Of a stretch of DNA of 64,000 bases, positions 1-64,000 are shown piece by piece. The DNA is from Flagellimonas sp. MMG031 (lineage in GTDB: Bacteria > Bacteroidota > Bacteroidia > Flavobacteriales > Flavobacteriaceae): positions 808,501-872,500 of the forward strand of contig NZ_CP157804.1 in the NCBI RefSeq assembly GCF_040112705.1, in the 5' to 3' direction. A program made the position numbers and the translations under genes. The notes beneath the pieces were generated by a model. It had not been told where the DNA came from. It did no database searches and saw only the letters and a list, made by a program, of their open reading frames with translations. How positions within the stretch are numbered: position 1 is the stretch's first letter; every line of letters begins with the position of its first letter.

Positions 1-68
1 CCCAAAATATCTATCACGGCAAACAAGATCATTCCAGCGGTGGCTATTTCCTTAACGTTAAAATTCAT
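1..68 (-). CDS. MarC family integral membrane protein, N-terminal fragment
   Basis: Only the first 22 complete codons lie inside the window; the gene runs leftward off the edge. They read MNFNVKEIATAGMILFAVID and then ILG, which resembles the start of flavobacterial MarC/UPF0056 membrane proteins, where a short amphipathic start leads into a first membrane helix with an FAVID motif. The start codon is the ATG complementary to 66-68. The assignment rests on this short segment alone. It is divergent from the DUF3109 gene, with about 120 bp between the two starts. Confidence 0.55.
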   Translation of the reverse strand, partial: MNFNVKEIATAGMILFAVIDIL

Positions 69-161
69 GGCGTCATTTTTTTCGGACGGCAAATTTACAG
101 GTAAAAAATACTTTTGGATCACATAAAATGTTTAGAAATCATCAATTTTTTGGTTTTGGAT

Positions 162-169
162 TACCTTTG
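162..169 (+). promoter_or_regulatory. Bacteroidota -7 promoter element of the DUF3109 gene
   Basis: TACCTTTG matches the Bacteroidota -7 consensus TAnnTTTG and lies 21 bp before the start codon at 191. The surrounding context (TTTTGG, TTACCTTTG, then CAAAA) is almost the same as that before yicC at 15554. No clear -33 TTTG is seen at the usual spacing. Confidence 0.5.
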
Positions 170-190
170 CCAAAAAAGTAAGGGCAGACT

Positions 191-763
191 ATGTTCCAGA
201 TTGGAAAAACCATTGTATCCGAAGAGATTTTGGAGAACGATTTTGTATGCAACCTAACCGCATGCAAAGGTGCTTGTTGTGTAGGAGGAGAATACGGGGC
301 GCCATTGGAAGATGCTGAAACCGATAAATTGGTGGACATCTACCATAAGGTGAAACCGTTTTTGCGTCCTGAAGGTATTGCTGCCATTGAAGAACAGGGT
401 GCTTTTGTAAAAGGTGAAGATGGGGAATGGGAAACGCCTTTGGTGGACAACAATGAATGTGCTTATGTGATCTTTTCCGATAAGGGCATTGCCAAATGCG
501 GTCTCGAAGCTGCCTACGAAGCGGGAGCTACCAAGTGGAAAAAACCTCTTTCTTGCTATTTATACCCTGTTCGCACACGGGAGTACAGCGAATTCACCGC
601 GGTGAACTACCACAAATGGGAAATATGCGACCCTGCCTGTACTTTGGGGGCAGAACTAAAGGTGCCGATATACAAATTTGTAAAGGATGCCTTGATCAAA
701 AAGTTTGGCAAAAAGTGGTATAGCGAACTGGAAGAGGTCGCGGCAGCAAGCGCTAAATCGTAG
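191..763 (+). CDS. DUF3109 family cysteine-rich protein
   Basis: A 190-residue soluble protein without a signal peptide. Near the start is a cysteine cluster (C20, C25, C29, C30, with CKGACC in the middle), and further cysteines lie in SCYLYPVR and EICDPAC. This is the layout of DUF3109, a family related to YkgJ-type CxxxxCxxxCC proteins that probably bind a metal or Fe-S cluster. No reaction is known. The start codon follows a good -7 promoter. The stop overlaps the end of the convergent histidine kinase gene by 11 bp. The family call is firm; the function is unknown. Confidence 0.85.
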   Translation: MFQIGKTIVSEEILENDFVCNLTACKGACCVGGEYGAPLEDAETDKLVDIYHKVKPFLRPEGIAAIEEQGAFVKGEDGEWETPLVDNNECAYVIFSDKGIAKCGLEAAYEAGATKWKKPLSCYLYPVRTREYSEFTAVNYHKWEICDPACTLGAELKVPIYKFVKDALIKKFGKKWYSELEEVAAASAKS

Positions 764-2720
764 GGATGTCCAATACCACTTTGGTTCCGTTGGGATCCCC
801 GTTCTCATCGAACAGGTCCAAAATATCCACATCAAATTTGTTCTGGTAGTCCTTGGCAAAATTGGCCAAGCGTTCCTTGGTGATGCGAATTCCAAGCGAT
901 TTGCGTTTCAATACCCGATTTTCCTTGTTTACCTCGGCCATGGTGCGCCCAATGCCATTGTCCACAATCTCTATGGAAACATGGCCCTTGTCCTTGTGTT
1001 TCACGTTGATCTGGATTTTTTTATCCCCTTCTTTTGGTGATAATCCGTGCCAGAGGGAGTTTTCCAAAAAGGGTTGCAGGGTGAGCGAAGGTATTTTGAT
1101 GTTGTCTATATTGATATCTTCCTCTACCTCAATCTTAAAATCGATTTCATTGGAAAAGCGTATGTTTTCAATGTTCATATAAAGTTCCATGGTCTCCAAT
1201 TCTTCCGACAATGGGATTTCCTTTTGTGAAGATGCCTCCAGAATCTTACGGACGAGTTTGGAAAACTTGTTTAGGTAGTGAACAGCGTTTTTCTGTTCGT
1301 TGTTAATGATGTACAGCTTAATGGAATTCAACGAATTGAACAAAAAGTGTGGATTCATTTGGCTGCGCAGCATTTGCTGCTCCAAAGTGAGCACCCTTTT
1401 TTCGTTTTTGCTCTGGTATTGGCGGTAAAGAATATAAAGGATGGACGAAATCAGTCCTACGATCAACGCACTGACCAAAAGCGTTGTCTGGTTTTTTTTA
1501 AGTCGTAACCGCACAATTTCATTCTCTTTGGCCAACACCGCGATCTGGTTGTTCTTTTTCTCATTTTCGTACCGAACGATGATGTCGTTCATGTACCGGA
1601 GATTCGTAGCACTTGAAATCTGTTTTTCGGATTCGGATGCCTTTTTGTAGAATTCATATGCCATTTTGAAATTCCCCCTGGTTTGTTCTAAAAACGTCAT
1701 TTTTTCGTATCCATAGAGGATATTGGTGGGAATATTTCGGTTTTGCGCCATTTTTAATCCCTCTTGGATAAAATCTTCTGCCACTTTGTAGTTCGCCAGT
1801 TTGGTATGGGCCCATCCTGTGTTGATGAAGACCAAGGAAGTAATGGAAAAGTCTCCGATTTTCTTGGCTTCTTCCTGCAAGGGTTCCAAGAGTACCAATG
1901 CCAGATAGGGCATGTCCTGCTTCAAGTAGATTTGGGCCAAACTATTCTTGCAAATGACACGGCCGATATCCGAATCGATTTCCTCGTTATAGGCCAAGGA
2001 CTTTCTGTAGTTTTCCAGAGCGCCCTCCAAATCGCCTTTTTCTTCCAAGCAATGTCCGATGTTCTGGTGATTGATGGCCAAGCCCAACTTATTGTTCAGC
2101 TCCTCTTCCAGTTTTAGGGCCCTTTTAAACTGCATAATGGCCAAATCGTACTGTTCCAAGGTTTGGTACAGGTTTCCGATTCCGTTCAGGGCCACATTGA
2201 TACTGCGCTTGATGTGGTTGGATGGGTTCTCGACTTCTTCTGCCAACTCGAGGGCCTTTTGGTTGTAGTCCAAAGCGGTTTTAATGGCATCCGTGCGTCT
2301 ATAGACCACCCCGAGCATATTAAGGCTCAAAATCTTAAAGTCGGTACTATTGCCCTCCTCTGCCGCCTCCAGTGCCTGTTCATGTAGGTTGACAGACTTT
2401 TCGTATTGGGAAAAGTTACGGTATTTCATGCCCAATTGATTCAGCGCATAGGATTGTCCCACTGGATAATCGTTCGCTGCACTCAAGTCGGCAAAATATC
2501 GTAGAAGGGTGGTGTCCTTTTTTTCTTCATAAAGCTCTTGGTCCAGTACTTCATAAGTTTTTGGTTGCAACTGAACAAGGGTTTCCGCTTTTTCCTGAAA
2601 TGCTTCTGGAATTTCTTGAGCTTCCAATCCCCCTAGAACCAAGAAAAAAAGGAAAGCCGTAACCGCCGACCTTTGTGCTCGATACAGGTTTTCGATGGGA
2701 TGGAACTTTGATGTGGGCAC
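753..2720 (-). CDS. TPR-containing LytS-type sensor histidine kinase
   Basis: A 655-residue membrane kinase. Residues about 17-35 form a signal-like hydrophobic segment. Residues about 90-370 are tetratricopeptide repeats, so the sensor part is probably periplasmic. A membrane helix lies at about 411-432. The His_kinase (LytS/YehU) domain follows, with phospho-acceptor H458 in MNPHFLFN and an ATPase part with N554 in FLENSLWHGL and the DNGIG box at 587. It starts 13 bp after the LytTR regulator gene, so the two form a two-component operon. The signal sensed is not evident. The start may lie somewhat downstream of the codon used here. Confidence 0.93.
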   Translation of the reverse strand: MPTSKFHPIENLYRAQRSAVTAFLFFLVLGGLEAQEIPEAFQEKAETLVQLQPKTYEVLDQELYEEKKDTTLLRYFADLSAANDYPVGQSYALNQLGMKYRNFSQYEKSVNLHEQALEAAEEGNSTDFKILSLNMLGVVYRRTDAIKTALDYNQKALELAEEVENPSNHIKRSINVALNGIGNLYQTLEQYDLAIMQFKRALKLEEELNNKLGLAINHQNIGHCLEEKGDLEGALENYRKSLAYNEEIDSDIGRVICKNSLAQIYLKQDMPYLALVLLEPLQEEAKKIGDFSITSLVFINTGWAHTKLANYKVAEDFIQEGLKMAQNRNIPTNILYGYEKMTFLEQTRGNFKMAYEFYKKASESEKQISSATNLRYMNDIIVRYENEKKNNQIAVLAKENEIVRLRLKKNQTTLLVSALIVGLISSILYILYRQYQSKNEKRVLTLEQQMLRSQMNPHFLFNSLNSIKLYIINNEQKNAVHYLNKFSKLVRKILEASSQKEIPLSEELETMELYMNIENIRFSNEIDFKIEVEEDINIDNIKIPSLTLQPFLENSLWHGLSPKEGDKKIQINVKHKDKGHVSIEIVDNGIGRTMAEVNKENRVLKRKSLGIRITKERLANFAKDYQNKFDVDILDLFDENGDPNGTKVVLDIPTI

Positions 2721-2733
2721 GGGAATACGGGTA

Positions 2734-3468
2734 TTAGAGCATATCCAAAAAATCGGATTTTTTTTGCCGGGACACTGGGATTTTATGGTTGGATTCCAAG
2801 ACTACGTAGCCGTCCGTTTTTAGGAACTCCTTTATTTTATTAAGATTGATGATGTACGAATTGTGTATGCGGAAGAAACAGTTTTCGGGAAGCAGGGAAT
2901 TGACCTCCTTTAATTTTTTGGTAAGTAGGATCTTTTGGCCGTCCGTCAAAAAAATGGTACTGTAGTTACCGTCGGATTCTGCATAAAGAATATCGTCGCT
3001 ATGCAGGAAAACGAGCTTACCGTCGGTGTTGATGGTAATTTTTTTGCTCTGTGATTCTGAATTGAAGTTGAGCAATATTTTCTCCAATCGTTCTACCGTC
3101 AGGTTTTTGGCGTTGTATTTTTTGATTTTGGCCAGGGTTACTTCAAGATCATCGGAATCTATGGGTTTTAAAAGATAGTCGATGGCCTCGTTCTTCAGGG
3201 CCTGTAGCGCATATTGATTGTAAGCTGTGGTGATGACAACTGGAAAATCCTTGTTCTTTAGATTCTTGATGAACTGAAAACCGTCCATGGAGGGCATTTC
3301 GATATCGAGGAACAAACAATCGGGCGTGTTCTGTTCCAAATAGTTCAAGGCTTCGCGGGCATCTGTAAAGGATGCAATAATATCCACCTCATCGCTCAAA
3401 TTGGTCAGCTCCCAACTCAAACTCTGAAGGGCCTTGATTTCATCATCGACGATTACGGCTTCTATCAT
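2734..3468 (-). CDS. LytTR-family response regulator
   Basis: A 244-residue regulator. The receiver domain fills residues 1-120, with the acidic pair D8/D9, phospho-acceptor D55 in LFLDIEMPSMDG, T80/T81 and K101 in LLKPID. The C-terminal half is a LytTR DNA-binding domain (FLHSDDILYAESDGNYSTI and FRIHNSYIINLNKI). LytTR proteins bind pairs of direct repeats and commonly partner LytS-type kinases, which fits the kinase gene immediately downstream. Its promoter (TAAATTTG at 3488-3495) lies inside a palindrome, so autoregulation is possible. Confidence 0.95.
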   Translation of the reverse strand: MIEAVIVDDEIKALQSLSWELTNLSDEVDIIASFTDAREALNYLEQNTPDCLFLDIEMPSMDGFQFIKNLKNKDFPVVITTAYNQYALQALKNEAIDYLLKPIDSDDLEVTLAKIKKYNAKNLTVERLEKILLNFNSESQSKKITINTDGKLVFLHSDDILYAESDGNYSTIFLTDGQKILLTKKLKEVNSLLPENCFFRIHNSYIINLNKIKEFLKTDGYVVLESNHKIPVSRQKKSDFLDML

Positions 3469-3480
3469 AAAACTATATAC

Positions 3481-3496
3481 CTAAATTCAAATTTAG
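3481..3496 (-). promoter_or_regulatory. -7 promoter element within a palindrome, LytTR operon
   Basis: CTAAATT-CA-AATTTAG is an inverted repeat with 7-bp arms. On the minus strand it contains TAAATTTG (3488-3495), a match to the Bacteroidota -7 consensus, ending about 20 bp before the regulator's start codon at 3468. The palindrome may be an operator or a chance feature of an AT-rich promoter. Confidence 0.45.
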
Positions 3497-4110
3497 AATT
3501 ATTCTTCACATAGTGCTAAAATTATGTGTTAATGGATCAGCAGCACGTATAACTGGTATAAAAATCAAAATCAAGGGAAAAAGCCGCATTTTTTAAGAGT
3601 ATCAAAATCAAAAAACAAGAAAAGGATTACAAACGGCAAAAAAATGGCAAAACCAATTATACATAAAATGATGCAATTTATACATAGAACCCCTATTGCA
3701 TATTTGTTGTTAATTATCTTCGGCCTGACTAAAAAACCAATAGATACTGGAGCCATGCGAAAATGCATTGTTTTGTTCTTGATTTTTGTTGTAGCCTTGA
3801 TCTTTGCCTCTGTGGCAGAAAAGAAAGAGACTAAATGGAACGAGGATTGGAAGGAAATGGTCGTGAAGAAATAGCTTAGGCTCCAAATGTTCTTTAAAAT
3901 TTTGTATTACCAAAAAATTGTACGGCCACAGCAACCAATCATCTGATTGTATAAACCGCTTGCACAATTCATCTTTGATCAGGGTGTGATTCGGATTTGA
4001 TTTTAGGTTTCGGGGGAACTACCTAGAACGAAAAGAATCTTTTAAACCAGGATTGAAGAGGCCGTACTCTTTGGTAATATATGGCTTTGGCCGGTTCATC
4101 ATAAGAGTTT

Positions 4111-4147
4111 GACCAAGTAGGGATATTAGTTCTCCCCTTGGTCTTTT
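4111..4147 (+). terminator. Terminator-like hairpin with T run
   Basis: GACCAAG (4111-4117) pairs with CTTGGTC (4137-4143), and after a TA bulge GGG pairs with CCC. A run of T follows directly. No obvious protein gene precedes it on this strand, so it may end a small RNA or a decayed gene. Confidence 0.5.
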
Positions 4148-4437
4148 TTGTTTTATGTGGTTCTATTCCCGTTGGTCAACTCGATTTCTTGCTTTCCTCT
4201 AGATGTCAACATTTTATGTTAAAAACTTTGTCGTTGTTTCTGGCGTAGCCACTTTAGAATTTGACCGTATTTTTAAATCTTTGTCCACGCAAACCAAGAC
4301 TTTCGTTTTCCATTAAAAATGGATGGAAATAAAGAAAAAGTTAACTGGGACGGTTAAGAATTTTGTTGCAGTGATGCCTATTTTTACCACCAGTTTTAGT
4401 GCTGGATTACAGTACGTGTGATAGTGTTTATTGATTT

Positions 4438-4487
4438 AATACCTCGGACAAGTTCACCCCACAATAGAACATTCCGGGGTATTTTTG
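4438..4487 (+). terminator. Terminator-like hairpin with T run
   Basis: AATACCTCGGA (4438-4448) pairs with TCCGGGGTATT (4473-4483) with one G-U wobble and an open loop of 24 nt, followed by further T residues. It is the second plus-strand hairpin in this gene-free stretch. Confidence 0.5.
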
Positions 4488-4502
4488 TTACTGTGGATAA
4501 CT

Positions 4503-4530
4503 AAAAAAGCCCCCAAAACTGGAGGCTTTT
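4503..4530 (-). terminator. Terminator of the GMC dehydrogenase operon
   Basis: On the minus strand AAAAGCCTCC and GGGGGCTTTTTT form a hairpin closing with a T run, about 20 bp after the stop codon of the small-subunit gene at 4552. The arms can also act in the plus direction. Confidence 0.7.
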
Positions 4531-4551
4531 CTGATTCGAGTGCTTTGCGAT

Positions 4552-5205
4552 TTACAAAGACCAAGCTTTTCCGCCTGTCAATGTCTGCAGATCGCCGCAA
4601 GGGATGTACTCCCCTGGTATGGGTGCATAGGCCAGTACCTCTTCACCAATATATTCCGAGGATTTATAGGCCCAAGTGGCCAAGCCCCTTAAATCGTTGG
4701 CAAAAGAGAAGCGCACAACCTCGTCATCCAGAACTCCTTCGCCGCCTTCCATAATAGCCTCCATATAGTTCATGATGGCTTCGGAGTGGGCTTCCTCTTC
4801 CTCTTTCGTCCTTTTTCTCAAGTACGTTTTTAAGGCGGGTTCTATGTCTGCTGGTTCTATGTCCGTCAATGTTTCTTTACCAGAATCGGCAAGAACCTTA
4901 TCATAGAAATTGTTCATTTGCATCATTACAAACTCCCGCTGTTCCAAAGGCATCACTTCGTCCAAATATGCGTCAATGAACACGTGTACGTTCATCTCGG
5001 TGGCAGAAGGTGTATCAGTTTTTGGCAGAATTACGTCCAGGGTCTGTGCCAAGGCGTAACCGTGTTCTTTGCTAAGGAAGCTTGGTGTCCATTCAGCAAA
5101 TGCCGGCTTGTCCTTACAGCTCTGTAAAAGCGAGAGCAGGGTTGGGGTGGCTACGGCATATCCGAAAGCCAATCCCATATTTTTGAGTGCTGATCTTCTT
5201 TCCAT
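4552..5205 (-). CDS. Gluconate 2-dehydrogenase subunit 3 family protein (dehydrogenase small subunit)
   Basis: A 217-residue exported protein. Its N-terminus has a twin arginine (ERRSALK) and a hydrophobic stretch ending in LLQSC, so it looks like a Tat substrate that becomes a lipoprotein at C30. The rest matches the gluconate 2-dehydrogenase subunit 3 family, which escorts a GMC flavoprotein subunit. The start codon overlaps the stop of the GMC gene by one base (TAATG), so both are translated together. In such pairs this subunit carries the export signal for both chains. In this context it probably serves a sugar or glycoside 3-dehydrogenase rather than gluconate oxidation. Confidence 0.88.
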   Translation of the reverse strand: MERRSALKNMGLAFGYAVATPTLLSLLQSCKDKPAFAEWTPSFLSKEHGYALAQTLDVILPKTDTPSATEMNVHVFIDAYLDEVMPLEQREFVMMQMNNFYDKVLADSGKETLTDIEPADIEPALKTYLRKRTKEEEEAHSEAIMNYMEAIMEGGEGVLDDEVVRFSFANDLRGLATWAYKSSEYIGEEVLAYAPIPGEYIPCGDLQTLTGGKAWSL

Positions 5206-6923
5206 TATATATTTCCTTTTTTAAGTTCTTGGGCGGCGTGGTTGGCTGCCCTTGCCGTAAATGCCATATAGGTCAACGATGGGTTCACGCAACTGGCAGA
5301 GGTCATAAATGCACCGTCGGTTACGTATACGTTCTCACATCCATGTACTTGGTTGTTCCCGTTTACCACAGAGGTTTTTGGGTCGCTTCCCATGCGGGCC
5401 GTTCCCATTTCGTGAATACCAAGACCAAGGGCGTAGGGCGCATCAAAAGGAGTAATATCCTTGGCACCTGCTTTCTCAAGCATCTGCACTGCTTGATCCT
5501 GCATGTCCTTACGCATGTTCAGTTCATTTTCCCGGATTTCCGCATCAAAGGTAACCGTAGGCAGTCCCCATTGATCTTTTTTATCGTAATCCAAGGTCAT
5601 CTTGTTTTCGTGGTAAGGCAGTACCTCGCCAAAAGCGTTGATACTAAAGTTCCAACCTCCTGGGGTCAGCATGGCATCTTTATACTCTTTTCCAAAGGAC
5701 GCTTCGGCGACCAATTCTTCGTAATTGCCCCTGCTTGCACCTCCTTGGTAACCGTAACCACGCTTAAAGAAGCTTACATCGGAGTCACCGCCCAAGTTTC
5801 TAAATCTCGGAATGTAGACACCGTTGGGCTTTCTGCCTTTGTAATATTTGTCCTCGAATCCATCAAACTTACCGGAAGCACCTACTTGGAAGTGGTGGTC
5901 CATCAAGTTATGGCCAAGCTCACCGGAATCGTTGCCCAATCCATTGGGGAATCGGTCCGATCTGGATTGCATCAAAATGGAAGTGGATGCAACCGCAGAA
6001 GCACAAAGGAATATCACTTTGGCCTTGAACTCGTAGGCTTCTTTGGTTTCCCTATCGATAACTTTTACGCCCGTAGCTTTTTTGGTATTTGGGTCGTAAA
6101 TGATTTCATGAACAATGGAGTCCGGCCTTAGGGTAAGGTTGCCTGTGCGCTCCGCAACCGGAAGCGTTGAGGAAACACTGCTAAAGTATGCTCCGAATGG
6201 ACATCCTCTAATACAACGGTTCCTGAATTGGCAACGTACACGGCCATCGCCCTCAAATTGTTTGTCACTATTAATGTGGGCCACCCTTCCTGCGGTAATC
6301 ACACGACCATTAAAGTGTTCAGCCACTTTGCCGCGCACCAAATCTTCCACACAGTTGAGCTCCATCATCGGCTCAAATTTACCATCGGGTAATTGTGGCA
6401 AGCCCAGATTTTCACCGGAAACTCCAATAAAACTTTCCACTTTATCGTACCAAGGGGCTATATCCTTGTAGCGCACGGGCCAATCCACGGCAATGCCTTC
6501 GTTCTTGTTGGCCGTAAAATCGATATCGCTCCAGCGGTAGCTATGGCGACCCCACATAATGGAACGCCCACCTACATGGTAGCCACGCATCCAATCGAAT
6601 CGCTTTACTTCGTTATACGGGTGGTCCAAATCGTTTACGAACCAATGTTTGGATGCAGCAGATGTGGTATACCCAGTTCTGGATTGTTTTTCCTGCTTCT
6701 TAATGTCTTCTCGGGTTGCCTGTCCTGCATGGGGAAAATCCCAAGGGTCTTTGTTGGCCGTTGGGTAATCGTCGCGGTGCTTCACCATGGGCCCACGCTC
6801 CAAGACCAAGGTCTTGAGACCGTTTTCGCACAATTCTTTGGCAGCCCAACCTCCACTGATGCCCGTTCCTACCACGATGGCATCATAGGATTCCTGCTCT
6901 TGATTGTAATAAAATTTACTCAT
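5205..6923 (-). CDS. GMC family FAD-dependent oxidoreductase, candidate glycoside 3-dehydrogenase large subunit
   Basis: A 572-residue flavoprotein. The FAD-binding Rossmann motif GTGISG is at 19-24, and the C-terminal catalytic pair is H504 (in IHEMGTARMG) and N547 (in CVNPSLTY), as in pyranose-oxidase-like GMC enzymes. A cysteine-rich segment (RCQFRNRCIRGCPFGAYFS) is typical of the bacterial membrane dehydrogenases of this type. It has no signal peptide and probably leaves through Tat bound to the small subunit encoded next. No cytochrome c gene is in the locus, so the electron acceptor is unknown. The glycoside 3-position is inferred from the DUF1080, TIM-barrel and Gfo/Idh neighbours; another sugar alcohol substrate remains possible. 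Confidence 0.9.
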   Translation of the reverse strand: MSKFYYNQEQESYDAIVVGTGISGGWAAKELCENGLKTLVLERGPMVKHRDDYPTANKDPWDFPHAGQATREDIKKQEKQSRTGYTTSAASKHWFVNDLDHPYNEVKRFDWMRGYHVGGRSIMWGRHSYRWSDIDFTANKNEGIAVDWPVRYKDIAPWYDKVESFIGVSGENLGLPQLPDGKFEPMMELNCVEDLVRGKVAEHFNGRVITAGRVAHINSDKQFEGDGRVRCQFRNRCIRGCPFGAYFSSVSSTLPVAERTGNLTLRPDSIVHEIIYDPNTKKATGVKVIDRETKEAYEFKAKVIFLCASAVASTSILMQSRSDRFPNGLGNDSGELGHNLMDHHFQVGASGKFDGFEDKYYKGRKPNGVYIPRFRNLGGDSDVSFFKRGYGYQGGASRGNYEELVAEASFGKEYKDAMLTPGGWNFSINAFGEVLPYHENKMTLDYDKKDQWGLPTVTFDAEIRENELNMRKDMQDQAVQMLEKAGAKDITPFDAPYALGLGIHEMGTARMGSDPKTSVVNGNNQVHGCENVYVTDGAFMTSASCVNPSLTYMAFTARAANHAAQELKKGNI

Positions 6924-7007
6924 TTATTCGGATTGTTTATTTGCTAAATGTATTAATTATTAAATTAATTTTCTACATTTAAACCCTATGTTTATTGAGA
7001 ATTCAGC

Positions 7008-7023
7008 ACTATAACGTTATAGT
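7008..7023. promoter_or_regulatory. Perfect 16-bp palindrome, candidate operator of the divergent sugar locus
   Basis: ACTATAACGTTATAGT is identical on both strands. It lies in the 136-bp gap between the leftward GMC operon (start 6923) and the rightward operon (start 7060). The central AACGTT core is the type bound by LacI-family repressors. No regulator gene is in the locus itself. Confidence 0.45.
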
Positions 7024-7059
7024 TTTTGGGTTCTCGAAGAAATTAACCAACGTAAAAAT

Positions 7060-8058
7060 ATGAACAAAAGTAGTTTAGCACAGAAAAGTATCGTCACGTT
7101 GATCGCAGTGGCTTTTTTGGGATTTTATTCCTGTAAACAGAATCCAAAGAAGGAAACGGCCGATGAAACCGCCACCGAAGAAGTGGCTGCCGAAGAGTCA
7201 AAACCAGATATTAAACTTTCCTTGGCCCAATGGTCCATGCACAAAATGATATTTGAGGAGGGCGTAGATCCTTACAGCTTTGCCGAGAAAGCCAGCGAGT
7301 GGGGTTTTGAAGGTCTGGAATATGTGAGCGGCCTGTACTACAAAGAACTTGAAGCGGCCGATTTTTCAGAAGAGGCCATGAACAACTGGGTAGAAAAAAG
7401 CAAGGCCGAAAGCGAAAAGTATGGATTAAAGAACTTGCTGATCATGGTCGATGGCCAAGGCGATATTGCTGTGCCGGACGAAGCAGAGAGGTCAAAGGCT
7501 GTGGAAAACCATTATAAATGGGTAGATGCCGCCGCTGCATTGGGCTGTCACTCCATACGTGTTAACCTCAATGGAAGCATGGAGCCCGAAGTATGGATGC
7601 CAGCATCCGTTGCCGGACTTACCCAATTGGCCACCTACGCCAAGGACAAAAACATCAACATCATTGTAGAAAACCACGGAGGACCATCATCCAATGCGCA
7701 ATTGTTGGCGGAAGTGATGGAAAAAGTAGGTATGGACAACTGCGGTACTTTGCCCGATTTTGGGAACTTCTGCATCAAAAGGGAAGCTGGCGACTACTAT
7801 TCGTCCAAATGTTTGGAAGAATATGACCGCTACAAAGGAACCAAAGAGCTGATGCCTTATGCCAAAGGTGTAAGCGCCAAATCTTACAGTTTCGATGAGC
7901 AAGGAAATGAAACAAGGGTAGATTACCCAAGAATTATGGAGATAGTGCTCGATTCTGGATACGAAGGTTTTGTGGGAGTTGAGTACGAAGGCTCCGAATT
8001 GAGCGAAGAGGAAGGCATTTTGGCCACCAAAAGACTCTTGGAAAGAATATTGGAGTAA
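7060..8058 (+). CDS. Lipoprotein sugar phosphate isomerase/epimerase-like TIM barrel
   Basis: A 332-residue protein with a lipoprotein signal ending in FYSC (C25), then a low-complexity Glu/Thr/Ala linker and an AP-endonuclease-2/xylose-isomerase-like TIM barrel. Candidate metal ligands lie in VENHGG, LPDFGNF and GVEYEGSE. Most relatives act on sugars in the cytoplasm; a lipoprotein version should act in the periplasm. It is the first gene of the rightward run. A role on the 3-keto sugar or its enol (isomerisation, epimerisation or hydration) is inferred from the neighbours. Confidence 0.85.
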   Translation: MNKSSLAQKSIVTLIAVAFLGFYSCKQNPKKETADETATEEVAAEESKPDIKLSLAQWSMHKMIFEEGVDPYSFAEKASEWGFEGLEYVSGLYYKELEAADFSEEAMNNWVEKSKAESEKYGLKNLLIMVDGQGDIAVPDEAERSKAVENHYKWVDAAAALGCHSIRVNLNGSMEPEVWMPASVAGLTQLATYAKDKNINIIVENHGGPSSNAQLLAEVMEKVGMDNCGTLPDFGNFCIKREAGDYYSSKCLEEYDRYKGTKELMPYAKGVSAKSYSFDEQGNETRVDYPRIMEIVLDSGYEGFVGVEYEGSELSEEEGILATKRLLERILE

Positions 8059-8081
8059 TCCGACCAAAGATGAATGGGTAG

Positions 8082-8525
8082 ATGAAGGGATTTTTTCAAC
8101 AGCTCTTCGATTACAATTATTATTGTAACAAAAAAATGATTGAACAATGCAGTGGTCCGGACAAGGTTCCGGACAACTGCATTAGACTTTTTAGTCACAT
8201 ACTCAATGCCCATCATATTTGGAACCAAAGAATTTTAGGGAATACGTCTGATTATGGGGTCTGGGACCTGCACATGTTAGAACGGTGGGAAGATATCCAT
8301 TACGATAACCAACGTACCACCTTTGAAATTCTTTCCGGTACGGATGCCTTGGAAAATCGGGTGGAATACACCAATAGTGCAGGAAAGGTATTTACCAACG
8401 AAGTGAAGGACATACTTTTTCATATCATCAATCATTCAACCCACCACCGGGGACAAATGATGAGGACCTTTCGCGATGAAGGTCTCACGCCCGAACCTTT
8501 GGATTACATTTTTTACAAAAGATAG
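8082..8525 (+). CDS. DinB family putative metal-dependent protein
   Basis: A 147-residue four-helix-bundle protein of the DinB/YfiT superfamily. Histidines at 44/45 and the H118-xx-HH (121/122) cluster are placed like the metal ligands of the family. Many relatives are thiol S-transferases or are induced by DNA damage, but most are uncharacterised. It begins 23 bp after the TIM-barrel gene and is followed within 22 bp by the permease gene, so it is co-transcribed with sugar genes. Its job there is unknown. Confidence 0.85.
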   Translation: MKGFFQQLFDYNYYCNKKMIEQCSGPDKVPDNCIRLFSHILNAHHIWNQRILGNTSDYGVWDLHMLERWEDIHYDNQRTTFEILSGTDALENRVEYTNSAGKVFTNEVKDILFHIINHSTHHRGQMMRTFRDEGLTPEPLDYIFYKR

Positions 8526-8547
8526 AAACCACTAACGCATAGTTTAC

Positions 8548-9804
8548 ATGAATAGTAAGATCAAACTCCAGCTCTCCTTTATGATGTTCCTCGAATTTTT
8601 TATCTGGGGAGGTTGGTTTGTTACCTTAGGAATATATCTGCCGAATACCTTGGGCGCCAGCGGCAGTGAAACGGCCCTTGCGTACTCTAGCCAATCGTGG
8701 GGAGCGATTATTGCCCCGTTCATTATCGGGCTTATAGCAGATAGGTACTTTAACGCAGAGCGCATTTTGGGTGTGCTCCATTTAATAGGGGCCTTCCTTA
8801 TGTACCAAATGGCATCGGCCGACGATATTTCCATATTTGTGCCTTATGTTTTTGGTTATATGATTGCCTACATGCCCACATTGGCTTTGGTCAACTCGGT
8901 TTCGTTCAACCAAATGAAGGACCCGTCCAAAGAGTTTGCCTTTATCCGTGTGTTCGGTACCATTGGTTGGATCATCGCAGGTTTGGTCTTTATCAGTTTG
9001 ATATTTCAATGGGATTCGCCTGAAAATATAGCCAACGGAGCACTTAGGAATACCTTTATCATGACAGCCATTGCGTCGGGTATTTTGGGAGTGTTCAGTT
9101 TTACCCTTCCAAAGACACCTCCAAAGGTGGACAAAGAAGAGAAAGTGTCCATTTCGGAAATATTGGGTCTCGATGCATTGAAACTTCTAAACGATAGGAA
9201 CTATTTGATTTTCTTCATAGCCTCCGTTTTGATATGTATCCCGCTTGGGTTCTACTATCAGCATGCGGGTCAATATCTAGGGGAGATCGGAGCCTCCATC
9301 AATCTGGCAGGGTCGGAAATAGGACCCGCCGGAATGATGACCATAGGGCAGATATCCGAGGTTCTCTTCATGCTGTTATTGCCCTTTTTCTTTAAAAAAT
9401 TCGGATTTAAAAAAACCATTTTGGTGGGAATGATCGCTTGGCTTGTGCGATACGTACTGTTTGCCTACGGGAACACAGGTGAGTTGGTATTTATGCTCAT
9501 TATCGGGATTGCCTTGCACGGTATCTGTTATGACTTTTTCTTTGTGTCCGGTCAAATTTATACCGATACCAAAGCAGGTGAAAAATATAAAAGTGCCGCA
9601 CAAGGATTGATTACACTGGCTACATACGGTATGGGGATGCTGATCGGATTCTGGGTGGCAGGTCAAATTGTGGATACCTATCAACTGCCCGATAATACCC
9701 ACGATTGGGTAAGCGTGTGGAGATTCCCAGCTATCTTTGCCCTTGCGGTCGGAATTCTTTTTGCCGTACTTTTTAAAAATGAAAAAGTAGAATATAAATC
9801 TTAG
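8548..9804 (+). CDS. MFS permease of the nucleoside:proton symporter (NupG-like) family
   Basis: A 418-residue protein with about twelve membrane helices and the characteristic start LSFMMFLEFFIWGGWFVTLG of NupG/XapB-like symporters. In Bacteroidota these proteins often sit in sugar loci, so the name nucleoside permease may not describe the true cargo. It is the first of two different MFS permeases in this operon. Inner-membrane uptake of the oxidised or rearranged sugar released in the periplasm is a reasonable inference. Confidence 0.85.
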   Translation: MNSKIKLQLSFMMFLEFFIWGGWFVTLGIYLPNTLGASGSETALAYSSQSWGAIIAPFIIGLIADRYFNAERILGVLHLIGAFLMYQMASADDISIFVPYVFGYMIAYMPTLALVNSVSFNQMKDPSKEFAFIRVFGTIGWIIAGLVFISLIFQWDSPENIANGALRNTFIMTAIASGILGVFSFTLPKTPPKVDKEEKVSISEILGLDALKLLNDRNYLIFFIASVLICIPLGFYYQHAGQYLGEIGASINLAGSEIGPAGMMTIGQISEVLFMLLLPFFFKKFGFKKTILVGMIAWLVRYVLFAYGNTGELVFMLIIGIALHGICYDFFFVSGQIYTDTKAGEKYKSAAQGLITLATYGMGMLIGFWVAGQIVDTYQLPDNTHDWVSVWRFPAIFALAVGILFAVLFKNEKVEYKS

Positions 9805-9831
9805 GTACAACCAAAACCAACTAACTCAAAC

Positions 9832-11070
9832 ATGAAAAATGTAAACAAGAACCAGCTTTTTATAGCGGCCTGTATTTCACTCGTCGTTACATCCATGACC
9901 TTTGCCATTCGGGCCGGTATTTTGACCCAGCTGGGGGAAGAATTTGAACTTTCTAACCAGCAATTGGGTTGGATCAACAGTATGGCCTTTTTTGGATTTC
10001 CGATTGCCATGATCTTCGGAGGTCTGCTCTATAATAAGGTTGGAGCCCGCAAACTGATGGTGGCCGCCTTTGTATGCCATTTATTGGGCTTGGTGCTCAC
10101 TATTGTGGCCGGAGGTTTCTGGACACTTATTATTTCAACCTTCTTTATTGGTTTTGCCAATGGTTCTGTGGAAGCTGCCTGTAACCCTATGATAGCTGAC
10201 ATGTACACCAAAAACCGTACGGCGATGCTCAACAAATTTCACGTTTGGTTCCCTGGAGGTATCGTGATCGGTTCCTTGATCTCCAAGTTCATGACCGATT
10301 TTGGAATGGGCTGGCAATTGCAGATCGGGGTCATGTTGATTCCTACGTTCATTTACGGTTATATGTTCTTTAAACAGCAATTCCCCGAAAGCGAACATAT
10401 CGAAACAGATACTACAAAAAATATCAAAGGTCTTGCCGATCCCTTGTTCATCTTTATCCTGATTTGTATGACCCTTACGGCCATATCCGAATTTGGGCCA
10501 CAGCAATGGGTGGAGCGTATCCTTGGAAACTCGGGGGCAAGCCCCATGTTGGTGCTTGCCATGGTAACGGGCATTATGGCCATTGGCCGATATTTTGCCG
10601 GGCCCATTGTACATCGCATCAATCCCATTGGTGTATTGCTTATGTCTGCCGTAGTGACTACCGCCGCGGTATATAGTATGAGCATTGCCGAAGGATCCAT
10701 GATATATTTGGCCGCCATTTTATTTGCTTTGGGAGTTTGTTATTTTTGGCCTACCATGATCGGGTTTACCTCCGAATATCTGCCCAAAACAGGTGCTTTG
10801 GGAATGTCGCTGGTAGGTGGAGCGGGCATGTTCGCCACCTCCATTTGGCAACCGGTGATCGGAGGATGGCTGGACACCGCAAAAAATGAGGCATTGGCCT
10901 CTGGTTTGGCCGATCAAGTGGCCGAACTTACCGCCGGAAAGGCGACCTTGGGGAAAATGATGTTTTTCCCGCTCGCTGTAGCCGTGCTGTTCTTCATTTT
11001 ATTCCTTTTACGAAAAAAGCTTGAAGAGCGAAGAGTGCCACAAGGACATGCAACGGAAGAAATTGTTTAA
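9832..11070 (+). CDS. MFS transporter, probable sugar uptake
   Basis: A 412-residue MFS_1 permease with about twelve membrane helices. It shows the loop motif GGLLYNKVGARKLM between helices 2 and 3 and a highly charged C-terminal tail. It begins 27 bp after the first permease and ends 19 bp before the Gfo/Idh/MocA gene. The sequence does not reveal the substrate. Its place between a first permease and a cytoplasmic sugar dehydrogenase suggests sugar or keto-sugar import. Confidence 0.85.
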   Translation: MKNVNKNQLFIAACISLVVTSMTFAIRAGILTQLGEEFELSNQQLGWINSMAFFGFPIAMIFGGLLYNKVGARKLMVAAFVCHLLGLVLTIVAGGFWTLIISTFFIGFANGSVEAACNPMIADMYTKNRTAMLNKFHVWFPGGIVIGSLISKFMTDFGMGWQLQIGVMLIPTFIYGYMFFKQQFPESEHIETDTTKNIKGLADPLFIFILICMTLTAISEFGPQQWVERILGNSGASPMLVLAMVTGIMAIGRYFAGPIVHRINPIGVLLMSAVVTTAAVYSMSIAEGSMIYLAAILFALGVCYFWPTMIGFTSEYLPKTGALGMSLVGGAGMFATSIWQPVIGGWLDTAKNEALASGLADQVAELTAGKATLGKMMFFPLAVAVLFFILFLLRKKLEERRVPQGHATEEIV

Positions 11071-11089
11071 TAAATATAAAGATTAGAAA

Positions 11090-12226
11090 ATGCCGAAAAA
11101 GATTAGACTAGGAATTCTTGGAGGAGGAGGGGATTCTCTTATCGGGGTGCTGCACAGGGTCGCATCCTTCATCAATGACAACTACGAAATAGTGGGAGCG
11201 GTCTTCAATCCAGATCACGAGGACAGCATCGCCTTTGCCAAGGAGATAGACATACCTACCAACCGTATCTATAAAGATTTTGATACGCTGGTCGAAGAGG
11301 AAATGAAGTTGCCGGAAGATGAGCGTATTCAGGTATGCTCCATCCTTACACCGAACTTCCTTCATTTTCCCATGGCAAAGAAGCTGTTGGACCACGGGTT
11401 TCATGTCATTTGTGAAAAACCGATGACCACCACCTACGAAGAAGCCAAAATTCTACGGGATACCCTTAAAAAGGCCGGGACCGTATTCGCGGTGACCCAT
11501 ACCTATACCGGTTATCCTATGGTGCGCCAAATGAGGGAGATGATCAAGGAAGGCGTTATCGGAAAAGTGCACAAGGTCGATGCCCAATATTATCAGGGTT
11601 GGATGAACCCCATTATCCACGACAAGGAAAAAAGAGGCAGTGTATGGAGGTTGGACCCCAAAAAAGCAGGTATCAGTTCCTGTATGGGAGACATTGGGGT
11701 ACATGCCTTTAACCTGATAGAGTTCACCACTGGATTGCAAGTGCAATCCCTTTTGTGCGACTTCAATTATGTTTATGATGACAATGTGATGGATATGGAC
11801 GGAACGGCCCTTATCCGTTTGGACAAGAATGTAAAAGGCGTCATTCGGGCGAGTCAAGTGGCCACTGGTGAAGAAAACAACCTTACTATTGCCATTTACG
11901 GTCAAAAAGGAGGCTTGAAATGGGAACAGGAAAACCCAAACTATCTGTACAGGCTGAACGACCCCGAACCATTACAGGTATATAAACCGGGACATCAATA
12001 CAACTCAGCATTGTCATTGGACGGTACTAAACTGCCACCGGGACACCCAGAAGGTATTTTTGATGCCATGGCCAATATTTATCTTGGCGTGGCAAAGGCC
12101 ATTCGTGGCGAAGAGTACAATAGTGGCGAATTCCCTACCATGACGGACGGGGTTAGAGGCCTTAATTTTATTGAGAATACTGTGGCCTCCCACAAACAAG
12201 GAAATATTTGGGTAGACATGGATTGA
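11090..12226 (+). CDS. Gfo/Idh/MocA family oxidoreductase
   Basis: A 378-residue NAD(P)-dependent dehydrogenase. The Rossmann start GILGGGGDSLIGVLHRVA is slightly longer than the usual GxGxxG. CEKPM holds the conserved catalytic lysine, and GDIGVHAFNL holds the usual Asp/His pair. It has no signal peptide, so it is cytoplasmic. In 3-keto sugar pathways such enzymes interconvert 3-keto sugars and hydroxyl sugars, so it could reduce an imported 3-keto sugar. It is the last gene of the first rightward run and is followed by a hairpin at 12274. Confidence 0.9.
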   Translation: MPKKIRLGILGGGGDSLIGVLHRVASFINDNYEIVGAVFNPDHEDSIAFAKEIDIPTNRIYKDFDTLVEEEMKLPEDERIQVCSILTPNFLHFPMAKKLLDHGFHVICEKPMTTTYEEAKILRDTLKKAGTVFAVTHTYTGYPMVRQMREMIKEGVIGKVHKVDAQYYQGWMNPIIHDKEKRGSVWRLDPKKAGISSCMGDIGVHAFNLIEFTTGLQVQSLLCDFNYVYDDNVMDMDGTALIRLDKNVKGVIRASQVATGEENNLTIAIYGQKGGLKWEQENPNYLYRLNDPEPLQVYKPGHQYNSALSLDGTKLPPGHPEGIFDAMANIYLGVAKAIRGEEYNSGEFPTMTDGVRGLNFIENTVASHKQGNIWVDMD

Positions 12227-12273
12227 TTTCCGTTTACCTGAGCAATATGGCTGTTTGAAAAAAGAGTAGTAAA

Positions 12274-12309
12274 CCTGAAAAAAGTTGAGGTTGAAGAACT
12301 TGTTTCAGG
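12274..12309. terminator. Long hairpin between convergent genes
   Basis: CCTGAAAAAAGTT (12274-12286) pairs with AACTTGTTTCAGG (12297-12309) with one mismatch around a 10-nt loop. It sits between the Gfo/Idh/MocA stop and the stop of the convergent ASCH gene. The T run after it is weak in either direction, so termination is probable rather than certain. Confidence 0.45.
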
Positions 12310-12315
12310 CAGCCA

Positions 12316-12780
12316 TTACTTTTTAAAGAGCATTTCAAACTGTTCGAAAACCACGATCATACTCTCTTTGGGAGTTTTGTCGAATTGGGCAAGCTCACGC
12401 GTAAAGTTGTCCCAATGCACCTTTTTCCAGTGTTCGAGGCTTTTATCGCCAACACCTTCCAAACGCGCGTGTTCCTCTCTTACGCTGAAGTACGGGAGCA
12501 GTTTAACTGCAGTGGTGCGAATCACGCACTTGGCCTTTCCTTCCCAATCGGTCACCACGGCAAAATCTCCGATTTTGGGGAGTGGTTTCCCTTTTAATTG
12601 TAAAACTTGTAAGGAATGGGACGTTGCTCTTTTGGTCTCTTTACAGACCAAATCGGCACATAGGTTGGCATCTTTCTCGTTGTCGCCAAAGTGAATGACT
12701 TTAGGGGCATCCTCGGAGGCAAATTCCAAATGGGCATCCAAAAAATCGCCCCACAGATTTCGGGCAGAAGCATTATCCAT
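12316..12780 (-). CDS. ASCH domain protein
   Basis: A 154-residue soluble protein with the ASCH fold, an RNA-binding-like beta barrel related to PUA. Visible family features are the start LWGDFLDAHLEF, the GDFAVVTDWEGKAKCVIRTTAVKLLPY core and the C-terminal MIVVFEQFEML. Related ASCH proteins include RNA-binding proteins and amidohydrolases such as YqfB. It lies opposite to, and interrupts, the rightward sugar genes. A link to that pathway is not supported. Confidence 0.8.
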   Translation of the reverse strand: MDNASARNLWGDFLDAHLEFASEDAPKVIHFGDNEKDANLCADLVCKETKRATSHSLQVLQLKGKPLPKIGDFAVVTDWEGKAKCVIRTTAVKLLPYFSVREEHARLEGVGDKSLEHWKKVHWDNFTRELAQFDKTPKESMIVVFEQFEMLFKK

Positions 12781-12943
12781 AAGTAGTGTTTAAAAAAAAA
12801 TGGTTAGCTGTTTTAATTGTTAACGAATTCCTATCTTTAGGTCTTAACCACATGAGACGTAAAAATAGCATAGTTTTTTTCTTAAATATAGAAGATAAAT
12901 CCCAATTTGTTTGGGGTTATCGAATCCCTTAAAATTAATTTCA

Positions 12944-13996
12944 ATGAAAACAATCAAAGGACCAGCAGTGTTCTTAGCGCAGTTCGTGGACAGTCAACCT
13001 CCGTTCAATACCTTGGACGGCATGTGTAAATGGGCCTCCGATTTAGGCTATAAAGGCATTCAGATTCCCACATGGGAATCGTTCCTCATAGATTTGGACA
13101 AGGCTGCCGAAAGTCAGGATTATTGCGATGAACTCAAAGGCAAGATCAATTCCTATGGATTGGAAATCACCGAGCTATCCACCCATTTGCAAGGGCAGTT
13201 GGTTGCCGTTCATCCAGCGTACGATATCATGTTCGATAATTTTGCTCCCAAGGAACTGCACGGAAAGCCCAAGGAACGTACCAAATGGGCCGTGGAAACC
13301 GTAAAAAAAGCAGCTACCGCCAGCCGAAGACTGGGGCTCAAGGCACACGCCACCTTTTCCGGTTCTTTGCTCTGGCACACCGCACACCCATGGCCACAGC
13401 GTCCAGCAGGCTTGGTAGAAATGGGATTTGAGGAATTGGCCAAAAGATGGATGCCCATTTTGGACCATTTTGATAAAGAAGGCGTGGATGTTTGCTACGA
13501 AATACATCCCGGCGAAGACCTTCACGATGGCGATACGTTTGAACGATTTTTGGATGCGACTGGCAATCACAAGCGCGTTAATATTTTATACGACCCAAGT
13601 CACTTTGTGTTACAACAATTGGATTATATCGCCTATATCGACCACTACCATGAGTTCATCAAATCCTTTCACGTAAAAGATTCCGAATTTAACCCAACTG
13701 GCAAGAAAGGTGCCTTTGGCGGTTACAATGATTGGGGGGATAGAGCAGGAAGGTACCGTTCTTTAGGTGATGGGCAGATTGACTTTAAGACCATTTTTTC
13801 CAAACTGACCCAATACGGATGCGATGTGTGGGCCGTAATGGAGTGGGAATGCTGTATCAAGAGTCCGGAACAAGGTGCTCGCGAAGGCGCTAAATTTATT
13901 CAAGATCATATCATAGAAGCCACAACCAAAACCTTTGATGATTTCGCGGGAGCGGACATCGATAAAGAAAAACTGAAAAACATACTGGGATTATGA
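12944..13996 (+). CDS. Cytoplasmic sugar phosphate isomerase/epimerase-like TIM barrel
   Basis: A 350-residue AP-endonuclease-2-like TIM barrel without a signal peptide. The start at 12944 (MKTIKGPAVFLAQF) is preferred because an earlier in-frame start at 12911 would add eleven poorly conserved residues. Probable metal ligands lie in CYEIHPGED, YDPSHF, FHVKDSEF and VMEWECC. The gene overlaps the first DUF1080 gene by 4 bp (ATGA), so the two are translationally coupled. A role as isomerase, epimerase or hydratase on a keto sugar is inferred. Confidence 0.88.
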   Translation: MKTIKGPAVFLAQFVDSQPPFNTLDGMCKWASDLGYKGIQIPTWESFLIDLDKAAESQDYCDELKGKINSYGLEITELSTHLQGQLVAVHPAYDIMFDNFAPKELHGKPKERTKWAVETVKKAATASRRLGLKAHATFSGSLLWHTAHPWPQRPAGLVEMGFEELAKRWMPILDHFDKEGVDVCYEIHPGEDLHDGDTFERFLDATGNHKRVNILYDPSHFVLQQLDYIAYIDHYHEFIKSFHVKDSEFNPTGKKGAFGGYNDWGDRAGRYRSLGDGQIDFKTIFSKLTQYGCDVWAVMEWECCIKSPEQGAREGAKFIQDHIIEATTKTFDDFAGADIDKEKLKNILGL

Positions 13997-14739
13997 AAAA
14001 ACCATTGCTGTTCGTAGCCCTTGCCATTGCTGTTGCATGCAAGGATAAACCAAAGGAAAACAAAGAAGAAGTACAGGAAGAAATGACCGAGACCGTTGAA
14101 GAAAAAGAGTCAGAGTGGACCACACTTTTCGATGGTGAAAGCTTTGATGGCTGGCACATGTACAACGGGGGAGCCGTAACAGAACCTTGGAAATTGGAGG
14201 ATGGCGCCATGGTGTTTTATCCACCCGAAGAAAGGCCCGAAGGCACTAGTTACAACCTCGTTAGCGACCAAGAGTTTACCGACTTTGTGCTGACCTTGGA
14301 CTGGAAGATTGCCGAAGGGGGAAACAGCGGTATTTTTTGGGCCGTAAAAGAGGACGAAAAATACGGTCAACCTTATCTCACCGGACCCGAAATACAGGTG
14401 TTGGACAACGAACGCCATCCCGATGCCCAAAATGGTGATGATCGTTTGGCGGGAGCCCTTTATGATATGGTTTCACCGTCCAAGGATGTAACAAATCCTG
14501 CTGGTGAATGGAATACCGTTGAATTGATGATCAACCACAAGACCAATGAAGGACATGTAGTACTTAACGGAACCAAAATAGTGGAATTTCCCGTGCAAGG
14601 ACCTGGGTGGGATGAATTGATTGCGAATTCAAAATTTGCCGATTGGGAAGATTTCGCCGCCTTCACTACAGGCAAGATTGGACTGCAGGACCATGGTGAT
14701 ATGGTCGCTTTTAGAAACATAAAAATTAAGGAGTTATAA
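13993..14739 (+). CDS. DUF1080 lipoprotein, candidate 3-keto-glycoside lyase or 3-keto-2-hydroxyglucal hydratase
   Basis: A 248-residue lipoprotein (lipobox ending at C16) with an acidic linker and one DUF1080 (PF06439) domain of concanavalin-like fold. The domain runs from LFDGESFDGWHMY through GNSGIFWAV, GPEIQVLDNE and GEWNTVELMI to GKIGLQDHGDMVAFRNI. This family contains 3-keto-glycoside lyases and 3-keto-2-hydroxyglucal hydratases. It is coupled by a 4-bp overlap to the TIM-barrel gene before it and by a 1-bp gap to a second DUF1080 gene after it. Whether it is the lyase or the hydratase cannot be read from sequence alone. Confidence 0.88.
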   Translation: MKKPLLFVALAIAVACKDKPKENKEEVQEEMTETVEEKESEWTTLFDGESFDGWHMYNGGAVTEPWKLEDGAMVFYPPEERPEGTSYNLVSDQEFTDFVLTLDWKIAEGGNSGIFWAVKEDEKYGQPYLTGPEIQVLDNERHPDAQNGDDRLAGALYDMVSPSKDVTNPAGEWNTVELMINHKTNEGHVVLNGTKIVEFPVQGPGWDELIANSKFADWEDFAAFTTGKIGLQDHGDMVAFRNIKIKEL

Positions 14740-14740
14740 G

Positions 14741-15496
14741 ATGATGAAAACACGAAATCTTTTAATGATATTGGCCCTATTTGTTTTCGGATGGACCACA
14801 GCGCAAGAAAAGGAACCCACCACACCAGAGGAAACCGAAATATACGAACCTGTTCCTCCCAAGGTCACCCCAGGTGAAAATGGAGCCCCTCCAAGCGATG
14901 CCATTGTACTGTTTGATGGTACCTCCTTGGATAATTGGATCAGTTCCGTAGACAGCACGGCGGCAAAATGGATATTGAATGATGATGGAAGCATGACGGT
15001 GAAGGACCGCACAGGCGATATTCAGACCAAGCAAAATTTTGGGAGCGTACAGTTGCACATCGAATGGAAATCCCCGGCCGAAGTTCAGCGTGATGGGCAA
15101 AACAGAGGTAATAGCGGGGTATTTTTGAACAACTTGTATGAAGTACAGGTGTTGGACAACAACAACAACGACACTTATGTGAACGGGCAGGTGGGATCTA
15201 TTTACAAGCAACATGTGCCCTTGGCCATGGCTTCGGTACCTTCAGGCGAGTGGAACACCTATGACATCATTTACCATGCTCCCGAATTTGAAAAGGGTCA
15301 AAAGGTAAAATCAGGAACCCTTACAGTGATTCATAACGGAGTGTTGATACAGGACCATGTGGAGATCAAGGGTACCACCCCTTACATTGGATGGCCCAAA
15401 AACCCACCGCACGGAAAAGGACCTCTGCGTTTGCAGGACCACGGAGACAACAGCAGGGTAAGCTACAGAAATATATGGGTAAGGGAGTTGGACTAG
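14741..15496 (+). CDS. DUF1080 exported protein, second candidate 3-keto-glycoside lyase/hydratase
   Basis: A 251-residue protein with an ordinary signal peptide (cleavage near WTTAQ) and a DUF1080 domain: LFDGTSLDNWI, GNSGVFLNNLYEVQVLDN, GEWNTYDIIYHAP and LRLQDHGDNSRVSYRNIWV. It differs clearly from its neighbour in the central loops, which have an extra segment around FEKGQKVKSGTL. Two divergent DUF1080 proteins side by side fit a division of labour between elimination and hydration, or between substrates. Both should be periplasmic, together with the GMC dehydrogenase. Confidence 0.88.
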   Translation: MMKTRNLLMILALFVFGWTTAQEKEPTTPEETEIYEPVPPKVTPGENGAPPSDAIVLFDGTSLDNWISSVDSTAAKWILNDDGSMTVKDRTGDIQTKQNFGSVQLHIEWKSPAEVQRDGQNRGNSGVFLNNLYEVQVLDNNNNDTYVNGQVGSIYKQHVPLAMASVPSGEWNTYDIIYHAPEFEKGQKVKSGTLTVIHNGVLIQDHVEIKGTTPYIGWPKNPPHGKGPLRLQDHGDNSRVSYRNIWVRELD

Positions 15497-15553
15497 CTCC
15501 CTTGGTCCATTTTAGACGGTTATAATCAATAAGGGGCCAAAACCTATTTTGGT

Positions 15554-15561
15554 TACCTTTG
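15554..15561 (+). promoter_or_regulatory. -7 promoter element of the yicC-gmk-nadD operon
   Basis: TACCTTTG matches the TAnnTTTG consensus and lies 20 bp before the yicC start. The flanks (TTTTGG before, GCAAAA after) closely match the promoter at 162-169. Confidence 0.55.
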
Positions 15562-15581
15562 GCAAAATTTAGCAGATTTAT

Positions 15582-16439
15582 ATGATCCAGTCCATGACAG
15601 GCTACGGGAAGCACATCTTACAGCTTCCATCCAAAAAAATAACCATAGAGCTTAAATCGCTCAACAGCAAAAATCTGGACATCAATGCCAGACTCCCCCA
15701 GTTTTACCGGGAAAAGGAACTGGAATTGCGTAAAATGATCGCAGCTGCATTGGTACGGGGAAAGGTGGATTTTAACCTGTATGTTGAGATTACCGGGGAG
15801 GAAACCACGGCAGAGGTGAATCAAGGAGTGGTCAAAAACTACATGGACCAACTTTCCAAGATTGTGAAAGGCGACGAAATCAAGCTATTGGAAATGGCCC
15901 TGCGTATGCCCGATACCCTCAAAACCGAAAAAGATGCTATCGACGAAGAAGAATATAAATCGATTGTTGAAGCGATGAATGAAGCACTTTCCAACATTGT
16001 GGAGTTCAGAAATGAAGAGGGAAAGGTGTTGGAAGAGGATTTTGTAAACAGGCTGAAGAACCTAAATGAACTGTTGGAAGCGGTTAAAGCGATGGATCCC
16101 GAACGCTTGGGAACAGTGCGCGAACGCTTGGAAAAAGCAGTTGCCGACCTAAAGGTAGAATTGGATGCCAACCGGTTTGAACAAGAACTCATCTATTATC
16201 TGGAGAAATACGACATCACGGAAGAAAAAGTCCGTTTGGCCAATCACCTCAAGTATTTTGAGACCACACTGAATTCGAAGGAATCCAACGGAAAAAAATT
16301 GGGATTCATTTCTCAGGAAATCGGGAGGGAGATTAACACCATTGGATCCAAAGCGAATTATGCTCCCATGCAGCAGTTGGTGGTGCAGATGAAGGATGAA
16401 TTGGAAAAAATAAAGGAACAAATGCTCAATGTGCTATGA
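15582..16439 (+). CDS. YicC/YloC family endoribonuclease
   Basis: A 285-residue cytoplasmic protein with the family start MIQSMTGYGK and the C-terminal block GKKLGFISQEIGREINTIGSKA followed by a helical tail. YicC/YloC proteins are endoribonucleases that act on some small RNAs; in many bacteria the gene sits next to gmk, as here. The stop overlaps the gmk start by 4 bp (ATGA). The length is normal for the family. Confidence 0.93.
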   Translation: MIQSMTGYGKHILQLPSKKITIELKSLNSKNLDINARLPQFYREKELELRKMIAAALVRGKVDFNLYVEITGEETTAEVNQGVVKNYMDQLSKIVKGDEIKLLEMALRMPDTLKTEKDAIDEEEYKSIVEAMNEALSNIVEFRNEEGKVLEEDFVNRLKNLNELLEAVKAMDPERLGTVRERLEKAVADLKVELDANRFEQELIYYLEKYDITEEKVRLANHLKYFETTLNSKESNGKKLGFISQEIGREINTIGSKANYAPMQQLVVQMKDELEKIKEQMLNVL

Positions 16440-17032
16440 CGGAAGGCGGTAAACTTATTATTTTCTCGGCACCTTCGGGAAGTGGCAAGACCACCATTGT
16501 ACGCCATTTGCTGGACCAGCCCGAACTGAACCTGGCCTTTTCCATATCGGCCACCTCACGTCCGCGTAGGGGCAAGGAAAAAAACGGGGTCAACTATTAT
16601 TTTATGTCTGTTTCCCAATTTAAACGACACATCAAGGATGGTGACTTTTTGGAATGGGAAGAGGTGTACCGCGATAATTTTTACGGTACCCTAAAAAGCG
16701 AGGTGGAGCGTCTTTGGGCAGAAGGGAAGAATGTCATCTTTGATATCGATGTTTCCGGTGGATTGCGCATCAAAAAGAAGTTTCCGGATAAAACCTTGGC
16801 CGTTTTTGTGAAACCACCCAGTGTGGACGAACTAAAAATCAGACTGAAAAAAAGAAGCACCGAAAGCGACGATAAGATAAACATGAGAATAGCCAAAGCT
16901 TCCGTTGAGCTGGCCACGGCCCCACAATTTGATAAGATCATCAAGAACTATGATCTCGATGTTGCACTGGATGAGGCCCATAAATTGGTCGCCGATTTTT
17001 TAGGGGTCGAGATTCCTTCTAAAGACAACTAG
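16436..17032 (+). CDS. gmk: Guanylate kinase
   Basis: A 198-residue enzyme that phosphorylates GMP to GDP with ATP. The P-loop APSGSGKT is at 12-19, followed by SATSRPRRGKEKNGVNYYF for GMP binding and EVYRDNFYGTLKSEV. It is translationally coupled to yicC and followed 3 bp later by nadD. It is a normal housekeeping copy of full length. Confidence 0.97.
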   Translation: MTEGGKLIIFSAPSGSGKTTIVRHLLDQPELNLAFSISATSRPRRGKEKNGVNYYFMSVSQFKRHIKDGDFLEWEEVYRDNFYGTLKSEVERLWAEGKNVIFDIDVSGGLRIKKKFPDKTLAVFVKPPSVDELKIRLKKRSTESDDKINMRIAKASVELATAPQFDKIIKNYDLDVALDEAHKLVADFLGVEIPSKDN

Positions 17033-17035
17033 GCG

Positions 17036-17620
17036 ATGAAGCAGGTAGGCCTCTTTTTTGGGACATTTAACCCCATACATATAGGCCATTTGGTGATTGC
17101 GAACCATTTGGTGGAGTTTTCCGATCTGGATGAGGTTTGGTTCGTCATCACACCACAAAGTCCATTTAAGGTGAAGCAATCGCTTTTGGACAACAACCAT
17201 CGATATCAAATGGTGTACGAAGCGGTACATGATTATCCCAAATTAAAGCCCAGTAAAATCGAGTTCGACCTTCCACAGCCCAACTATACCACCAACACCT
17301 TGGTCCATTTGGATGAAAAGTATGGCGATGACCATCAATTTTCGCTCATTATGGGGGAAGACAACTTAAAAGGCCTGCATAAATGGAAGAACTACGAGGC
17401 TATCTTAGAGCACTATTCCATACATGTGTATCCAAGAATTTCCGAAGGAAAAATAGAGCATCAGTTTGAGGGCCATCCGAAGATTATAAAAGTAGACGCC
17501 CCTATCATGGAAATATCATCGACATTTATTCGAAAAGCGCACAAGGCTGGAAAGAACATACGTCCCCTGCTGCCCGAATCGGTATGGAAATATATGGATG
17601 AGATGAATTTTTATAGATAG
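17036..17620 (+). CDS. nadD: Nicotinate-nucleotide adenylyltransferase
   Basis: A 194-residue NAD-biosynthesis enzyme that adenylates nicotinate mononucleotide. The nucleotidyltransferase motif GTFNPIHIGH (residues 9-18) and the C-terminal ISSTFIR motif are intact. It is the last gene of yicC-gmk-nadD; its stop is one base away from the stop of the convergent GH130 gene, so no terminator fits between them. Confidence 0.96.
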   Translation: MKQVGLFFGTFNPIHIGHLVIANHLVEFSDLDEVWFVITPQSPFKVKQSLLDNNHRYQMVYEAVHDYPKLKPSKIEFDLPQPNYTTNTLVHLDEKYGDDHQFSLIMGEDNLKGLHKWKNYEAILEHYSIHVYPRISEGKIEHQFEGHPKIIKVDAPIMEISSTFIRKAHKAGKNIRPLLPESVWKYMDEMNFYR

Positions 17621-17621
17621 T

Positions 17622-18725
17622 TTACTGCTTACCGGTAACAACGCCTACCATACTATCGGCAGTACCGTAATACAGATACCACGTCCCGTGGAAAAGGACC
17701 AAACCCTCCAAAAAGGTCGTTCCATCTTTGTATTGCCCCGATTTTTCAAAGGGCAATTCAGGTTGAATGAAGGGTGTGTTGGTGCGATCGATCAATTTCC
17801 AAGGTTCGTTGGAATCGAAAAGGGCTTGTCCGCCAGTATACACTCGATTGCCCAATGCTTTGACCCCAATATTTTGTGAATTACCTGCATTGTAAAGCAC
17901 TACAATTCCCTTATCCGTTAGTATCGGAGGCGGTCCCGCCTCTACCAACCATGAATCGAAATAGCCCGGTCTTGGGCTTAAAACGGGCGCCAACTTGCCT
18001 TCGTAGGTTTCCACAGGTACCCAATCAATCAAATTATCGGAGCTGGCGAGCCATATATGGGGCACTCCGTAGTACATCCAGTATTTACCATTGATTTTGG
18101 CCGCTACTAATTTCCCATCCTTGATTTGGGTCACAATAGCTCCGGATTTGGTCTCGGAATCGTGATAACTTCCATCCTTATATTTTTGAAATACGGGCCC
18201 ATGTTTTTCCCAATTTACCATATCCTGTGAGGTCGCCACGGCCAGTTTCGGCACTTGCCTATTCCATTGGGTGTAGGTGAGCACGTAAAGCCCATCTTCC
18301 GTTTCCACAATTCGTGGGTCTTCTACTCCGCCGGGCCATTCATGGATCTTTTGATGATCTTGGTCAGGGTAAATAACAGGTTGGGGCCTTTTGGTAAAAT
18401 CAATTCCGTTTGTAGAAACGGCCATGCCAATGCGAGAGCGGTGACCTCCTATTTCTTTCTCCCCCAATTTTTCTTCCGCCCTATACAGCACGTATATGGA
18501 ATCTCCCTCCGCAATGGCAGCTGGATTAAACGTGGCCATGGACTCCCAATGCACGGTTTCCTGTGATATGGGATCCAGGAAAGTTGAAGAGCTATCCTTT
18601 TGTAGAATAGGTCTTGCATTTTCAGGCCGACTAAAGGGTCCTAACATCCAATCCTTCTCCTTAGTTTGGCCGAATAGACCGATACTACAAAAACCCACTA
18701 TTCCAACCAATAAAATATGTTTCAT
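17622..18725 (-). CDS. Secreted GH130-like glycoside phosphorylase/hydrolase
   Basis: A 367-residue protein starting at 18725 (MKHILLVGIVGF, signal peptide ending near LFGQ); an upstream in-frame extension to 18950 is unlikely to be translated. The five-bladed propeller motifs of family GH130 are visible: FNPAAI, WPGGVEDPRIVETEDGLYVL, the EAGPPPIL segment and the terminal WYLYYGTADS. GH130 members are mannoside phosphorylases or mannosidases. A secreted form has little phosphate to use and may be a hydrolase. It begins 4 bp after the DUF6503 gene, so they share a transcript. Confidence 0.8.
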   Translation of the reverse strand: MKHILLVGIVGFCSIGLFGQTKEKDWMLGPFSRPENARPILQKDSSSTFLDPISQETVHWESMATFNPAAIAEGDSIYVLYRAEEKLGEKEIGGHRSRIGMAVSTNGIDFTKRPQPVIYPDQDHQKIHEWPGGVEDPRIVETEDGLYVLTYTQWNRQVPKLAVATSQDMVNWEKHGPVFQKYKDGSYHDSETKSGAIVTQIKDGKLVAAKINGKYWMYYGVPHIWLASSDNLIDWVPVETYEGKLAPVLSPRPGYFDSWLVEAGPPPILTDKGIVVLYNAGNSQNIGVKALGNRVYTGGQALFDSNEPWKLIDRTNTPFIQPELPFEKSGQYKDGTTFLEGLVLFHGTWYLYYGTADSMVGVVTGKQ

Positions 18726-18729
18726 GCGC

Positions 18730-19446
18730 TTATAATTTGAATAGCGTATCAGTCCCCAAGTACTTTTCCTCTTTATTCGTGTACCAAGCTCTTGTTTTGG
18801 GCATTTTGATGCCTTCGATTTCTTCCAAACCATCCAATAGGATGTATTCCCCATCGTTTTTGGACTCCTCATGGTAAAACTGATATACTTCCATAGCGTA
18901 GGAGGCGGGGTCAAAATAAAAGTACCAAGTATCCTTTCCAACTTCGGCATCGTAGGTCGCTTTTACAACAAGATATTCCTTGCCCTTAAAAGTCTTCTTT
19001 TGAACCTTAGGGTCCAAATGAGTGCCCGGGTCGTTCAATTTCATGGGCAAACCGTACAGATATGTGTAGTAGTCTTTCATAAAATTGCCACGTTCGCAGG
19101 TCAATCTCATTTTTTCTTTGTCCTCTTCCGAAAAATCTTCGCTATCGTTTAAGGTGATGACGCATGAGTTGGGGGTAATGTTGAAAAAAGAGGTGTTTTC
19201 GCCTTGCTCCACGGTTAACATAAAAAGCTGTTTTGGAAAATCGACCTGAATGGTGCTGGTTCGTTTTGGGCGGTTTGGAGTTTCCATAACCACTTTAAAG
19301 GATGTTTTTAATTGGTCCCATTTCCCATTTGGGTCGTGAAAGGCTATGGCCTTTTCCAGAACCTGTTCCGCAGATATGGATTGGGAATGTCCAGAGACAA
19401 ATGATAACAGGCCAAGGCAAGCCCATATAAAACCGTATTTTTTCAT
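18730..19446 (-). CDS. DUF6503 family exported protein (LolA-like fold)
   Basis: A 238-residue protein with a signal peptide ending near SGHSQS. The body (VLEKAIAFHDPNGKWDQLKTSF at the start, WYFYFDPASYAMEVYQFYH in the middle) matches DUF6503, a Bacteroidota family with a lipoprotein-carrier-like fold. The start is taken at ATG 19446 rather than the GTG just before it. It lies 32 bp after the phosphate transporter gene and 4 bp before the GH130 gene. The function is unknown. Confidence 0.75.
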   Translation of the reverse strand: MKKYGFIWACLGLLSFVSGHSQSISAEQVLEKAIAFHDPNGKWDQLKTSFKVVMETPNRPKRTSTIQVDFPKQLFMLTVEQGENTSFFNITPNSCVITLNDSEDFSEEDKEKMRLTCERGNFMKDYYTYLYGLPMKLNDPGTHLDPKVQKKTFKGKEYLVVKATYDAEVGKDTWYFYFDPASYAMEVYQFYHEESKNDGEYILLDGLEEIEGIKMPKTRAWYTNKEEKYLGTDTLFKL

Positions 19447-19481
19447 CACAACTAAATTATGTGGATGAAAGATACCGCTTT

Positions 19482-21755
19482 TTATTTCTTCTCGATGGTG
19501 GCAGGGGAAACGGAACTGTCGTGTTCCGCGTAGTATTGCTCCAAAAGATTCATCATGGCGGTAATCAAATCCTTGCTCTCCAATAAAATGGAGAAATAAA
19601 GGGTAGTGTTCTTAGGGCTGGATTCCTCGGTTCTGGTTCGGGAAACCTGCTGATTGATTTTTTGGGAAACCATCGCATAGAGTTTCTCCTTAGACTTAAG
19701 AACACTGCCTATCTGTTCAAAGGAGCGATCTTCAAAAGCCTTCTGGGTACTGTTAAAAGCTTTCTCCAAAGAGCTGTCTATTTCCTTAAGCTCCTTGATT
19801 TGGTTGTACTTAAGCTTTTTGTGATTGTTGTTCACGTGGTCATAACTCACCTTTCCAATATATTCCAAGGATTGGGACATATCGGTAAGGTGTCCCATAA
19901 TGTTGATGTAGAAGTTACTGGCTCCTACATGGGCCTCGTCCAGATTTTTAATAAAATAGAAGGTGTCATTTCGCAGACCATCGATTTCATTGGCCAATTT
20001 TTTACTTTGCTTTTTATTCTTCTTCAAAAAGTCAAGGTCGTGTTTGGACAATCCTTGGATACAGTTGGAGTAAATTCGATTGCTTCGTTTGACCACATTG
20101 GCAATATTGGCAGCGGTCTCTTCGATCACTCCCTGTATGGAACTGCTCTCTGCCCTACGCAGACTGTCTTCCGCCTTAATTTCCTTAGTTTTTTTGTTGT
20201 GGGAGATATAATTACGCAATAAAATGGCTGCTGCGGCCACTAGCATCAAAACAAGGGATATGAATTTACCAACAAAAAGCAGATAGGCTATTATGGCTGC
20301 TGCTACAAAGGCGCTTAGCGCTGTAAAGAACCAACCGCCGATGACGTTGAGTACTCCTGCAACCCTGTACACGGCACTTTCCGCTCCCCACGCCCTATCG
20401 GCCAAAGAAGTACCCATGGCCACCATAAAGGTGACATAAGTTGTGGACAATGGTAGTTTCATGGAAGTGGCAATGGAAATGAGCACACTGGCAACCATAA
20501 GGTTTACGGATGCCCTTACCATGTCAAAAGCCGGTTGTTCCTGAGTCTTGCTTTTGGGCACATATGTTTTGGGGAGCACAAACTGCTTGTCAATTCTAGA
20601 TTGAATCGAATTGGGAACCACCTTGGAAACATTATCAAATGCAGCAATACTGAACTTAACGATTTGTCGCGAAAGATAATTAGGCTGGAAACGTTCGTCC
20701 CCCTCGTCTTGTCGTGCCAAATCTACACTGGTTTTAACAACACCCTTTGCCTTGGAAGAAAACCAGAGGGTGATAATCATTACCGCTCCAGAGAGCAACA
20801 ACAGCATGGTGGGCGTTTGGACGGCAGCGGACAACCCTTTCATATTGAATTGAGTTGGATCAATGCCGGAAGCTTGCCAATCTTGGTAGGATTGCAATGC
20901 GGCAATAGGGACCCCGATAAAGTTGACCAAATCGTTCCCCGCAAAGGCCATTGCCAGTGCAAAGGTTCCAAAACCGATAACGATGCGATAAATATTCCAC
21001 TTGAAAAGACTGGCGGTAATGAAAGAAATCAAGGTCCAGAACACAAAATTACCTGCCAAAAAGGTTTGAGGTTGGGTGGCAACAAATTCTGATAGGGCTC
21101 CATCGAAAAGTGCTGCACTCTTCAAACCTTTCACCAGTATAAAATATACAATGGCGGTAATGGCCAAACCACCAAAAATGGCTTCTACCCATTTGGATTT
21201 CTTTTTGAAATTGAAAGAAATCAATGCCCTAGATATAAATTGTACGAAAGCTCCAATGGAAAAGGCAATAAAAACAGAAAGGAGAATGCCAAATATGATT
21301 TCAGCCGCCTTATCCGTATTGATGTAAGTCACAAGATCGGAAACACCGCCTTGGGTTTCGGCGATTTTAATCAAGGATATGGCCACAGATGCCCCCAAAA
21401 GCTCAAAAACAATGGAAACGGTGGTAGAGGTGGGCATGCCCAAAGTATTGAAGAAATCGAGCAATAGAATGTCCGTAATCATTACGGCCATGAATATGAA
21501 CATGATTTCCTCGAAAACAAACTCACCGGGATTAAAGATTCCCTTTCGGGCGACCTCCATCATTCCACTGGACGATATGGCCCCAAACGCTATACCAACG
21601 CTGGCCACAATCATTATGGTCCTAAACGAAATTGCTTTTGACCCAATGGCCGAGTTCAAAAAATTGACCGCATCGTTGCTTACTCCTACAACCAAATCGG
21701 TAATGGCCAAAATGCCAAGAGCCACAACCATGAAAATGTAAATATTCTCCCCCAT
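19482..21755 (-). CDS. Inorganic phosphate transporter (PiT) with C-terminal PhoU-like helical domain
   Basis: A 757-residue protein. Residues 1-515 hold the PiT transporter core with its two signature repeats, GVSNDAVNFLNS (24-35) and GNDLVNFIGVP (273-283), separated by a long cytoplasmic loop. From about 530 to the end the chain is helical and cytoplasmic and resembles PhoU, normally a separate protein that restrains phosphate uptake. Fused forms are common in Bacteroidota. Two 11-bp-spaced TAACAT-like boxes lie upstream at 21799-21816, compatible with control by phosphate. Confidence 0.92.
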   Translation of the reverse strand: MGENIYIFMVVALGILAITDLVVGVSNDAVNFLNSAIGSKAISFRTIMIVASVGIAFGAISSSGMMEVARKGIFNPGEFVFEEIMFIFMAVMITDILLLDFFNTLGMPTSTTVSIVFELLGASVAISLIKIAETQGGVSDLVTYINTDKAAEIIFGILLSVFIAFSIGAFVQFISRALISFNFKKKSKWVEAIFGGLAITAIVYFILVKGLKSAALFDGALSEFVATQPQTFLAGNFVFWTLISFITASLFKWNIYRIVIGFGTFALAMAFAGNDLVNFIGVPIAALQSYQDWQASGIDPTQFNMKGLSAAVQTPTMLLLLSGAVMIITLWFSSKAKGVVKTSVDLARQDEGDERFQPNYLSRQIVKFSIAAFDNVSKVVPNSIQSRIDKQFVLPKTYVPKSKTQEQPAFDMVRASVNLMVASVLISIATSMKLPLSTTYVTFMVAMGTSLADRAWGAESAVYRVAGVLNVIGGWFFTALSAFVAAAIIAYLLFVGKFISLVLMLVAAAAILLRNYISHNKKTKEIKAEDSLRRAESSSIQGVIEETAANIANVVKRSNRIYSNCIQGLSKHDLDFLKKNKKQSKKLANEIDGLRNDTFYFIKNLDEAHVGASNFYINIMGHLTDMSQSLEYIGKVSYDHVNNNHKKLKYNQIKELKEIDSSLEKAFNSTQKAFEDRSFEQIGSVLKSKEKLYAMVSQKINQQVSRTRTEESSPKNTTLYFSILLESKDLITAMMNLLEQYYAEHDSSVSPATIEKK

Positions 21756-21798
21756 TCTTTCAGAAATATGACAAAAATGATACTATAAATCGGCAATC

Positions 21799-21816
21799 AG
21801 GTTAACAAAATGTTAC
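21799..21816 (-). promoter_or_regulatory. Two 11-bp-spaced Pho-box-like repeats upstream of the phosphate transporter
   Basis: Read on the minus strand the sequence is GTAACAT-TTTG-TTAACCT, two TAAC-centred boxes exactly 11 bp apart, 44 bp upstream of the transporter start. The geometry is that of PhoB/PhoP-type sites and resembles the larger array at 31055. Two units could arise by chance. Confidence 0.35.
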
Positions 21817-21903
21817 CAAATACGGAACTAAAAATATCAATATTTTCCCAGTGTTGGACATAGGTTCCCGTTTTGCCATATCTTCGTTGCAAATTACTGG
21901 CCA

Positions 21904-23262
21904 ATGAACTGGGAGCAGCTACTCTCTTTAAAACGACACGGGGATACAGGAAAACGTCTGCGAAAGGAACAAAACGAGACCCGCCTAGGGTTTGAAGTGG
22001 ATTACGACCGCATTATTTTTTCATCTGCCTTTAGAAGTCTGCAGGACAAAACACAGGTGTTTCCCATGCCCATCGCCGTGGGATCCCAAAAGAATTTCGT
22101 CCATACCCGTTTAACGCATAGTTTAGAGGTTTCCGTAGTGGGCCGTAGCCTTGGTCGTATCGCTGGACAAAAAGTATTGAACAAATATCCGTTTTTGGCC
22201 GAAGTTCACGGGCACCATTTCAACGATTTTGGAGCCATTGTTGCCGCAGCAGCGCTGGCCCACGATATTGGCAACCCTCCTTTTGGGCACAGTGGGGAGA
22301 AGGCCATTGGCAATTACTTTAAACAAGGACCGGGAAAGTTTTATGAGGATATCCTGACGCCGGAGGAATATCAAGACCTTATCGATTTTGAAGGGAACGC
22401 CAACGGGTTTAAACTGCTCACCGAGTCACGGGAAGGGGTTCCGGGGGGTCTGCGACTAAGTTATGGTACCTTGGGCGCTTTTATCAAATACCCCAAAGGA
22501 TCTTTGCCCAAAAAGCCTTCCAAGAACATTGCCGACAAAAAATTCGGTTTCTTTCAATCCGAGAAAGCCTTTTTCAATGAACTTGTAGAGGAACTTGGCC
22601 TTTTGCCGAATCCCTCGCATCCTGAAACGGGATTTTTAAGGCATCCGCTTACCTATTTGGTCGAAGCTGCGGACGATATCTGCTACACTATTATCGATTT
22701 TGAGGATGGCATCAACCTTGAATTGATTCCCGAGGAGTATGCCTTGGAATACCTGATCAATTTGGTGAAGGACAACATCAACACCAAAAAGTACAATGCC
22801 ATGACCACTTCCAGTGACCGATTGAGCTATTTGAGGGCTCTGGCCATTAGTACCTTGATAGGGGATGCCGTGGATGTTTTTGTTCAGCATGAAGAAAAGA
22901 TCCTTAAGGGGGAGTTCAATACTTCTTTGCTTGATAAAGGAAAATATACTGCACAGGTGGACGATATCATCAAGTTGAGCGTGGAGAAGATCTATCAATC
23001 CACAGAGGTTATCGATAAGGAATTGGCAGGCTACCGAATCATTTCGGACCTATTGGACATGTACACTACGGCATTGATCCATATCAAGAAAGGTGAGGAT
23101 ACGAATTACGATCGATTGCTCATTAAAAGTCTACCTGAAAGCTACAGGAACACCTCGACCTCCATTTATAAAATATTGTTGGATACCAGTTGCTTTGTGG
23201 CCAGTCTGTCGGACAGTGCCGCTGTGCACATCCACGATAAATTGACCGGCCGCAAGGTTTAA
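21904..23262 (+). CDS. dgt: dGTP triphosphohydrolase
   Basis: A 452-residue HD-domain enzyme that cleaves dGTP to deoxyguanosine and triphosphate. Metal ligands are visible in RLTHSLEV (H72) and LAHDIGNPPFGHSGE (H120/D121). The C-terminal half is helical as in the dGTPase family. The stop shares the palindromic TTAA with the stop of the convergent DUF3078 gene (4-bp overlap). A promoter-like TATCTTCG lies at 21879-21886. Confidence 0.95.
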   Translation: MNWEQLLSLKRHGDTGKRLRKEQNETRLGFEVDYDRIIFSSAFRSLQDKTQVFPMPIAVGSQKNFVHTRLTHSLEVSVVGRSLGRIAGQKVLNKYPFLAEVHGHHFNDFGAIVAAAALAHDIGNPPFGHSGEKAIGNYFKQGPGKFYEDILTPEEYQDLIDFEGNANGFKLLTESREGVPGGLRLSYGTLGAFIKYPKGSLPKKPSKNIADKKFGFFQSEKAFFNELVEELGLLPNPSHPETGFLRHPLTYLVEAADDICYTIIDFEDGINLELIPEEYALEYLINLVKDNINTKKYNAMTTSSDRLSYLRALAISTLIGDAVDVFVQHEEKILKGEFNTSLLDKGKYTAQVDDIIKLSVEKIYQSTEVIDKELAGYRIISDLLDMYTTALIHIKKGEDTNYDRLLIKSLPESYRNTSTSIYKILLDTSCFVASLSDSAAVHIHDKLTGRKV

Positions 23263-24317
23263 AAGGAATAGAGCAATCCTACCCCCAACAGCTGTTTAAA
23301 CTGTATTCGGGCAATCCCAGGGTCTATGATGGTCCCATCCTCCGCAATTTCCTCATTAAATTTAATGTCGTCATCAAAAATGATATGGGTTCCGATATTG
23401 GCGTTGAGATATTCATTGACCTTTAGGTTAAAATTCAGTTCCCAATCCACATCAATGTTACCAAAACTCCGGATGTAATCGGTGTAGAGATTCAGTCGAT
23501 GGCTCATCAGCACATTTTGGCCTACCTCGGTTTCCCAAGTATTGGTAATCAAAAAACCAAGTTCCAAGAAGAGGTTTTTACCTTTTTCAACACCAAAGGC
23601 GCCCTGTTCGGAAAGCGTTTCGTCCAAAACAAAGGTCGATTTCATGGTGGCGGGCGAAATGTACAAGGTAAACTTATCCTTTGGAGGCAAGTAGGAGGAA
23701 CCCATACCCACAAAAAGATATCCCGGAGCCATAAACCTTGAAATGGGGTTGTCACGGTCGGGATACTTGTAACCATTGGAGAATTGGGTCCTAATATTGG
23801 CCCTCACCGAATAGTACCAGTTGGTGATGGTATCCTTTCTAAAACTTAAGGTAGAGGCCATCCGAATCTGGTCGTCCGTTTTTCGCAACTTTCTCCCTTC
23901 TTGTGCGTTTATGCCGTAACGAAATTGTGCCTCACTGTTCCAACTCAAATACCTGAACTTGTAATTTCGGGCAAAATCGGCACTTGCCAAGGCCGTCACC
24001 GAATTGTCGCCCCCCGCGTTCCAGTTTACAAAGGCCACTTCGCTGATGTTGAGCCCAAATTTGTTCACCTTTTTCCAAAAGGAGGTAGGTTTGAATCGGT
24101 TGTACCACACTCGTAACGGTTTGATCCTGTTCAGTACGGTACGTGGATCAGTAAGCTTGGCGCTACGGGTAAGGTACTTTAGTTTAACATCTTTGATACG
24201 AACAATTTGAAAACCAGACTCCGTACTGTCAATCTCAAAAGCTTTGATGCGCGTTACCTGTGCATGGGTAGATAGGAAAACAGTAAGGAAAAGAATGAAA
24301 AAGCAAGTTAATCGCAT
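23259..24317 (-). CDS. DUF3078 family exported protein
   Basis: A 352-residue protein with a signal peptide (cleavage near STHAQ). The core WKKVNKFGLNISEVAFVNWNAGG and the many alternating aromatic beta strands match DUF3078, a Bacteroidota family that probably forms an outer-membrane beta barrel. Its start overlaps the end of dxs by 10 bp, so the two are co-transcribed although no functional link is known. Its stop overlaps that of convergent dgt. Confidence 0.85.
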   Translation of the reverse strand: MRLTCFFILFLTVFLSTHAQVTRIKAFEIDSTESGFQIVRIKDVKLKYLTRSAKLTDPRTVLNRIKPLRVWYNRFKPTSFWKKVNKFGLNISEVAFVNWNAGGDNSVTALASADFARNYKFRYLSWNSEAQFRYGINAQEGRKLRKTDDQIRMASTLSFRKDTITNWYYSVRANIRTQFSNGYKYPDRDNPISRFMAPGYLFVGMGSSYLPPKDKFTLYISPATMKSTFVLDETLSEQGAFGVEKGKNLFLELGFLITNTWETEVGQNVLMSHRLNLYTDYIRSFGNIDVDWELNFNLKVNEYLNANIGTHIIFDDDIKFNEEIAEDGTIIDPGIARIQFKQLLGVGLLYSF

Positions 24318-26086
24318 TGGTTTAAGGTTGATTGTATGTGTGAAAATAAGGTATCAAAATCTATACCAGCAAGTTGATGGGTCTCCGTCATTTCCCCATG
24401 TTCGATAAAAACATCGGGAACCCCAAAAATGGAAATAGGGATGGATGCTCCGACTTCGTTCGCAAACTCCAAAACGGAAGATCCAAAGCCACCCATTATC
24501 GTCCCGTCTTCCACCGTGATAATTTGGTCATAGGTACTAAAAATGGTACGGAGCGTTTTTTTGTCCAACGGCTTTACAAAGCGCATATCGTAGTGCCCAA
24601 CTTTTTCCTGCCCATCCAGTTTTGATATGATTTCGGTAACGGTATTGCCCACATGCCCCACGGTTAGGATAGCTAGCTTACTTCCTTTCTTAAGACAACG
24701 CGCGGTTCCTATTTCAATTTGTTCAAACTTGTTTTTCCAATCCAAGTTTACGCCCCGCCCTCTTGGGTATCGGATGGCGATGGGAAGGTCAAGGCCCCAT
24801 TGGGCGGTGTACATAATGTTCCGGAGCTCCATTTCGTTCATAGGTGCAAATAGGATAAGGTTGGGAATGCAGCGCAAAAAAGCGATATCAAAAACACCAT
24901 GGTGCGTGGGGCCATCCTGGCCTACCAGTCCCGCTCGGTCCAGACAGAAAATTACGGGAAGCTTTTGTAGGGCTACATCGTGAATAACCTGATCATACGC
25001 CCTTTGCAAAAAAGTAGAGTACACATTGCAAAATGGAACCAATCCCTGCGTCGCCATACCCGCAGCCAGGGTGACGGCGTGCTGCTCGGCAATGCCCACG
25101 TCGAAAGCGCGTTCAGGCATTTTATCCATCATAAGCTTTAAAGAACTGCCGCTGGGCATTGCGGGGGTGATTCCCACAATATTTGGGTTCTTTTCAGCCA
25201 GTTCTACCAAGGTATGCCCAAAAACATCTTGGTATTTTGGGGGTTGTGATTCGCCTGATTTTGGCAATCGTTCCCCGGTGATTTTGTCAAACTTGCCCGG
25301 GGCGTGGTATACTACTTGGTCCTCCTCGGCCTGTTTGAGCCCCTTTCCCTTTGTGGTGATGATGTGCAGCAGTTTGGGACCATCGAGCTGTTTCAATCGT
25401 TCCAGTTCATCGACCAGTTTTTTTAGGTCATGGCCATCAATGGGCCCGGAATAGTTGAGATTGAGGCACTCAAAAATATTTTCGTCCTTGGCGGTACCGG
25501 CCTTTACATTGGTAAGGTATTTTTTGAGCGCACCCACGCTGGGGTCAATTCCGATGGCATTGTCATTCAACACGATCAATGCATTAACATCGGTCACCCC
25601 GAGATGGTTGAGACCCTCGAAGGCCATGCCACTGGCAATGGATGCATCGCCGACCACGGCAATATGCTGTTTGGAATGGTCGCCTTTTAGTTTGGAGGCC
25701 ATGGCCATTCCCAAAATGGCGGAGATGGCTGTGGAACTGTGACCGGTTCCAAAGTCATCGTACTCACTTTCGCTGCGTTTTGGGAAACCGCTAATACCGC
25801 CCAATTGGCGATTGGTTTCAAAAATTTCCTTTCGACCCGTCAATATTTTATGCCCGTAGGCTTGATGGCCCACATCCCAAATAAGCTTATCGTGAGGGGC
25901 ATTGAATACGTAGTGCAGGGCAATGGTGAGTTCCACAACGCCCAAACTGGCCCCCAAATGTCCTTCCTTGGTCGAAACAATGTCAATAATGAACTCCCTC
26001 AGTTCTTGGGCAAGTTGGGGCAGCTCGTCCAAGGTCAATTTTTTGAGGTCGCTAGGGGAGTCGATATGTGGTAATAACCTTTCCAA
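24308..26086 (-). CDS. dxs: 1-deoxy-D-xylulose-5-phosphate synthase
   Basis: The first enzyme of the MEP isoprenoid pathway, joining pyruvate and glyceraldehyde 3-phosphate with thiamine diphosphate. Visible are GHLGASLGVVELTIALHYVF, IWDVGHQAYGHKILTGR, the ThDP motif GDASIASGMAFEGLN with LNDN, and AEQHAVTLAAGMA. There is no ATG near the start; TTG at 26086 gives a usual 592-residue protein starting MERLLPHIDSPSDLKKL, and an upstream TTG at 26119 would add eleven residues. The product could feed the isoprenoid and carotenoid genes at 39595-41717. Confidence 0.96.
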   Translation of the reverse strand: MERLLPHIDSPSDLKKLTLDELPQLAQELREFIIDIVSTKEGHLGASLGVVELTIALHYVFNAPHDKLIWDVGHQAYGHKILTGRKEIFETNRQLGGISGFPKRSESEYDDFGTGHSSTAISAILGMAMASKLKGDHSKQHIAVVGDASIASGMAFEGLNHLGVTDVNALIVLNDNAIGIDPSVGALKKYLTNVKAGTAKDENIFECLNLNYSGPIDGHDLKKLVDELERLKQLDGPKLLHIITTKGKGLKQAEEDQVVYHAPGKFDKITGERLPKSGESQPPKYQDVFGHTLVELAEKNPNIVGITPAMPSGSSLKLMMDKMPERAFDVGIAEQHAVTLAAGMATQGLVPFCNVYSTFLQRAYDQVIHDVALQKLPVIFCLDRAGLVGQDGPTHHGVFDIAFLRCIPNLILFAPMNEMELRNIMYTAQWGLDLPIAIRYPRGRGVNLDWKNKFEQIEIGTARCLKKGSKLAILTVGHVGNTVTEIISKLDGQEKVGHYDMRFVKPLDKKTLRTIFSTYDQIITVEDGTIMGGFGSSVLEFANEVGASIPISIFGVPDVFIEHGEMTETHQLAGIDFDTLFSHIQSTLNQCD

Positions 26087-26168
26087 TGAATAAAAAACAA
26101 AAGTATCGATTCTCCCCAAAATTATTTTATGTGTAGCTTAGCAATCTGATGAAATTGATGTAAAAATT

Positions 26169-26618
26169 GTGGAAAACCCGTTTGACGACACCTATTTTAT
26201 GAAGAAGGCCCTTCAGGAGGCCGAGATGGCCTTTGAACGGGGGGAAGTGCCGGTCGGGGCGGTCATTGTGGTGAACAATAGAATCATAGGTAGGGCGCAC
26301 AACCTTACGGAACGCCTAAAGGATGTTACCGCACATGCAGAAATGCAGGCCATTACCGCTGCGTCCAATTTTTTGGGCGGTAAATACCTTCAGGGCTGCA
26401 CCTTGTATGTGACCTTGGAACCCTGCCAAATGTGCGCAGGGGCCTTGTACTGGAGCCAAATATCAAAGGTGGTGTATGGAGCATCAGACCTGGAAAGGGG
26501 CTTCAATGTGATGGGTGGACATCTGCATCCCAAAACTGAGGTGGTCGGGGGGATACTGGAAAAGGAAGCCTCCGAGCTGTTAAAACGGTTTTTTATCCAG
26601 CGCAGGAACCTAAACTAA
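26169..26618 (+). CDS. tadA: tRNA-specific adenosine deaminase / nucleoside deaminase
   Basis: A 149-residue zinc deaminase. HAE (56-58) and PCQMC (C86, C89) are the catalytic and zinc-binding motifs. The length and the start NPFDDTYFMKKALQEAEMAFERGEVPVG fit TadA, which makes inosine at the wobble base of a tRNA-Arg. The start is GTG at 26169; starting at the next ATG would remove ten residues typical of flavobacterial homologues. It is divergent from dxs. Confidence 0.93.
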   Translation: MENPFDDTYFMKKALQEAEMAFERGEVPVGAVIVVNNRIIGRAHNLTERLKDVTAHAEMQAITAASNFLGGKYLQGCTLYVTLEPCQMCAGALYWSQISKVVYGASDLERGFNVMGGHLHPKTEVVGGILEKEASELLKRFFIQRRNLN

Positions 26619-26620
26619 AT

Positions 26621-26646
26621 AAAAAACCCCAGCACTGCCGGGGTTT
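26621..26646. terminator. Bidirectional terminator between tadA and the cold-shock gene
   Basis: AAACCCC (26624-26630) pairs with GGGGTTT (26640-26646) around a small inner GC stem. On the minus strand a T run follows, so it is strong for the cold-shock gene and weaker for tadA. Confidence 0.75.
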
Positions 26647-26672
26647 CTAAATCAAATCAAAATAAAATATTA

Positions 26673-26867
26673 TTATCCGATTACCTGCACTTTTGCAGCA
26701 ACCACTCCTTTTCTTCCTTCTTCTTCTGTGTATTCTACTTTGTCGCCTTCGTTCAATTCCACCCCGTTCAATGCTGTAACATGAACAAAGATGTCTTTTC
26801 CTGTGTCGTCGTTTGTAATGAATCCATACCCTTTGGAATCATTGAAAAATTTTACTGTACCAGTCAT
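26673..26867 (-). CDS. Cold-shock domain protein
   Basis: A 64-residue single-domain nucleic-acid-binding protein. RNP1 (KGYGFI, 12-17) and RNP2 (DIFVHV, 25-30) are intact. These proteins bind single-stranded RNA or DNA and melt mRNA structure, in the cold or constitutively. It has its own AT-rich leader of about 80 bp and a strong terminator. Confidence 0.96.
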   Translation of the reverse strand: MTGTVKFFNDSKGYGFITNDDTGKDIFVHVTALNGVELNEGDKVEYTEEEGRKGVVAAKVQVIG

Positions 26868-26950
26868 TAAAAAATAAATAAAATGTTAAAACACGAAAGT
26901 AGTTTTTTTTATGACTGATTGGATGAAAAGAAGTTTAAATCTTATGAAAA

Positions 26951-27211
26951 TTATTGATTTTCAGTGTTTTTACGTTCTTTTTCTTGCATTTTTATAATAT
27001 TTTCCTTGGTTAACATGTAATCTTTCATGTTTTTAAACCTACTTTCCTTCCAAAGAAAAAGTGGCATGGCCACCAAAAAAAGTCCAACGGTTCCCCCACC
27101 GATGTACTTGGGTGCTTGGGGGTGCTTGTCTTCCAACGTAAGCCCATAGCCTATGGAGCCTAAGGATAACAGCATAATGATAAATATGATATGTTTCAGT
27201 CTGATTTTCAT
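26951..27211 (-). CDS. Small two-helix membrane protein downstream of the CLC gene
   Basis: An 86-residue protein with two hydrophobic segments (about 8-23 and 40-55) and a charged C-terminal tail rich in Lys, Glu and Asn. It overlaps the stop of the CLC gene by 4 bp, so it is translated together with it. I do not recognise the family. It could be a small partner of the CLC protein or simply a conserved membrane protein. Confidence 0.7.
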   Translation of the reverse strand: MKIRLKHIIFIIMLLSLGSIGYGLTLEDKHPQAPKYIGGGTVGLFLVAMPLFLWKESRFKNMKDYMLTKENIIKMQEKERKNTENQ

Positions 27212-28992
27212 TGGGAATAATTGATCAATTTTCTGCGATAGGCCGTCAACATTTTCGATTTTGAAATGAAGCCTTCGTATTTTCCTTTTTTGATGACGGG
27301 CAAATTCCAGGCGCCACTGTCCTGAAACTTTTTCATCACCTGTTTCATATTGTCCGTCTCGTAAAAGATAACCTCTGGCGGGGCATGCATCAAATTTTTA
27401 ACAAAAATGGTATCGTAGAGCTCCGTATCGAACATCATGGGGCGAATGTCGTCCAACACGATGATTCCGATGAGCTTTTTGTCATCGTCCAGCACGGGGA
27501 ACAGGTTTCTTTTGGACTTGGAAACCGATTGGTGCAGCATTTCCCCCAAAGACATTTTAGGGTGGACGGGCTTAAAGTTTTTTTCGATCACATCGTCCAT
27601 TTCCATCAGCCCAAGGACCATTTGGTCTTTATTGTGTGACAATAAGGCACCTATTTTGGCGAGTTCTTTGGTGTAAATGGTATAGTCGAGCGCGTTCTTG
27701 GTGATCAAATATGAAATGGCAGCAGTAATCATCAAGGGCACAAAAAGCTGATACCCTCCCGTAATTTCCGCAATAAGGAATATGGCCGTCAATGGTGCGT
27801 GGATCACCCCAGCGATGAGCCCCGACATGCCAATTAGGGTGAAGTTGCTTTCCGAAACCGAGAAACCTAGGCCTAAATTATTGATTACCTTGGCCACGAC
27901 GTTGCCCAGTGCACTGCCCATGACCATGGTAGGAATAAAAACCCCTCCGGCACCACCGGCACCAATGGTAGTCGTCATGGCGATAGCCTTAAAAATAGTA
28001 ATGCCGAACAGAAGGGCGATCACTACCCAAATATTATTGGTATAGGCATCAAAAGGGGTGGTGCCCAAAGCCTTGAGATGGTCTCCATCCAAGAGATTGT
28101 TGATAAAGCCAAAACCTTCACCATAAAGTGGAGGAATGGCATAAAGCATAACCCCGATGGTAATGCCTCCGACCAATAGTTTGTATTTGGGGCTTTTCAG
28201 TTTTTTGAAAAGGGACAAGATGTAAAAGTACATTTTGGTGAAATAGATGGAGGCAAAACCAGTCCCCACACCCAACAGAATATAAAAGGGAGTATCGTTC
28301 AGTTGGAAGCCTTCGGAGAGGGAAAAACTGAACAGTACCTCGTTGCCCAGAAAAAAGTAGGATGTCAACACACCCGAAATAGAGGCAAGCAGCAGGGGCA
28401 GCATGGACAGCATCGTGAGGTCCAGCGTAAACACTTCCACTGCAAATATGATGGCAGCAATGGGCGATTGAAAAATAGAGGCTATGGCCCCGGCCGAGGC
28501 ACAGGCCACCAATAAGGTCCGGGTTTTGGCATCAATATGAAAAAGCCTGCTCAAGTTGGAACTCACCGCCGAACCTGATTTGACAGCCGGCCCCAACAAA
28601 CCTACCGAACCACCAAATCCAACGGTAAGGGGAGCGGTTATCAAAGGTGTATAGATGTCCTTTATCCGAAGCAATCCCCGTTTCTTGGATAGTGAAAATA
28701 TGATGGATGAAACGGCATGCTGTAGCGGTTCCTTGTGTACAAATTTGACATAGAGGTACACCAAGGTAAGCCCAATGGTAGGCAATATGAAATATAGCTG
28801 GTTTTCGGAGAACACAATTCCCTTCTTTAGAAGGGACTCTATAAAATAGGTGGTGTTTTTTAAGGTCACCGCAACGGCTCCAGCGAGGAAACCCACCATC
28901 AGGCTCATCAATTGAATAAAGGTCCTGTTGGAGATGTTTCTATATCGCCATTTAAGAAATCGGGTAAACAGTTTTTTGTTACTATAGGGCAT
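27208..28992 (-). CDS. CLC-family chloride channel/transporter with CBS domains
   Basis: A 594-residue membrane protein. Residues about 25-435 are the CLC core, with the anion-path motif GAGGAGGVFIP and the loop GFGGSVGLLGPAVKSG (125-140). Two C-terminal CBS domains fill about 450-585 and probably sense nucleotides. The position of the gating glutamate (GREGP in the E. coli transporter, GLEAP in many Bacteroidota) is leucine here (L133 in GLLGP). Loss of that residue usually abolishes proton coupling, so the protein may be a passive channel. It starts about 60 bp after the aspS stop. Confidence 0.9.
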   Translation of the reverse strand: MPYSNKKLFTRFLKWRYRNISNRTFIQLMSLMVGFLAGAVAVTLKNTTYFIESLLKKGIVFSENQLYFILPTIGLTLVYLYVKFVHKEPLQHAVSSIIFSLSKKRGLLRIKDIYTPLITAPLTVGFGGSVGLLGPAVKSGSAVSSNLSRLFHIDAKTRTLLVACASAGAIASIFQSPIAAIIFAVEVFTLDLTMLSMLPLLLASISGVLTSYFFLGNEVLFSFSLSEGFQLNDTPFYILLGVGTGFASIYFTKMYFYILSLFKKLKSPKYKLLVGGITIGVMLYAIPPLYGEGFGFINNLLDGDHLKALGTTPFDAYTNNIWVVIALLFGITIFKAIAMTTTIGAGGAGGVFIPTMVMGSALGNVVAKVINNLGLGFSVSESNFTLIGMSGLIAGVIHAPLTAIFLIAEITGGYQLFVPLMITAAISYLITKNALDYTIYTKELAKIGALLSHNKDQMVLGLMEMDDVIEKNFKPVHPKMSLGEMLHQSVSKSKRNLFPVLDDDKKLIGIIVLDDIRPMMFDTELYDTIFVKNLMHAPPEVIFYETDNMKQVMKKFQDSGAWNLPVIKKGKYEGFISKSKMLTAYRRKLINYSQ

Positions 28993-29020
28993 TGAGGTAT
29001 ATACTACTAATAAAAGTATT

Positions 29021-29047
29021 AAAAAATCCCGCAGTGAGCGGGATTTT
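29021..29047 (-). terminator. Terminator of aspS
   Basis: AAAATCCCGC, loop of five, GCGGGATTTT form a perfect hairpin; on the minus strand it ends in a T run, a few bases after the aspS stop at 29054. It separates aspS from the CLC gene. Confidence 0.85.
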
Positions 29048-29053
29048 GATATA

Positions 29054-30802
29054 TCACAAGTCCAATTTTAAATGGAGTTCCTTTAATTGCTCGTCGTCTA
29101 TGTTGGCTGGCGCATCGATCATGACATCGCGTCCGCTGTTGTTTTTTGGGAAGGCAATATAGTCCCTGATGGTTTCTTGTCCGCCCAAAATGGCAACCAA
29201 TCGGTCCAGACCAAAAGCAATACCTCCGTGTGGGGGGGCACCGTACTGGAAGGCATCCATCAAGAATCCAAACTGCGCCTTGGCCTCTTCTGGGGTAAAG
29301 CCCAAATGTTTGAACATGGTGGCTTGGGTTTCCTTATCATAGATACGGATGGAACCACCTCCAATTTCGTTTCCGTTCAGTACCAAGTCGTAGGCGTTCG
29401 CCTTAACCTCTCCGGGATTGGTGTCCAACAATTCCAACTGACCGGGTTTTGGTGAGGTGAAAGGATGGTGCATGGCATGGTACTTTCCTGTTTCTTCGTC
29501 CAGTTCCAATAATGGAAAGTCCACTACCCAAAGCGGAGCAAACTCATCTGGTTTTCTAAGGCCCAAGCGTGTGGCCAATTCCATACGAAGCGCACTTAAT
29601 TGGGTGCGTGTTTCATGGGTGTTGCCCGAAAGTACACAGATAAGGTCGCCGGCTTTTGCCCCTGTTGCCTCGGCCCATTGGGCCAAATCATCCTGATCAT
29701 AGAACTTGTCCACGGAAGATTTGTAGGTGCCGTCTTCATTACATTTTACGTAGACCATCCCTTTGGCTCCCACTTGTGGGCGTTTTACCCAGTCGATGAG
29801 GCCGTCTATTTCCTTTCTTGTGTAGGAGGCGGCACCTGGAACGGCAATCCCAACTACCAGTTCGGCCGAGTTGAATACATTAAAATCTTTGTGCTGCGCT
29901 ACTGGGTTGAGTTCGCCAAACTGCATTCCAAAACGAATGTCCGGTTTGTCGTTACCGTATAGTCGCATCGCATCGTCATAGGTCATTCTGGGAAAATCTG
30001 CTACGTCAACACCTTTGATTTCCTTTAACAGATGCTTGGTCAAGCCCTCAAAAGTATTGAGGATGTCTTCCTGTTCCACAAAGGCCATTTCACAGTCGAT
30101 TTGCGTGAACTCTGGTTGGCGATCGGCACGGAGGTCTTCGTCCCTAAAGCATTTCACAATTTGAAAATACTTGTCCATACCGCCTACCATCAACAGTTGC
30201 TTGAAGGTTTGTGGCGACTGGGGCAAGGCATAAAACTGTCCCTCGTTCATACGGCTGGGCACCAGAAAATCCCTTGCGCCTTCGGGTGTGGATTTGATCA
30301 AATAAGGGGTTTCAATATCAATAAAGCCTTGGTCGGACAGGTATTTCCTGACCTCCATGGTCACTTTATGGCGAAAAATCAGTTTGTTTTTAACTGGATT
30401 CCTGCGGATATCCAAATAGCGATACTTCATGCGGATGTCCTCGCCACCATCGGTTTCATCTTCTATGGTAAAAGGAGGGAGCAAAGAGGTATTCAGTATA
30501 GTAAGCTCTTTCACTAATACTTCAATCTCCCCGGTTGGAATATTGGGGTTTTTGGAAGCGCGCTCGATCACTTCGCCCTTGGCTTGTATCACGGTTTCAC
30601 GACCCAGTTCCCTGGCTTTGTCCAGAAGCTCTTTGGAGGTGCGCTCCTCATCAAAGACCAATTGGGTAATGCCATAGCGGTCCCGAAGGTCCACCCAGGC
30701 CACAAAACCTTTGTCACGTAGCTTGTGCACCCATCCACTTAAAACCACCTCTGTTCCAATGTCCGATGCCCTGAGGGCACCACAAGTATTGCTTCTGTAC
30801 AT
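29054..30802 (-). CDS. aspS: Aspartate--tRNA ligase
   Basis: A 582-residue class II aminoacyl-tRNA synthetase of the bacterial type. An N-terminal OB-fold binds the anticodon (about 1-105). Motif 2 is visible as [22 protein letters not shown], and motif 3 as [16 protein letters not shown] near the end. The bacterial GAD insertion lies between them. It has its own promoter (TAAATTTG, 30822-30829) and terminator. Confidence 0.98.
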
Positions 30803-30821
30803 ACTGCTTGTTATGAGAGCG

Positions 30822-30829
30822 CAAATTTA
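30822..30829 (-). promoter_or_regulatory. -7 promoter element of aspS
   Basis: TAAATTTG on the minus strand matches TAnnTTTG and lies 19 bp before the aspS start codon. The expected -33 TTTG is not obvious. Confidence 0.5.
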
Positions 30830-31054
30830 ATAGGAATGTGTGTAATTTTTAGGGGATATGCCTTTTTTCTGTTTTGGACGCTTTTAGGTGGGTAATGAGT
30901 GTTGGTAACAAATAATTACGTAACTTTAAATTAACATTAAGATTACATAATAGTGGCTTTTGATACGATTAATGGTTAAAAAGTCGGGTAAAATATCTTC
31001 AGAAGTGAGTTTCACAATACATTTAACATACTGAAATACAGTAACATAGATTTT

Positions 31055-31109
31055 TAATGTTAACTTAATGTAAACTAAATGTTACTTAAATGTGTTATTA
31101 ATGTAAAAT
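31055..31109 (+). promoter_or_regulatory. Five tandem 11-bp repeats, Pho-box-like activator site
   Basis: ATGT occurs at 31057, 31068, 31079, 31090 and 31101, exactly 11 bp apart each time. The units are TAATGTTAACT, TAATGTAAACT, AAATGTTACTT, AAATGTGTTAT and TAATGTAAAAT. The reverse complement of the core is TTAACAT, like the TTAACA box of Bacillus PhoP. The array ends 5 bp before the -7 element at 31115 and covers where a -33 element would be. The 364-bp intergenic region 30803-31166 that holds it also has forward boxes at 30931 and 30942 (11 bp apart) and at 31023 and 31041. Confidence 0.6.
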
Positions 31110-31114
31110 TTAAG

Positions 31115-31122
31115 TATCTTTG
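31115..31122 (+). promoter_or_regulatory. -7 promoter element of the MORN-like gene
   Basis: TATCTTTG is an exact match to TAnnTTTG, 45 bp before the start codon at 31167. No -33 TTTG is present at the usual distance, which suits a promoter that needs the activator bound at the adjacent repeats. Confidence 0.65.
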
Positions 31123-31166
31123 TTACGTTATCAATTAGGTATTAACAATATTAAATCCCATACAAT

Positions 31167-31517
31167 ATGAAAAAAGCAGTATTATTTTTGGCGGTGATGT
31201 TTGTGGTTGGGGTGTCTGCTCAAGATACTGAACCGACCTTTGAGAAAATGGGAAAAATGGTGAAAGCCACTTATTTTCATGACAACGGCGAAATTGCCCA
31301 AACCGGTTATATGTTGAACGGAAAGTTACATGGTGACTGGGTAATGTTCAATGTTGAAGGTAAAAAAATTGCCACTGGTCAATACGACAATGGCGTAAAG
31401 ACCGGAAAATGGTTTTTCTGGCAAAATGATGAATTGAGCGAGGTGGATTATTCAGATAACCGCGTAGCACAAGTAAAAAATTGGAACCAAGGCGATGCCG
31501 TTACGGTCAACCAATAG
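31167..31517 (+). CDS. Exported MORN/YwqK-like repeat protein
   Basis: A 116-residue protein with a signal peptide (cleavage near GVSAQD). The body has two to three MORN-like repeats of the type G-LHGDWVMFNVEGKKIATGQYDNGVKTGKWFFW, as in proteins annotated YwqK-family antitoxin. That name is probably misleading for a secreted single-gene protein. The unusually elaborate promoter, with five phased repeats, suggests strong conditional expression. It ends in a strong terminator and forms a single-gene unit. Confidence 0.8.
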   Translation: MKKAVLFLAVMFVVGVSAQDTEPTFEKMGKMVKATYFHDNGEIAQTGYMLNGKLHGDWVMFNVEGKKIATGQYDNGVKTGKWFFWQNDELSEVDYSDNRVAQVKNWNQGDAVTVNQ

Positions 31518-31534
31518 TTAAAATCAGTGTTTAA

Positions 31535-31568
31535 GAAAAAGCCCCGACCATTTGGTCGGGGCTTTTTT
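31535..31568. terminator. Strong bidirectional terminator
   Basis: AAAAAGCCCCGACCA pairs perfectly with TGGTCGGGGCTTTTT around a two-base loop. It serves both the MORN-like gene and the convergent RND permease gene at 31587. Confidence 0.9.
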
Positions 31569-31586
31569 ATTTATGTATATCCTGAT

Positions 31587-34500
31587 TTACTCTGTTACCA
31601 CCTCTGGGGTTTCGTGTTTTGAGGTCCAACTACGGATTCTGATTTTTAACCTGTACGAAATATTGAACAATACCGGCACAATGATCAGTGTGAGGAATGT
31701 AGCTACCACCAGACCAAAAATCACGGTCCATGCCAAAGGTCCCCAGAAAATCACATTGTCACCTCCCATGTATATTTGAGGGTCAAAATCTGAAAAGAGG
31801 CTCACAAAGTTGATGTTCAGACCAATGGCCAACGGAATAAGGCCCAATACCGTTGTAATGGCCGTTAGCAATACGGGCCGTAAACGCGCCTTTCCTCCGA
31901 CAATTATGGCTTCTGTCACATCTTCTCGACTCAATAGATCGTCGTCAGAAATACCTAGTTTCACTTTTTTACGGTCGATCAAGATTTGGGTATAATCCAA
32001 TAGCACCACACCATTGTTCACCACAATCCCGGCCAAGGAGATGATACCCATCATGGTCATCATAATCACAAAGGGCCAGCCCGTGATGATCAAGCCACCG
32101 AATACTCCGATAAAACTGAGGAAAATGGCCATCATAATAATGGCTGGTTTGGAGATGCCACCAAACTGGAAAATCAAAAGCAACATAATCAATCCAAGCC
32201 CCAAAAAGAAGGCACTCATTAAAAAGGCCATCTGTTTTTCTTGCTCCTCTATTTGTCCGGTGTAATCAATTTTGACTCCTTCGGGCAGTCCTTTGAACTC
32301 CTGCATTTCTTCCTGTATTTCCGCAACAATAGCTGCAGCATCGGTAAAGCCGGGTTTTAGTGCGGAGTATACGGTCACCACCCTTTTGGTATCTACATGC
32401 TTGATGGCACTAAAGGAAGAGGTGTTCTTTTGGTCGGCCACGGCAGATACTGGAATTTCCTTAATCTGCCCGTTGGAAGGGTCCCTAAAGATTATTTTCT
32501 GGTTGAACAAGGCACTGGTATTGTAGCGGATATCCTCATCAAACCTTACGTTGATGTTGTAATCCTCACCATCCTTTTTATAAATACCGGCTTTGTCCCC
32601 AAAAATGGATCTACGTAGTTGCTGGCCCACTTGACCCACGGACACTCCAAGTTCGCCGGCCTTTTCTCGGTTCACAACAACTTGCATTCCAGGCTTGCCC
32701 TTGTTTACATCGACCTTAAGCTCCTCGATTCCAGCAATATTTTTGCTGTTGATATAATTTCGCATGCGTTCGGCCGTATTGATGAGGGTGTCATAGTTTT
32801 GACCTTCAATTTCAATATTGATGGGGTATCCAGCAGGGGGTCCTACCGCATCTTTTTCTACCGAAATCGTAACCCCGGGATATACGCCGGTCAAGGTATC
32901 CTGAATCTGCTGCCTAAGCTCTTCCGTATCCAATCCGTTACGGTATTTGAATTCCCGCATGGACAAGGTAATCTTACCACGATGCGGCATCTCCGCTGCG
33001 GAACCTCCCTCTGTAAAGGGGTTTTCTGCACCTTTACCTACCTGGGATACACTGGATTGCACCAAATAGTTAAAATCACCATCGTTGTATTTGCTGCGAC
33101 CGGTTACCCCGTATACCCTACTTTCAATATCCTTTGTAATGGCATTGGTCTTATCGATATCGGTTCCCTGTGGATATTCGATGTATACATAAATTTCATT
33201 AGGTGTATTGTCTGGGAAGAACTCTACTTTGGTACGCTGTGTTTGTAGCGACATCCCAAAGAACACAAAAGAAAGAACCAGAAGAAGGGAGGTAAGGCCA
33301 AAATACCAGTACACATTTCTTCCTCTTAGCGCCTTTTTCAATTGGTTTTCATAGAAGTTTTCCAATCGCACCAAACTCTTGGTCTGGAAACGACGGGCGG
33401 AAGGTTTAAGGAAATACTTATAGATCCAGAACATGGCGGCCACAACGATCATTAAGGTACCGAGCCCCCGAACTTGTCCGCCCACAAAGTAGATGAACAA
33501 TCCAAATCCTCCCAAAATGATACTCAATCGAATCAACTGTTTTCTGGTAAGCTCTTTTTCCCCAATCTGCATAAACTGGGAAACGAGCATGGAGTTCATA
33601 AAAATGGCCACGAACAAGGAAGAACCCAAAACCACGGAGAGCGTAATCGGGAAGAAGATCATAAATTCTCCCATAATACCTGGCCATGTTCCGAGTGGCA
33701 CAAAGGCCGCCACTGTGGTTGCCGTAGAAATAATGATCGGGATGGCGATTTCCCCAATCCCTTTTTTGGCAGCTTCCTTGCGGGACATGCCTTCTTGTTC
33801 CATGAGTCGATAAACGTTCTCAACCACCACTACACCATTATCCACCAGCATACCCAGTCCCATGATCAAACCAAAAAGAATCATGGTATTAAGCGTGTAG
33901 CCCATGGCAGACAAGATCATGAAGGACATGAACATGGACATGGGTATGGCAAAACCAACGAAAAGTGCATTGCGGAATCCTAAAAAGAACATGAGAACGG
34001 TCACCACGAGGATAATCCCGAAGATGATGTTGTTCACTAGGTCGTCAACTTGGTTCAAGGTCCTGCTGGACGAATCGTTGGCAATGGTTACCTTAAGGTC
34101 CTTGGGATAGTAGTTTTCCCTAGCCTCATCAACAAGGTCACGGATGAGGTCCGAAGCCTCGATGGTATTTTTTCCAGAACGTTTTTTGATGTCCAACATC
34201 ACTACAGGACTACCGTGCTCACGGGCATAGGTGGTTTTGTCTTCTTCCGAGAAAGTGACGGTAGCAATATCACGCAGATAGATGGCTCCGTTTTCGGATT
34301 TTACCACAAAGTTTTCCAGTTCCGAAGGGTTTTCTATTTCACCCAAAATACGAATGGTCCTTCGCTGGCCGCTGGTAATCAAGTTACCTGCGGACATCGT
34401 CATGTTGCCATTGGCAATGGCTTGGATCACGTCGTCAAAGCTTACACGGGATGCCATCATTTTGTACACATCCACGGCTACTTCGACTTCTTTTTCCTGT

Positions 34501-35081
34501 GCGCCCCTAATATCAACCTCTTTGATTTGTGGGAGGTCTTCTATTTCGTCTTCCAGATACTCTGCGAACTCCTTTAGTTTTTCCACCGGATAGTCCCCGG
34601 TAAGGTTCACGTTCATGATAGGAAACGACTCGGCAAGGTTGAGGTCGAACACGTTGGGTTCCACTTTGGCCCCATTGAAAATAGGCCAATCTTCACCGGC
34701 CTTTTCCGAGTCCACTTCGTCCTTTACTTTTTGCTTGGCGGTTTCCACGGCAATTTCTTCATCAAACTCCACAACGATCATGGAATAATCCTCTTGGGAG
34801 GTCGAGGTGATTTCGACCACATTACTGATGTTTTTCAACACATCTTCCAAAGGGTCGGTAATCAATCGCTCCATATCCTCCGCCGTATTCCCCGGGTAAA
34901 CGGTGCTTACGTAGATCTTCGTTTCTTCTACCTCAGGAAAATCTTCCCGCGGCATGGAAAAATAGGCAGATAGCCCTATGATGAAGAACAGACCGATCAT
35001 CACATAGATCACAGACGGATTGTCTATGGCCCACGATGATAGGCGAAATTCCTTATTTGCGTTTTTTTCAGCTTTTTTCAT
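31587..35081 (-). CDS. RND efflux pump permease
   Basis: A 1164-residue inner-membrane proton antiporter of the AcrB/MdtB class. It has the two RND repeats with large periplasmic loops, the first beginning after helix 1 (MPREDFPEVEETKIYVSTVYPG). The helix-4 proton relay reads GMLVDNGVVVVENV, with one Asp where AcrB has two. Between the repeats (about 510-590) two extra hydrophobic segments (LIRLSIILGGFGLFIYFVGG and a second) precede the second half. It is the last gene of the tetR-tolC-mfp-rnd operon, 9 bp after the adaptor. Its substrates are unknown. Confidence 0.93.
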   Translation of the reverse strand: MKKAEKNANKEFRLSSWAIDNPSVIYVMIGLFFIIGLSAYFSMPREDFPEVEETKIYVSTVYPGNTAEDMERLITDPLEDVLKNISNVVEITSTSQEDYSMIVVEFDEEIAVETAKQKVKDEVDSEKAGEDWPIFNGAKVEPNVFDLNLAESFPIMNVNLTGDYPVEKLKEFAEYLEDEIEDLPQIKEVDIRGAQEKEVEVAVDVYKMMASRVSFDDVIQAIANGNMTMSAGNLITSGQRRTIRILGEIENPSELENFVVKSENGAIYLRDIATVTFSEEDKTTYAREHGSPVVMLDIKKRSGKNTIEASDLIRDLVDEARENYYPKDLKVTIANDSSSRTLNQVDDLVNNIIFGIILVVTVLMFFLGFRNALFVGFAIPMSMFMSFMILSAMGYTLNTMILFGLIMGLGMLVDNGVVVVENVYRLMEQEGMSRKEAAKKGIGEIAIPIIISTATTVAAFVPLGTWPGIMGEFMIFFPITLSVVLGSSLFVAIFMNSMLVSQFMQIGEKELTRKQLIRLSIILGGFGLFIYFVGGQVRGLGTLMIVVAAMFWIYKYFLKPSARRFQTKSLVRLENFYENQLKKALRGRNVYWYFGLTSLLLVLSFVFFGMSLQTQRTKVEFFPDNTPNEIYVYIEYPQGTDIDKTNAITKDIESRVYGVTGRSKYNDGDFNYLVQSSVSQVGKGAENPFTEGGSAAEMPHRGKITLSMREFKYRNGLDTEELRQQIQDTLTGVYPGVTISVEKDAVGPPAGYPINIEIEGQNYDTLINTAERMRNYINSKNIAGIEELKVDVNKGKPGMQVVVNREKAGELGVSVGQVGQQLRRSIFGDKAGIYKKDGEDYNINVRFDEDIRYNTSALFNQKIIFRDPSNGQIKEIPVSAVADQKNTSSFSAIKHVDTKRVVTVYSALKPGFTDAAAIVAEIQEEMQEFKGLPEGVKIDYTGQIEEQEKQMAFLMSAFFLGLGLIMLLLIFQFGGISKPAIIMMAIFLSFIGVFGGLIITGWPFVIMMTMMGIISLAGIVVNNGVVLLDYTQILIDRKKVKLGISDDDLLSREDVTEAIIVGGKARLRPVLLTAITTVLGLIPLAIGLNINFVSLFSDFDPQIYMGGDNVIFWGPLAWTVIFGLVVATFLTLIIVPVLFNISYRLKIRIRSWTSKHETPEVVTE

Positions 35082-35090
35082 TGTCCTGGA

Positions 35091-36275
35091 TTAGTTTTTG
35101 GCTGTTGTAGTTGAATCGATCACCTGAACTTTTTGTCCATCTCGTACCCTACGGGCACCTTCTACAATGACCTGACTGCCGGATGAGATTCCTTCAAGTA
35201 CTTCCAAATAATCACCTTGGGTTCTACCGGGAGTTATAATGGATTTTTTGGCCATCACCTCTCCGTTTTCTTCAGCAATAAGATACACGTATTGTTCCCC
35301 TTCAGCATTTTCCGAAACCACACTTTGGGGGATTAAAATGGCATTCTCGTTGGTATAATCATTGATTTTTACCTTGGCCGTCAAATTGGGCTTTACATTT
35401 CCAGTCTTGTTGGGCACGGGAATCTCCGCACTAAAAGATCGGTTGCTCGGATTGATGAAGTTGCCGGTCTGACGCACCTTTGTAGTGATGCTCTCTCCCA
35501 AAACAGGAAAATAGACCTCTGCCTCCTTACCTACGGTCACATTGGGTAAGTGGCTTTCGGGTACTTCTACATCAATGTACATATCGGATAGGTTTACAAT
35601 TCGGAAAATCTCTGATCCAGGTCCTGGGCTTACCACGGTACCTTGATCTTTTATAATGTCGTCCACAATCCCTGAGAAAGGAGCACGGATAGAAGATTTC
35701 CCTACTTGGCTTTCCAATTGTTTCACGGCGCTCTGTTGGGCCTCATACTGCGTTTTGGCCTGTAGGTACTGTATTTCCGAACCAATATTTTGTTCCCAAA
35801 GTCTTTTTTGGCGCTCAAAAGTGGTCTTCGCCAGCTCGGCCTGGGTCCTTAACTGAGCCAATTGGCTGGAGAGTCCGCCATCGTCAATGGAGGCCAGCAA
35901 TTGCCCCTTTGATACACGTTGGCCTTCTTTTACATAAACACGGTAAAGGGTACCGGCCATTTCCGGGTATACCAAAACGTTTTGGTCGGTCATTACATCT
36001 CCTTGCAATTCCAAATAATGTTGAAATTGTTGTGGTTCTACGGTGAGTGCGGAAACCAAAGGTAATTTTGTGTTGTCCTCGAGTTCACCGATGGCCTCGT
36101 CCAATTGTTTTACTTGTGATTCCAACGCCTTCAGTTCTTCGGTGACGGAATTTCGTTTGGCGCGAATGGCCTCTACATCCTTACTGGCGATTACACTTTC
36201 TACGGAATTACCGCTGCCGCTGCCGCACGAAGCAAGGACCAAGGTGGTTATTGTGATATATATAGCTTTTTTCAT
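35091..36275 (-). CDS. RND efflux periplasmic adaptor, lipoprotein
   Basis: A 394-residue membrane-fusion protein with a lipoprotein signal (lipobox LASC, C17). An N-terminal coiled coil (about 30-70) is followed by the lipoyl half-motif VYVKEGQRVSKGQLLASID, a helical hairpin (about 130-190), the second lipoyl half (SSIRAPFSGIVDDIIKDQG) and beta-barrel domains. It links the RND permease encoded 9 bp downstream to the TolC-like channel encoded upstream. Confidence 0.94.
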   Translation of the reverse strand: MKKAIYITITTLVLASCGSGSGNSVESVIASKDVEAIRAKRNSVTEELKALESQVKQLDEAIGELEDNTKLPLVSALTVEPQQFQHYLELQGDVMTDQNVLVYPEMAGTLYRVYVKEGQRVSKGQLLASIDDGGLSSQLAQLRTQAELAKTTFERQKRLWEQNIGSEIQYLQAKTQYEAQQSAVKQLESQVGKSSIRAPFSGIVDDIIKDQGTVVSPGPGSEIFRIVNLSDMYIDVEVPESHLPNVTVGKEAEVYFPVLGESITTKVRQTGNFINPSNRSFSAEIPVPNKTGNVKPNLTAKVKINDYTNENAILIPQSVVSENAEGEQYVYLIAEENGEVMAKKSIITPGRTQGDYLEVLEGISSGSQVIVEGARRVRDGQKVQVIDSTTTAKN

Positions 36276-36298
36276 GATGGAATGGTTTTCTCCTTTGT

Positions 36299-37630
36299 TT
36301 ATTGATTTATAATGTTTTCCAGCGCCGTTTTCTTATTGATCACGTCGACCATGGATTGTAGATATTCTTGTTGACTGTTGTATAGCTGCGTCTGTGCCTG
36401 TCTCAATTCAAAACTGGTAGCCAGACCTTCGGAATATTTGATTTGGTTCTTTTTTTCGATGCGTTCGGCCAGGTCCAGATTGTCTTTGGAAGTGCCATAT
36501 TGTTCAATGGCCAGAATATAATCGCTCTTGGCCGTTTCCAGTTGAAGACGAATACGTGATTGGGTTTCGGTGAATTGTGTTTTGGCTTTTTCCAAGGCAA
36601 TCTTGGCACGTTGGGTGCTGGCGCTTCGTTGCAGGGAACTGAAGATAGGAATGTTGAGGTCTACCCCTAAAATAGAGGAACCGAACCACTGCTGCCCGCT
36701 GCTAAAAAAATTGAAACGATCGCTAAATGAGTTTCCCCCATAATTGACAAAAGCATTTAAGGTGGGAAGCGCTCTGCTCTTGGCCAATTTTAACTCAAGG
36801 AAACGTTGTTCGTTGAGGTTGGCAGCCATTTTAAAATCTACGTTGTTCTCTATGTCAAATTCGGAATCGATAAGGCCTAAATCAATTTGCTTTTGGGTAA
36901 GGTCATCCAGATTTTCGGTCAGAACTGTTGGGGCCTCAATAGGGAGTCCAAGCACCAGGTTCAACATTTGCCTTGTGATTTTCTCCATCCTACGGGCATT
37001 TTTAAGCTGATTTTCAACCGATGATAACGTAATCTGCAATTGGTCCACGCTCTCCTCATCTCCAAGTCCGTTCTCGTAAATACGTTTGGTTTCGTAGAGG
37101 TTCTCCTCCAAAGTGGCTTTGTTCTTTTCGGAAATCAGTACGCTTTCTTGGGCCAACAATACGTTGCCGTAGGCTTCTACCACCGATTTACGAACATCCA
37201 GTTCGGTTTTTTCCTTGTTGTTCTGACTATAATCCAAAAAGGTTTTGGTGGCTTGAACGCCCACGATGTAAGATCCATCAAAAATCTGTTGGGTCAAGGT
37301 TGCAGTGGCGGCAATGGATTGCGGCTGTCCAAAGACCACTTCTTGAAAAGTGCCTGGTTCTCCGCCAAAAAATTCAGCGGGAATCTGGGCCACAGGTTGC
37401 TTCAACTGGTTTTGGTAGCTTACCGCTCCATTGATCTGGGGCAATCCCGATGCAATGGTCTCCCATTTTTGCTTTTGGGCATCAAGGATATCCCTTTCTG
37501 CATTTTGGGCGGTATAATTGTGCTCCAATGCATAGGTGATGGCCTGATCTAAGCTAAAACTCGGTATGGAGTCCTGCGCAGATGCCAACCAGGGCAATAT
37601 AAATAGTAAGGTGATTAGTGTTTGTCGCAT
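36299..37630 (-). CDS. TolC family outer-membrane efflux channel
   Basis: A 443-residue protein with a signal peptide (LPWLASAQD) and two TolC-type repeats of long helices and short outer-membrane beta segments; the internal repeat is visible in paired NxxxAxxxL segments. It starts directly after the TetR stop with no gap and ends 23 bp before the adaptor start. It completes the tripartite pump of this operon. Confidence 0.93.
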   Translation of the reverse strand: MRQTLITLLFILPWLASAQDSIPSFSLDQAITYALEHNYTAQNAERDILDAQKQKWETIASGLPQINGAVSYQNQLKQPVAQIPAEFFGGEPGTFQEVVFGQPQSIAATATLTQQIFDGSYIVGVQATKTFLDYSQNNKEKTELDVRKSVVEAYGNVLLAQESVLISEKNKATLEENLYETKRIYENGLGDEESVDQLQITLSSVENQLKNARRMEKITRQMLNLVLGLPIEAPTVLTENLDDLTQKQIDLGLIDSEFDIENNVDFKMAANLNEQRFLELKLAKSRALPTLNAFVNYGGNSFSDRFNFFSSGQQWFGSSILGVDLNIPIFSSLQRSASTQRAKIALEKAKTQFTETQSRIRLQLETAKSDYILAIEQYGTSKDNLDLAERIEKKNQIKYSEGLATSFELRQAQTQLYNSQQEYLQSMVDVINKKTALENIINQ

Positions 37631-38236
37631 TTATTCTTGATTTGAATTGATGATTGAGTTGAGTATTTGTCTTCCTTTTGGGGTTACAATGCCCCTGAGG
37701 TGGTATTCCAGATAATAATCCAGCAGCTCCACTTTGTTGAAAATTTTGGTAGGGAAAAGGTTATTGTCCTTAATGCTCATGACCCCGGAAAAATAAATTC
37801 TGGAAACAAATTCCACGTTGAGGTTGTCACGGTAGATGCCCATTTGCATGCCTCGTTTCACATTTTCGATGACGCAGCCGTGCATGGAACTATACTGCCT
37901 CTCCTTAAGGGTGGCATGGACCTTGGGATAATACTTCTGTAATTGGTACAGAGGTGAGGATTTCTCATCCTTTAAATGTACCATCACAAATCTTTTGATT
38001 TCGTACAGTTCTTCAATTGGGTTTTTTTTCAGTTCTACGATGTTGTCTATTCCGCAAGTAATAAAGTCACACATGGTCATGGTCGACTCCTCCACCAGTT
38101 CCGTTTTGTTCTTAAAATGTGAATAGATGGTCTTTTTGGACATCCCCATCTCATGGGCCAAATCGTCCATGGTAACGCTCTTAAAGCCTAGGTTTAAGAA
38201 CATTTCAGTTGCTTTTTGTATAATCGTCTCCCTCAT
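37631..38236 (-). CDS. TetR/AcrR family repressor of the RND operon
   Basis: A 201-residue regulator starting at ATG 38236 (MRETIIQKATEMF). The helix-turn-helix is FKSVTMDDLAHEMGMSKKTIYSHFKNK; the C-terminal ligand domain is variable as usual. It is the first gene of the efflux operon. A 15-bp inverted repeat overlaps its promoter, so autoregulation and derepression by a pump substrate are likely. A longer reading from 38275 would run the coding sequence through the promoter and is not credible. Confidence 0.93.
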   Translation of the reverse strand: MRETIIQKATEMFLNLGFKSVTMDDLAHEMGMSKKTIYSHFKNKTELVEESTMTMCDFITCGIDNIVELKKNPIEELYEIKRFVMVHLKDEKSSPLYQLQKYYPKVHATLKERQYSSMHGCVIENVKRGMQMGIYRDNLNVEFVSRIYFSGVMSIKDNNLFPTKIFNKVELLDYYLEYHLRGIVTPKGRQILNSIINSNQE

Positions 38237-38245
38237 AATCGGTGG

Positions 38246-38292
38246 CAAATGTAACCACGGAAACTTTAAAAACAAAAAAAGTTTCCGTGGTT
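38246..38292 (-). promoter_or_regulatory. Promoter and inverted-repeat operator of the TetR/RND operon
   Basis: AACCACGGAAACTTT (38253-38267) is perfectly inverted as AAAGTTTCCGTGGTT (38278-38292) with a 10-bp spacer. On the minus strand the -7 element TACATTTG (38246-38253) and a -33 TTTG (38273-38276, inside the spacer) are 19 bp apart, the textbook Bacteroidota arrangement. A repressor on this repeat would block the promoter. Confidence 0.75.
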
Positions 38293-38453
38293 TTACAATT
38301 TTTTAACGAAGGATTGATTTTTTGTTTTAACTGCGTTTTTTTCCGTGGATATATACGGGAACCACCGCTGTTTTTTGATGGGACTCATTTTCTTCGAGGG
38401 GACCCAACCTCCAAAAAAAAGGTCGGAATTGGCGTAGGTACTTTTTACTTCGG

Positions 38454-38885
38454 TTAGGCTTCTTTGGATTCATCATGATTATCGTTTTTGATTTTTTGAA
38501 CATATGCTTTAAAGGCTTCTTCGCCCTCTTCCTTCCAAAATTGATCGTAGTGTTTCCACTCATCAAAATCCCGTCTCCAGGATCCACATTTGTTGGACGA
38601 CTTCATCTTCTTTTTGTGACTGCTGCCCTTGCTTTTTGCGCCACCGCCGCCAAAACCGAACAGCAATTTGGCAAGAATGAACACTCCAAGTGCCTGCCAG
38701 TAGGTAACGGTTCCAACTCCGAACAAATCGGGTATGAGCCAGTTCCAGAGGCGCATCAGTAAATAGTTGGCCAAAAGAAAGACCAAGATTCCCAAGACGA
38801 CCATGGCAATGACTTTTACTACCTTTTTTACGGTGTTCTCCACCTTCTTTTCTACAGCTTTTTCAAATTCTTTTTTATGCTCCAT
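38454..38885 (-). CDS. Two-helix membrane protein paired with an ECF sigma factor
   Basis: A 143-residue protein with an amphipathic charged N-terminus, two membrane helices (about 24-46 and 62-80), a Gly/Lys-rich linker and a charged cytoplasmic tail rich in Trp, Glu and Lys. Its start overlaps the end of the sigma factor gene by 11 bp. That coupling suggests it controls or senses for the sigma factor, although no zinc-finger anti-sigma motif is seen. I do not recognise a characterised family. Confidence 0.75.
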   Translation of the reverse strand: MEHKKEFEKAVEKKVENTVKKVVKVIAMVVLGILVFLLANYLLMRLWNWLIPDLFGVGTVTYWQALGVFILAKLLFGFGGGGAKSKGSSHKKKMKSSNKCGSWRRDFDEWKHYDQFWKEEGEEAFKAYVQKIKNDNHDESKEA

Positions 38886-39423
38886 GACTCATTTCTTTTA
38901 AGTTTTCCAATTTTTTTGATAGTTCAGACATGGCCCTATGTCTTCGTGACATGAGGGTCCCTGCCGGTATTCCTGTTTTTTCAGCTATTTGTTTGTAATG
39001 GTATCCTTCAAAATCTATGGCAATGACGATATCCCGGTAAGGCGCTTTTAAATCCTGAACGGCCTTTTTGAGGGCCCGTTCCATTTCCGGGGAGTAACTA
39101 TTGTCGGCATCACCATAAAAGAACTCTGCAAATTCGCGCCATTGTTGGTCAATGTCCTCGCTGGGCACTTTTTTCTCTTTTCTCCCACGCATAATGTCCA
39201 TAATCCTGTTGCGAATGGCGTTGTACACAAATCCACCTACGTTGTGGATAGGAATGGCATCTTCCGATCGGGAGAATATCCGTAGGGCAACATCCTGCAC
39301 AATATCTTCGGCATCCCGTTCCGATGTGTCCCTGATCTTCGACTGCACATACGACCGCAACGATCCGTACTCCTCTGTGAAGAAGTTGGTCAGGTTGTTA
39401 TGGTTATCGGTTTTGGCTGCCAT
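38875..39423 (-). CDS. ECF-type RNA polymerase sigma factor
   Basis: A 182-residue sigma-70 family factor. Region 2 is seen in AEDIVQDVALRIF and VGGFVYNAIRNRIMDIMRGRK, and region 4 in LKAPYRDIVIAIDFEGYHYKQIAEKTGIPAGTLMSRRHRA. The linker is slightly long for an ECF factor. Its stop lies inside the start of the membrane-protein gene downstream. The genes it controls are not evident from this window. Confidence 0.93.
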   Translation of the reverse strand: MAAKTDNHNNLTNFFTEEYGSLRSYVQSKIRDTSERDAEDIVQDVALRIFSRSEDAIPIHNVGGFVYNAIRNRIMDIMRGRKEKKVPSEDIDQQWREFAEFFYGDADNSYSPEMERALKKAVQDLKAPYRDIVIAIDFEGYHYKQIAEKTGIPAGTLMSRRHRAMSELSKKLENLKEMSHGA

Positions 39424-39581
39424 TTGGTTACTTCGGGTTGCTCTTCACTAATAGAGACGGAGTAAAAGGATTCTATTGCACTTTTTTGGAAACTTTTTTT
39501 CAAAGGATTGACTTTTAGATATTTGGTGTGGATAACAACTGATTTTAAAAGTAGCCCATCCTCAAATTCAATATTTGAATG

Positions 39582-39589
39582 TATTTTTG
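39582..39589 (+). promoter_or_regulatory. -7 promoter element of the polyprenyl synthase gene
   Basis: TATTTTTG matches TAnnTTTG. It ends only 5 bp before the ATG at 39595, so the transcript would be nearly leaderless or start elsewhere. Confidence 0.35.
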
Positions 39590-39594
39590 ACTCC

Positions 39595-40578
39595 ATGTCA
39601 GATATCGATAGCATTAGTCAGTACAGAGCTCAGTTTGTTACGTACCTCGAACAAAGAACCCAATTAGGGGAACCCAAAAATCTGTACGAGCCCGTACAGT
39701 ATATTTTGGGATTGGGAGGCAAACGCATGCGGCCTATACTCACCTTGATGACGGCCGAGGCTTTTGGTGGAAAGGTAGCGGATGCCATGGATGCGGCCTT
39801 GGCTGTGGAAATGTTCCACAATTTTTCCTTGGTACATGATGATATTATGGATGACGCTCCCTTGCGAAGAGGTAAGGTGACCGTTCATGAAAAATGGGAT
39901 GTGAACACGGGAATTCTATCCGGCGACGCCATGTTGATTCTTTCCTATCAATGTTTTGAAAGCTACCCTCCTGAAATCTATGCGGAGCTGACCAAATTGT
40001 TCAGCAAGACCGCTTTGGAGGTTTGCGAAGGGCAGCAATATGATGTGGATTTTGAGACCCGGGACGATGTGACCATCCCCGAATACCTGAAAATGATTGA
40101 GTACAAAACCTCCGTTCTCGTGGCAGCTGCCATGAAGATGGGTGCGATTGTGGCAAAAGCCCCCGACAGTGATGCCAATGCCATTTATGAGTTTGGCCGA
40201 GATCTGGGCATTGCTTTTCAATTACAGGACGATTATTTGGATGCCTTTGGTGACCCCAAAACCTTTGGCAAGCAAGTGGGAGGCGATATTATGGAGAACA
40301 AAAAGACGTATCTGTACCTGAAATCCTTGGAAAATGCCTCCAAAGACAATCAAGAAGGGCTGTTGCACCTGTATTCCATCAAACCTGAAGATTCTACAGC
40401 TAAGGTCGCTGCGGTAAAAGCAATTTTTAAGGAAAGTGGAGCAGTGGAAGCAACCAAAAAAGCGATACAAGACTTCACCCAAAAGGCCTTTGATGCCTTG
40501 GCAGACACCAACCTGCCAGAGAACAAAAAAGCTTTGCTAAAGCAGTTTGGAAAAAATTTGATGGAGCGTACCGTTTAG
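39595..40578 (+). CDS. Polyprenyl (probably geranylgeranyl) diphosphate synthase
   Basis: A 327-residue trans-prenyltransferase that chains isopentenyl diphosphate units. The first Asp-rich motif is DDIMD (82-86), the second is QLQDDYLDAFGD, and GGKRMRPIL binds diphosphate. F77, five residues before the first motif, is aromatic, which in this family limits products to about C20. The start at 39595 (MSDIDSISQY) is preferred to an upstream in-frame start. Its stop overlaps that of the convergent lycopene cyclase gene by 4 bp; GGPP is also the carotenoid precursor. Confidence 0.92.
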   Translation: MSDIDSISQYRAQFVTYLEQRTQLGEPKNLYEPVQYILGLGGKRMRPILTLMTAEAFGGKVADAMDAALAVEMFHNFSLVHDDIMDDAPLRRGKVTVHEKWDVNTGILSGDAMLILSYQCFESYPPEIYAELTKLFSKTALEVCEGQQYDVDFETRDDVTIPEYLKMIEYKTSVLVAAAMKMGAIVAKAPDSDANAIYEFGRDLGIAFQLQDDYLDAFGDPKTFGKQVGGDIMENKKTYLYLKSLENASKDNQEGLLHLYSIKPEDSTAKVAAVKAIFKESGAVEATKKAIQDFTQKAFDALADTNLPENKKALLKQFGKNLMERTV

Positions 40579-41717
40579 AATAGGCGATTGAGCAATGCGT
40601 TGATGAACGGCATGGGTTTGGGAGCGGACACAATTTGAAGTTCTTCCCAAAGATTGGTCTCGTTTTCTAAGAATTTTAGGATCAAGGAAGCCTTTCTTCT
40701 TTTGAACATGGATTCAAAAATTTCGTGTCCCAAGTGATTGTTTTTGTACAAAATGTCCAATAATAACATATCATAGAACAGAAACCGGTTCTTTTGGTGA
40801 AATTGGGTCAAGGGTTTACCCGTTTTAAGATGTGCTACCAGTTTGGGCACTTCCCTGCTTGTATTGTAAAAAGTATAGCCCGTGCTGGGTTTGGCCCACC
40901 CACCTGCAATCCCAATATGGAACAATTTATTGGAATTATGTTGATGAAAGGGATAGCAAGTCATGGGAATACTTCCGAATTCGGTGTCTTGGATGGAGTA
41001 GGTTATATCACCGAAGTTTTTGGTGATGTAGGCTTTAATGGCTTCTTCGTATTCCTGTTTTTCCAACAGATGCTCGGAAAAGAGGGTGTATTCCAAGAGG
41101 GCTTCGGTTTCCGAAAAGGGGAGGATGTACATAAATCGGGTATTGCCCTTTTGGGGTACGGAAAAATCCATGAATGTAGCCTCGTTTGGGTTAAAAACCG
41201 ACCGGTCTGTTTTAATGTGCCACCCTACAAAATGTTGCTGTAAAACGGGGTAATCCGTTTGTTTTAGGGGTAGGGAAGCGTCGTACACACTGGAAAATAC
41301 CGTTTGTCCGGTAAATTTTTGGCTAGGGGTGGTTACCACAACCTCATGTTCGTGCTCTTCGAATTGTTGCACTTCTTCCTGTATCCAAGTGATGTTGGGA
41401 TAGGCCTTTACTCTTGGCACGAAGTGATTGTAGAAATCAATCCCTCTCAACATTTTATAGGTATAGGGGTCAATGGAAGTGGATTTTTGAAGTGATTTCC
41501 CCCCCACATAAATATGGTTCCATGTTTTATGGACCAGTTCATCAAATTGCCCGGCACCCCGTTCCCAAAAGCACCACGTGCGGTCGTTTTTGGATTTATC
41601 GTCCTTGTCCAACACCAAAATGGATTTGGAAGCAAAGAAAGGATCTTTTCCCAACGTATCGGCCAAAAGCAGACCAGCGGCTCCCGCACCTATAATGATG
41701 TAGTCGTAGTTGGGCAT
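40575..41717 (-). CDS. crtY: Lycopene beta-cyclase (CrtY/CrtL type)
   Basis: A 380-residue flavoprotein starting at ATG 41717 (MPNYDYIIIGAGAAG, the FAD-binding start). Family motifs include NDRTWCFWE, LPFSETEALLEYTLFS, the GIAGGWAKPSTGYTF segment and a C-terminal FLENETNLWEEL. It makes beta-carotene from lycopene, the precursor of zeaxanthin in yellow flavobacteria. No other carotenoid gene is nearby, so the pathway is split over the genome. An ATG six codons earlier is also possible. Confidence 0.9.
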   Translation of the reverse strand: MPNYDYIIIGAGAAGLLLADTLGKDPFFASKSILVLDKDDKSKNDRTWCFWERGAGQFDELVHKTWNHIYVGGKSLQKSTSIDPYTYKMLRGIDFYNHFVPRVKAYPNITWIQEEVQQFEEHEHEVVVTTPSQKFTGQTVFSSVYDASLPLKQTDYPVLQQHFVGWHIKTDRSVFNPNEATFMDFSVPQKGNTRFMYILPFSETEALLEYTLFSEHLLEKQEYEEAIKAYITKNFGDITYSIQDTEFGSIPMTCYPFHQHNSNKLFHIGIAGGWAKPSTGYTFYNTSREVPKLVAHLKTGKPLTQFHQKNRFLFYDMLLLDILYKNNHLGHEIFESMFKRRKASLILKFLENETNLWEELQIVSAPKPMPFINALLNRLF

Positions 41718-41760
41718 ATTGTTAAAAATAGGCATTTGAAGGGTCGAATGACTTTTTCTT

Positions 41761-42642
41761 TTATTCCAATTCTTCCTCTACGATTCTTAAAGGATAGATG
41801 GCTGTTATTTGTTTTTTAAGGCTATTATCCAAATCTTCCAAACGGGTGCCAAATTTTTCTAGAGCAAGCTTTTCCCTTAAGTCAATAACCGTACTATAAA
41901 GGATCTCCACCGTGTTCTTGTAAACAGAATATTTTATGTTACCATTATAGGCTAACACAAATGTTGCTACGGATTTGTTTCTTAAAGAGTGTTGTTCAAT
42001 GTGGCTGGCTAATTTTTCTTTTGAAACTTGATTATCATCAACATAGATTTCCTCGTTTTCAGTGATTTTTATATGCAATGCCTTGTCTGGGTCGTACTCT
42101 TTGACTTCTTGGAAATCCGTATTTATTCCCGCTTGGGTATCAATCATGCAAAAGACTAGAAAGGATAGTCTTTTGTAATAATCCAGGGTAAAATCTTCTT
42201 TGGATAACAATTCCAACATCTTTCTTGCTAAAGATTTCGGAGAATCAACAGCAAATTGCTCTAGCTGTTTTAATGTTGACTTATTGTAATTTGTTGAATC
42301 AACACTTTTGATCTGATTGCAACCTATAGTTTTTTGAGGGTCATAACCACTTAATTTTTGACTCTCTAAACAGAATAGCTTGGACGGTTCCTTTTTGGGA
42401 TGTGTTCCATTAACCACTCCTTTTAGAAACTGGATATAGCTTTTTCCACTTTCATCGATCAAGAACCCCTCTAGAATCAGAAGATTTTGATAATCAAGCA
42501 ATAATTGTTTGTAGCCCTCTCCATCATCCGGATAAGATTGATAGTAGCAATCCATAAGCTGTTTTTCAATTCTTTCAGTTTGCCCTAAACCTGTAAAATG
42601 GGAAAACAGGATTACCATAATGGATAGGAAATGAATCTTCAC
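41761..42642 (-). CDS. Exported protein with ExbD/TolR-like C-terminal domain
   Basis: A 293-residue protein of unknown function with a signal-like N-terminus (ending near GLGQ) and a GTG start. The first 180 residues show no family I know. Residues about 189-265 (LHIKITENEEIYVDDNQVSKEKL and the following helix-strand unit) resemble the periplasmic domain of ExbD/TolR biopolymer-transport proteins. It lies 6 bp after a membrane-protein gene, and no ExbB partner is visible. The pair is visibly more AT-rich than its surroundings. Confidence 0.6.
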   Translation of the reverse strand: MKIHFLSIMVILFSHFTGLGQTERIEKQLMDCYYQSYPDDGEGYKQLLLDYQNLLILEGFLIDESGKSYIQFLKGVVNGTHPKKEPSKLFCLESQKLSGYDPQKTIGCNQIKSVDSTNYNKSTLKQLEQFAVDSPKSLARKMLELLSKEDFTLDYYKRLSFLVFCMIDTQAGINTDFQEVKEYDPDKALHIKITENEEIYVDDNQVSKEKLASHIEQHSLRNKSVATFVLAYNGNIKYSVYKNTVEILYSTVIDLREKLALEKFGTRLEDLDNSLKKQITAIYPLRIVEEELE

Positions 42643-42648
42643 TGGATA

Positions 42649-43095
42649 TTATTTTCTTATTGTATTTATCAATTTCAAAAACCAATGTATGATTAATAAT
42701 AAAACGGGCAAAATAGCGATGCCATAGGTATATCCCCAGAATAATTTCATGGCCAGTTGGCCTCCCTGAAAACCTGTCGCCGCTCCCGAAAATGAAAACG
42801 ATAAATTTCCAGCAAGTAAATAGGACACGGGTACCCAAAGAACTGCAAAACCCACGGAAAACGTAAGAAGTTGGTTGAACAGTTTGTGCCGTTTCTTGGG
42901 ATCCCTAAATTCTCCCACACCAAAATAGATTGTCAAGGGCAACGCAATTAGACCCATCCAAGTGATGGGCGTTCCCATCGGAATGGAACTTCCTTCATAC
43001 AACGGGACGGTCAAAATGGAGGAGCCGGTAATCAAAAGTGACAGTACAAGGATGAAAATCAAAAAGCAGGCAAAAAAGTAAAATCGAGACTTCAA
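42649..43095 (-). CDS. Four-helix membrane protein of unknown function
   Basis: A 148-residue protein with four hydrophobic segments (about 6-28, 45-60, 75-95 and 115-142) and a charged loop FRDPKKRHKLFN. The only start that keeps the first helix is TTG at 43095. It is followed 6 bp later by the ExbD-like gene, so the two form an operon. A perfect inverted repeat lies 43 bp upstream (43138-43156). I do not recognise the family. Confidence 0.6.
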   Translation of the reverse strand: MKSRFYFFACFLIFILVLSLLITGSSILTVPLYEGSSIPMGTPITWMGLIALPLTIYFGVGEFRDPKKRHKLFNQLLTFSVGFAVLWVPVSYLLAGNLSFSFSGAATGFQGGQLAMKLFWGYTYGIAILPVLLLIIHWFLKLINTIRK

Positions 43096-43137
43096 TAGTA
43101 TTTCATTTTAAACTTTAGAAAGATAACCATTCTTCTT

Positions 43138-43156
43138 TTTGTAATCGCATTACAAA
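43138..43156. promoter_or_regulatory. 19-bp inverted repeat between divergent operons
   Basis: TTTGTAAT-CGC-ATTACAAA has perfect 8-bp arms. It lies between the leftward membrane-protein operon and the rightward DtxR-ZIP operon. The GTAAT...ATTAC form resembles Fur/Zur-type metal-responsive sites; a DtxR-type site is also possible given the neighbour. A short palindrome CTACTAGTAG follows at 43161-43170. Confidence 0.45.
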
Positions 43157-43258
43157 GAAACTACTAGTAGATTAAGGTGCTGCTTAGCTTCAAAAAGGTA
43201 TTCAAATTCACTCGGTAATTTAGACACAACGAAAAATAAATTTTGCTAAATAAAAATG

Positions 43259-43266
43259 TATTTTTG
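43259..43266 (+). promoter_or_regulatory. -7 promoter element of the DtxR-ZIP operon
   Basis: TATTTTTG matches TAnnTTTG and ends 14 bp before the start codon at 43281. A TTTTG at 43241-43245 is closer than the usual -33 spacing. Confidence 0.4.
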
Positions 43267-43280
43267 AAAAAACAATTTTG

Positions 43281-43937
43281 ATGACCCGATCTGAGGAAAA
43301 CTACTTAAAGGCCATATTTCATTTGGGTGGTGGCGATTCCAAATCCATTACCACCAATGCGATAGCGGAACAGATGGAAACCAAACCCTCGTCCGTCACG
43401 GATATGGCCAAGAAATTGGCCGAAAAAGGATTGGTGGATTATGTGCGCTACCAAGGGGTTTCGTTGACGGATGCCGGCGTTAAAACCGCATTGTCCATTA
43501 TTCGTAAGCATCGGTTGTGGGAAGTCTTTTTGGTGAAAAAACTGGATTTTACTTGGGATGAGGTACACGAAGTGGCCGAGCAGTTGGAGCACATCAAAAG
43601 TGAAAAATTGATAGACAAAATAGATGAGCTCTTGGATTTTCCCAAGTATGACCCCCATGGCGATCCCATTCCCACGAAAGATGGAAAGTTTCAGGAACGT
43701 GATGAGAAATTGCTCAGCGAAATGCCCATCAACTCCAAAGGGGTTTGTGTAGGAGTGAAGGATTCTTCGGTTCCCTTTTTGAAGTTTTTGGACAAGAACA
43801 ACATCGCTTTGGGCAATACCATCCAGGTTTTGGATAAAGAGGATTTTGACAATTCCCTTCGTATTCGAATGGAGGGGAACGAAATGCGAATATCACATCA
43901 AATAGCATCAAACTTATTTGTGAAAAAGAATAGCTAA
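43281..43937 (+). CDS. DtxR/MntR family metal-dependent regulator
   Basis: A 218-residue regulator starting at ATG 43281 (MTRSEENYLKAIFHLGG). The N-terminal winged helix (NAIAEQMETKPSSVTDMAKKLAEKG) is followed by the metal-binding dimerisation domain with H, E and D residues (HRLWEVFLV, DEVHEVAEQLEH) and a C-terminal SH3-like FeoA domain. Such proteins repress metal uptake genes when iron or manganese is plentiful. It overlaps the ZIP transporter gene by one base (TAATG), so it most probably regulates that gene. Confidence 0.93.
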   Translation: MTRSEENYLKAIFHLGGGDSKSITTNAIAEQMETKPSSVTDMAKKLAEKGLVDYVRYQGVSLTDAGVKTALSIIRKHRLWEVFLVKKLDFTWDEVHEVAEQLEHIKSEKLIDKIDELLDFPKYDPHGDPIPTKDGKFQERDEKLLSEMPINSKGVCVGVKDSSVPFLKFLDKNNIALGNTIQVLDKEDFDNSLRIRMEGNEMRISHQIASNLFVKKNS

Positions 43938-44758
43938 TGGAAGCAGTAATCGACTATTTTGAAAGTATCGACCCGATTTTGGCGGCCCTTTACGCCACCC
44001 TGTTCACTTGGGGATTGACCGCTGCCGGGGCGGGTCTTGTATTTTTGTTCAAAAGTCCAAAAAGGGCCTTAATGGATGGCATGTTGGGCTTTACCGGTGG
44101 GGTTATGGTAGCCGCCAGTTTCTGGAGCCTATTGGCACCGGGCATTGAGATGAGTGAAGGGGAAGGCTTTGTCAAGGTCATTCCCGCTGCCGTTGGGTTC
44201 TTAATGGGTGCAGCTTTTATTTTTGGTCTGGATAAAATTTTGCCCCATGTCCATATCAATTTTAAAATAGACGAAGCGGAAGGGGTAAAAACACCCTGGC
44301 ATCGCACTACGCTCTTGGTATTGGCCATTACCTTGCACAATATTCCCGAAGGGTTGGCGGTAGGTGTCCTTTTTGGGGGTGTAGCCTCTGGCTTTGAAGG
44401 CGCGACCATTGGTGGTGCCGTGGCCTTGGCTTTGGGTATTGGGCTACAAAACTTTCCGGAAGGCTTTGCCGTTGCAGTGCCTATGCGCAGGCATGGACTC
44501 AGCCGTAGAAGAAGTTGGATGTACGGTCAGGCATCGGCCATTGTGGAACCTATTGCCGGTGTGCTTGGCGCTTGGGCCGTATTGACCTTTGAACCTATTT
44601 TGCCCTATGCCCTTGCATTTGCGGCAGGAGCCATGATCTTTGTGGTGGTCGAGGAGGTAATCCCAGAAACGCAACAAGACAAATACACCGATATCGCCAC
44701 AATGGGTTTTATCGGTGGATTTATTATTATGATGATATTGGATGTAGGATTGGGGTAA
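43937..44758 (+). CDS. ZIP family divalent metal transporter
   Basis: A 273-residue membrane protein with about eight helices. The paired metal-path motifs HNIPEGLAVG (134-143) and QNFPEGFAVA (171-180) are intact, as in ZIP importers of the GufA subfamily. Between helices 3 and 4 is a short loop with PHVHIN. Transport of Zn, Mn or Fe into the cytoplasm is the family role. Coupling to a DtxR regulator favours manganese or iron, but zinc is possible given the Czc genes next door. Confidence 0.93.
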   Translation: MEAVIDYFESIDPILAALYATLFTWGLTAAGAGLVFLFKSPKRALMDGMLGFTGGVMVAASFWSLLAPGIEMSEGEGFVKVIPAAVGFLMGAAFIFGLDKILPHVHINFKIDEAEGVKTPWHRTTLLVLAITLHNIPEGLAVGVLFGGVASGFEGATIGGAVALALGIGLQNFPEGFAVAVPMRRHGLSRRRSWMYGQASAIVEPIAGVLGAWAVLTFEPILPYALAFAAGAMIFVVVEEVIPETQQDKYTDIATMGFIGGFIIMMILDVGLG

Positions 44759-44759
44759 A

Positions 44760-45881
44760 TTATCCCCCAATCAAATCAAATACCCCCTTGATCAAAAATT
44801 CGTCAGATTCGGTTAGTTGATCCGAAATGATTTCCGAATAACCATCATACGAATTTCCCTGAGCTACGGGGATACGTTCAAAGGTATAGCCGTCTTGCTT
44901 GTTGATCAGTTTTAGCACGTAATGGTTTCCTTCCGATTCGATTACCGCCTCATCGGGTAATGCCCAGGTTTGTACCGTATCGGTCATGATCATGGCATCC
45001 ACAAACATCCCAGGTAAAAAATTGGTGTTCTCTTCGTGCTCCAAATGTCCGTGCACCTTTATGGTTCGCTTATCGCTGTCAATCGATGTCCCCACTAGGT
45101 ATACCTCTGCATTGAAATTGGATTTGGCCGCCTCTGGAATCTTGAACAAGATCTTTTGTCCTTTCTTCACCTTTAAAATGTCTTTCTCAAAAACGGTAAG
45201 TTCTAGGTGAATGTGGTCATTGTTTACAATTTCCAATATTTCCGTAGCAGGTGACACATAACTTCCCTTGGCCACGTTCATTTTGGTGATACTGCCCGCA
45301 ATAGGGGCATAAATGGCAGCCTGTGAAGAGATTTTGCCCTGCTCCACTTGGCTTGGGGAAATATTGAGCATTTGTAATTGTTCCCTCAAACCTTGATAGC
45401 GTGCTTTGGCTGTTTCATAATTGCTCTTGGCTTGAAGAAAATTCTTTTGTGAGGCGATTTTCTCCTTAAAAAGCGTCTGGTTTCGCTCAAACTCTGCCCT
45501 CAGGTAATCCAACTGGTTGAATACTTCGAGATAATCCTGTTGCATCTGTACGAATTCTTGGTTTTCGAGTACTATCAGGAGTTGTCCTTTTTTGACCCGG
45601 TCACCCACCAAAAGGGAAGTCTGCTTCACAAAACCTCCCATAAATGCGGTGATACTGGCCCGGTTTTCCGGAGGAACGTCAATCATTCCAGAGGTCTCCA
45701 CAATCTTGGGAAAGGTTCGTTTCTCCAAGCCTCCTATTATCAAATCATTGGTATCGAATTGGTTCTGCGTCACCACAATACCTGTTTCTTCTTGTTCTTG
45801 TTCGGTGGATGCTTGATTGTTCTTATTGCCGCAGCCCATCATTAGAAGGAAAACAGCGGTTATTTGAAGTATATGTTTCAT
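44760..45881 (-). CDS. CzcB-like RND periplasmic adaptor, lipoprotein
   Basis: A 373-residue adaptor with a lipoprotein signal (lipobox MMGC, C17). The lipoyl half-motif GDRVKKGQLLIVLENQE, a helical hairpin and the second half AAIYAPIAGSITKMNVAKG are visible, followed by a beta-barrel region typical of heavy-metal adaptors. It starts 2 bp after the CzcA-TolC fusion gene. Together they form a complete tripartite pump. Its stop is one base from the stop of the convergent ZIP importer gene. Confidence 0.92.
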   Translation of the reverse strand: MKHILQITAVFLLMMGCGNKNNQASTEQEQEETGIVVTQNQFDTNDLIIGGLEKRTFPKIVETSGMIDVPPENRASITAFMGGFVKQTSLLVGDRVKKGQLLIVLENQEFVQMQQDYLEVFNQLDYLRAEFERNQTLFKEKIASQKNFLQAKSNYETAKARYQGLREQLQMLNISPSQVEQGKISSQAAIYAPIAGSITKMNVAKGSYVSPATEILEIVNNDHIHLELTVFEKDILKVKKGQKILFKIPEAAKSNFNAEVYLVGTSIDSDKRTIKVHGHLEHEENTNFLPGMFVDAMIMTDTVQTWALPDEAVIESEGNHYVLKLINKQDGYTFERIPVAQGNSYDGYSEIISDQLTESDEFLIKGVFDLIGG

Positions 45882-45883
45882 GA

Positions 45884-48800
45884 TTATAATGTTATGGTCA
45901 AATAATTAATGGCGATTACGGTTTGATTGTACTGGTTGAGCACATCCAAATAATTGAGTTGAATCTCGTAGGCATTTTCCAAGCTTTGGATATATTGGAA
46001 AAAGTCAATTTCCCCATTTTGAAAATTCCCGGAGGCTGCTTTCAAAATTTGATCGGAAAGTAGACCACCTTCGTCCTCATAATAGGAGAGCTCCTTGGCC
46101 TGTTGTTCCAATTGGCCCATTAGGGTTTTATAGCGCTGGTTCATGGCTACGCTGATCTCCGTATTTTCCATTTCCGTGATCTTGGTCTGTATTTTGGATG
46201 ATTTCACCTTACTACTGTGGCCAAAGAAGAAAATGGGAACGCGAACGCCCACTTGAAGACCATAAAGGGATGCGCCCAGACCGCTGTTGGTTCCTTGAAA
46301 ATACTCAAGGTTGAGGTCGGGCAGCAATCGATTTTCCTCTAAGCTCTTTTGGGCATTACTCAGCTGTTGGCGATGGTCCAAAAAAGAGGTCTCCGTTGGC
46401 ATCATCCCTTGCAGATTGATCACGGTAAGCTTTTCTGGCATTTCGGTCACTATTTGTAGACTGTCTTCTGTCTGGACCAAACTTGCGATCTGACCATATG
46501 TGGTCAACAACTGCTGATTGATCTTGGCAAAGGTGTTCGCAATCTGTCGTTGCTTGGCCGTTGCCGTTACTTTTTCCAGATAATTGGTCTCGCCGAGTTC
46601 AAAACGTCTGTCGGCCGCGTGCGCAAATTTGCTATAAATACTGTCCAACGTCTTGTAAAGCTTTGCTTTTTGGTTCAAGGTCTGATATTGGTAGTACGCA
46701 TTGCTCAGGGCTTGGTATAATTGCTTCTTTTGAATTTCAAAGGATGATTTTTGCAGCTCGTAGTTCGATTGTTGAAGTCTGTTCTTTGCTCCGTAAACCG
46801 TAGGGAACTCAAATTGCTGTTGTACCCCAAAAACCCGTATGGGCTGATTGTTGATGGCCAAGTTGTTCTCATCATATTGATAGTAAATATCCGTTTTGTC
46901 AAACTCAAAAGCGGTTCCCTTTAGGGTTTCTGCTTGATCTACCATCATGGAACCTGCCTGGATACCTTTGTTATTTTCCAAGGATAAAGCCATAAGGTCC
47001 TCCAGGTTCAACTTTTGTTGGGAGAAACCTGAAAGGCTAACCATGAACAATAAAATGGTAAGCGCTTTCTTTTTCATTTTTCGCGCTCTTCGTATTTTTC
47101 CCATTCCACGGAATTTTATGTGATGTGAATACGCATATAAAACGGGCAGTACAACCAATGTCAACATAGTTGCCGTTACCAGTCCGCCAATGACCACGGT
47201 GGCCAAGGGTCGCTGTACCTCAGCACCCGCATTGGTGGATACCGCCATGGGCAAAAAGCCCAAAGCTGCCGCAGAAGCGGTCAATAAAACCGCACGAAGC
47301 CTGTCCTTGGTACCCTGTTTGATCAAATCTTCCATGGAATCAAAGTCCTTTCCCTTGAGTTCCTTGAAATGCTCGATGAGTACGATACCGTTGAGCACGG
47401 CTATCCCAAAAAGGGCAATAAATCCAACCCCGGCAGAAATACTGAAGGGCATATCCCTTAACCAGAGCAAGAGAACCCCGCCGACCGCTGATAACGGGAT
47501 GGCGGAAAAAATCAACAAAGCTTCTTTTACCGACCCAAAAGCGAAATAGAGCATTATAAATATGAGCAACAAAGCAATGGGTACGGCTATCATCAACCGG
47601 GCCTTGGCATTTTGAAGGTTTTCGAACTGTCCACCATAGGTAATCAGATAGCCCGGGGGCAGCGTGATGTTGTCCCTGACCAATAACTGGATATCATCGA
47701 CCACAGATTGAAGATCCCGGTTTCTAACGTTGATGCCCACTACGATGCGTCTTTTGGTATCATCACGGGAGATTTTGGCGGCACCTTTTTGATAGGTAAT
47801 CTCAGCCAGTTCGCTCATCGGGATTTTTCCTCCATTGGGAATATCCACATAAAGATTCCGAAGGTTGGAAATATCTTGGCGGTTCTCGGAATCCAAGCGG
47901 ACGGCCAGATCAAATTGTCGTTCCCCCTCGAAAACGCTGCCAACGACCTTACCGGCAAAACCCATGGAAATCATTTCGTTCAGGTCGGCAATGTTGAGCC
48001 CATGACGTGCAATTTTGGCGCGGTCAAAAGCAACGTTCATTTGGGGAAGACCTTCCACCTTCTCTACGATAATGTCCGACGCACCTTCCACATCTTGGAT
48101 AAGGTCCTTTATTTCATCGGCTTTTTTGCTCAGGGTTTCGAGGTTCTCCCCAAATATTTTGATGGCAATATCGGCCCGTACCCCGGTAATCAGTTCATTA
48201 AATCGCATTTCAATGGGTTGGGTAAATTCCACTTCCATGCCCGGGATTACGGAAAGGGCCTCTTTAAATTTATCGGCCAGTTCGTCCTTGGTTTCGGCAG
48301 AGGTCCATTCGCTTTTTGGTTTCAAGGAAATGATAACGTCACTTTCTTCCATTGACATAGGGTCGGTGGGAACCTCGGCTGCGCCGATACGGCTTACTAC
48401 CTGATTGACCTCTGGAAATTGTTCCATTAGGATTTTTTCAATTTTAGTGGTCGTTTCTACGGTTTTGGCCAAGGAAGTCCCTGTTTTCAGAACAGGTTGG
48501 ATCACAAAGTCTCCTTCGTCCAAAGTGGGCACAAATTCACCTCCCATTGAAGAGAACAAAATTATGGCTCCTACCAATAGTGCAGCAGCTATGGAAAGCA
48601 CGAGTTTTTTGCTTTTCATGGCCCATTCTATAACGGGTTCATATTGTTTGTTGATCCAGTTTACCAAACGGACGGATACATTTTTGGAGGACTCCTTGGA
48701 TGGTTTTAAAAACAAGGAGGAGGCGACGGGAACATAGGTAAAGCAGAGTAAAATGGCTCCCAAAAGGGCAAAGCTAAATGTCAACGCCATTGGTTTGAAC

Positions 48801-50230
48801 ATTTTCCCTTCTACACCGCTCAGGGACAGGATTGGGATGAATACAATTAAAATGATTAGCTGGCCGAACACGGCGGAGTTCATCATTTTGGTAGCACCTT
48901 CAACCGTTATTTTATCCTTTATGGACTGTGTGGCATCTTTGCCCAAGTCCACTAACTCTCCCTGTCTTCGTGTAATTTGAAATGCAATATATTCCACAAT
49001 GATTACGGCACCATCAATGATGATTCCGAAGTCGATAGCACCCAAACTCAATAAATTGGCGTCCACACCAAAAATGTTCATTAAGGTAAGGGCAAATAAT
49101 AGGCATAGTGGGATAACCGAGGCGACCACAAGCCCTGAGCGCCAGTTGCCCAAGAGCAATACGACGACAAAAATCACGATAAGGCAACCCAGTACGAGGT
49201 TTTCCGTAACGGTAAAGGTTGTTCTTCCGATGAGTTCACTACGGTCCAAGAACGGGTTGATGTACACCCCCTCTGGCAAGGATTTGGAGATTGCGGCGAC
49301 TCGTTCCTTGACGGCTTCGATAACACGTTTGGAGTCAGCATCTTTGAGCATCATAATTTGACCGAGGACCTTTTCGCCCTCGCCATTTCCGGTGATCGCC
49401 CCAAAACGTGGCGCACTTCCAAATCCAACTTTGGCCACGTCTTTGATATAGATTGGAATTCCGTCCCTTGCGGTTACCACAATGTTTTCGATGTCCTTAA
49501 GGTTGCCCACCAAACCTTCCCCACGGATAAAATAGGCTTGGTTTACTTTCTCGATATAACCACCGCCCGTAACACTATTGTTTTTTTCCAAGGCGGTGAA
49601 CACTTCTCTAGCGGTGATATTGAAAGCGTTCAACTTTTGGGTCTGAATGGCCACTTCGTATTGTTTGAGGTGCCCTCCCCACGTATTCACCTCCACCACT
49701 CCTGGAATTCCGGAAAGCTGCCGTCTTACGATCCAATCTTGGATGGTACGCAGCTCCGTGGAAGAATATTGGTCCCTGTATTTGGGCTTTACATCCAAAA
49801 TATATTGGTAAATCTCTCCCAATCCGGTGGTAATTGGTCCCATCTCCGGGGTTCCAAAGCCTTCGGGTATTCGACTGGATGCAGATTTGATTTTTTCCGC
49901 AATGAGCTGTCGTGGCAGAAAGGTGCCCAAATCGTCCTCGAATACTATCGTAACCACGGAAAGGCCAAACTTGGAAACGGACCGAATTTCCTTAACGCCA
50001 GGGAGATTTGCCATTTCCAACTCTACGGGATAGGTTACAAATTTTTCCATATCCTGGGTGGAGAGGCTCCTTGAGGTAGTGATGACCTGCACTTGATTGT
50101 TGGTGACATCGGGAACGGCCCCGATGGGTATTTGTGATAGTGAGTATAGCCCCACCAAGGCTATTGCCACTGTAAAAAGAAGAACAATAAACTTGTTCTT
50201 TATACTAAAGTTGATAATTTTTGAAAACAT
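45884..50230 (-). CDS. CzcA/CusA-type heavy-metal RND permease fused to a TolC-like channel
   Basis: A 1448-residue fusion. Residues 1-1040 are a heavy-metal RND permease with the helix-4 relay GAIDFGIIIDGAVIIVEYI characteristic of CzcA/CusA. At residue 1052 a second complete signal-like sequence begins (MKKKALTILLFMVSLSGFSQ), and the rest is a TolC/CzcC-like outer-membrane channel with paired helical repeats. Such fusions are common in Bacteroidota. Since the two parts belong in different membranes, the junction must be cleaved or the second part must be started internally. It exports divalent metals (Zn, Co, Cd) or Cu/Ag; the ion cannot be read. Confidence 0.9.
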   Translation of the reverse strand: MFSKIINFSIKNKFIVLLFTVAIALVGLYSLSQIPIGAVPDVTNNQVQVITTSRSLSTQDMEKFVTYPVELEMANLPGVKEIRSVSKFGLSVVTIVFEDDLGTFLPRQLIAEKIKSASSRIPEGFGTPEMGPITTGLGEIYQYILDVKPKYRDQYSSTELRTIQDWIVRRQLSGIPGVVEVNTWGGHLKQYEVAIQTQKLNAFNITAREVFTALEKNNSVTGGGYIEKVNQAYFIRGEGLVGNLKDIENIVVTARDGIPIYIKDVAKVGFGSAPRFGAITGNGEGEKVLGQIMMLKDADSKRVIEAVKERVAAISKSLPEGVYINPFLDRSELIGRTTFTVTENLVLGCLIVIFVVVLLLGNWRSGLVVASVIPLCLLFALTLMNIFGVDANLLSLGAIDFGIIIDGAVIIVEYIAFQITRRQGELVDLGKDATQSIKDKITVEGATKMMNSAVFGQLIILIVFIPILSLSGVEGKMFKPMALTFSFALLGAILLCFTYVPVASSLFLKPSKESSKNVSVRLVNWINKQYEPVIEWAMKSKKLVLSIAAALLVGAIILFSSMGGEFVPTLDEGDFVIQPVLKTGTSLAKTVETTTKIEKILMEQFPEVNQVVSRIGAAEVPTDPMSMEESDVIISLKPKSEWTSAETKDELADKFKEALSVIPGMEVEFTQPIEMRFNELITGVRADIAIKIFGENLETLSKKADEIKDLIQDVEGASDIIVEKVEGLPQMNVAFDRAKIARHGLNIADLNEMISMGFAGKVVGSVFEGERQFDLAVRLDSENRQDISNLRNLYVDIPNGGKIPMSELAEITYQKGAAKISRDDTKRRIVVGINVRNRDLQSVVDDIQLLVRDNITLPPGYLITYGGQFENLQNAKARLMIAVPIALLLIFIMLYFAFGSVKEALLIFSAIPLSAVGGVLLLWLRDMPFSISAGVGFIALFGIAVLNGIVLIEHFKELKGKDFDSMEDLIKQGTKDRLRAVLLTASAAALGFLPMAVSTNAGAEVQRPLATVVIGGLVTATMLTLVVLPVLYAYSHHIKFRGMGKIRRARKMKKKALTILLFMVSLSGFSQQKLNLEDLMALSLENNKGIQAGSMMVDQAETLKGTAFEFDKTDIYYQYDENNLAINNQPIRVFGVQQQFEFPTVYGAKNRLQQSNYELQKSSFEIQKKQLYQALSNAYYQYQTLNQKAKLYKTLDSIYSKFAHAADRRFELGETNYLEKVTATAKQRQIANTFAKINQQLLTTYGQIASLVQTEDSLQIVTEMPEKLTVINLQGMMPTETSFLDHRQQLSNAQKSLEENRLLPDLNLEYFQGTNSGLGASLYGLQVGVRVPIFFFGHSSKVKSSKIQTKITEMENTEISVAMNQRYKTLMGQLEQQAKELSYYEDEGGLLSDQILKAASGNFQNGEIDFFQYIQSLENAYEIQLNYLDVLNQYNQTVIAINYLTITL

Positions 50231-50308
50231 GATTCATAGAAAATAATAGCATTATTAAAATGGAATAAAGCTTGTGAGAAGTGTTCAGCTAGGCTGAAGT
50301 ACTATGAA

Positions 50309-50710
50309 TTATGCCTGTTTGGGCGGCTGGAAAAGATTGTCCCCCCAAATGTGCGAATAGGATATCTGATAATGAAAATTACCCTTCGCCGCCAATGGAA
50401 TTTCTGGATAGGAATTGATGAAGCTATCTTGTCCTAAAACAAACACTAAAGGTTGCGCACAGGGAGCTTGATGATGTTGGAACGGAAGTTTTTCGTGTTC
50501 TTTCCGCTCCTCTTGATGCTTTTCGCTATGGGAAGCTTTAAGGTCCCCATAATGTTTGGATACAAACACCATAAAATCGTCACCATATTCCTCATTGTGG
50601 AATTGGTAGTGCTCGACCAGTTGTCCAAGTTCCACCAAATCCTTCAAATGGATATTGGCACTTTGGAGTAAAATGAGCAACGATATGCTTATGGTAACTA
50701 TTTTGTTCAT
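50309..50710 (-). CDS. Small exported His-rich protein upstream of the Czc pump
   Basis: A 133-residue protein with a signal-like hydrophobic start. The middle (residues 53-84) holds a cluster of His, Glu and Cys (HSEKHQEERKEHEKLPFQHH then APC), a probable metal-binding stretch. It sits 78 bp before the CzcA-TolC gene in the same direction. In other Bacteroidota similar small proteins precede czc operons. A periplasmic metal-binding or sensing role is inferred; there is no biochemical precedent that I can name. Confidence 0.65.
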   Translation of the reverse strand: MNKIVTISISLLILLQSANIHLKDLVELGQLVEHYQFHNEEYGDDFMVFVSKHYGDLKASHSEKHQEERKEHEKLPFQHHQAPCAQPLVFVLGQDSFINSYPEIPLAAKGNFHYQISYSHIWGDNLFQPPKQA

Positions 50711-50790
50711 CCTGACACCATAAAATTAAGAATAATAAGCAGGAGGACATCAATTCGGACTTAATTTAGAATTAATCTGATTTTACGGAT

Positions 50791-52536
50791 TCATGGCTCA
50801 ATGGCCAAAATCACAGCTTGATAGGGTTGCATTTTGATTGAATTTTCTGCGAATTCGATATCAGCATAGTTGTTGATCATCACGGAATGGTTTAACCAAT
50901 CATTTTTTAGTGCAAGCTCTGCTGAATCGGCGGAAAAATTCAACAAAACCAATACGGTTTTGTTACCCAATGTCCTTGTGTAGGCATAAATATGCGGATG
51001 TTCCGGAGCTTGGAGTTCGTATGCTCCATAGATCAAAACGGGATTTTGCTTTCGAAGTTCCGTCATTTTTCTAAAGTGGTTGAGCACAGAATTGGGATCG
51101 GCGTTTTCAGTGGCTACATTGATATCGATGTAATTATCGTTTACGGGAAGCCATGGTGTTCCGCTGGTAAATCCTGCATGTTCGGAATTGTCCCATTGCA
51201 TAGGGGTACGTCCATTGTCACGTGACCCATAGTTGAGTTTTTTCATGAACAATTCCATATCCTCGCCTTCGGACAATGCTTTTTCGTAGCCATTGATTGC
51301 TGCAATATCTTGATATTGGGATATCGAATCAAAGTCAATATTGGTCATGCCCAATTCGTCCCCGTAGTAACAGTAAGGTGTACCGCGCATGCTAAGTATA
51401 AAAGTGTTTAAGAGTTTGGTAGAGGCGCTTCTGTATGCTTTGCTGTCGTTGCCCCAACGACTTACCATTCTGGCTTGGTCGTGGTTGGCCAAAAAAATGG
51501 AAAGCCAACCATCCTCAGCAAATTCTTGGTCCCATTTGGTGAAGATCTCTTTCATGGTCTTTAGATCATATCCCTCATATTTTGGAATATCCACTCCTTC
51601 AAAGGCGTAGGCCATGTTCAATTCATTACGGTCTGCATCAACCAATTTGTGGGCATCTTCAAAATTACGGCCTGCTCCTTCGGCAACGCTCATCACATCA
51701 TATTTACTGAAGACTTGTTCGTTCATTTCCTTCAGATAATCGTGGAGCCCGTCTTGCATGGCGTAGTATTGTATGAAATCTTTTTCAAACCCTTCCGGAA
51801 ATTTAGGAAAGGTAGTGTCCTTGGCAGCAAATTGGAATGCATCCAAACGAAAGCCATCCACTCCCTTGTCGGCCCAAAACTTCATAATATCGTAAACTTC
51901 TTGTCGTACTTTGGGGTTGGACCAGTTGAGGTCGGGCTGTTGCTTGGCGAAGTAATGTAAATAGTAAGCGTTGGTTATAGAATCGTATTGCCAGGCATTG
52001 CCTTTGGCATCAAACAAACTGTAGCGATATGGAGGTTCTCCTTTTTCCGCAGGCCACCAATGATAGTAATCCCGATAAGGGTTGTCCCGTGAACTTCTCG
52101 ACTGTTTGAACCATTCGTGCTGGTCACTACTATGGTTTACAACAATGTCCATTACCAACTTAATGTCCCTTTGATGCATTCCGGCAAGGAGACTGTCGAA
52201 GTCCGCCATTGTCCCGAACTCTTCCATAATGCCCCTGTAATCGCTCACATCATAACCGTTGTCGGCATTGGGAGAGGTATAAATGGGATTTAGCCATACG
52301 GCATTGACTCCCAAACTTTTGATGTAATCCAATTTTTCAATAATGCCCTTTAGATCACCCACACCATCACCGTCGGAATCCTTAAAACTCCGAGGATATA
52401 TTTGGTAAACGATGGCCTCTTTCCACCATTTTGCGTTTTCTACGGGAGCTTGATCTTTTTCATCTTGTTTTTGTTGACATGAAATGGCCATAAAAAGAAA
52501 AGCGCAAATCATCACTTTGAGAAAGGAACGGTTCAT
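50791..52536 (-). CDS. GH13 alpha-glucosidase/alpha-amylase family lipoprotein
   Basis: A 581-residue lipoprotein (lipobox AISC, C20) of glycoside hydrolase family 13, most like oligo-1,6-glucosidases. The catalytic nucleophile is D232 (GFRLDAF), the acid/base E286 (SVAEGAG) and the third acid D353 (LANHDQAR); DIVVNHSSDQH is the first conserved region. It should cleave alpha-glucosidic bonds outside the cytoplasm. It lies 67 bp downstream of the VPS10-like gene and may share its transcript. No SusCD pair is nearby. Confidence 0.93.
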   Translation of the reverse strand: MNRSFLKVMICAFLFMAISCQQKQDEKDQAPVENAKWWKEAIVYQIYPRSFKDSDGDGVGDLKGIIEKLDYIKSLGVNAVWLNPIYTSPNADNGYDVSDYRGIMEEFGTMADFDSLLAGMHQRDIKLVMDIVVNHSSDQHEWFKQSRSSRDNPYRDYYHWWPAEKGEPPYRYSLFDAKGNAWQYDSITNAYYLHYFAKQQPDLNWSNPKVRQEVYDIMKFWADKGVDGFRLDAFQFAAKDTTFPKFPEGFEKDFIQYYAMQDGLHDYLKEMNEQVFSKYDVMSVAEGAGRNFEDAHKLVDADRNELNMAYAFEGVDIPKYEGYDLKTMKEIFTKWDQEFAEDGWLSIFLANHDQARMVSRWGNDSKAYRSASTKLLNTFILSMRGTPYCYYGDELGMTNIDFDSISQYQDIAAINGYEKALSEGEDMELFMKKLNYGSRDNGRTPMQWDNSEHAGFTSGTPWLPVNDNYIDINVATENADPNSVLNHFRKMTELRKQNPVLIYGAYELQAPEHPHIYAYTRTLGNKTVLVLLNFSADSAELALKNDWLNHSVMINNYADIEFAENSIKMQPYQAVILAIEP

Positions 52537-52603
52537 AGGTCGATTATGAATTGATTCCTTTAAAGATAATGATTTGCGCTACAATTCCGGCTTTAACCCT
52601 ATG

Positions 52604-55600
52604 TTACTCCAAACGTATTGTTGAAGCTCCGTTCTCTTCTAATATGGCGTTCACCTTTGGGAGCTCTTTTTCCAAGGCTGTATTCAGTTTGGCCATATGT
52701 TTTTCCAGTTCTTCGGACAATTCATCGTACACCACGTAGGCGGCATCCGTGGGTCGTGCATCCCCGTTTTCGATACTTCGTTGCAAAGCGTTGAACCTGT
52801 TGTTCAGTTTGATGGGGAAGTTCAATGGGTCTTGTCCTGATTGATTTTTGGTCTGATAAAGATCTTCCTCAATTTCCGTCAAGGTTCCCATGAAATCCTC
52901 CGTGAGTTTAGTGAACTTTCTGCTGGAAATCCCCTTGCCCAAACTATCCAATTGTTTGCGGATGCTGCGTATTTGTATGACCGCTTCATTCGCAATAGTA
53001 GCTTTTTGGGTGATTTTGGAAGCCAATTCGAACTGTTTTTGGAGATCCTCCGCAGTAATTCCCTTCAGGTTGGGGTCCATTTCAATCTCAAATGGATAGC
53101 TTTTGATGACCTCGGGGCCAACTTTCATTTGTACGGTATAGGTGCCAAGCGGTGCTTTTGGTCCTACCTCGGCCGATGCTCCCCAAATAATGATACCATC
53201 AAAAGTAGTGGGACCGGGATAGCGCAAGTTCCATGTAAAGGTGTTGATGCCTTTTGCCGTTGTAGGTTTGGTGCTGCTGAAACGGCTCCACCACGAAGAT
53301 TCACCTGAATCCTCATATTTGGGTTGATTACCCCCGAAAGATTCGATGAGGTTATTGTTGGCGTCAAAAATGGAAAAGGTGATGGTGTCCACCTCTTCTT
53401 CCAAGTAGTATTGGAAATTGGCATTGTAGATGCCCCTGATGGCATTGGTAGGCTTAAAAAGGACATTTTTTTGCTCTTTAAGGTCTTCGGAGTATTCCCT
53501 GAACGGCTGAATGTCGTCCAAAATCCAAAATCCACGACCGTGGGAGCCCAATACCACGTCGTTGTCCTTGATCACCAAATCCCTGATCGGGGTATCGGGC
53601 AAGTTCAATTGAAGGGATTGCCACTCGGCGCCATCGTTTATGGAAAAATACACTCCATGTTCGGTGGCCAAGAACAATAGGCCTTCCCTGATATGGTCTT
53701 CGCGAATCGCTCTGGCAAAGTGACCGTCTTCTATTCCATTAATTATTTTCGTCCAGGTTTTTCCGTAATCGTGTGTTTTAAAAACGTAGGGGGCCCTGTC
53801 GTCCACTTGGTATCTGTTCGCAGCCACATATAAGGTGCCAGGATTGTGTATGGATTCCTCAATGATACTTACCCTGGAATATTTGGGAAGGTTCTCCGGC
53901 GTAATGTCCTCCCAGTTTTTGCCGCCATCGCGGGTGATGTGTATTTTACCGTCGTCCGATCCGGCCCAAATGGTATTGATATCGTGATTGGAAGGTGCCA
54001 AGGCAAAGACCGTGGCATAGATCTCGGGGCCGTTCATGTCCATAGTGATGACCCCACCCGTTTTGCCCAAGGTTTCTGGGTCGGCATAGGTCAAATCCGG
54101 ACTGATTTTTTCCCAGGTCTGTCCATCGTTTGTAGTTTTCCAGACGTGTTGGGAGCAGGTATACATCACGTTCGGGTCTTTGGGAGCGAACATAATGGGG
54201 AAAGTCCATTGCCAACGTTCTGGAAGTGCACTTGCAGGTTCTCCCGAGAAAAATCTTGGATATACTTGAATGTCTCGTGTTTGTCCATTGCTTCGGTCAT
54301 ATCTAGTCAAGAGGGCTCCTTGGCTTCCTGCGTAAAAAATATCGGGATTGGTCGGGCTTTGCGTAATCCAACCACTTTCCCCGCCGCCCACAGCGTAGTA
54401 CCATTCGGAGCTCGGGCCTCTGGCCTGCATAAAGTCCCAACCATCGCTGGGCATGGCCAAAGTAGAATTGTCTTGCTGGGCACCAGCTACATGATAAGGG
54501 ACATCGCTGGTGGCCATTACGTGATAAAATTGAGAGGTCGGATAATCCTGTTCGGTCCATGTTTTACCGCCGTTGATGCTCACCACACCACCTCCGTCAT
54601 TGGAGCTTATCATTCTTTCTGGATTATTGGGGTCTATCCATAAATCATGGTTGTCGCTATGGGGCGTATTTATGCGTTCATCAAAAGTCTTTCCACCATC
54701 GGTTGACTTGTAAAAACCTACATTTAGACCATACACCACATCCTTATCCTTGGGGTCGGCATAAATTCTGGAGTAGTAAAAGGCACGTTGCCGTAATTTC
54801 CGTTCGTTGTTGGTGAGTTCCCAAGTGTCACCTCCATCATCTGAACGAAAAACACCGCCTTCATTGGCTTCCACTATGGCCCAAACGCGATCGGAGTCGG
54901 CAGGGGAAACGGTCACCCCAATTTTACCAATGGGACCTTCGGGCATTCCAGGATTTTCGGTCAGGTCCGTCCAAGTTTCCCCGCCATCGGTAGATTTCCA
55001 TAACTTGCTATCTGGACCACCACCCCACATTTTCCATGCCTTACGATAGACTTGCCACGTAGTGGCGTAGAGGGTATTGGGATTGTTTCGGTCTATGATC
55101 AGGTCGGCGGCACCTGCCCTATCGCTCACGTAAAGGACTTTTTTCCATGTTTTGCCTCCGTCCACGGATTTAAAAACACCGCGTTCCTCGTTTTCTCCAT
55201 AGGGATGGCCCAATGCGGCAACATAAACAATATTTTCATTGGTCGGGTCAATACGGACTCGGGAAATGGCTTGGGTTTCCTCCAGTCCAAGATGTGTCCA
55301 TGTTTCGCCGCCATCGGTTGATTTGTATACCCCGTCTCCCTGTGTGATGCTACCACGAAGTTGGGTTTCGCCCATCCCGATATACACCACGTCCGGATTG
55401 GTTTCTGCCACGGCCACAGCCCCAACAGAGGAACTCGTTACTTGGCCATCGGTTACACATTTCCAAGTGTTTCCGCCGTCAATGGTTTTCCAAAGCCCTC
55501 CCCCGGTGGCACCAAAATAATATTCGTTGGGTCTGGAGGGGCTTCCGGCGGCCCCCAAGGAACGTCCGCCCCGGTTTGGACCTATGTTCCGCCATTCAAA

Positions 55601-55720
55601 ACCGCTGTAAAAGCTGGTGTCAACGATGCTAGGGGATGCATTTTGTGCGTAAATAAATAGTGTTGAAAGGAACATGGAAAGTAGCATCCATGTTTTCATC
55701 GAGGTTGTTGGCATTCTCAT
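52604..55720 (-). CDS. Large exported VPS10/BNR-repeat propeller protein
   Basis: A 1038-residue protein with a signal peptide (MKTWMLLSMFLSTLFIYAQ when read from the Met at 55699). Residues about 40-720 carry at least eight BNR/Asp-box repeats of the form SxDGGxTW, giving one or two sortilin-like beta propellers. The C-terminal 250 residues are an Ig-like strand region followed by a helical bundle. Proteins of this kind are annotated glycosyl hydrolase or sialidase, but the sialidase arginines are not evident and the function is unknown. There is no type IX sorting domain. It is followed by the GH13 gene. Confidence 0.82.
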   Translation of the reverse strand: MRMPTTSMKTWMLLSMFLSTLFIYAQNASPSIVDTSFYSGFEWRNIGPNRGGRSLGAAGSPSRPNEYYFGATGGGLWKTIDGGNTWKCVTDGQVTSSSVGAVAVAETNPDVVYIGMGETQLRGSITQGDGVYKSTDGGETWTHLGLEETQAISRVRIDPTNENIVYVAALGHPYGENEERGVFKSVDGGKTWKKVLYVSDRAGAADLIIDRNNPNTLYATTWQVYRKAWKMWGGGPDSKLWKSTDGGETWTDLTENPGMPEGPIGKIGVTVSPADSDRVWAIVEANEGGVFRSDDGGDTWELTNNERKLRQRAFYYSRIYADPKDKDVVYGLNVGFYKSTDGGKTFDERINTPHSDNHDLWIDPNNPERMISSNDGGGVVSINGGKTWTEQDYPTSQFYHVMATSDVPYHVAGAQQDNSTLAMPSDGWDFMQARGPSSEWYYAVGGGESGWITQSPTNPDIFYAGSQGALLTRYDRSNGQTRDIQVYPRFFSGEPASALPERWQWTFPIMFAPKDPNVMYTCSQHVWKTTNDGQTWEKISPDLTYADPETLGKTGGVITMDMNGPEIYATVFALAPSNHDINTIWAGSDDGKIHITRDGGKNWEDITPENLPKYSRVSIIEESIHNPGTLYVAANRYQVDDRAPYVFKTHDYGKTWTKIINGIEDGHFARAIREDHIREGLLFLATEHGVYFSINDGAEWQSLQLNLPDTPIRDLVIKDNDVVLGSHGRGFWILDDIQPFREYSEDLKEQKNVLFKPTNAIRGIYNANFQYYLEEEVDTITFSIFDANNNLIESFGGNQPKYEDSGESSWWSRFSSTKPTTAKGINTFTWNLRYPGPTTFDGIIIWGASAEVGPKAPLGTYTVQMKVGPEVIKSYPFEIEMDPNLKGITAEDLQKQFELASKITQKATIANEAVIQIRSIRKQLDSLGKGISSRKFTKLTEDFMGTLTEIEEDLYQTKNQSGQDPLNFPIKLNNRFNALQRSIENGDARPTDAAYVVYDELSEELEKHMAKLNTALEKELPKVNAILEENGASTIRLE

Positions 55721-55721
55721 G

Positions 55722-55783
55722 ATGTCAAAGGTTGGTTGTGAGTAGTTTGAATTAGTCTACAATGTACTCAAACTTTTTGACAT
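55722..55783. repeat. Imperfect long hairpin upstream of the VPS10-like gene
   Basis: ATGTCAAA (55722-55729) and GAGTA (55740-55744) are inverted as TACTC (55765-55769) and TTTGACAT (55776-55783). It fills the short gap between the 55798 gene and the VPS10-like start. No T run follows, so it is more likely an mRNA leader structure than a terminator. Confidence 0.35.
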
Positions 55784-55797
55784 GGCTGCTGGATGGG

Positions 55798-56289
55798 TTA
55801 GAGTTCTGGATCATCAAAGTTGACCCCGGGAGGATTAAATAGACCCCAGCGGTCCAAGGTATAGTTCCATGGGTCAAAAGTCTGTACCCATTCGGCAAAC
55901 AAGATTCTGAATTCCTCAATTTCCTGCCGTAGCAACTCCAGATATTCCGTGTGTTTGAACCCCCACATTTCCAAACCTGAGCATCCCGTTTGGATCTCGC
56001 GGCCAGCTTTCCGAATGATGGTTGCATTCTCCATTCGGATGCCATACAGGTCACCTCCTTCGGCGCCTGCTATTTTCGGGCAAATGAGCATGGCATCATT
56101 GCGCAGTTGCTCTGCATGGTGCCGTAAGAGGCGCAACTCGGTTTCCGGAAGGGATGCATATTCTTCTTCGTCATTGGCCAGGGAGGCTATTTTGTCGGCC
56201 AAATCAAAAATGACCCACCCTTTTTTGTAAAGGGGCATTTTTTCAAATTCATCCCTGTTTTTGTTTAGATCATCATCGTCTTCAAACAT
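55798..56289 (-). CDS. Conserved-looking cytoplasmic protein of unknown function
   Basis: A 163-residue acidic protein without signal or membrane segment. It begins MFEDDDDLNKNRDEF and is mostly helical, with a central AGAEGGDLYGIRMENATIIRKA segment that looks like a conserved active or binding loop, and ends in a Trp/Pro-rich tail (DPWNYTLDRWGLFNPPG). It starts 3 bp after the gene at 56293 and is the last of the DUF6090-SDR operon. I do not recognise a named family. Confidence 0.75.
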   Translation of the reverse strand: MFEDDDDLNKNRDEFEKMPLYKKGWVIFDLADKIASLANDEEEYASLPETELRLLRHHAEQLRNDAMLICPKIAGAEGGDLYGIRMENATIIRKAGREIQTGCSGLEMWGFKHTEYLELLRQEIEEFRILFAEWVQTFDPWNYTLDRWGLFNPPGVNFDDPEL

Positions 56290-56292
56290 GTC

Positions 56293-56769
56293 TCAATGAT
56301 TTAAGTGTTCCAAGATAACTCCATAATCATATTGTAGGTCTTCATGGAGCAGGGAAATTTTCTTTTTGATGTATTCCAATTGGCGATTGTACAAATTGGT
56401 GAGGGTAGTATTTCTGTGAATGGACGGTCGTAAGGATTTCATCCGTTCACAAAAGTGGAGCAACAGTTCCACTTCGGTGGCTTTGTTCCCAGAGTATCGG
56501 ATGTATTTTTTAATGGTACGAAGTATTTTCCGAACGCTCTTTTTGATGTAGAAATAACTGCTGGTATTGATGTCTTCAAACATGGCATCGACCTCTTCTT
56601 TTACGGATTCAATATAGCCTTCCTCACTATCGGATTCAAAAAGCAAATAAGTAAGCAATTCCTTGTTCTCTTTTTTGAAGCGGGCCAAGCGCAGGCATAG
56701 CAGGAGGGTTTCCTCCTGTGATTTGAATTGGAGTTCTTTTTTGAGTTGTGCAATCGTAGCAGCCTTCAT
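56293..56769 (-). CDS. Helical cytoplasmic protein of unknown function
   Basis: A 158-residue protein predicted almost entirely helical and rich in Lys, Glu and Leu. It has no signal peptide, cysteine motif or catalytic signature. It starts 3 bp after the SDR stop and ends 3 bp before the gene at 55798, so the three are co-expressed. I do not recognise the family. The tight spacing suggests it works with the 55798 product. Confidence 0.75.
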   Translation of the reverse strand: MKAATIAQLKKELQFKSQEETLLLCLRLARFKKENKELLTYLLFESDSEEGYIESVKEEVDAMFEDINTSSYFYIKKSVRKILRTIKKYIRYSGNKATEVELLLHFCERMKSLRPSIHRNTTLTNLYNRQLEYIKKKISLLHEDLQYDYGVILEHLNH

Positions 56770-56772
56770 TCC

Positions 56773-57531
56773 TTAACTTCTTAGGTAAGATGCGCCATTT
56801 ACATCAATGATCGTCCCTGAGGAATAAGCCGCCTCGGAAGATGCCAAAAAAAGAATGGCGTGCGCTACCTCTTCGGGTTGGGCCATGCGTTTAAAGGGTG
56901 ATTCACGGAGCAGGTTTTCCCTTTCGGCAGGGGTCAGGGTTTCTTTGGCCATTTCGGTTTCGGTAAATCCAGGGGCGACCACTCCAACATAAATGTGGTG
57001 TGGTGCCAATTTTTTGGCCAGGGATTGGCTCATGGAGTTCAGTGCCGCTTTACTGGCCCCGTAGGCCGGTTTGGTAGGCTCGCCCCGGAAGGCACCTCGT
57101 GAGGACACGCTTACAATGTGTCCGCCTCCGGTTTTCATCATCGCCTTGGCTCCCCAATAGCACAAGTTGGCCACGGCAAATAGGTTGGTCTCGAACGTCT
57201 TTTCCCAAGCATGGGTCCAATGATCAAAATCCACTTGGTCTATCTCATGAAAAATGGAAATGCCCGCGTTGTTCACCAAAACGTCCAATTGACCGTAATG
57301 ATTCACAAAGTCCTCAATGAGGGATTGGGTCTCTTGTTTTTGGGAAATGTCCCTTTTAAAAAGTTGATGGCCTTCCCCGGGCAGCTCCGCCAATGTCTGT
57401 TTGGCTACTTCATCATTACTTCTATAATTGAGCCCTACCTTGGCCCCTTTTTTGGCGAAGGCCAATGCGGTTGCTTTCCCGATGCCTCGCGAAGCACCGG
57501 TAACCAATACATTTTTTCCTTTAAAATCCAT
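56773..57531 (-). CDS. Short-chain dehydrogenase/reductase
   Basis: A 252-residue SDR enzyme. The cofactor motif TGASRGIGKATA is at 11-22, NNAGIS follows near 88, and the catalytic Ser-Tyr-Lys set is visible as SVSSRGAFRGEPTKPAYGASKAAL. The sequence resembles FabG-like 3-oxoacyl reductases, but many SDRs with other substrates look the same and this is not in a fatty acid operon. It follows the DUF6090 gene by 15 bp. Confidence 0.92.
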   Translation of the reverse strand: MDFKGKNVLVTGASRGIGKATALAFAKKGAKVGLNYRSNDEVAKQTLAELPGEGHQLFKRDISQKQETQSLIEDFVNHYGQLDVLVNNAGISIFHEIDQVDFDHWTHAWEKTFETNLFAVANLCYWGAKAMMKTGGGHIVSVSSRGAFRGEPTKPAYGASKAALNSMSQSLAKKLAPHHIYVGVVAPGFTETEMAKETLTPAERENLLRESPFKRMAQPEEVAHAILFLASSEAAYSSGTIIDVNGASYLRS

Positions 57532-57546
57532 AAAGTTGTGTTGCTG

Positions 57547-58287
57547 TTATTCTAAATTTTGATCAATTGTGGTAATCAGTTTGTTGATGTCGGACAAAGT
57601 TTTGCCAAGAAAACTGTCCTGCATGGTCATAAGATAACTGATACCGTAAAGATCGGAAAGAAAAACGGGATTTTTGTGCAGCTCTACATTTTGGATGGAT
57701 TTTAGTTCGGTATCCAGATTCAGTTTGGCCTTTGCAAATTCCTTGGTAAAGAATTCCGGGAAGGCCTCATCTACCACTTTACGGTTCATTTGGACCAATC
57801 TTTTTTGAATTCCTTCGGAATAGGGGTATTCATAATAATTAGTCAATAGCTTTTTAAGGCCATTGTCACGAATTACGGTAATGGTCTCTGCGGCCAACAT
57901 GTTGTTAAAGGTGGTGGTGCTGGGTTCAAAAAGGCGATAGTCTACAAAAACGTCCGTAGCGGCATCAAAAATGGCATAGCGTTGTTGGTTGTTCAAGGTG
58001 TCGGCAAAGATTCCCATCATATCGGAAATAGTCGCTTGTTTTTCCCGATTGAAGTCCAACACCACATGTATTGCCAAAGAGTCTTGAACCAGGCTCGATT
58101 TAATTTCCTGTAAATAGAATTGTTCCTTGTTGCGCTGTATCTTTTGATTGTTACAGGTGTTGATTTGCAAGGCCAATAGTATTCCAATGACGACCAGCAC
58201 AATTTCCCCTGCGGCATAAAAAAGATACTTTGAGAATTTGTTCTCGGTCAAGAGGGATTTCCTGAGTTTTCTAAAAATGGTCGGCAT
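57547..58287 (-). CDS. DUF6090 family membrane-anchored protein
   Basis: A 246-residue protein starting at ATG 58287 (MPTIFRKLRKSLLTENKFSKYL). The family signature is the N-terminal basic helix followed by a single membrane helix (AAGEIVLVVIGILLALQI) and a helical extracytoplasmic domain. DUF6090 proteins are very common in flavobacteria and have no known function. It is the first gene of an apparent four-gene operon with the SDR and two unknown proteins. Confidence 0.8.
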   Translation of the reverse strand: MPTIFRKLRKSLLTENKFSKYLFYAAGEIVLVVIGILLALQINTCNNQKIQRNKEQFYLQEIKSSLVQDSLAIHVVLDFNREKQATISDMMGIFADTLNNQQRYAIFDAATDVFVDYRLFEPSTTTFNNMLAAETITVIRDNGLKKLLTNYYEYPYSEGIQKRLVQMNRKVVDEAFPEFFTKEFAKAKLNLDTELKSIQNVELHKNPVFLSDLYGISYLMTMQDSFLGKTLSDINKLITTIDQNLE

Positions 58288-58412
58288 GGTTAGTGGTTTG
58301 TTTAAAGATAATAAGTTAGCGCACAATATTCTACGGATTCGCATGTTGTTCTAATAATTACTTTTCTTTGTAGGAACTGTTGGTTCGTACACAGGAATTT
58401 TCGAGACATACT

Positions 58413-58856
58413 ATGAAATCAAAAAAGAGACACTGGTTATGGAATCTGCTGATTGTCATCACCTTGATACTTTGCGTTCTTGCCTTTGTGGAGCACTATA
58501 AAAACTGGCATAAGATCGAGGAGGGACACCTTAAGATCTACTCGGGTATCTATTATCAAAACATACCTTTGACAGCATTGGACAGTGTGGTTTTTGTGGA
58601 AAAATTACCCGAGATGGAGCGTTCTAGCGGGTTTTCTTGGATGGAAAGGGAGAAAGGGGTGTTTAATGATTCCATAACCAACACCAAAGTCTATGTTTTT
58701 GTGGATGATCTCTACCAGCAAAAAATCAAATTGGTGCACCACGATTCCTTAAAAATGTATGTGAATTTGAGGGACAGTCTTAAAACTACCGAATTATTTG
58801 CAATTTTGCAGACTGAATTGTTGAACAACATGGAAACTGAAAAAGAAGTCCAATAG
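58413..58856 (+). CDS. Single-helix membrane-anchored protein of unknown function
   Basis: A 147-residue protein starting at ATG 58413 (MKSKKRHWLWNLLIVITL). One membrane helix (about 9-29) leaves an extracytoplasmic alpha/beta domain of about 115 residues that looks like a PH-like fold. It is followed 2 bp later by the DUF2141 gene. I do not recognise the family. Confidence 0.65.
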   Translation: MKSKKRHWLWNLLIVITLILCVLAFVEHYKNWHKIEEGHLKIYSGIYYQNIPLTALDSVVFVEKLPEMERSSGFSWMEREKGVFNDSITNTKVYVFVDDLYQQKIKLVHHDSLKMYVNLRDSLKTTELFAILQTELLNNMETEKEVQ

Positions 58857-58858
58857 GT

Positions 58859-59263
58859 ATGAAGGCATTTCTCTTTTTTCTCTTATTGCCCATTGTGGGT
58901 TTCTCGCAGAATACATTGAGCGTTCGGGTGAACAATGTGGCCACTCAAAAAGGAAGTGTCAATGTTGCAGTGTATGATTCCGACGAATCCTTTTTATCTT
59001 TTGACCGTGTTTTGAAGACGGACAGTGTCGCCGCAAACGAAGGAAGCGTGGAATTCAATATTCCCGACCTTCCTCCTGGAGAATATGCCTTGGCCGTATT
59101 CCATGATGAAAACAACAATGGCAAACTCGATACCAATTGGTTGGGCATACCCAAGGAAAAAGTGGCATTTTCCAATGCCAAAATGAAGACCTTTGGTCCG
59201 CCCAAATATCACGAGTGCGCTTTTAAGATGATTTCGGATTACGAAATCCATATTGACCTTTAA
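58859..59263 (+). CDS. DUF2141 family exported protein
   Basis: A 134-residue protein with a signal peptide (cleavage near VGFSQN) and an immunoglobulin-like beta sandwich. The family core is FNIPDLPPGEYALAVFHDENNNGKLDTNWLGIPKE, which includes a DxNxNGxLD loop resembling a calcium-binding EF-like turn. DUF2141 proteins are periplasmic and of unknown function. It sits between two small genes with 2-bp and 12-bp gaps. Confidence 0.88.
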   Translation: MKAFLFFLLLPIVGFSQNTLSVRVNNVATQKGSVNVAVYDSDESFLSFDRVLKTDSVAANEGSVEFNIPDLPPGEYALAVFHDENNNGKLDTNWLGIPKEKVAFSNAKMKTFGPPKYHECAFKMISDYEIHIDL

Positions 59264-59275
59264 TCTAACAGCACT

Positions 59276-59668
59276 ATGGGAACAATTTTTATGGCCCAAC
59301 TTATGGGCGCATTGTATGGTCTTTTGGCAGTGGTTTTTGGCGCATTTGGTGCCCACGCCCTTAAAAAGAAATTGACCCCCGAACTGCTACAAAGTTTTGA
59401 GACAGGGGTCAAATATCAAATGTACCATGCCATTATACTGTTGGTCTTAGGCTTTAATCTTAATTTTGATAAGCCATTGGACTCTTGGATAGTCAACTGC
59501 TTTATTTTTGGTACCTTGTTGTTTTCCTTCAGTATTTATGCTCTTTGTTTGGGTGCGGCAAAAGGCAGTAAACCTCAGTTTTTAGGCCCGGTGACCCCCA
59601 TCGGGGGATTATTGCTGGTCGTTGGTTGGGCCCTTTTGCTTTATTCCTTTGTTGCCAATTTGATCTAG
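59276..59668 (+). CDS. DUF423 family membrane protein
   Basis: A 130-residue membrane protein with four helices. The signature FGAFGAHALKKKL is near the start, and GPVTPIGGLLLVVGWALL is near the end, as in YwdK/YgdD-type DUF423 proteins. The function is unknown. Its stop shares CTAG with the stop of the convergent DUF4097 gene. Confidence 0.93.
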   Translation: MGTIFMAQLMGALYGLLAVVFGAFGAHALKKKLTPELLQSFETGVKYQMYHAIILLVLGFNLNFDKPLDSWIVNCFIFGTLLFSFSIYALCLGAAKGSKPQFLGPVTPIGGLLLVVGWALLLYSFVANLI

Positions 59669-60375
59669 AGGCGCAGGTACATATTCCCATTAATGGTATT
59701 GAGTTGTAGGCGGTGCGTGGCATTGTCAAACCTTCCTTCCACTTTTTGGCCCACGTAGCGATCACTCACAGTAAGGTTTAAGCCTTCATCCGCATAAATG
59801 TTGCCATGAATGGTCTCGGCCACCAATCTGGAATCCTTCATCACCAGATCTATTTCGCCGTTGATGGTCTTAAGGTCCATATCGCCATTGTACTTTTTGA
59901 TTTCGATATCGCCATTGATCAAATCTGCTGTAAAATCTCCTTCAATATAATCCGAGGCAAGGTCACCGTTAATGCTGCTTACGGCGAAGGTGGCTCCCTT
60001 GGGTACGTAAAGCACATAGTTGAACTCGTAGCTGTCCCCTTCAAAATAATACCCCTTTTTATTTGGGCGTGTTTTCTCCCACTCGGCCTTAAAAGCGTCA
60101 AAAACATCCTTTACGTTGGAAGCGATACTGAGGGAACTGTTGTTTTCAGCAATGTCGAGTTTAAACTTGTCCAAGTACTTTCCATCCTCAATAGTAATGT
60201 CGGCCTTAAAATAGACGGTGTTTTTGTCCCATGTTTTTACTTCTATGTTTTTCGCAAATTTGACATCCAAATCTATGGACTGACCGGAGTAGTCAAAGTT
60301 TTTTTCGATGACTTTCTGTGCGCTCAGGGTAAGTGTAACCAACCCTAAAAATGCGGTAATAATAATGTTTTTCAT
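59665..60375 (-). CDS. DUF4097-like exported beta-helix protein 1
   Basis: A 236-residue protein with a signal peptide (cleavage near LTLSAQ). Its body has short repeated strands of the form NGDIEIKKYNGDMDLKTINGEIDL, the right-handed beta-helix of DUF4097/DUF2807 proteins. It lacks a membrane anchor and should be periplasmic or secreted. It follows a related gene by 37 bp. The two, a HEAT-repeat anti-sigma and an ECF sigma factor form one cassette. Confidence 0.8.
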   Translation of the reverse strand: MKNIIITAFLGLVTLTLSAQKVIEKNFDYSGQSIDLDVKFAKNIEVKTWDKNTVYFKADITIEDGKYLDKFKLDIAENNSSLSIASNVKDVFDAFKAEWEKTRPNKKGYYFEGDSYEFNYVLYVPKGATFAVSSINGDLASDYIEGDFTADLINGDIEIKKYNGDMDLKTINGEIDLVMKDSRLVAETIHGNIYADEGLNLTVSDRYVGQKVEGRFDNATHRLQLNTINGNMYLRL

Positions 60376-60412
60376 GACTGTTCGATTTTTGATTTTAAAC
60401 GTTGATTGATGT

Positions 60413-61165
60413 TTATTTTTTTCTGAGATACATGTTTCCGTTTGTGGATTTCATGGAAATTTTGACGCCACCTCCGTTAATGGATGCCTTGATATCCCTT
60501 CCCAAAACGGACTTTAATCCGTTTTTGTCCTCGGCTTTAACGTCAAAATCCGTGTACACATTTCCGTTGAGCGTACTCAAGGCAAGATTGGCCGGGGTGT
60601 TTGCTGGAAGACTGACATCTACTGCACCATTGGTGGAATACAGGGAGATAGGGGAGTCTTGAGTGACTTTTCCAAAAACCACTTCCAGTTGCCCGTTCAA
60701 GGAGTTGGCGGTAACAGGGCCGTTTACGTTGGTGATGCGTACCCCTCCATTGAGTTGGGCATCGGCTTCAATTTCACCCGAAAAACCGTCGATTTCAATA
60801 TCCCCGTTCCAAGTGCTTTTTACGGCAAGGTTCTGTGAAGCTGGCAAATAGATTTCGGCTCCCTTGTTTTTGCGTAGGTTGTACACGATCAGGGTATTCC
60901 CGTCCTGTACTACGGAGAAGCCTACGTTGGTATTGTCCGTGCCGCCTTCACCCACCAATTTGAGTCCTTTGGCACGCTCTGGCGTTTTTATTTGAGGGCC
61001 GGATTTGATCACCAATTCGTTGGCGTTGTGTGTTTTTACCACAATATCCGTCTTTGATTCGATTTTTACCCATTGGATTCCGTTGAGGGATTTGGTGTAG
61101 TCGTTTTGTGCTTTGGCCATGGTACCCATAAAAAGGGCCACAGCAATAATTGTGAATTTTCTCAT
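60413..61165 (-). CDS. DUF4097-like exported beta-helix protein 2
   Basis: A 250-residue protein with a signal peptide (cleavage near MAKAQN) and repeated strands such as NGDIEIDGFSGEIEADAQLNG and SLNGQLEVVFGKV. Both this and its neighbour end in the same tail, NGNMYLR followed by a few basic residues, which points to an ancient duplication. It starts 20 bp after the anti-sigma gene. The function is unknown. Confidence 0.8.
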   Translation of the reverse strand: MRKFTIIAVALFMGTMAKAQNDYTKSLNGIQWVKIESKTDIVVKTHNANELVIKSGPQIKTPERAKGLKLVGEGGTDNTNVGFSVVQDGNTLIVYNLRKNKGAEIYLPASQNLAVKSTWNGDIEIDGFSGEIEADAQLNGGVRITNVNGPVTANSLNGQLEVVFGKVTQDSPISLYSTNGAVDVSLPANTPANLALSTLNGNVYTDFDVKAEDKNGLKSVLGRDIKASINGGGVKISMKSTNGNMYLRKK

Positions 61166-61185
61166 GATATTCGCTTTTTTGATGT

Positions 61186-61971
61186 TTATGATATACTTGG
61201 CAATACTGCCCTGATTTGATCCTTGATAAAGGGTTGTGTGTCTTCTTTCTCCAATAATTTTTTCATGGGTTCGGCCGCTTTCTTTTCCTGAATCTGGACC
61301 AAGGCCTGAATAATTGCTACTTGTATGCTTGGGTTCTTTTCGTGCTCCAAGGCTTCTATAAAGGTGGTTTTTACGGTTTCTGATGCGGTAAATTTCACCA
61401 GTGCTTCAAAGGCGTTCATCCGTACGTTATCGTTCTCATCGTACAACAATCGGTTGGCGAGTGCTTGGATGATGGCCTCGTCGGGCTCCTCAAATTCTTC
61501 GATATAGTTCACTCCCTGAATGCGTTTGCTCGCCGATTGGTTCTCCATTAACGACAGCATGGTCGTTTGTTTCATTTTATGGGTTTCATCTTGCAGTTGT
61601 GCAAGGTCCTGGTTTACTTTTCGTTGTTGAAAGAGGCTGCCCATCTGAAATGCTGCTACCAAAAGGGCGATGCTTGCCGCAATTTTTAATAGGTTCCCTG
61701 CCCAGTTGGATGGTTTTCCGCTCTCCATGCGAACCACTTTTCCCTGCTGCATCTTTTCTTGTTCAAGGGCCGCTTCAAATTTGGCTCTGAGCCTATCGGT
61801 GGGTGTGGACACCTCATTGTCAAACCCAGTGAAAAGAATTTTCATCTCCTCTACTTCTTTTTGACATTCAGCACATTGCTCTAAATGCTTTTCTAGCTTG
61901 GCAGTCTCCGTTTTGCTCAAATGACCATCCAGATACTCTGGTATTTGGTCAAAAACATGCTCTTTTTCCAT
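61186..61971 (-). CDS. Zinc-finger anti-sigma factor with HEAT repeats
   Basis: A 261-residue membrane protein starting at ATG 61971 (MEKEHVFDQIPEYLDGHL). The cytoplasmic zf-HC2 zinc finger is H29-xxx-C33-xx-C36, and a membrane helix lies at about 93-113. The part outside the cytoplasm holds a coiled segment and then HEAT-like helical repeats (about 165-255). The zinc finger should hold the sigma factor encoded 2 bp upstream. A HEAT sensor domain on an anti-sigma factor is unusual and suggests that it senses a protein or surface interaction. Confidence 0.85.
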   Translation of the reverse strand: MEKEHVFDQIPEYLDGHLSKTETAKLEKHLEQCAECQKEVEEMKILFTGFDNEVSTPTDRLRAKFEAALEQEKMQQGKVVRMESGKPSNWAGNLLKIAASIALLVAAFQMGSLFQQRKVNQDLAQLQDETHKMKQTTMLSLMENQSASKRIQGVNYIEEFEEPDEAIIQALANRLLYDENDNVRMNAFEALVKFTASETVKTTFIEALEHEKNPSIQVAIIQALVQIQEKKAAEPMKKLLEKEDTQPFIKDQIRAVLPSIS

Positions 61972-61973
61972 GG

Positions 61974-62498
61974 TCAACTACGTTCTAAATAGATATTCTT
62001 CAATTTTTTTAAAATCCTGCACACTCTTGTTTTTACAGCTCCGGGGGTACTGCCCATAATTTCAGCAAGATCCTCGTACTTGATCTCTTGATATCGGTTT
62101 AAGATGACCAATTCTCGGTCGTACGGATCCAATTGGCTCAGGGCATATTGTAAGTGGGCATTGTTTTCCGACACCTCATTCTCCTCTTCCACCGCTTTGT
62201 AGGCCAAAACCTCGATATCGTCGTGGGCTTTATGGTTTCTGGTGTAATGGGTCTTGAGATTGTTCCTTGCAATGGTGAACATCCAAGACATAAACGACCC
62301 ATTGTTGTAGGTACCCCTATACTTGATCAGTTTGTAAAAAACATCTTGTGTAAGATCTTCCGCCAACATTCGATCACCCGACATTTTGTACAGAAAATTG
62401 TACACGTGTTTATGATGCCGGTCAAAAAGTACCTTCAGCAGGTCTAGGTTTCCCTCAGATACCTTTTGCATGATCATCTCATCTGAAAGTGTTTCCAA
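61974..62498 (-). CDS. ECF-type RNA polymerase sigma factor
   Basis: A 174-residue ECF sigma factor. Region 2 (RMLAEDLTQDVFYKLIKYRG and SFMSWMFTIARNNLKTHYTRN) and region 4 (LDPYDRELVILNRYQEIKYEDLAEIMGSTPGAVKTRV) are intact. No ATG gives the usual N-terminus; TTG at 62498 is the likely start. It heads the anti-sigma/DUF4097 cassette and probably drives it. Confidence 0.93.
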   Translation of the reverse strand: METLSDEMIMQKVSEGNLDLLKVLFDRHHKHVYNFLYKMSGDRMLAEDLTQDVFYKLIKYRGTYNNGSFMSWMFTIARNNLKTHYTRNHKAHDDIEVLAYKAVEEENEVSENNAHLQYALSQLDPYDRELVILNRYQEIKYEDLAEIMGSTPGAVKTRVCRILKKLKNIYLERS

Positions 62499-62590
62499 AT
62501 GCTGTTGTTTTAGTTGGCGTTTATCTTATATAGTCAAGAAATTGGGAAAGGTTACACGGAAAGTGATTTTTTTATTCTAAGAGTGATGCT

Positions 62591-62989
62591 TTATTGGAAA
62601 GTAGTGATTTTTATGACCCCGCTAGCACCTCTGGAGCCATAGGATCCTGCATCCGAACCGCTCAGTGCTTCGATATCCTTCACGGTGGCACTGTCCACCA
62701 ATTGATTTACCGATTCAAACGAATTGCCCAGTATATATCCGTTCAGGACGTACAATGGCTCGGTGGCCGTTCCCGTAATCTGATTGGCCGATTTCATAAA
62801 ATAGGGGATACCGCCTCTGAGCGTTATTCCGGGCAAACGCCTGATTCTATCGATCAAGTCGATGGTTTTGTTGTTTTGTGTCTGGATTTCCTGGGCAGCG
62901 TACTTGCTATAGGATGGATTCTTAGTTGAGGAACAACTTGCAAAAGGCATCAAGATGATGAGCAAGAAAACGGATGTGAGGTTTTTCAT
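62591..62989 (-). CDS. Stand-alone TonB-receptor plug-domain lipoprotein
   Basis: A 132-residue lipoprotein starting at ATG 62989 (lipobox FASC, C19). Its body is only the TonB-dependent receptor plug: LIDRIRRLPGITLRGGIPYFM, EPLYVLNGYILG and the closing SDAGSYGSRGASGVIKITT. No barrel follows and none is encoded nearby. Similar short proteins occur in Bacteroidota as isolated plugs. It could be a remnant, a protein that occludes a receptor, or a receptor partner. Its stop is clean, so it is not simply interrupted here. Confidence 0.75.
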   Translation of the reverse strand: MKNLTSVFLLIILMPFASCSSTKNPSYSKYAAQEIQTQNNKTIDLIDRIRRLPGITLRGGIPYFMKSANQITGTATEPLYVLNGYILGNSFESVNQLVDSATVKDIEALSGSDAGSYGSRGASGVIKITTFQ

Positions 62990-63052
62990 GAGAACAAAAT
63001 GTCCCACAATCTATGGATTTTAATACAAATGAACCTAAAAACATTTTGTTCA

Positions 63053-63196
63053 TCAACCACAACCGCAGTCATCGGAACCGCAGGAACCAGAATTGTTCTT
63101 GCCTTTTCCGAAGATTGATTTGGGGAGTAGAAATTTCCACACCAAATACCCTGCAGCAATCAATAAGGTGGCATAAACCAGGATTTGTTGGATCAT
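63053..63196 (-). CDS. FeoB-associated Cys-rich membrane protein
   Basis: A 47-residue protein. It starts MIQQILVYATLLIAAGYLVW (one membrane helix), followed by a short basic stretch and the cysteine-rich tail SCGSDDCGCG. This matches the FeoB-associated Cys-rich family (FeoC-like role, not homologous). It starts 7 bp after the feoB stop. The tail may bind iron next to the permease; the exact role is not established. Confidence 0.88.
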   Translation of the reverse strand: MIQQILVYATLLIAAGYLVWKFLLPKSIFGKGKNNSGSCGSDDCGCG

Positions 63197-63203
63197 AATG
63201 CGA

Positions 63204-64000
63204 TTAAATTAGGATTTGGTAAGCGAGTAAAGCTATAATATAGGCAAAAACACTCATAAAGCCCAATTGGATCATGGGCCATTTCCATGAATTGGTCTCT
63301 CTTTTTACAATGGCGAGCGTGCTCATGCATTGCATGGCAAAAGCGTAGAACAACATCAGTGATATTCCGGATGCGAGATTGAACAATGGTTTGCCATCTT
63401 CATCCAGTTCTGCCGCCATTCGCTTCTTAATGGTTTCTTCCTCGTCGCTTCCCACACTGTAAATGGTCGCCAAGGTGCCCACAAACACTTCCCGGGCGGC
63501 AAAGGAGGTCAATACGGCAATGCCGATCTTCCAATCGTAGCCCAAGGGTTTTACCAAGGGTTCAAAAGCTTTTCCGGCTTGGCCAATGTAGGAATGTTCC
63601 AATTTGTAACTGGCAATCTCCTGTGCAACCGCCCTCTCCGTGAGTTCTGCTGTCAAGGTCCTTAGGGAATCTTGAATGGAGCTGGGTGCGATTCCTTTTG
63701 CCAAGGCGTTCTCCCTATGGGAAGCAATGTTGTTTTGAATGTAATTTTTGCTGTAGGTGCTCAATCCCTCGTTTTCTATTCTTTCGGTTACGATGGTCTC
63801 TGCATTTTGGAAATCATCCGAATACCCATTGGAGCCCAAAAACCATAGGACAATGGATATGGCCAAAATGATTTTACCCGCGCCCCAAACAAAGCTTTTT
63901 GTTTTTTCGATTACCGTGTACACCACATTTTTGAGCAATGGAAGCCGATAGGTTGGCATTTCAACCATAAAAATGGACCTGCTCTTTATCTTAAGGATTT
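63204..64000 (-). CDS. feoB: Ferrous iron transporter FeoB, C-terminal part
   Basis: The gene enters from the right edge, so only the last 265 residues are visible: the C-terminal half of the permease. The gate segment MVEMPTYRLPLLKNV, the helix with FVWGAGKIILAISIVLWFL and the second gate FAAREVFVGTL are intact. The N-terminal GTPase domain lies outside the window. An insert of about 100 mostly helical residues lies between the two gates, as in many Bacteroidota FeoB. The Cys-rich gene follows 7 bp later. Confidence 0.93.
   Translation of the reverse strand, partial: ILKIKSRSIFMVEMPTYRLPLLKNVVYTVIEKTKSFVWGAGKIILAISIVLWFLGSNGYSDDFQNAETIVTERIENEGLSTYSKNYIQNNIASHRENALAKGIAPSSIQDSLRTLTAELTERAVAQEIASYKLEHSYIGQAGKAFEPLVKPLGYDWKIGIAVLTSFAAREVFVGTLATIYSVGSDEEETIKKRMAAELDEDGKPLFNLASGISLMLFYAFAMQCMSTLAIVKRETNSWKWPMIQLGFMSVFAYIIALLAYQILI

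Follow-up and report, generated by a model that had tools for sequence, protein, structure and literature searches.

The segment 4552..15496 of the window, by which the whole analysed stretch of 64,000 nucleotides is meant, encodes 11 proteins. They are given below in their order along the DNA, together with two promoter regions and two genes that precede the segment.

753-2720: histidine kinase
2734-3468: LytTR response regulator, upstream of the locus
4552..5205, minus strand: SUB3, gluconate-2-dehydrogenase subunit 3 family, with Tat signal and lipobox (PF13618, 1.3e-21)
5205..6923, minus strand: GMC, FAD dehydrogenase (PF05199, C domain, 2.7e-23; PF00732, N domain, 8.2e-15)
6924..7059, no strand: divergent GMC/TIM1 promoter region, with the exact motif CCCTATGTTTA at 6984
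7060..8058, plus strand: TIM1, exported lipoprotein TIM barrel, candidate 3-keto-glycoside eliminase (PF01261)
8082..8525, plus strand: DinB-family protein (PF05163, 3.3e-14)
8548..9804, plus strand: MFSa, permease of the nucleoside:H+ symporter family (PF03825, 4.7e-115)
9832..11070, plus strand: MFSb, optional permease (PF07690, 1.1e-32)
11090..12226, plus strand: GFO, cytoplasmic Gfo/Idh/MocA protein, proposed 3-keto-glucose reductase (PF01408/PF22725)
12316..12780, minus strand: ASCH-domain protein (PF04266, 8.9e-19)
12781..12943, no strand: HYD promoter region, with two inverted near-copies of the motif, TCCTATCTTTA and, inverted, TAAATATAGAA
12944..13996, plus strand: HYD, cytoplasmic 2-hydroxy-3-keto-glucal hydratase homolog (PDB 8ro4, PF01261)
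13993..14739, plus strand: DUFa, DUF1080 lipoprotein, candidate lyase/hydratase (PF06439, 7.8e-51)
14741..15496, plus strand: DUFb, exported DUF1080 protein of a separate subfamily (PF06439, 4.7e-39)

Every gene named in the initial annotation was found in this segment, and the Pfam profiles agree with the families it gave (PF13618, GMC, two PF01261, two PF06439, permeases and Gfo/Idh/MocA), although the genes for the DinB and ASCH proteins had been missed. The divergence described there was confirmed, but the gene spacing suggests three transcription units rather than two: GMC-SUB3 on the minus strand, divergent from TIM1-DinB-MFSa-MFSb-GFO on the plus strand, and, beyond the minus-strand ASCH gene, HYD-DUFa-DUFb on the plus strand, with the HYD and DUFa genes overlapping by 4 nt. 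That the locus holds neither a SusCD pair nor a glycosidase is correct for all 11 proteins; a GH130 gene lies directly outside, at 17622-18950.

A comparison of gene order, proposed at the outset, revealed that the arrangement recurs across the Flavobacteriaceae above chance. Two sets of loci, both picked by HYD, were compared: 61 near loci, the named ones coming from Flavobacteriaceae (among them Muricauda, Maribacter, Zobellia and Arenibacter), and 30 distant loci of the family. The near loci contain GFO (61), TIM1 (60), DUFa (58), MFSa (54), DUFb (52) and MFSb (15), and wherever the stretch was long enough to show it GMC adjoins TIM1 (57/57) and SUB3 adjoins GMC (53/53). The distant loci retain GFO and an MFS permease (30 each), TIM1 (27), GMC (26) and a DUF1080 protein (24), GFO being present in 9 of them only as a form 39-44% identical. 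Such linkage might reflect nothing but vertical inheritance of neighbours beside yicC, with no single pathway behind it, and yicC does accompany 61/61 near loci; against this, it is found in 8 of the 30 distant loci while most of the set is kept in the 22 without yicC in view, much of the set occurs in other classes and phyla in differing orders, and a promoter motif is common to both regulatory regions. This explanation was already disfavoured and is very improbable; linkage mostly persists when the flank differs.

Two members of the segment follow the clade rather than the set. DinB (56/61 near, 0/30 distant loci) is a clade-specific operon member; it was rejected as a core enzyme on its absence from all 30 distant loci, and a general DinB-DUF1080 association, read by eye among the matches listed, looked no better than chance. 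ASCH (61/61 near, 0/30 distant) is probably a bystander. The LytTR response regulator is probably not the dedicated regulator: of the 17 near loci able to show it, one has it; the histidine kinase gene lies beyond the reach of every near-locus stretch examined.

Among 149 genomes of the family, scored at >500 bits, HYD and GMC occur together in 69, HYD alone in 2, GMC alone in 8 and neither in 70, so that HYD is present in 71, about half; the GMC counted in this way may sit at another locus. Outside the family, Palleronia and Paracoccus liaowanqingii have the order HYD-Gfo-ABC-TIM-GMC-subunit 3-DUF1080, and Hymenobacter has the gene set plus a c-type cytochrome; in these three clusters HYD is 57-65% and GMC 55-56% identical, and the DUF1080 protein is of the DUFb type (49-54%). 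The set recurs more loosely in Pseudoalteromonas, with a GMC 31% identical and a permease 59% identical to MFSb. TIM1 was absent from the non-flavobacterial clusters compared, whose barrel, where one matched, is of the TIM3 type, and in Pontibacter TIM1 stands alone. TIM3, a Tat TIM barrel, is found in 31/61 near loci; a search of the window for a remnant of it gave none (best E 0.14). Elsewhere HYD-Gfo is accompanied by ABC importers, the visible stretch containing no GMC.

The putative oxidation module is formed by GMC and SUB3, which lie close to DUF1080 genes as in the LacABC-DUF1080 locus, where LacA is a GMC protein. The Tat signal assigned to SUB3 initially was recovered as a twin arginine in 83/83 relatives, and a lipobox is additionally present in 77/83 by a simple pattern. 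No export signal was recognised in GMC itself. It carries the cysteine cluster CQFRNRCIRGC at residue 231, the Cys motif being kept in 113/113 relatives, along with H..GT.RMG in 95/113 and NPS/NPT in 112/113; its closest PDB match is the fructose dehydrogenase large subunit (3.8e-41). The C..CH motif expected of a LacB-type cytochrome c was absent from the non-overlapping ORFs of at least 80 aa across the 64,000-nt window, and the cytochrome of the Hymenobacter cluster has a sole match in this genome, 39% identical and inside a 1158-aa frame at 2.94 Mb.

TIM1, formerly described as an isomerase/epimerase, may instead be an eliminase. It has the TIM-barrel fold of the CGE catalytic subunit, and its sequence matches are CGE subunits; no chain named AtOGE was among the matches, from which no inference is drawn. 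Like the C-glycoside deglycosidase catalytic subunits DgpC, DfgA and DaCGD, it keeps the Glu-x-His, Asp and Glu positions (E204, H206, D233 and E308), with residue roles taken from PMC10628242 and their mapping onto TIM1 inferred. Unlike those subunits, TIM1 is an exported lipoprotein with S272 at the aligned metal-His position, and so lacks the full CGE site, in which Glu/Asp/His/Glu bind the metal beside a catalytic His. A small second CGE-type subunit was not seen in 4552..15496.

HYD had been listed as a second cytoplasmic TIM barrel, with no function attached. It matches the solved 2-hydroxy-3-keto-glucal hydratase PDB 8ro4, which we take to be the A. tumefaciens enzyme AtHYD, over its full length (residues 1-350, E 2.3e-163), and is probably its ortholog. 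Because the alignment with 8ro4 runs from residue 1, the start was set at ATG 12944 and not at that of a longer TTG ORF. Among 130 relatives, YDPSH, HVKD and EWEC are kept in all and E.HPGED in 123, and a twin arginine or lipobox is found in none. HYD is also better conserved than any neighbouring protein, with a median identity of 91.7% vs 75.1% for yicC in these HYD-chosen loci. GFO is clustered with it in every near and distant family locus, and the two adjoin in 15/20 loci from other families. Because HYD matches the 8ro4 hydratase, the dedicated hydration step is placed in the cytoplasm, beside the Gfo reductase.

The substrate might not be a glycan but, for instance, inositol or an aryl glycoside, with GMC acting on a cyclitol and TIM1 and HYD being inosose dehydratases or epimerases. 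HYD matches the IolE model TIGR04379 (2.3e-16, below its cut-off), inositol dehydrogenases are among the matches of GFO, HYD-Gfo lies beside iolG, iolD and iolE in Rhizobium daejeonense, and MFSa belongs to a nucleoside-symporter family. However, HYD is far closer to 8ro4 (546.8 bits) than to the IolE structure 3cny (42.6 bits), and a cyclitol route leaves unexplained two DUF1080 proteins, a family linked in print to 3-keto-glycosides (PMC9007349), which makes it quite improbable. GFO scores under the cut-offs of the curated models for Gfo-type 3-dehydrogenases of the BT2158/BT2159 pathway (NF058561, 36.8 of 750 bits; NF058563, 21.4 of 650).

DUFa matches PDB entries 3osd, 8rr2 and 8tda (about 4e-34), and the nearest structure of DUFb is 4qhz (1.3e-74); both proteins keep NSG, E.Q.LD and QDHG. 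A Bacteroides thetaiotaomicron 3-keto-O-glycoside lyase is presumably a DUF1080 protein as well. That lyase also hydrates 2-hydroxy-3-keto-glucal, in which its H275N variant is deficient (PMC13273386). The QDHG histidine of DUFa and DUFb may be the equivalent of H275, and DUF1080 proteins may combine hydration with cleavage, in which case HYD would be partly redundant. Hence oxidation, elimination and hydration could all take place in the periplasm by means of the apparently exported DUF1080 pair, with the 3-keto sugar alone being imported and reduced and HYD dealing with leakage or another substrate. We regard this as unlikely, though less so than the cyclitol route: a full-length hydratase homolog is encoded directly before both DUF1080 genes, adjoins GFO in other families as described, exceeds its neighbours in conservation, and accompanies a strong GMC match in 69 of 77 family genomes. 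Hydration chiefly in the periplasm, as first envisaged, is not supported, HYD being devoid of a twin arginine and lipobox in 130/130 relatives and encoded beside the cytoplasmic reductase.

The two promoter regions were compared in 73 loci. In a first test, words were shared between them in 20/73 loci vs 8/73 in shuffled sequence. The motif YCCTATRTTTA, from which TCCTATCTTTA and TAAATATAGAA differ by one mismatch each, occurs exactly 78 times in 1,537 kb of these loci: 18 times between GMC and TIM1, 52 ahead of HYD and 8 elsewhere; it was picked on the very regions counted, so these numbers are partly circular, and orthologous loci are not independent. For the two regions, the core motif occurs exactly in 18 and 25 of the 73 loci, and in 28 and 50 if one mismatch is allowed, more than half of the loci having no exact copy in either region taken singly. 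The exact core was found in 0/83 yicC upstream regions. Genome-wide the motif was not enriched (9 matches vs 15 for the reversed control), and the genes at its other exact sites in the genome make no sensible regulon. It could be a promoter element and not a regulator site. Co-regulation, a condition set at the outset, gains support from a motif common to two regions, which also offers a handle for tracing the regulator and the inducing substrate.

From gene content, families, export signals, the match of HYD to 8ro4, conservation and the shared motif we infer, with fair confidence, a 3-keto-glycoside pathway divided by the inner membrane; the individual reactions and transport steps, and the way in which TIM1, DUFa and DUFb share the work, are putative, and the glycan named earlier is a candidate substrate. 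GMC, exported with the Tat lipoprotein SUB3, would oxidise a glycoside at C3 in the periplasm, with a cytochrome c from another locus as the electron acceptor. DUFa and DUFb, possibly with TIM1, would remove the aglycone or the adjacent sugar by elimination, leaving 2-hydroxy-3-keto-glucal (or a 3-keto sugar), and the product would be taken up through MFSa and MFSb. In the cytoplasm, HYD would add water to yield 3-keto-glucose, which GFO would reduce to a hexose. The order of oxidation, elimination, hydration and reduction proposed earlier is well supported, and oxidation and cleavage in the periplasm are consistent with the export signals. A further and doubtful extension, taken jointly, would have TIM1 found a subfamily of 3-keto-glycoside eliminases that are exported, anchored by lipid and equipped with only three metal ligands (His to Ser), and that partner DUF1080 proteins under one dedicated YCCTATRTTTA-binding regulator; the reactive enone would then arise in the periplasm and enter the cell to be hydrated. 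The proposal assigns steps to compartments with one protein per step to test, and extends a recently described alternative to glycoside hydrolases to about half of the genomes sampled from one family.

This kind of pathway is already in print for Caulobacter (LacABC/DUF1080) and Agrobacterium; what is new is the layout, the unusual exported enzyme and the shared control sequence. The A. tumefaciens operon (GlycDH, OGE, HYD and Gfo; PMC10628242), in which the role of HYD had preliminary evidence as of 2023, likewise joins in one cluster a flavin dehydrogenase, a TIM eliminase (AtOGE), a TIM hydratase (AtHYD) and a Gfo reductase; the present locus differs in the export signals of SUB3, TIM1 and both DUF1080 proteins and in its two MFS permeases. 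In Caulobacter crescentus, lacABC, a DUF1080 gene, a transporter, two epimerases and a reductase are important on lactose, and a second DUF1080 on raffinose (PMC9007349). That locus and its Bacteroidota relatives resemble the present one in having GMC, subunit 3, two DUF1080 proteins, a transporter, two epimerases and a sugar reductase, and periplasmic 3-keto cleavage was proposed for them too (Price et al. 2022); compared by gene content, they differ in that a lacB-like cytochrome is missing here and DinB is present. Ten DUF1080 genes of Pedobacter all lacked a lactose phenotype, for which the authors suggest redundancy (PMC9007349). The B. thetaiotaomicron genes BT2157-BT2160 share DUF1080 proteins and 3-keto chemistry (BT2157 per PMC9007349), but oxidation there is by Gfo/Idh-type dehydrogenases (NCBIfam names of BT_2158 and BT_2159). 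A separate locus of this genome (G000:C1:782.5-785.3 kb) is nearer to the BT2157-BT2160 type.

The genes of the candidate glycan degradation locus are arranged as follows:

Within 4552-15496, minus strand: SUB3-GMC (Tat lipoprotein of the subunit 3 family, FAD dehydrogenase), diverging from the TIM1 run
Within 4552-15496, plus strand: TIM1-DinB-MFSa-MFSb-GFO, a five-gene run (exported lipoprotein TIM barrel, DinB protein, two permeases, Gfo/Idh/MocA protein)
Within 4552-15496, between GFO and HYD, minus strand: ASCH gene
Within 4552-15496, after ASCH, plus strand: HYD-DUFa-DUFb (second TIM barrel, two DUF1080 proteins)

The genes named in the initial annotation are there, DinB and ASCH having been missed. 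Neighbouring genes of the plus-strand runs are 1-27 nt apart, the end of HYD runs 4 nt into DUFa, and the SUB3 start is overlapped by the GMC stop; this spacing suggests three transcription units and not the two proposed. Just past yicC-gmk-nadD lies a GH130 gene (17622-18950, minus strand; PF04041, 1.4e-42).

Among solved structures HYD aligns from residue 1 to 350 with PDB 8ro4 (E 2.3e-163), named 2-hydroxy-3-keto-glucal hydratase by its depositors, the second-best match being 2zds (5.6e-45). Neither twin arginine nor lipobox was found in any of 130 HYD relatives; a hydrophobic-run test for export was uninformative because it was also positive on most GFO and GMC proteins. Two "sugar phosphate isomerases/epimerases" by annotation in an Agrobacterium operon are OGE, for elimination, and HYD, for hydration on preliminary evidence (PMC10628242), and the hydratase LgdB2 of Bacillus smithii was considered to perform weak elimination as well (PMC7676230). 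Taken together, the sequence data would place dedicated hydration in the cytoplasm, and not in the periplasm as first thought. The chemistry class and much else of the initial reading hold; what needs revising is the hydration compartment and the probable role of each TIM barrel. Since the pathway class, including its occurrence in Bacteroidota, is already published (PMC9007349), the locus belongs to a known kind, to which it adds informative variation.

The closest solved structure to GMC is the fructose dehydrogenase large subunit (3.8e-41), and its Cys cluster, which we take to be the mark of an Fe-S electron relay, is kept in 113/113 relatives. SUB3 relatives carry RR (83/83) and a lipobox (77/83), and we infer that GMC is exported together with SUB3, as cargo. 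RR also occurs within 25 residues of the TIM1 start in 42 of 96 relatives, some of which (e.g. L161 and L183) begin with a twin-arginine signal plus lipobox; such a start would fit cytoplasmic folding with metal, followed by export. The glucoside 3-dehydrogenase of Rhizobium radiobacter passes electrons to a mono-heme c protein (PMC9915066). A Hymenobacter cluster includes a c-type cytochrome, whereas no C..CH motif was seen among the ORFs of the window. Another GMC/subunit 3 pair, 32% identical to the locus GMC, lies at G000:C1:1313178-1315617 (L154:7179-9618).

A scan of named genomes matched at least 591 stretches, at least 587 with HYD relatives; the best 80 of these were kept, and the 61 with full 10-kb flanks, near relatives picked by HYD, were counted. 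GFO, ASCH and yicC occur in all 61, TIM1 in 60, DUFa in 58, DinB in 56, MFSa in 54, DUFb in 52, TIM3 (a Tat TIM barrel) in 31 and MFSb in 15. GMC lies next to TIM1 in 57/61 and SUB3 next to GMC in 53/61, the remaining stretches ending short of the gene in each case. An extra GMC gene directly upstream of HYD, present in 42/61 (e.g. L071, L075), is absent from this genome (12781-12943). By median conservation in L070-L149, loci selected by HYD, HYD stands far above its neighbours, with 91.7% against 57-81% for the remaining genes of the locus and 75% for yicC. The distant sample comprised 30 HYD-centred loci from 30 of 71 family genomes with clear HYD, picked for lower identity (68-86%); ten other fetched stretches, centred on other GMC copies or adjoining distant loci, were left out. 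It contains GFO in 30 (21 at ≥57% identity, nine only at 39-44%), MFS in 30, TIM1 in 27, GMC in 26, DUF1080 in 24, yicC in eight and ASCH in none. The DinB protein (8082-8525, between TIM1 and MFSa), found in none of these 30, is perhaps a thiol transferase acting against the reactive enone. Nearly full-length HYD at ≥63% identity occurs in 65 of 345 Bacteroidota genomes (67 places); of 20 such loci in other families, 15 have GFO beside HYD and five have GMC nearby.

HYD was found in 310 plasmid records (E ≤1e-60), and 14 annotated regions were inspected (six via HYD, one via TIM1, seven via GMC). HYD, Gfo, GMC, subunit 3, a TIM barrel and a DUFb-type DUF1080 protein are combined in Palleronia, Paracoccus liaowanqingii and Hymenobacter; Pseudoalteromonas has consecutive Gfo-HYD-MFS-DUF1080-GMC-subunit 3-TIM, with GMC only 31% identical, and Ketogulonicigenium has HYD, Gfo, GMC, subunit 3 and a TIM barrel, DUF1080 not being in view. 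GMC is present with HYD not in view in Catenovulum, Runella and Alteromonas, and HYD-Gfo with GMC not in view in Phyllobacterium, Pseudosulfitobacter, Paracoccus seriniphilus and Rhizobium daejeonense, in the last of which it adjoins iol genes. Gfo is missing beside the HYD of Pantoea, and Pontibacter has a solitary TIM1 relative. No inspected cluster outside Bacteroidota has the TIM1-type barrel; some have the TIM3 type. Hence HYD-Gfo varies least, the upstream module differs between clusters, and TIM1 is part of the flavobacterial form.

The GMC/TIM1 divergent promoter region and the HYD upstream region have YCCTATRTTTA in common, which would agree with the co-regulation assumed initially. 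As the motif was discovered on both regions, its occurrence elsewhere is the better test. In 73 loci (1,537 kb) exact copies number 18 in GMC/TIM1 regions, 52 upstream of HYD and eight elsewhere, five of these lying 212-331 bases upstream of HYD, just past the 200-nt limit; AT-rich windows elsewhere contain it in 3/730. The core CCCTATRTTTA is exact in 18/73 GMC/TIM1 and 25/73 HYD upstream regions, or 28/73 and 50/73 when one mismatch is allowed (0.8 and 0.9 for shuffled sequence); yicC upstream regions have it in 0/83 and 3/83, respectively. The window has one exact copy in the GMC/TIM1 region (6984) and two near-copies, in inverted orientation, upstream of HYD. In distant loci with HYD directly after GFO the motif is often missing. 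A general promoter box or large regulon is discarded, given nine exact genome-wide matches versus 15 for the reversed control.

About 23 kb before the window lies a second 3-keto-type operon (L150:7526-10268):

G000:C1:782525-785267: DUF1080 lipoprotein
G000:C1:782525-785267: Tat-signal Gfo similar to the BT_2158 glycoside 3-dehydrogenase (3.8e-89, under the cut-off)
G000:C1:782525-785267: DinB_2 protein
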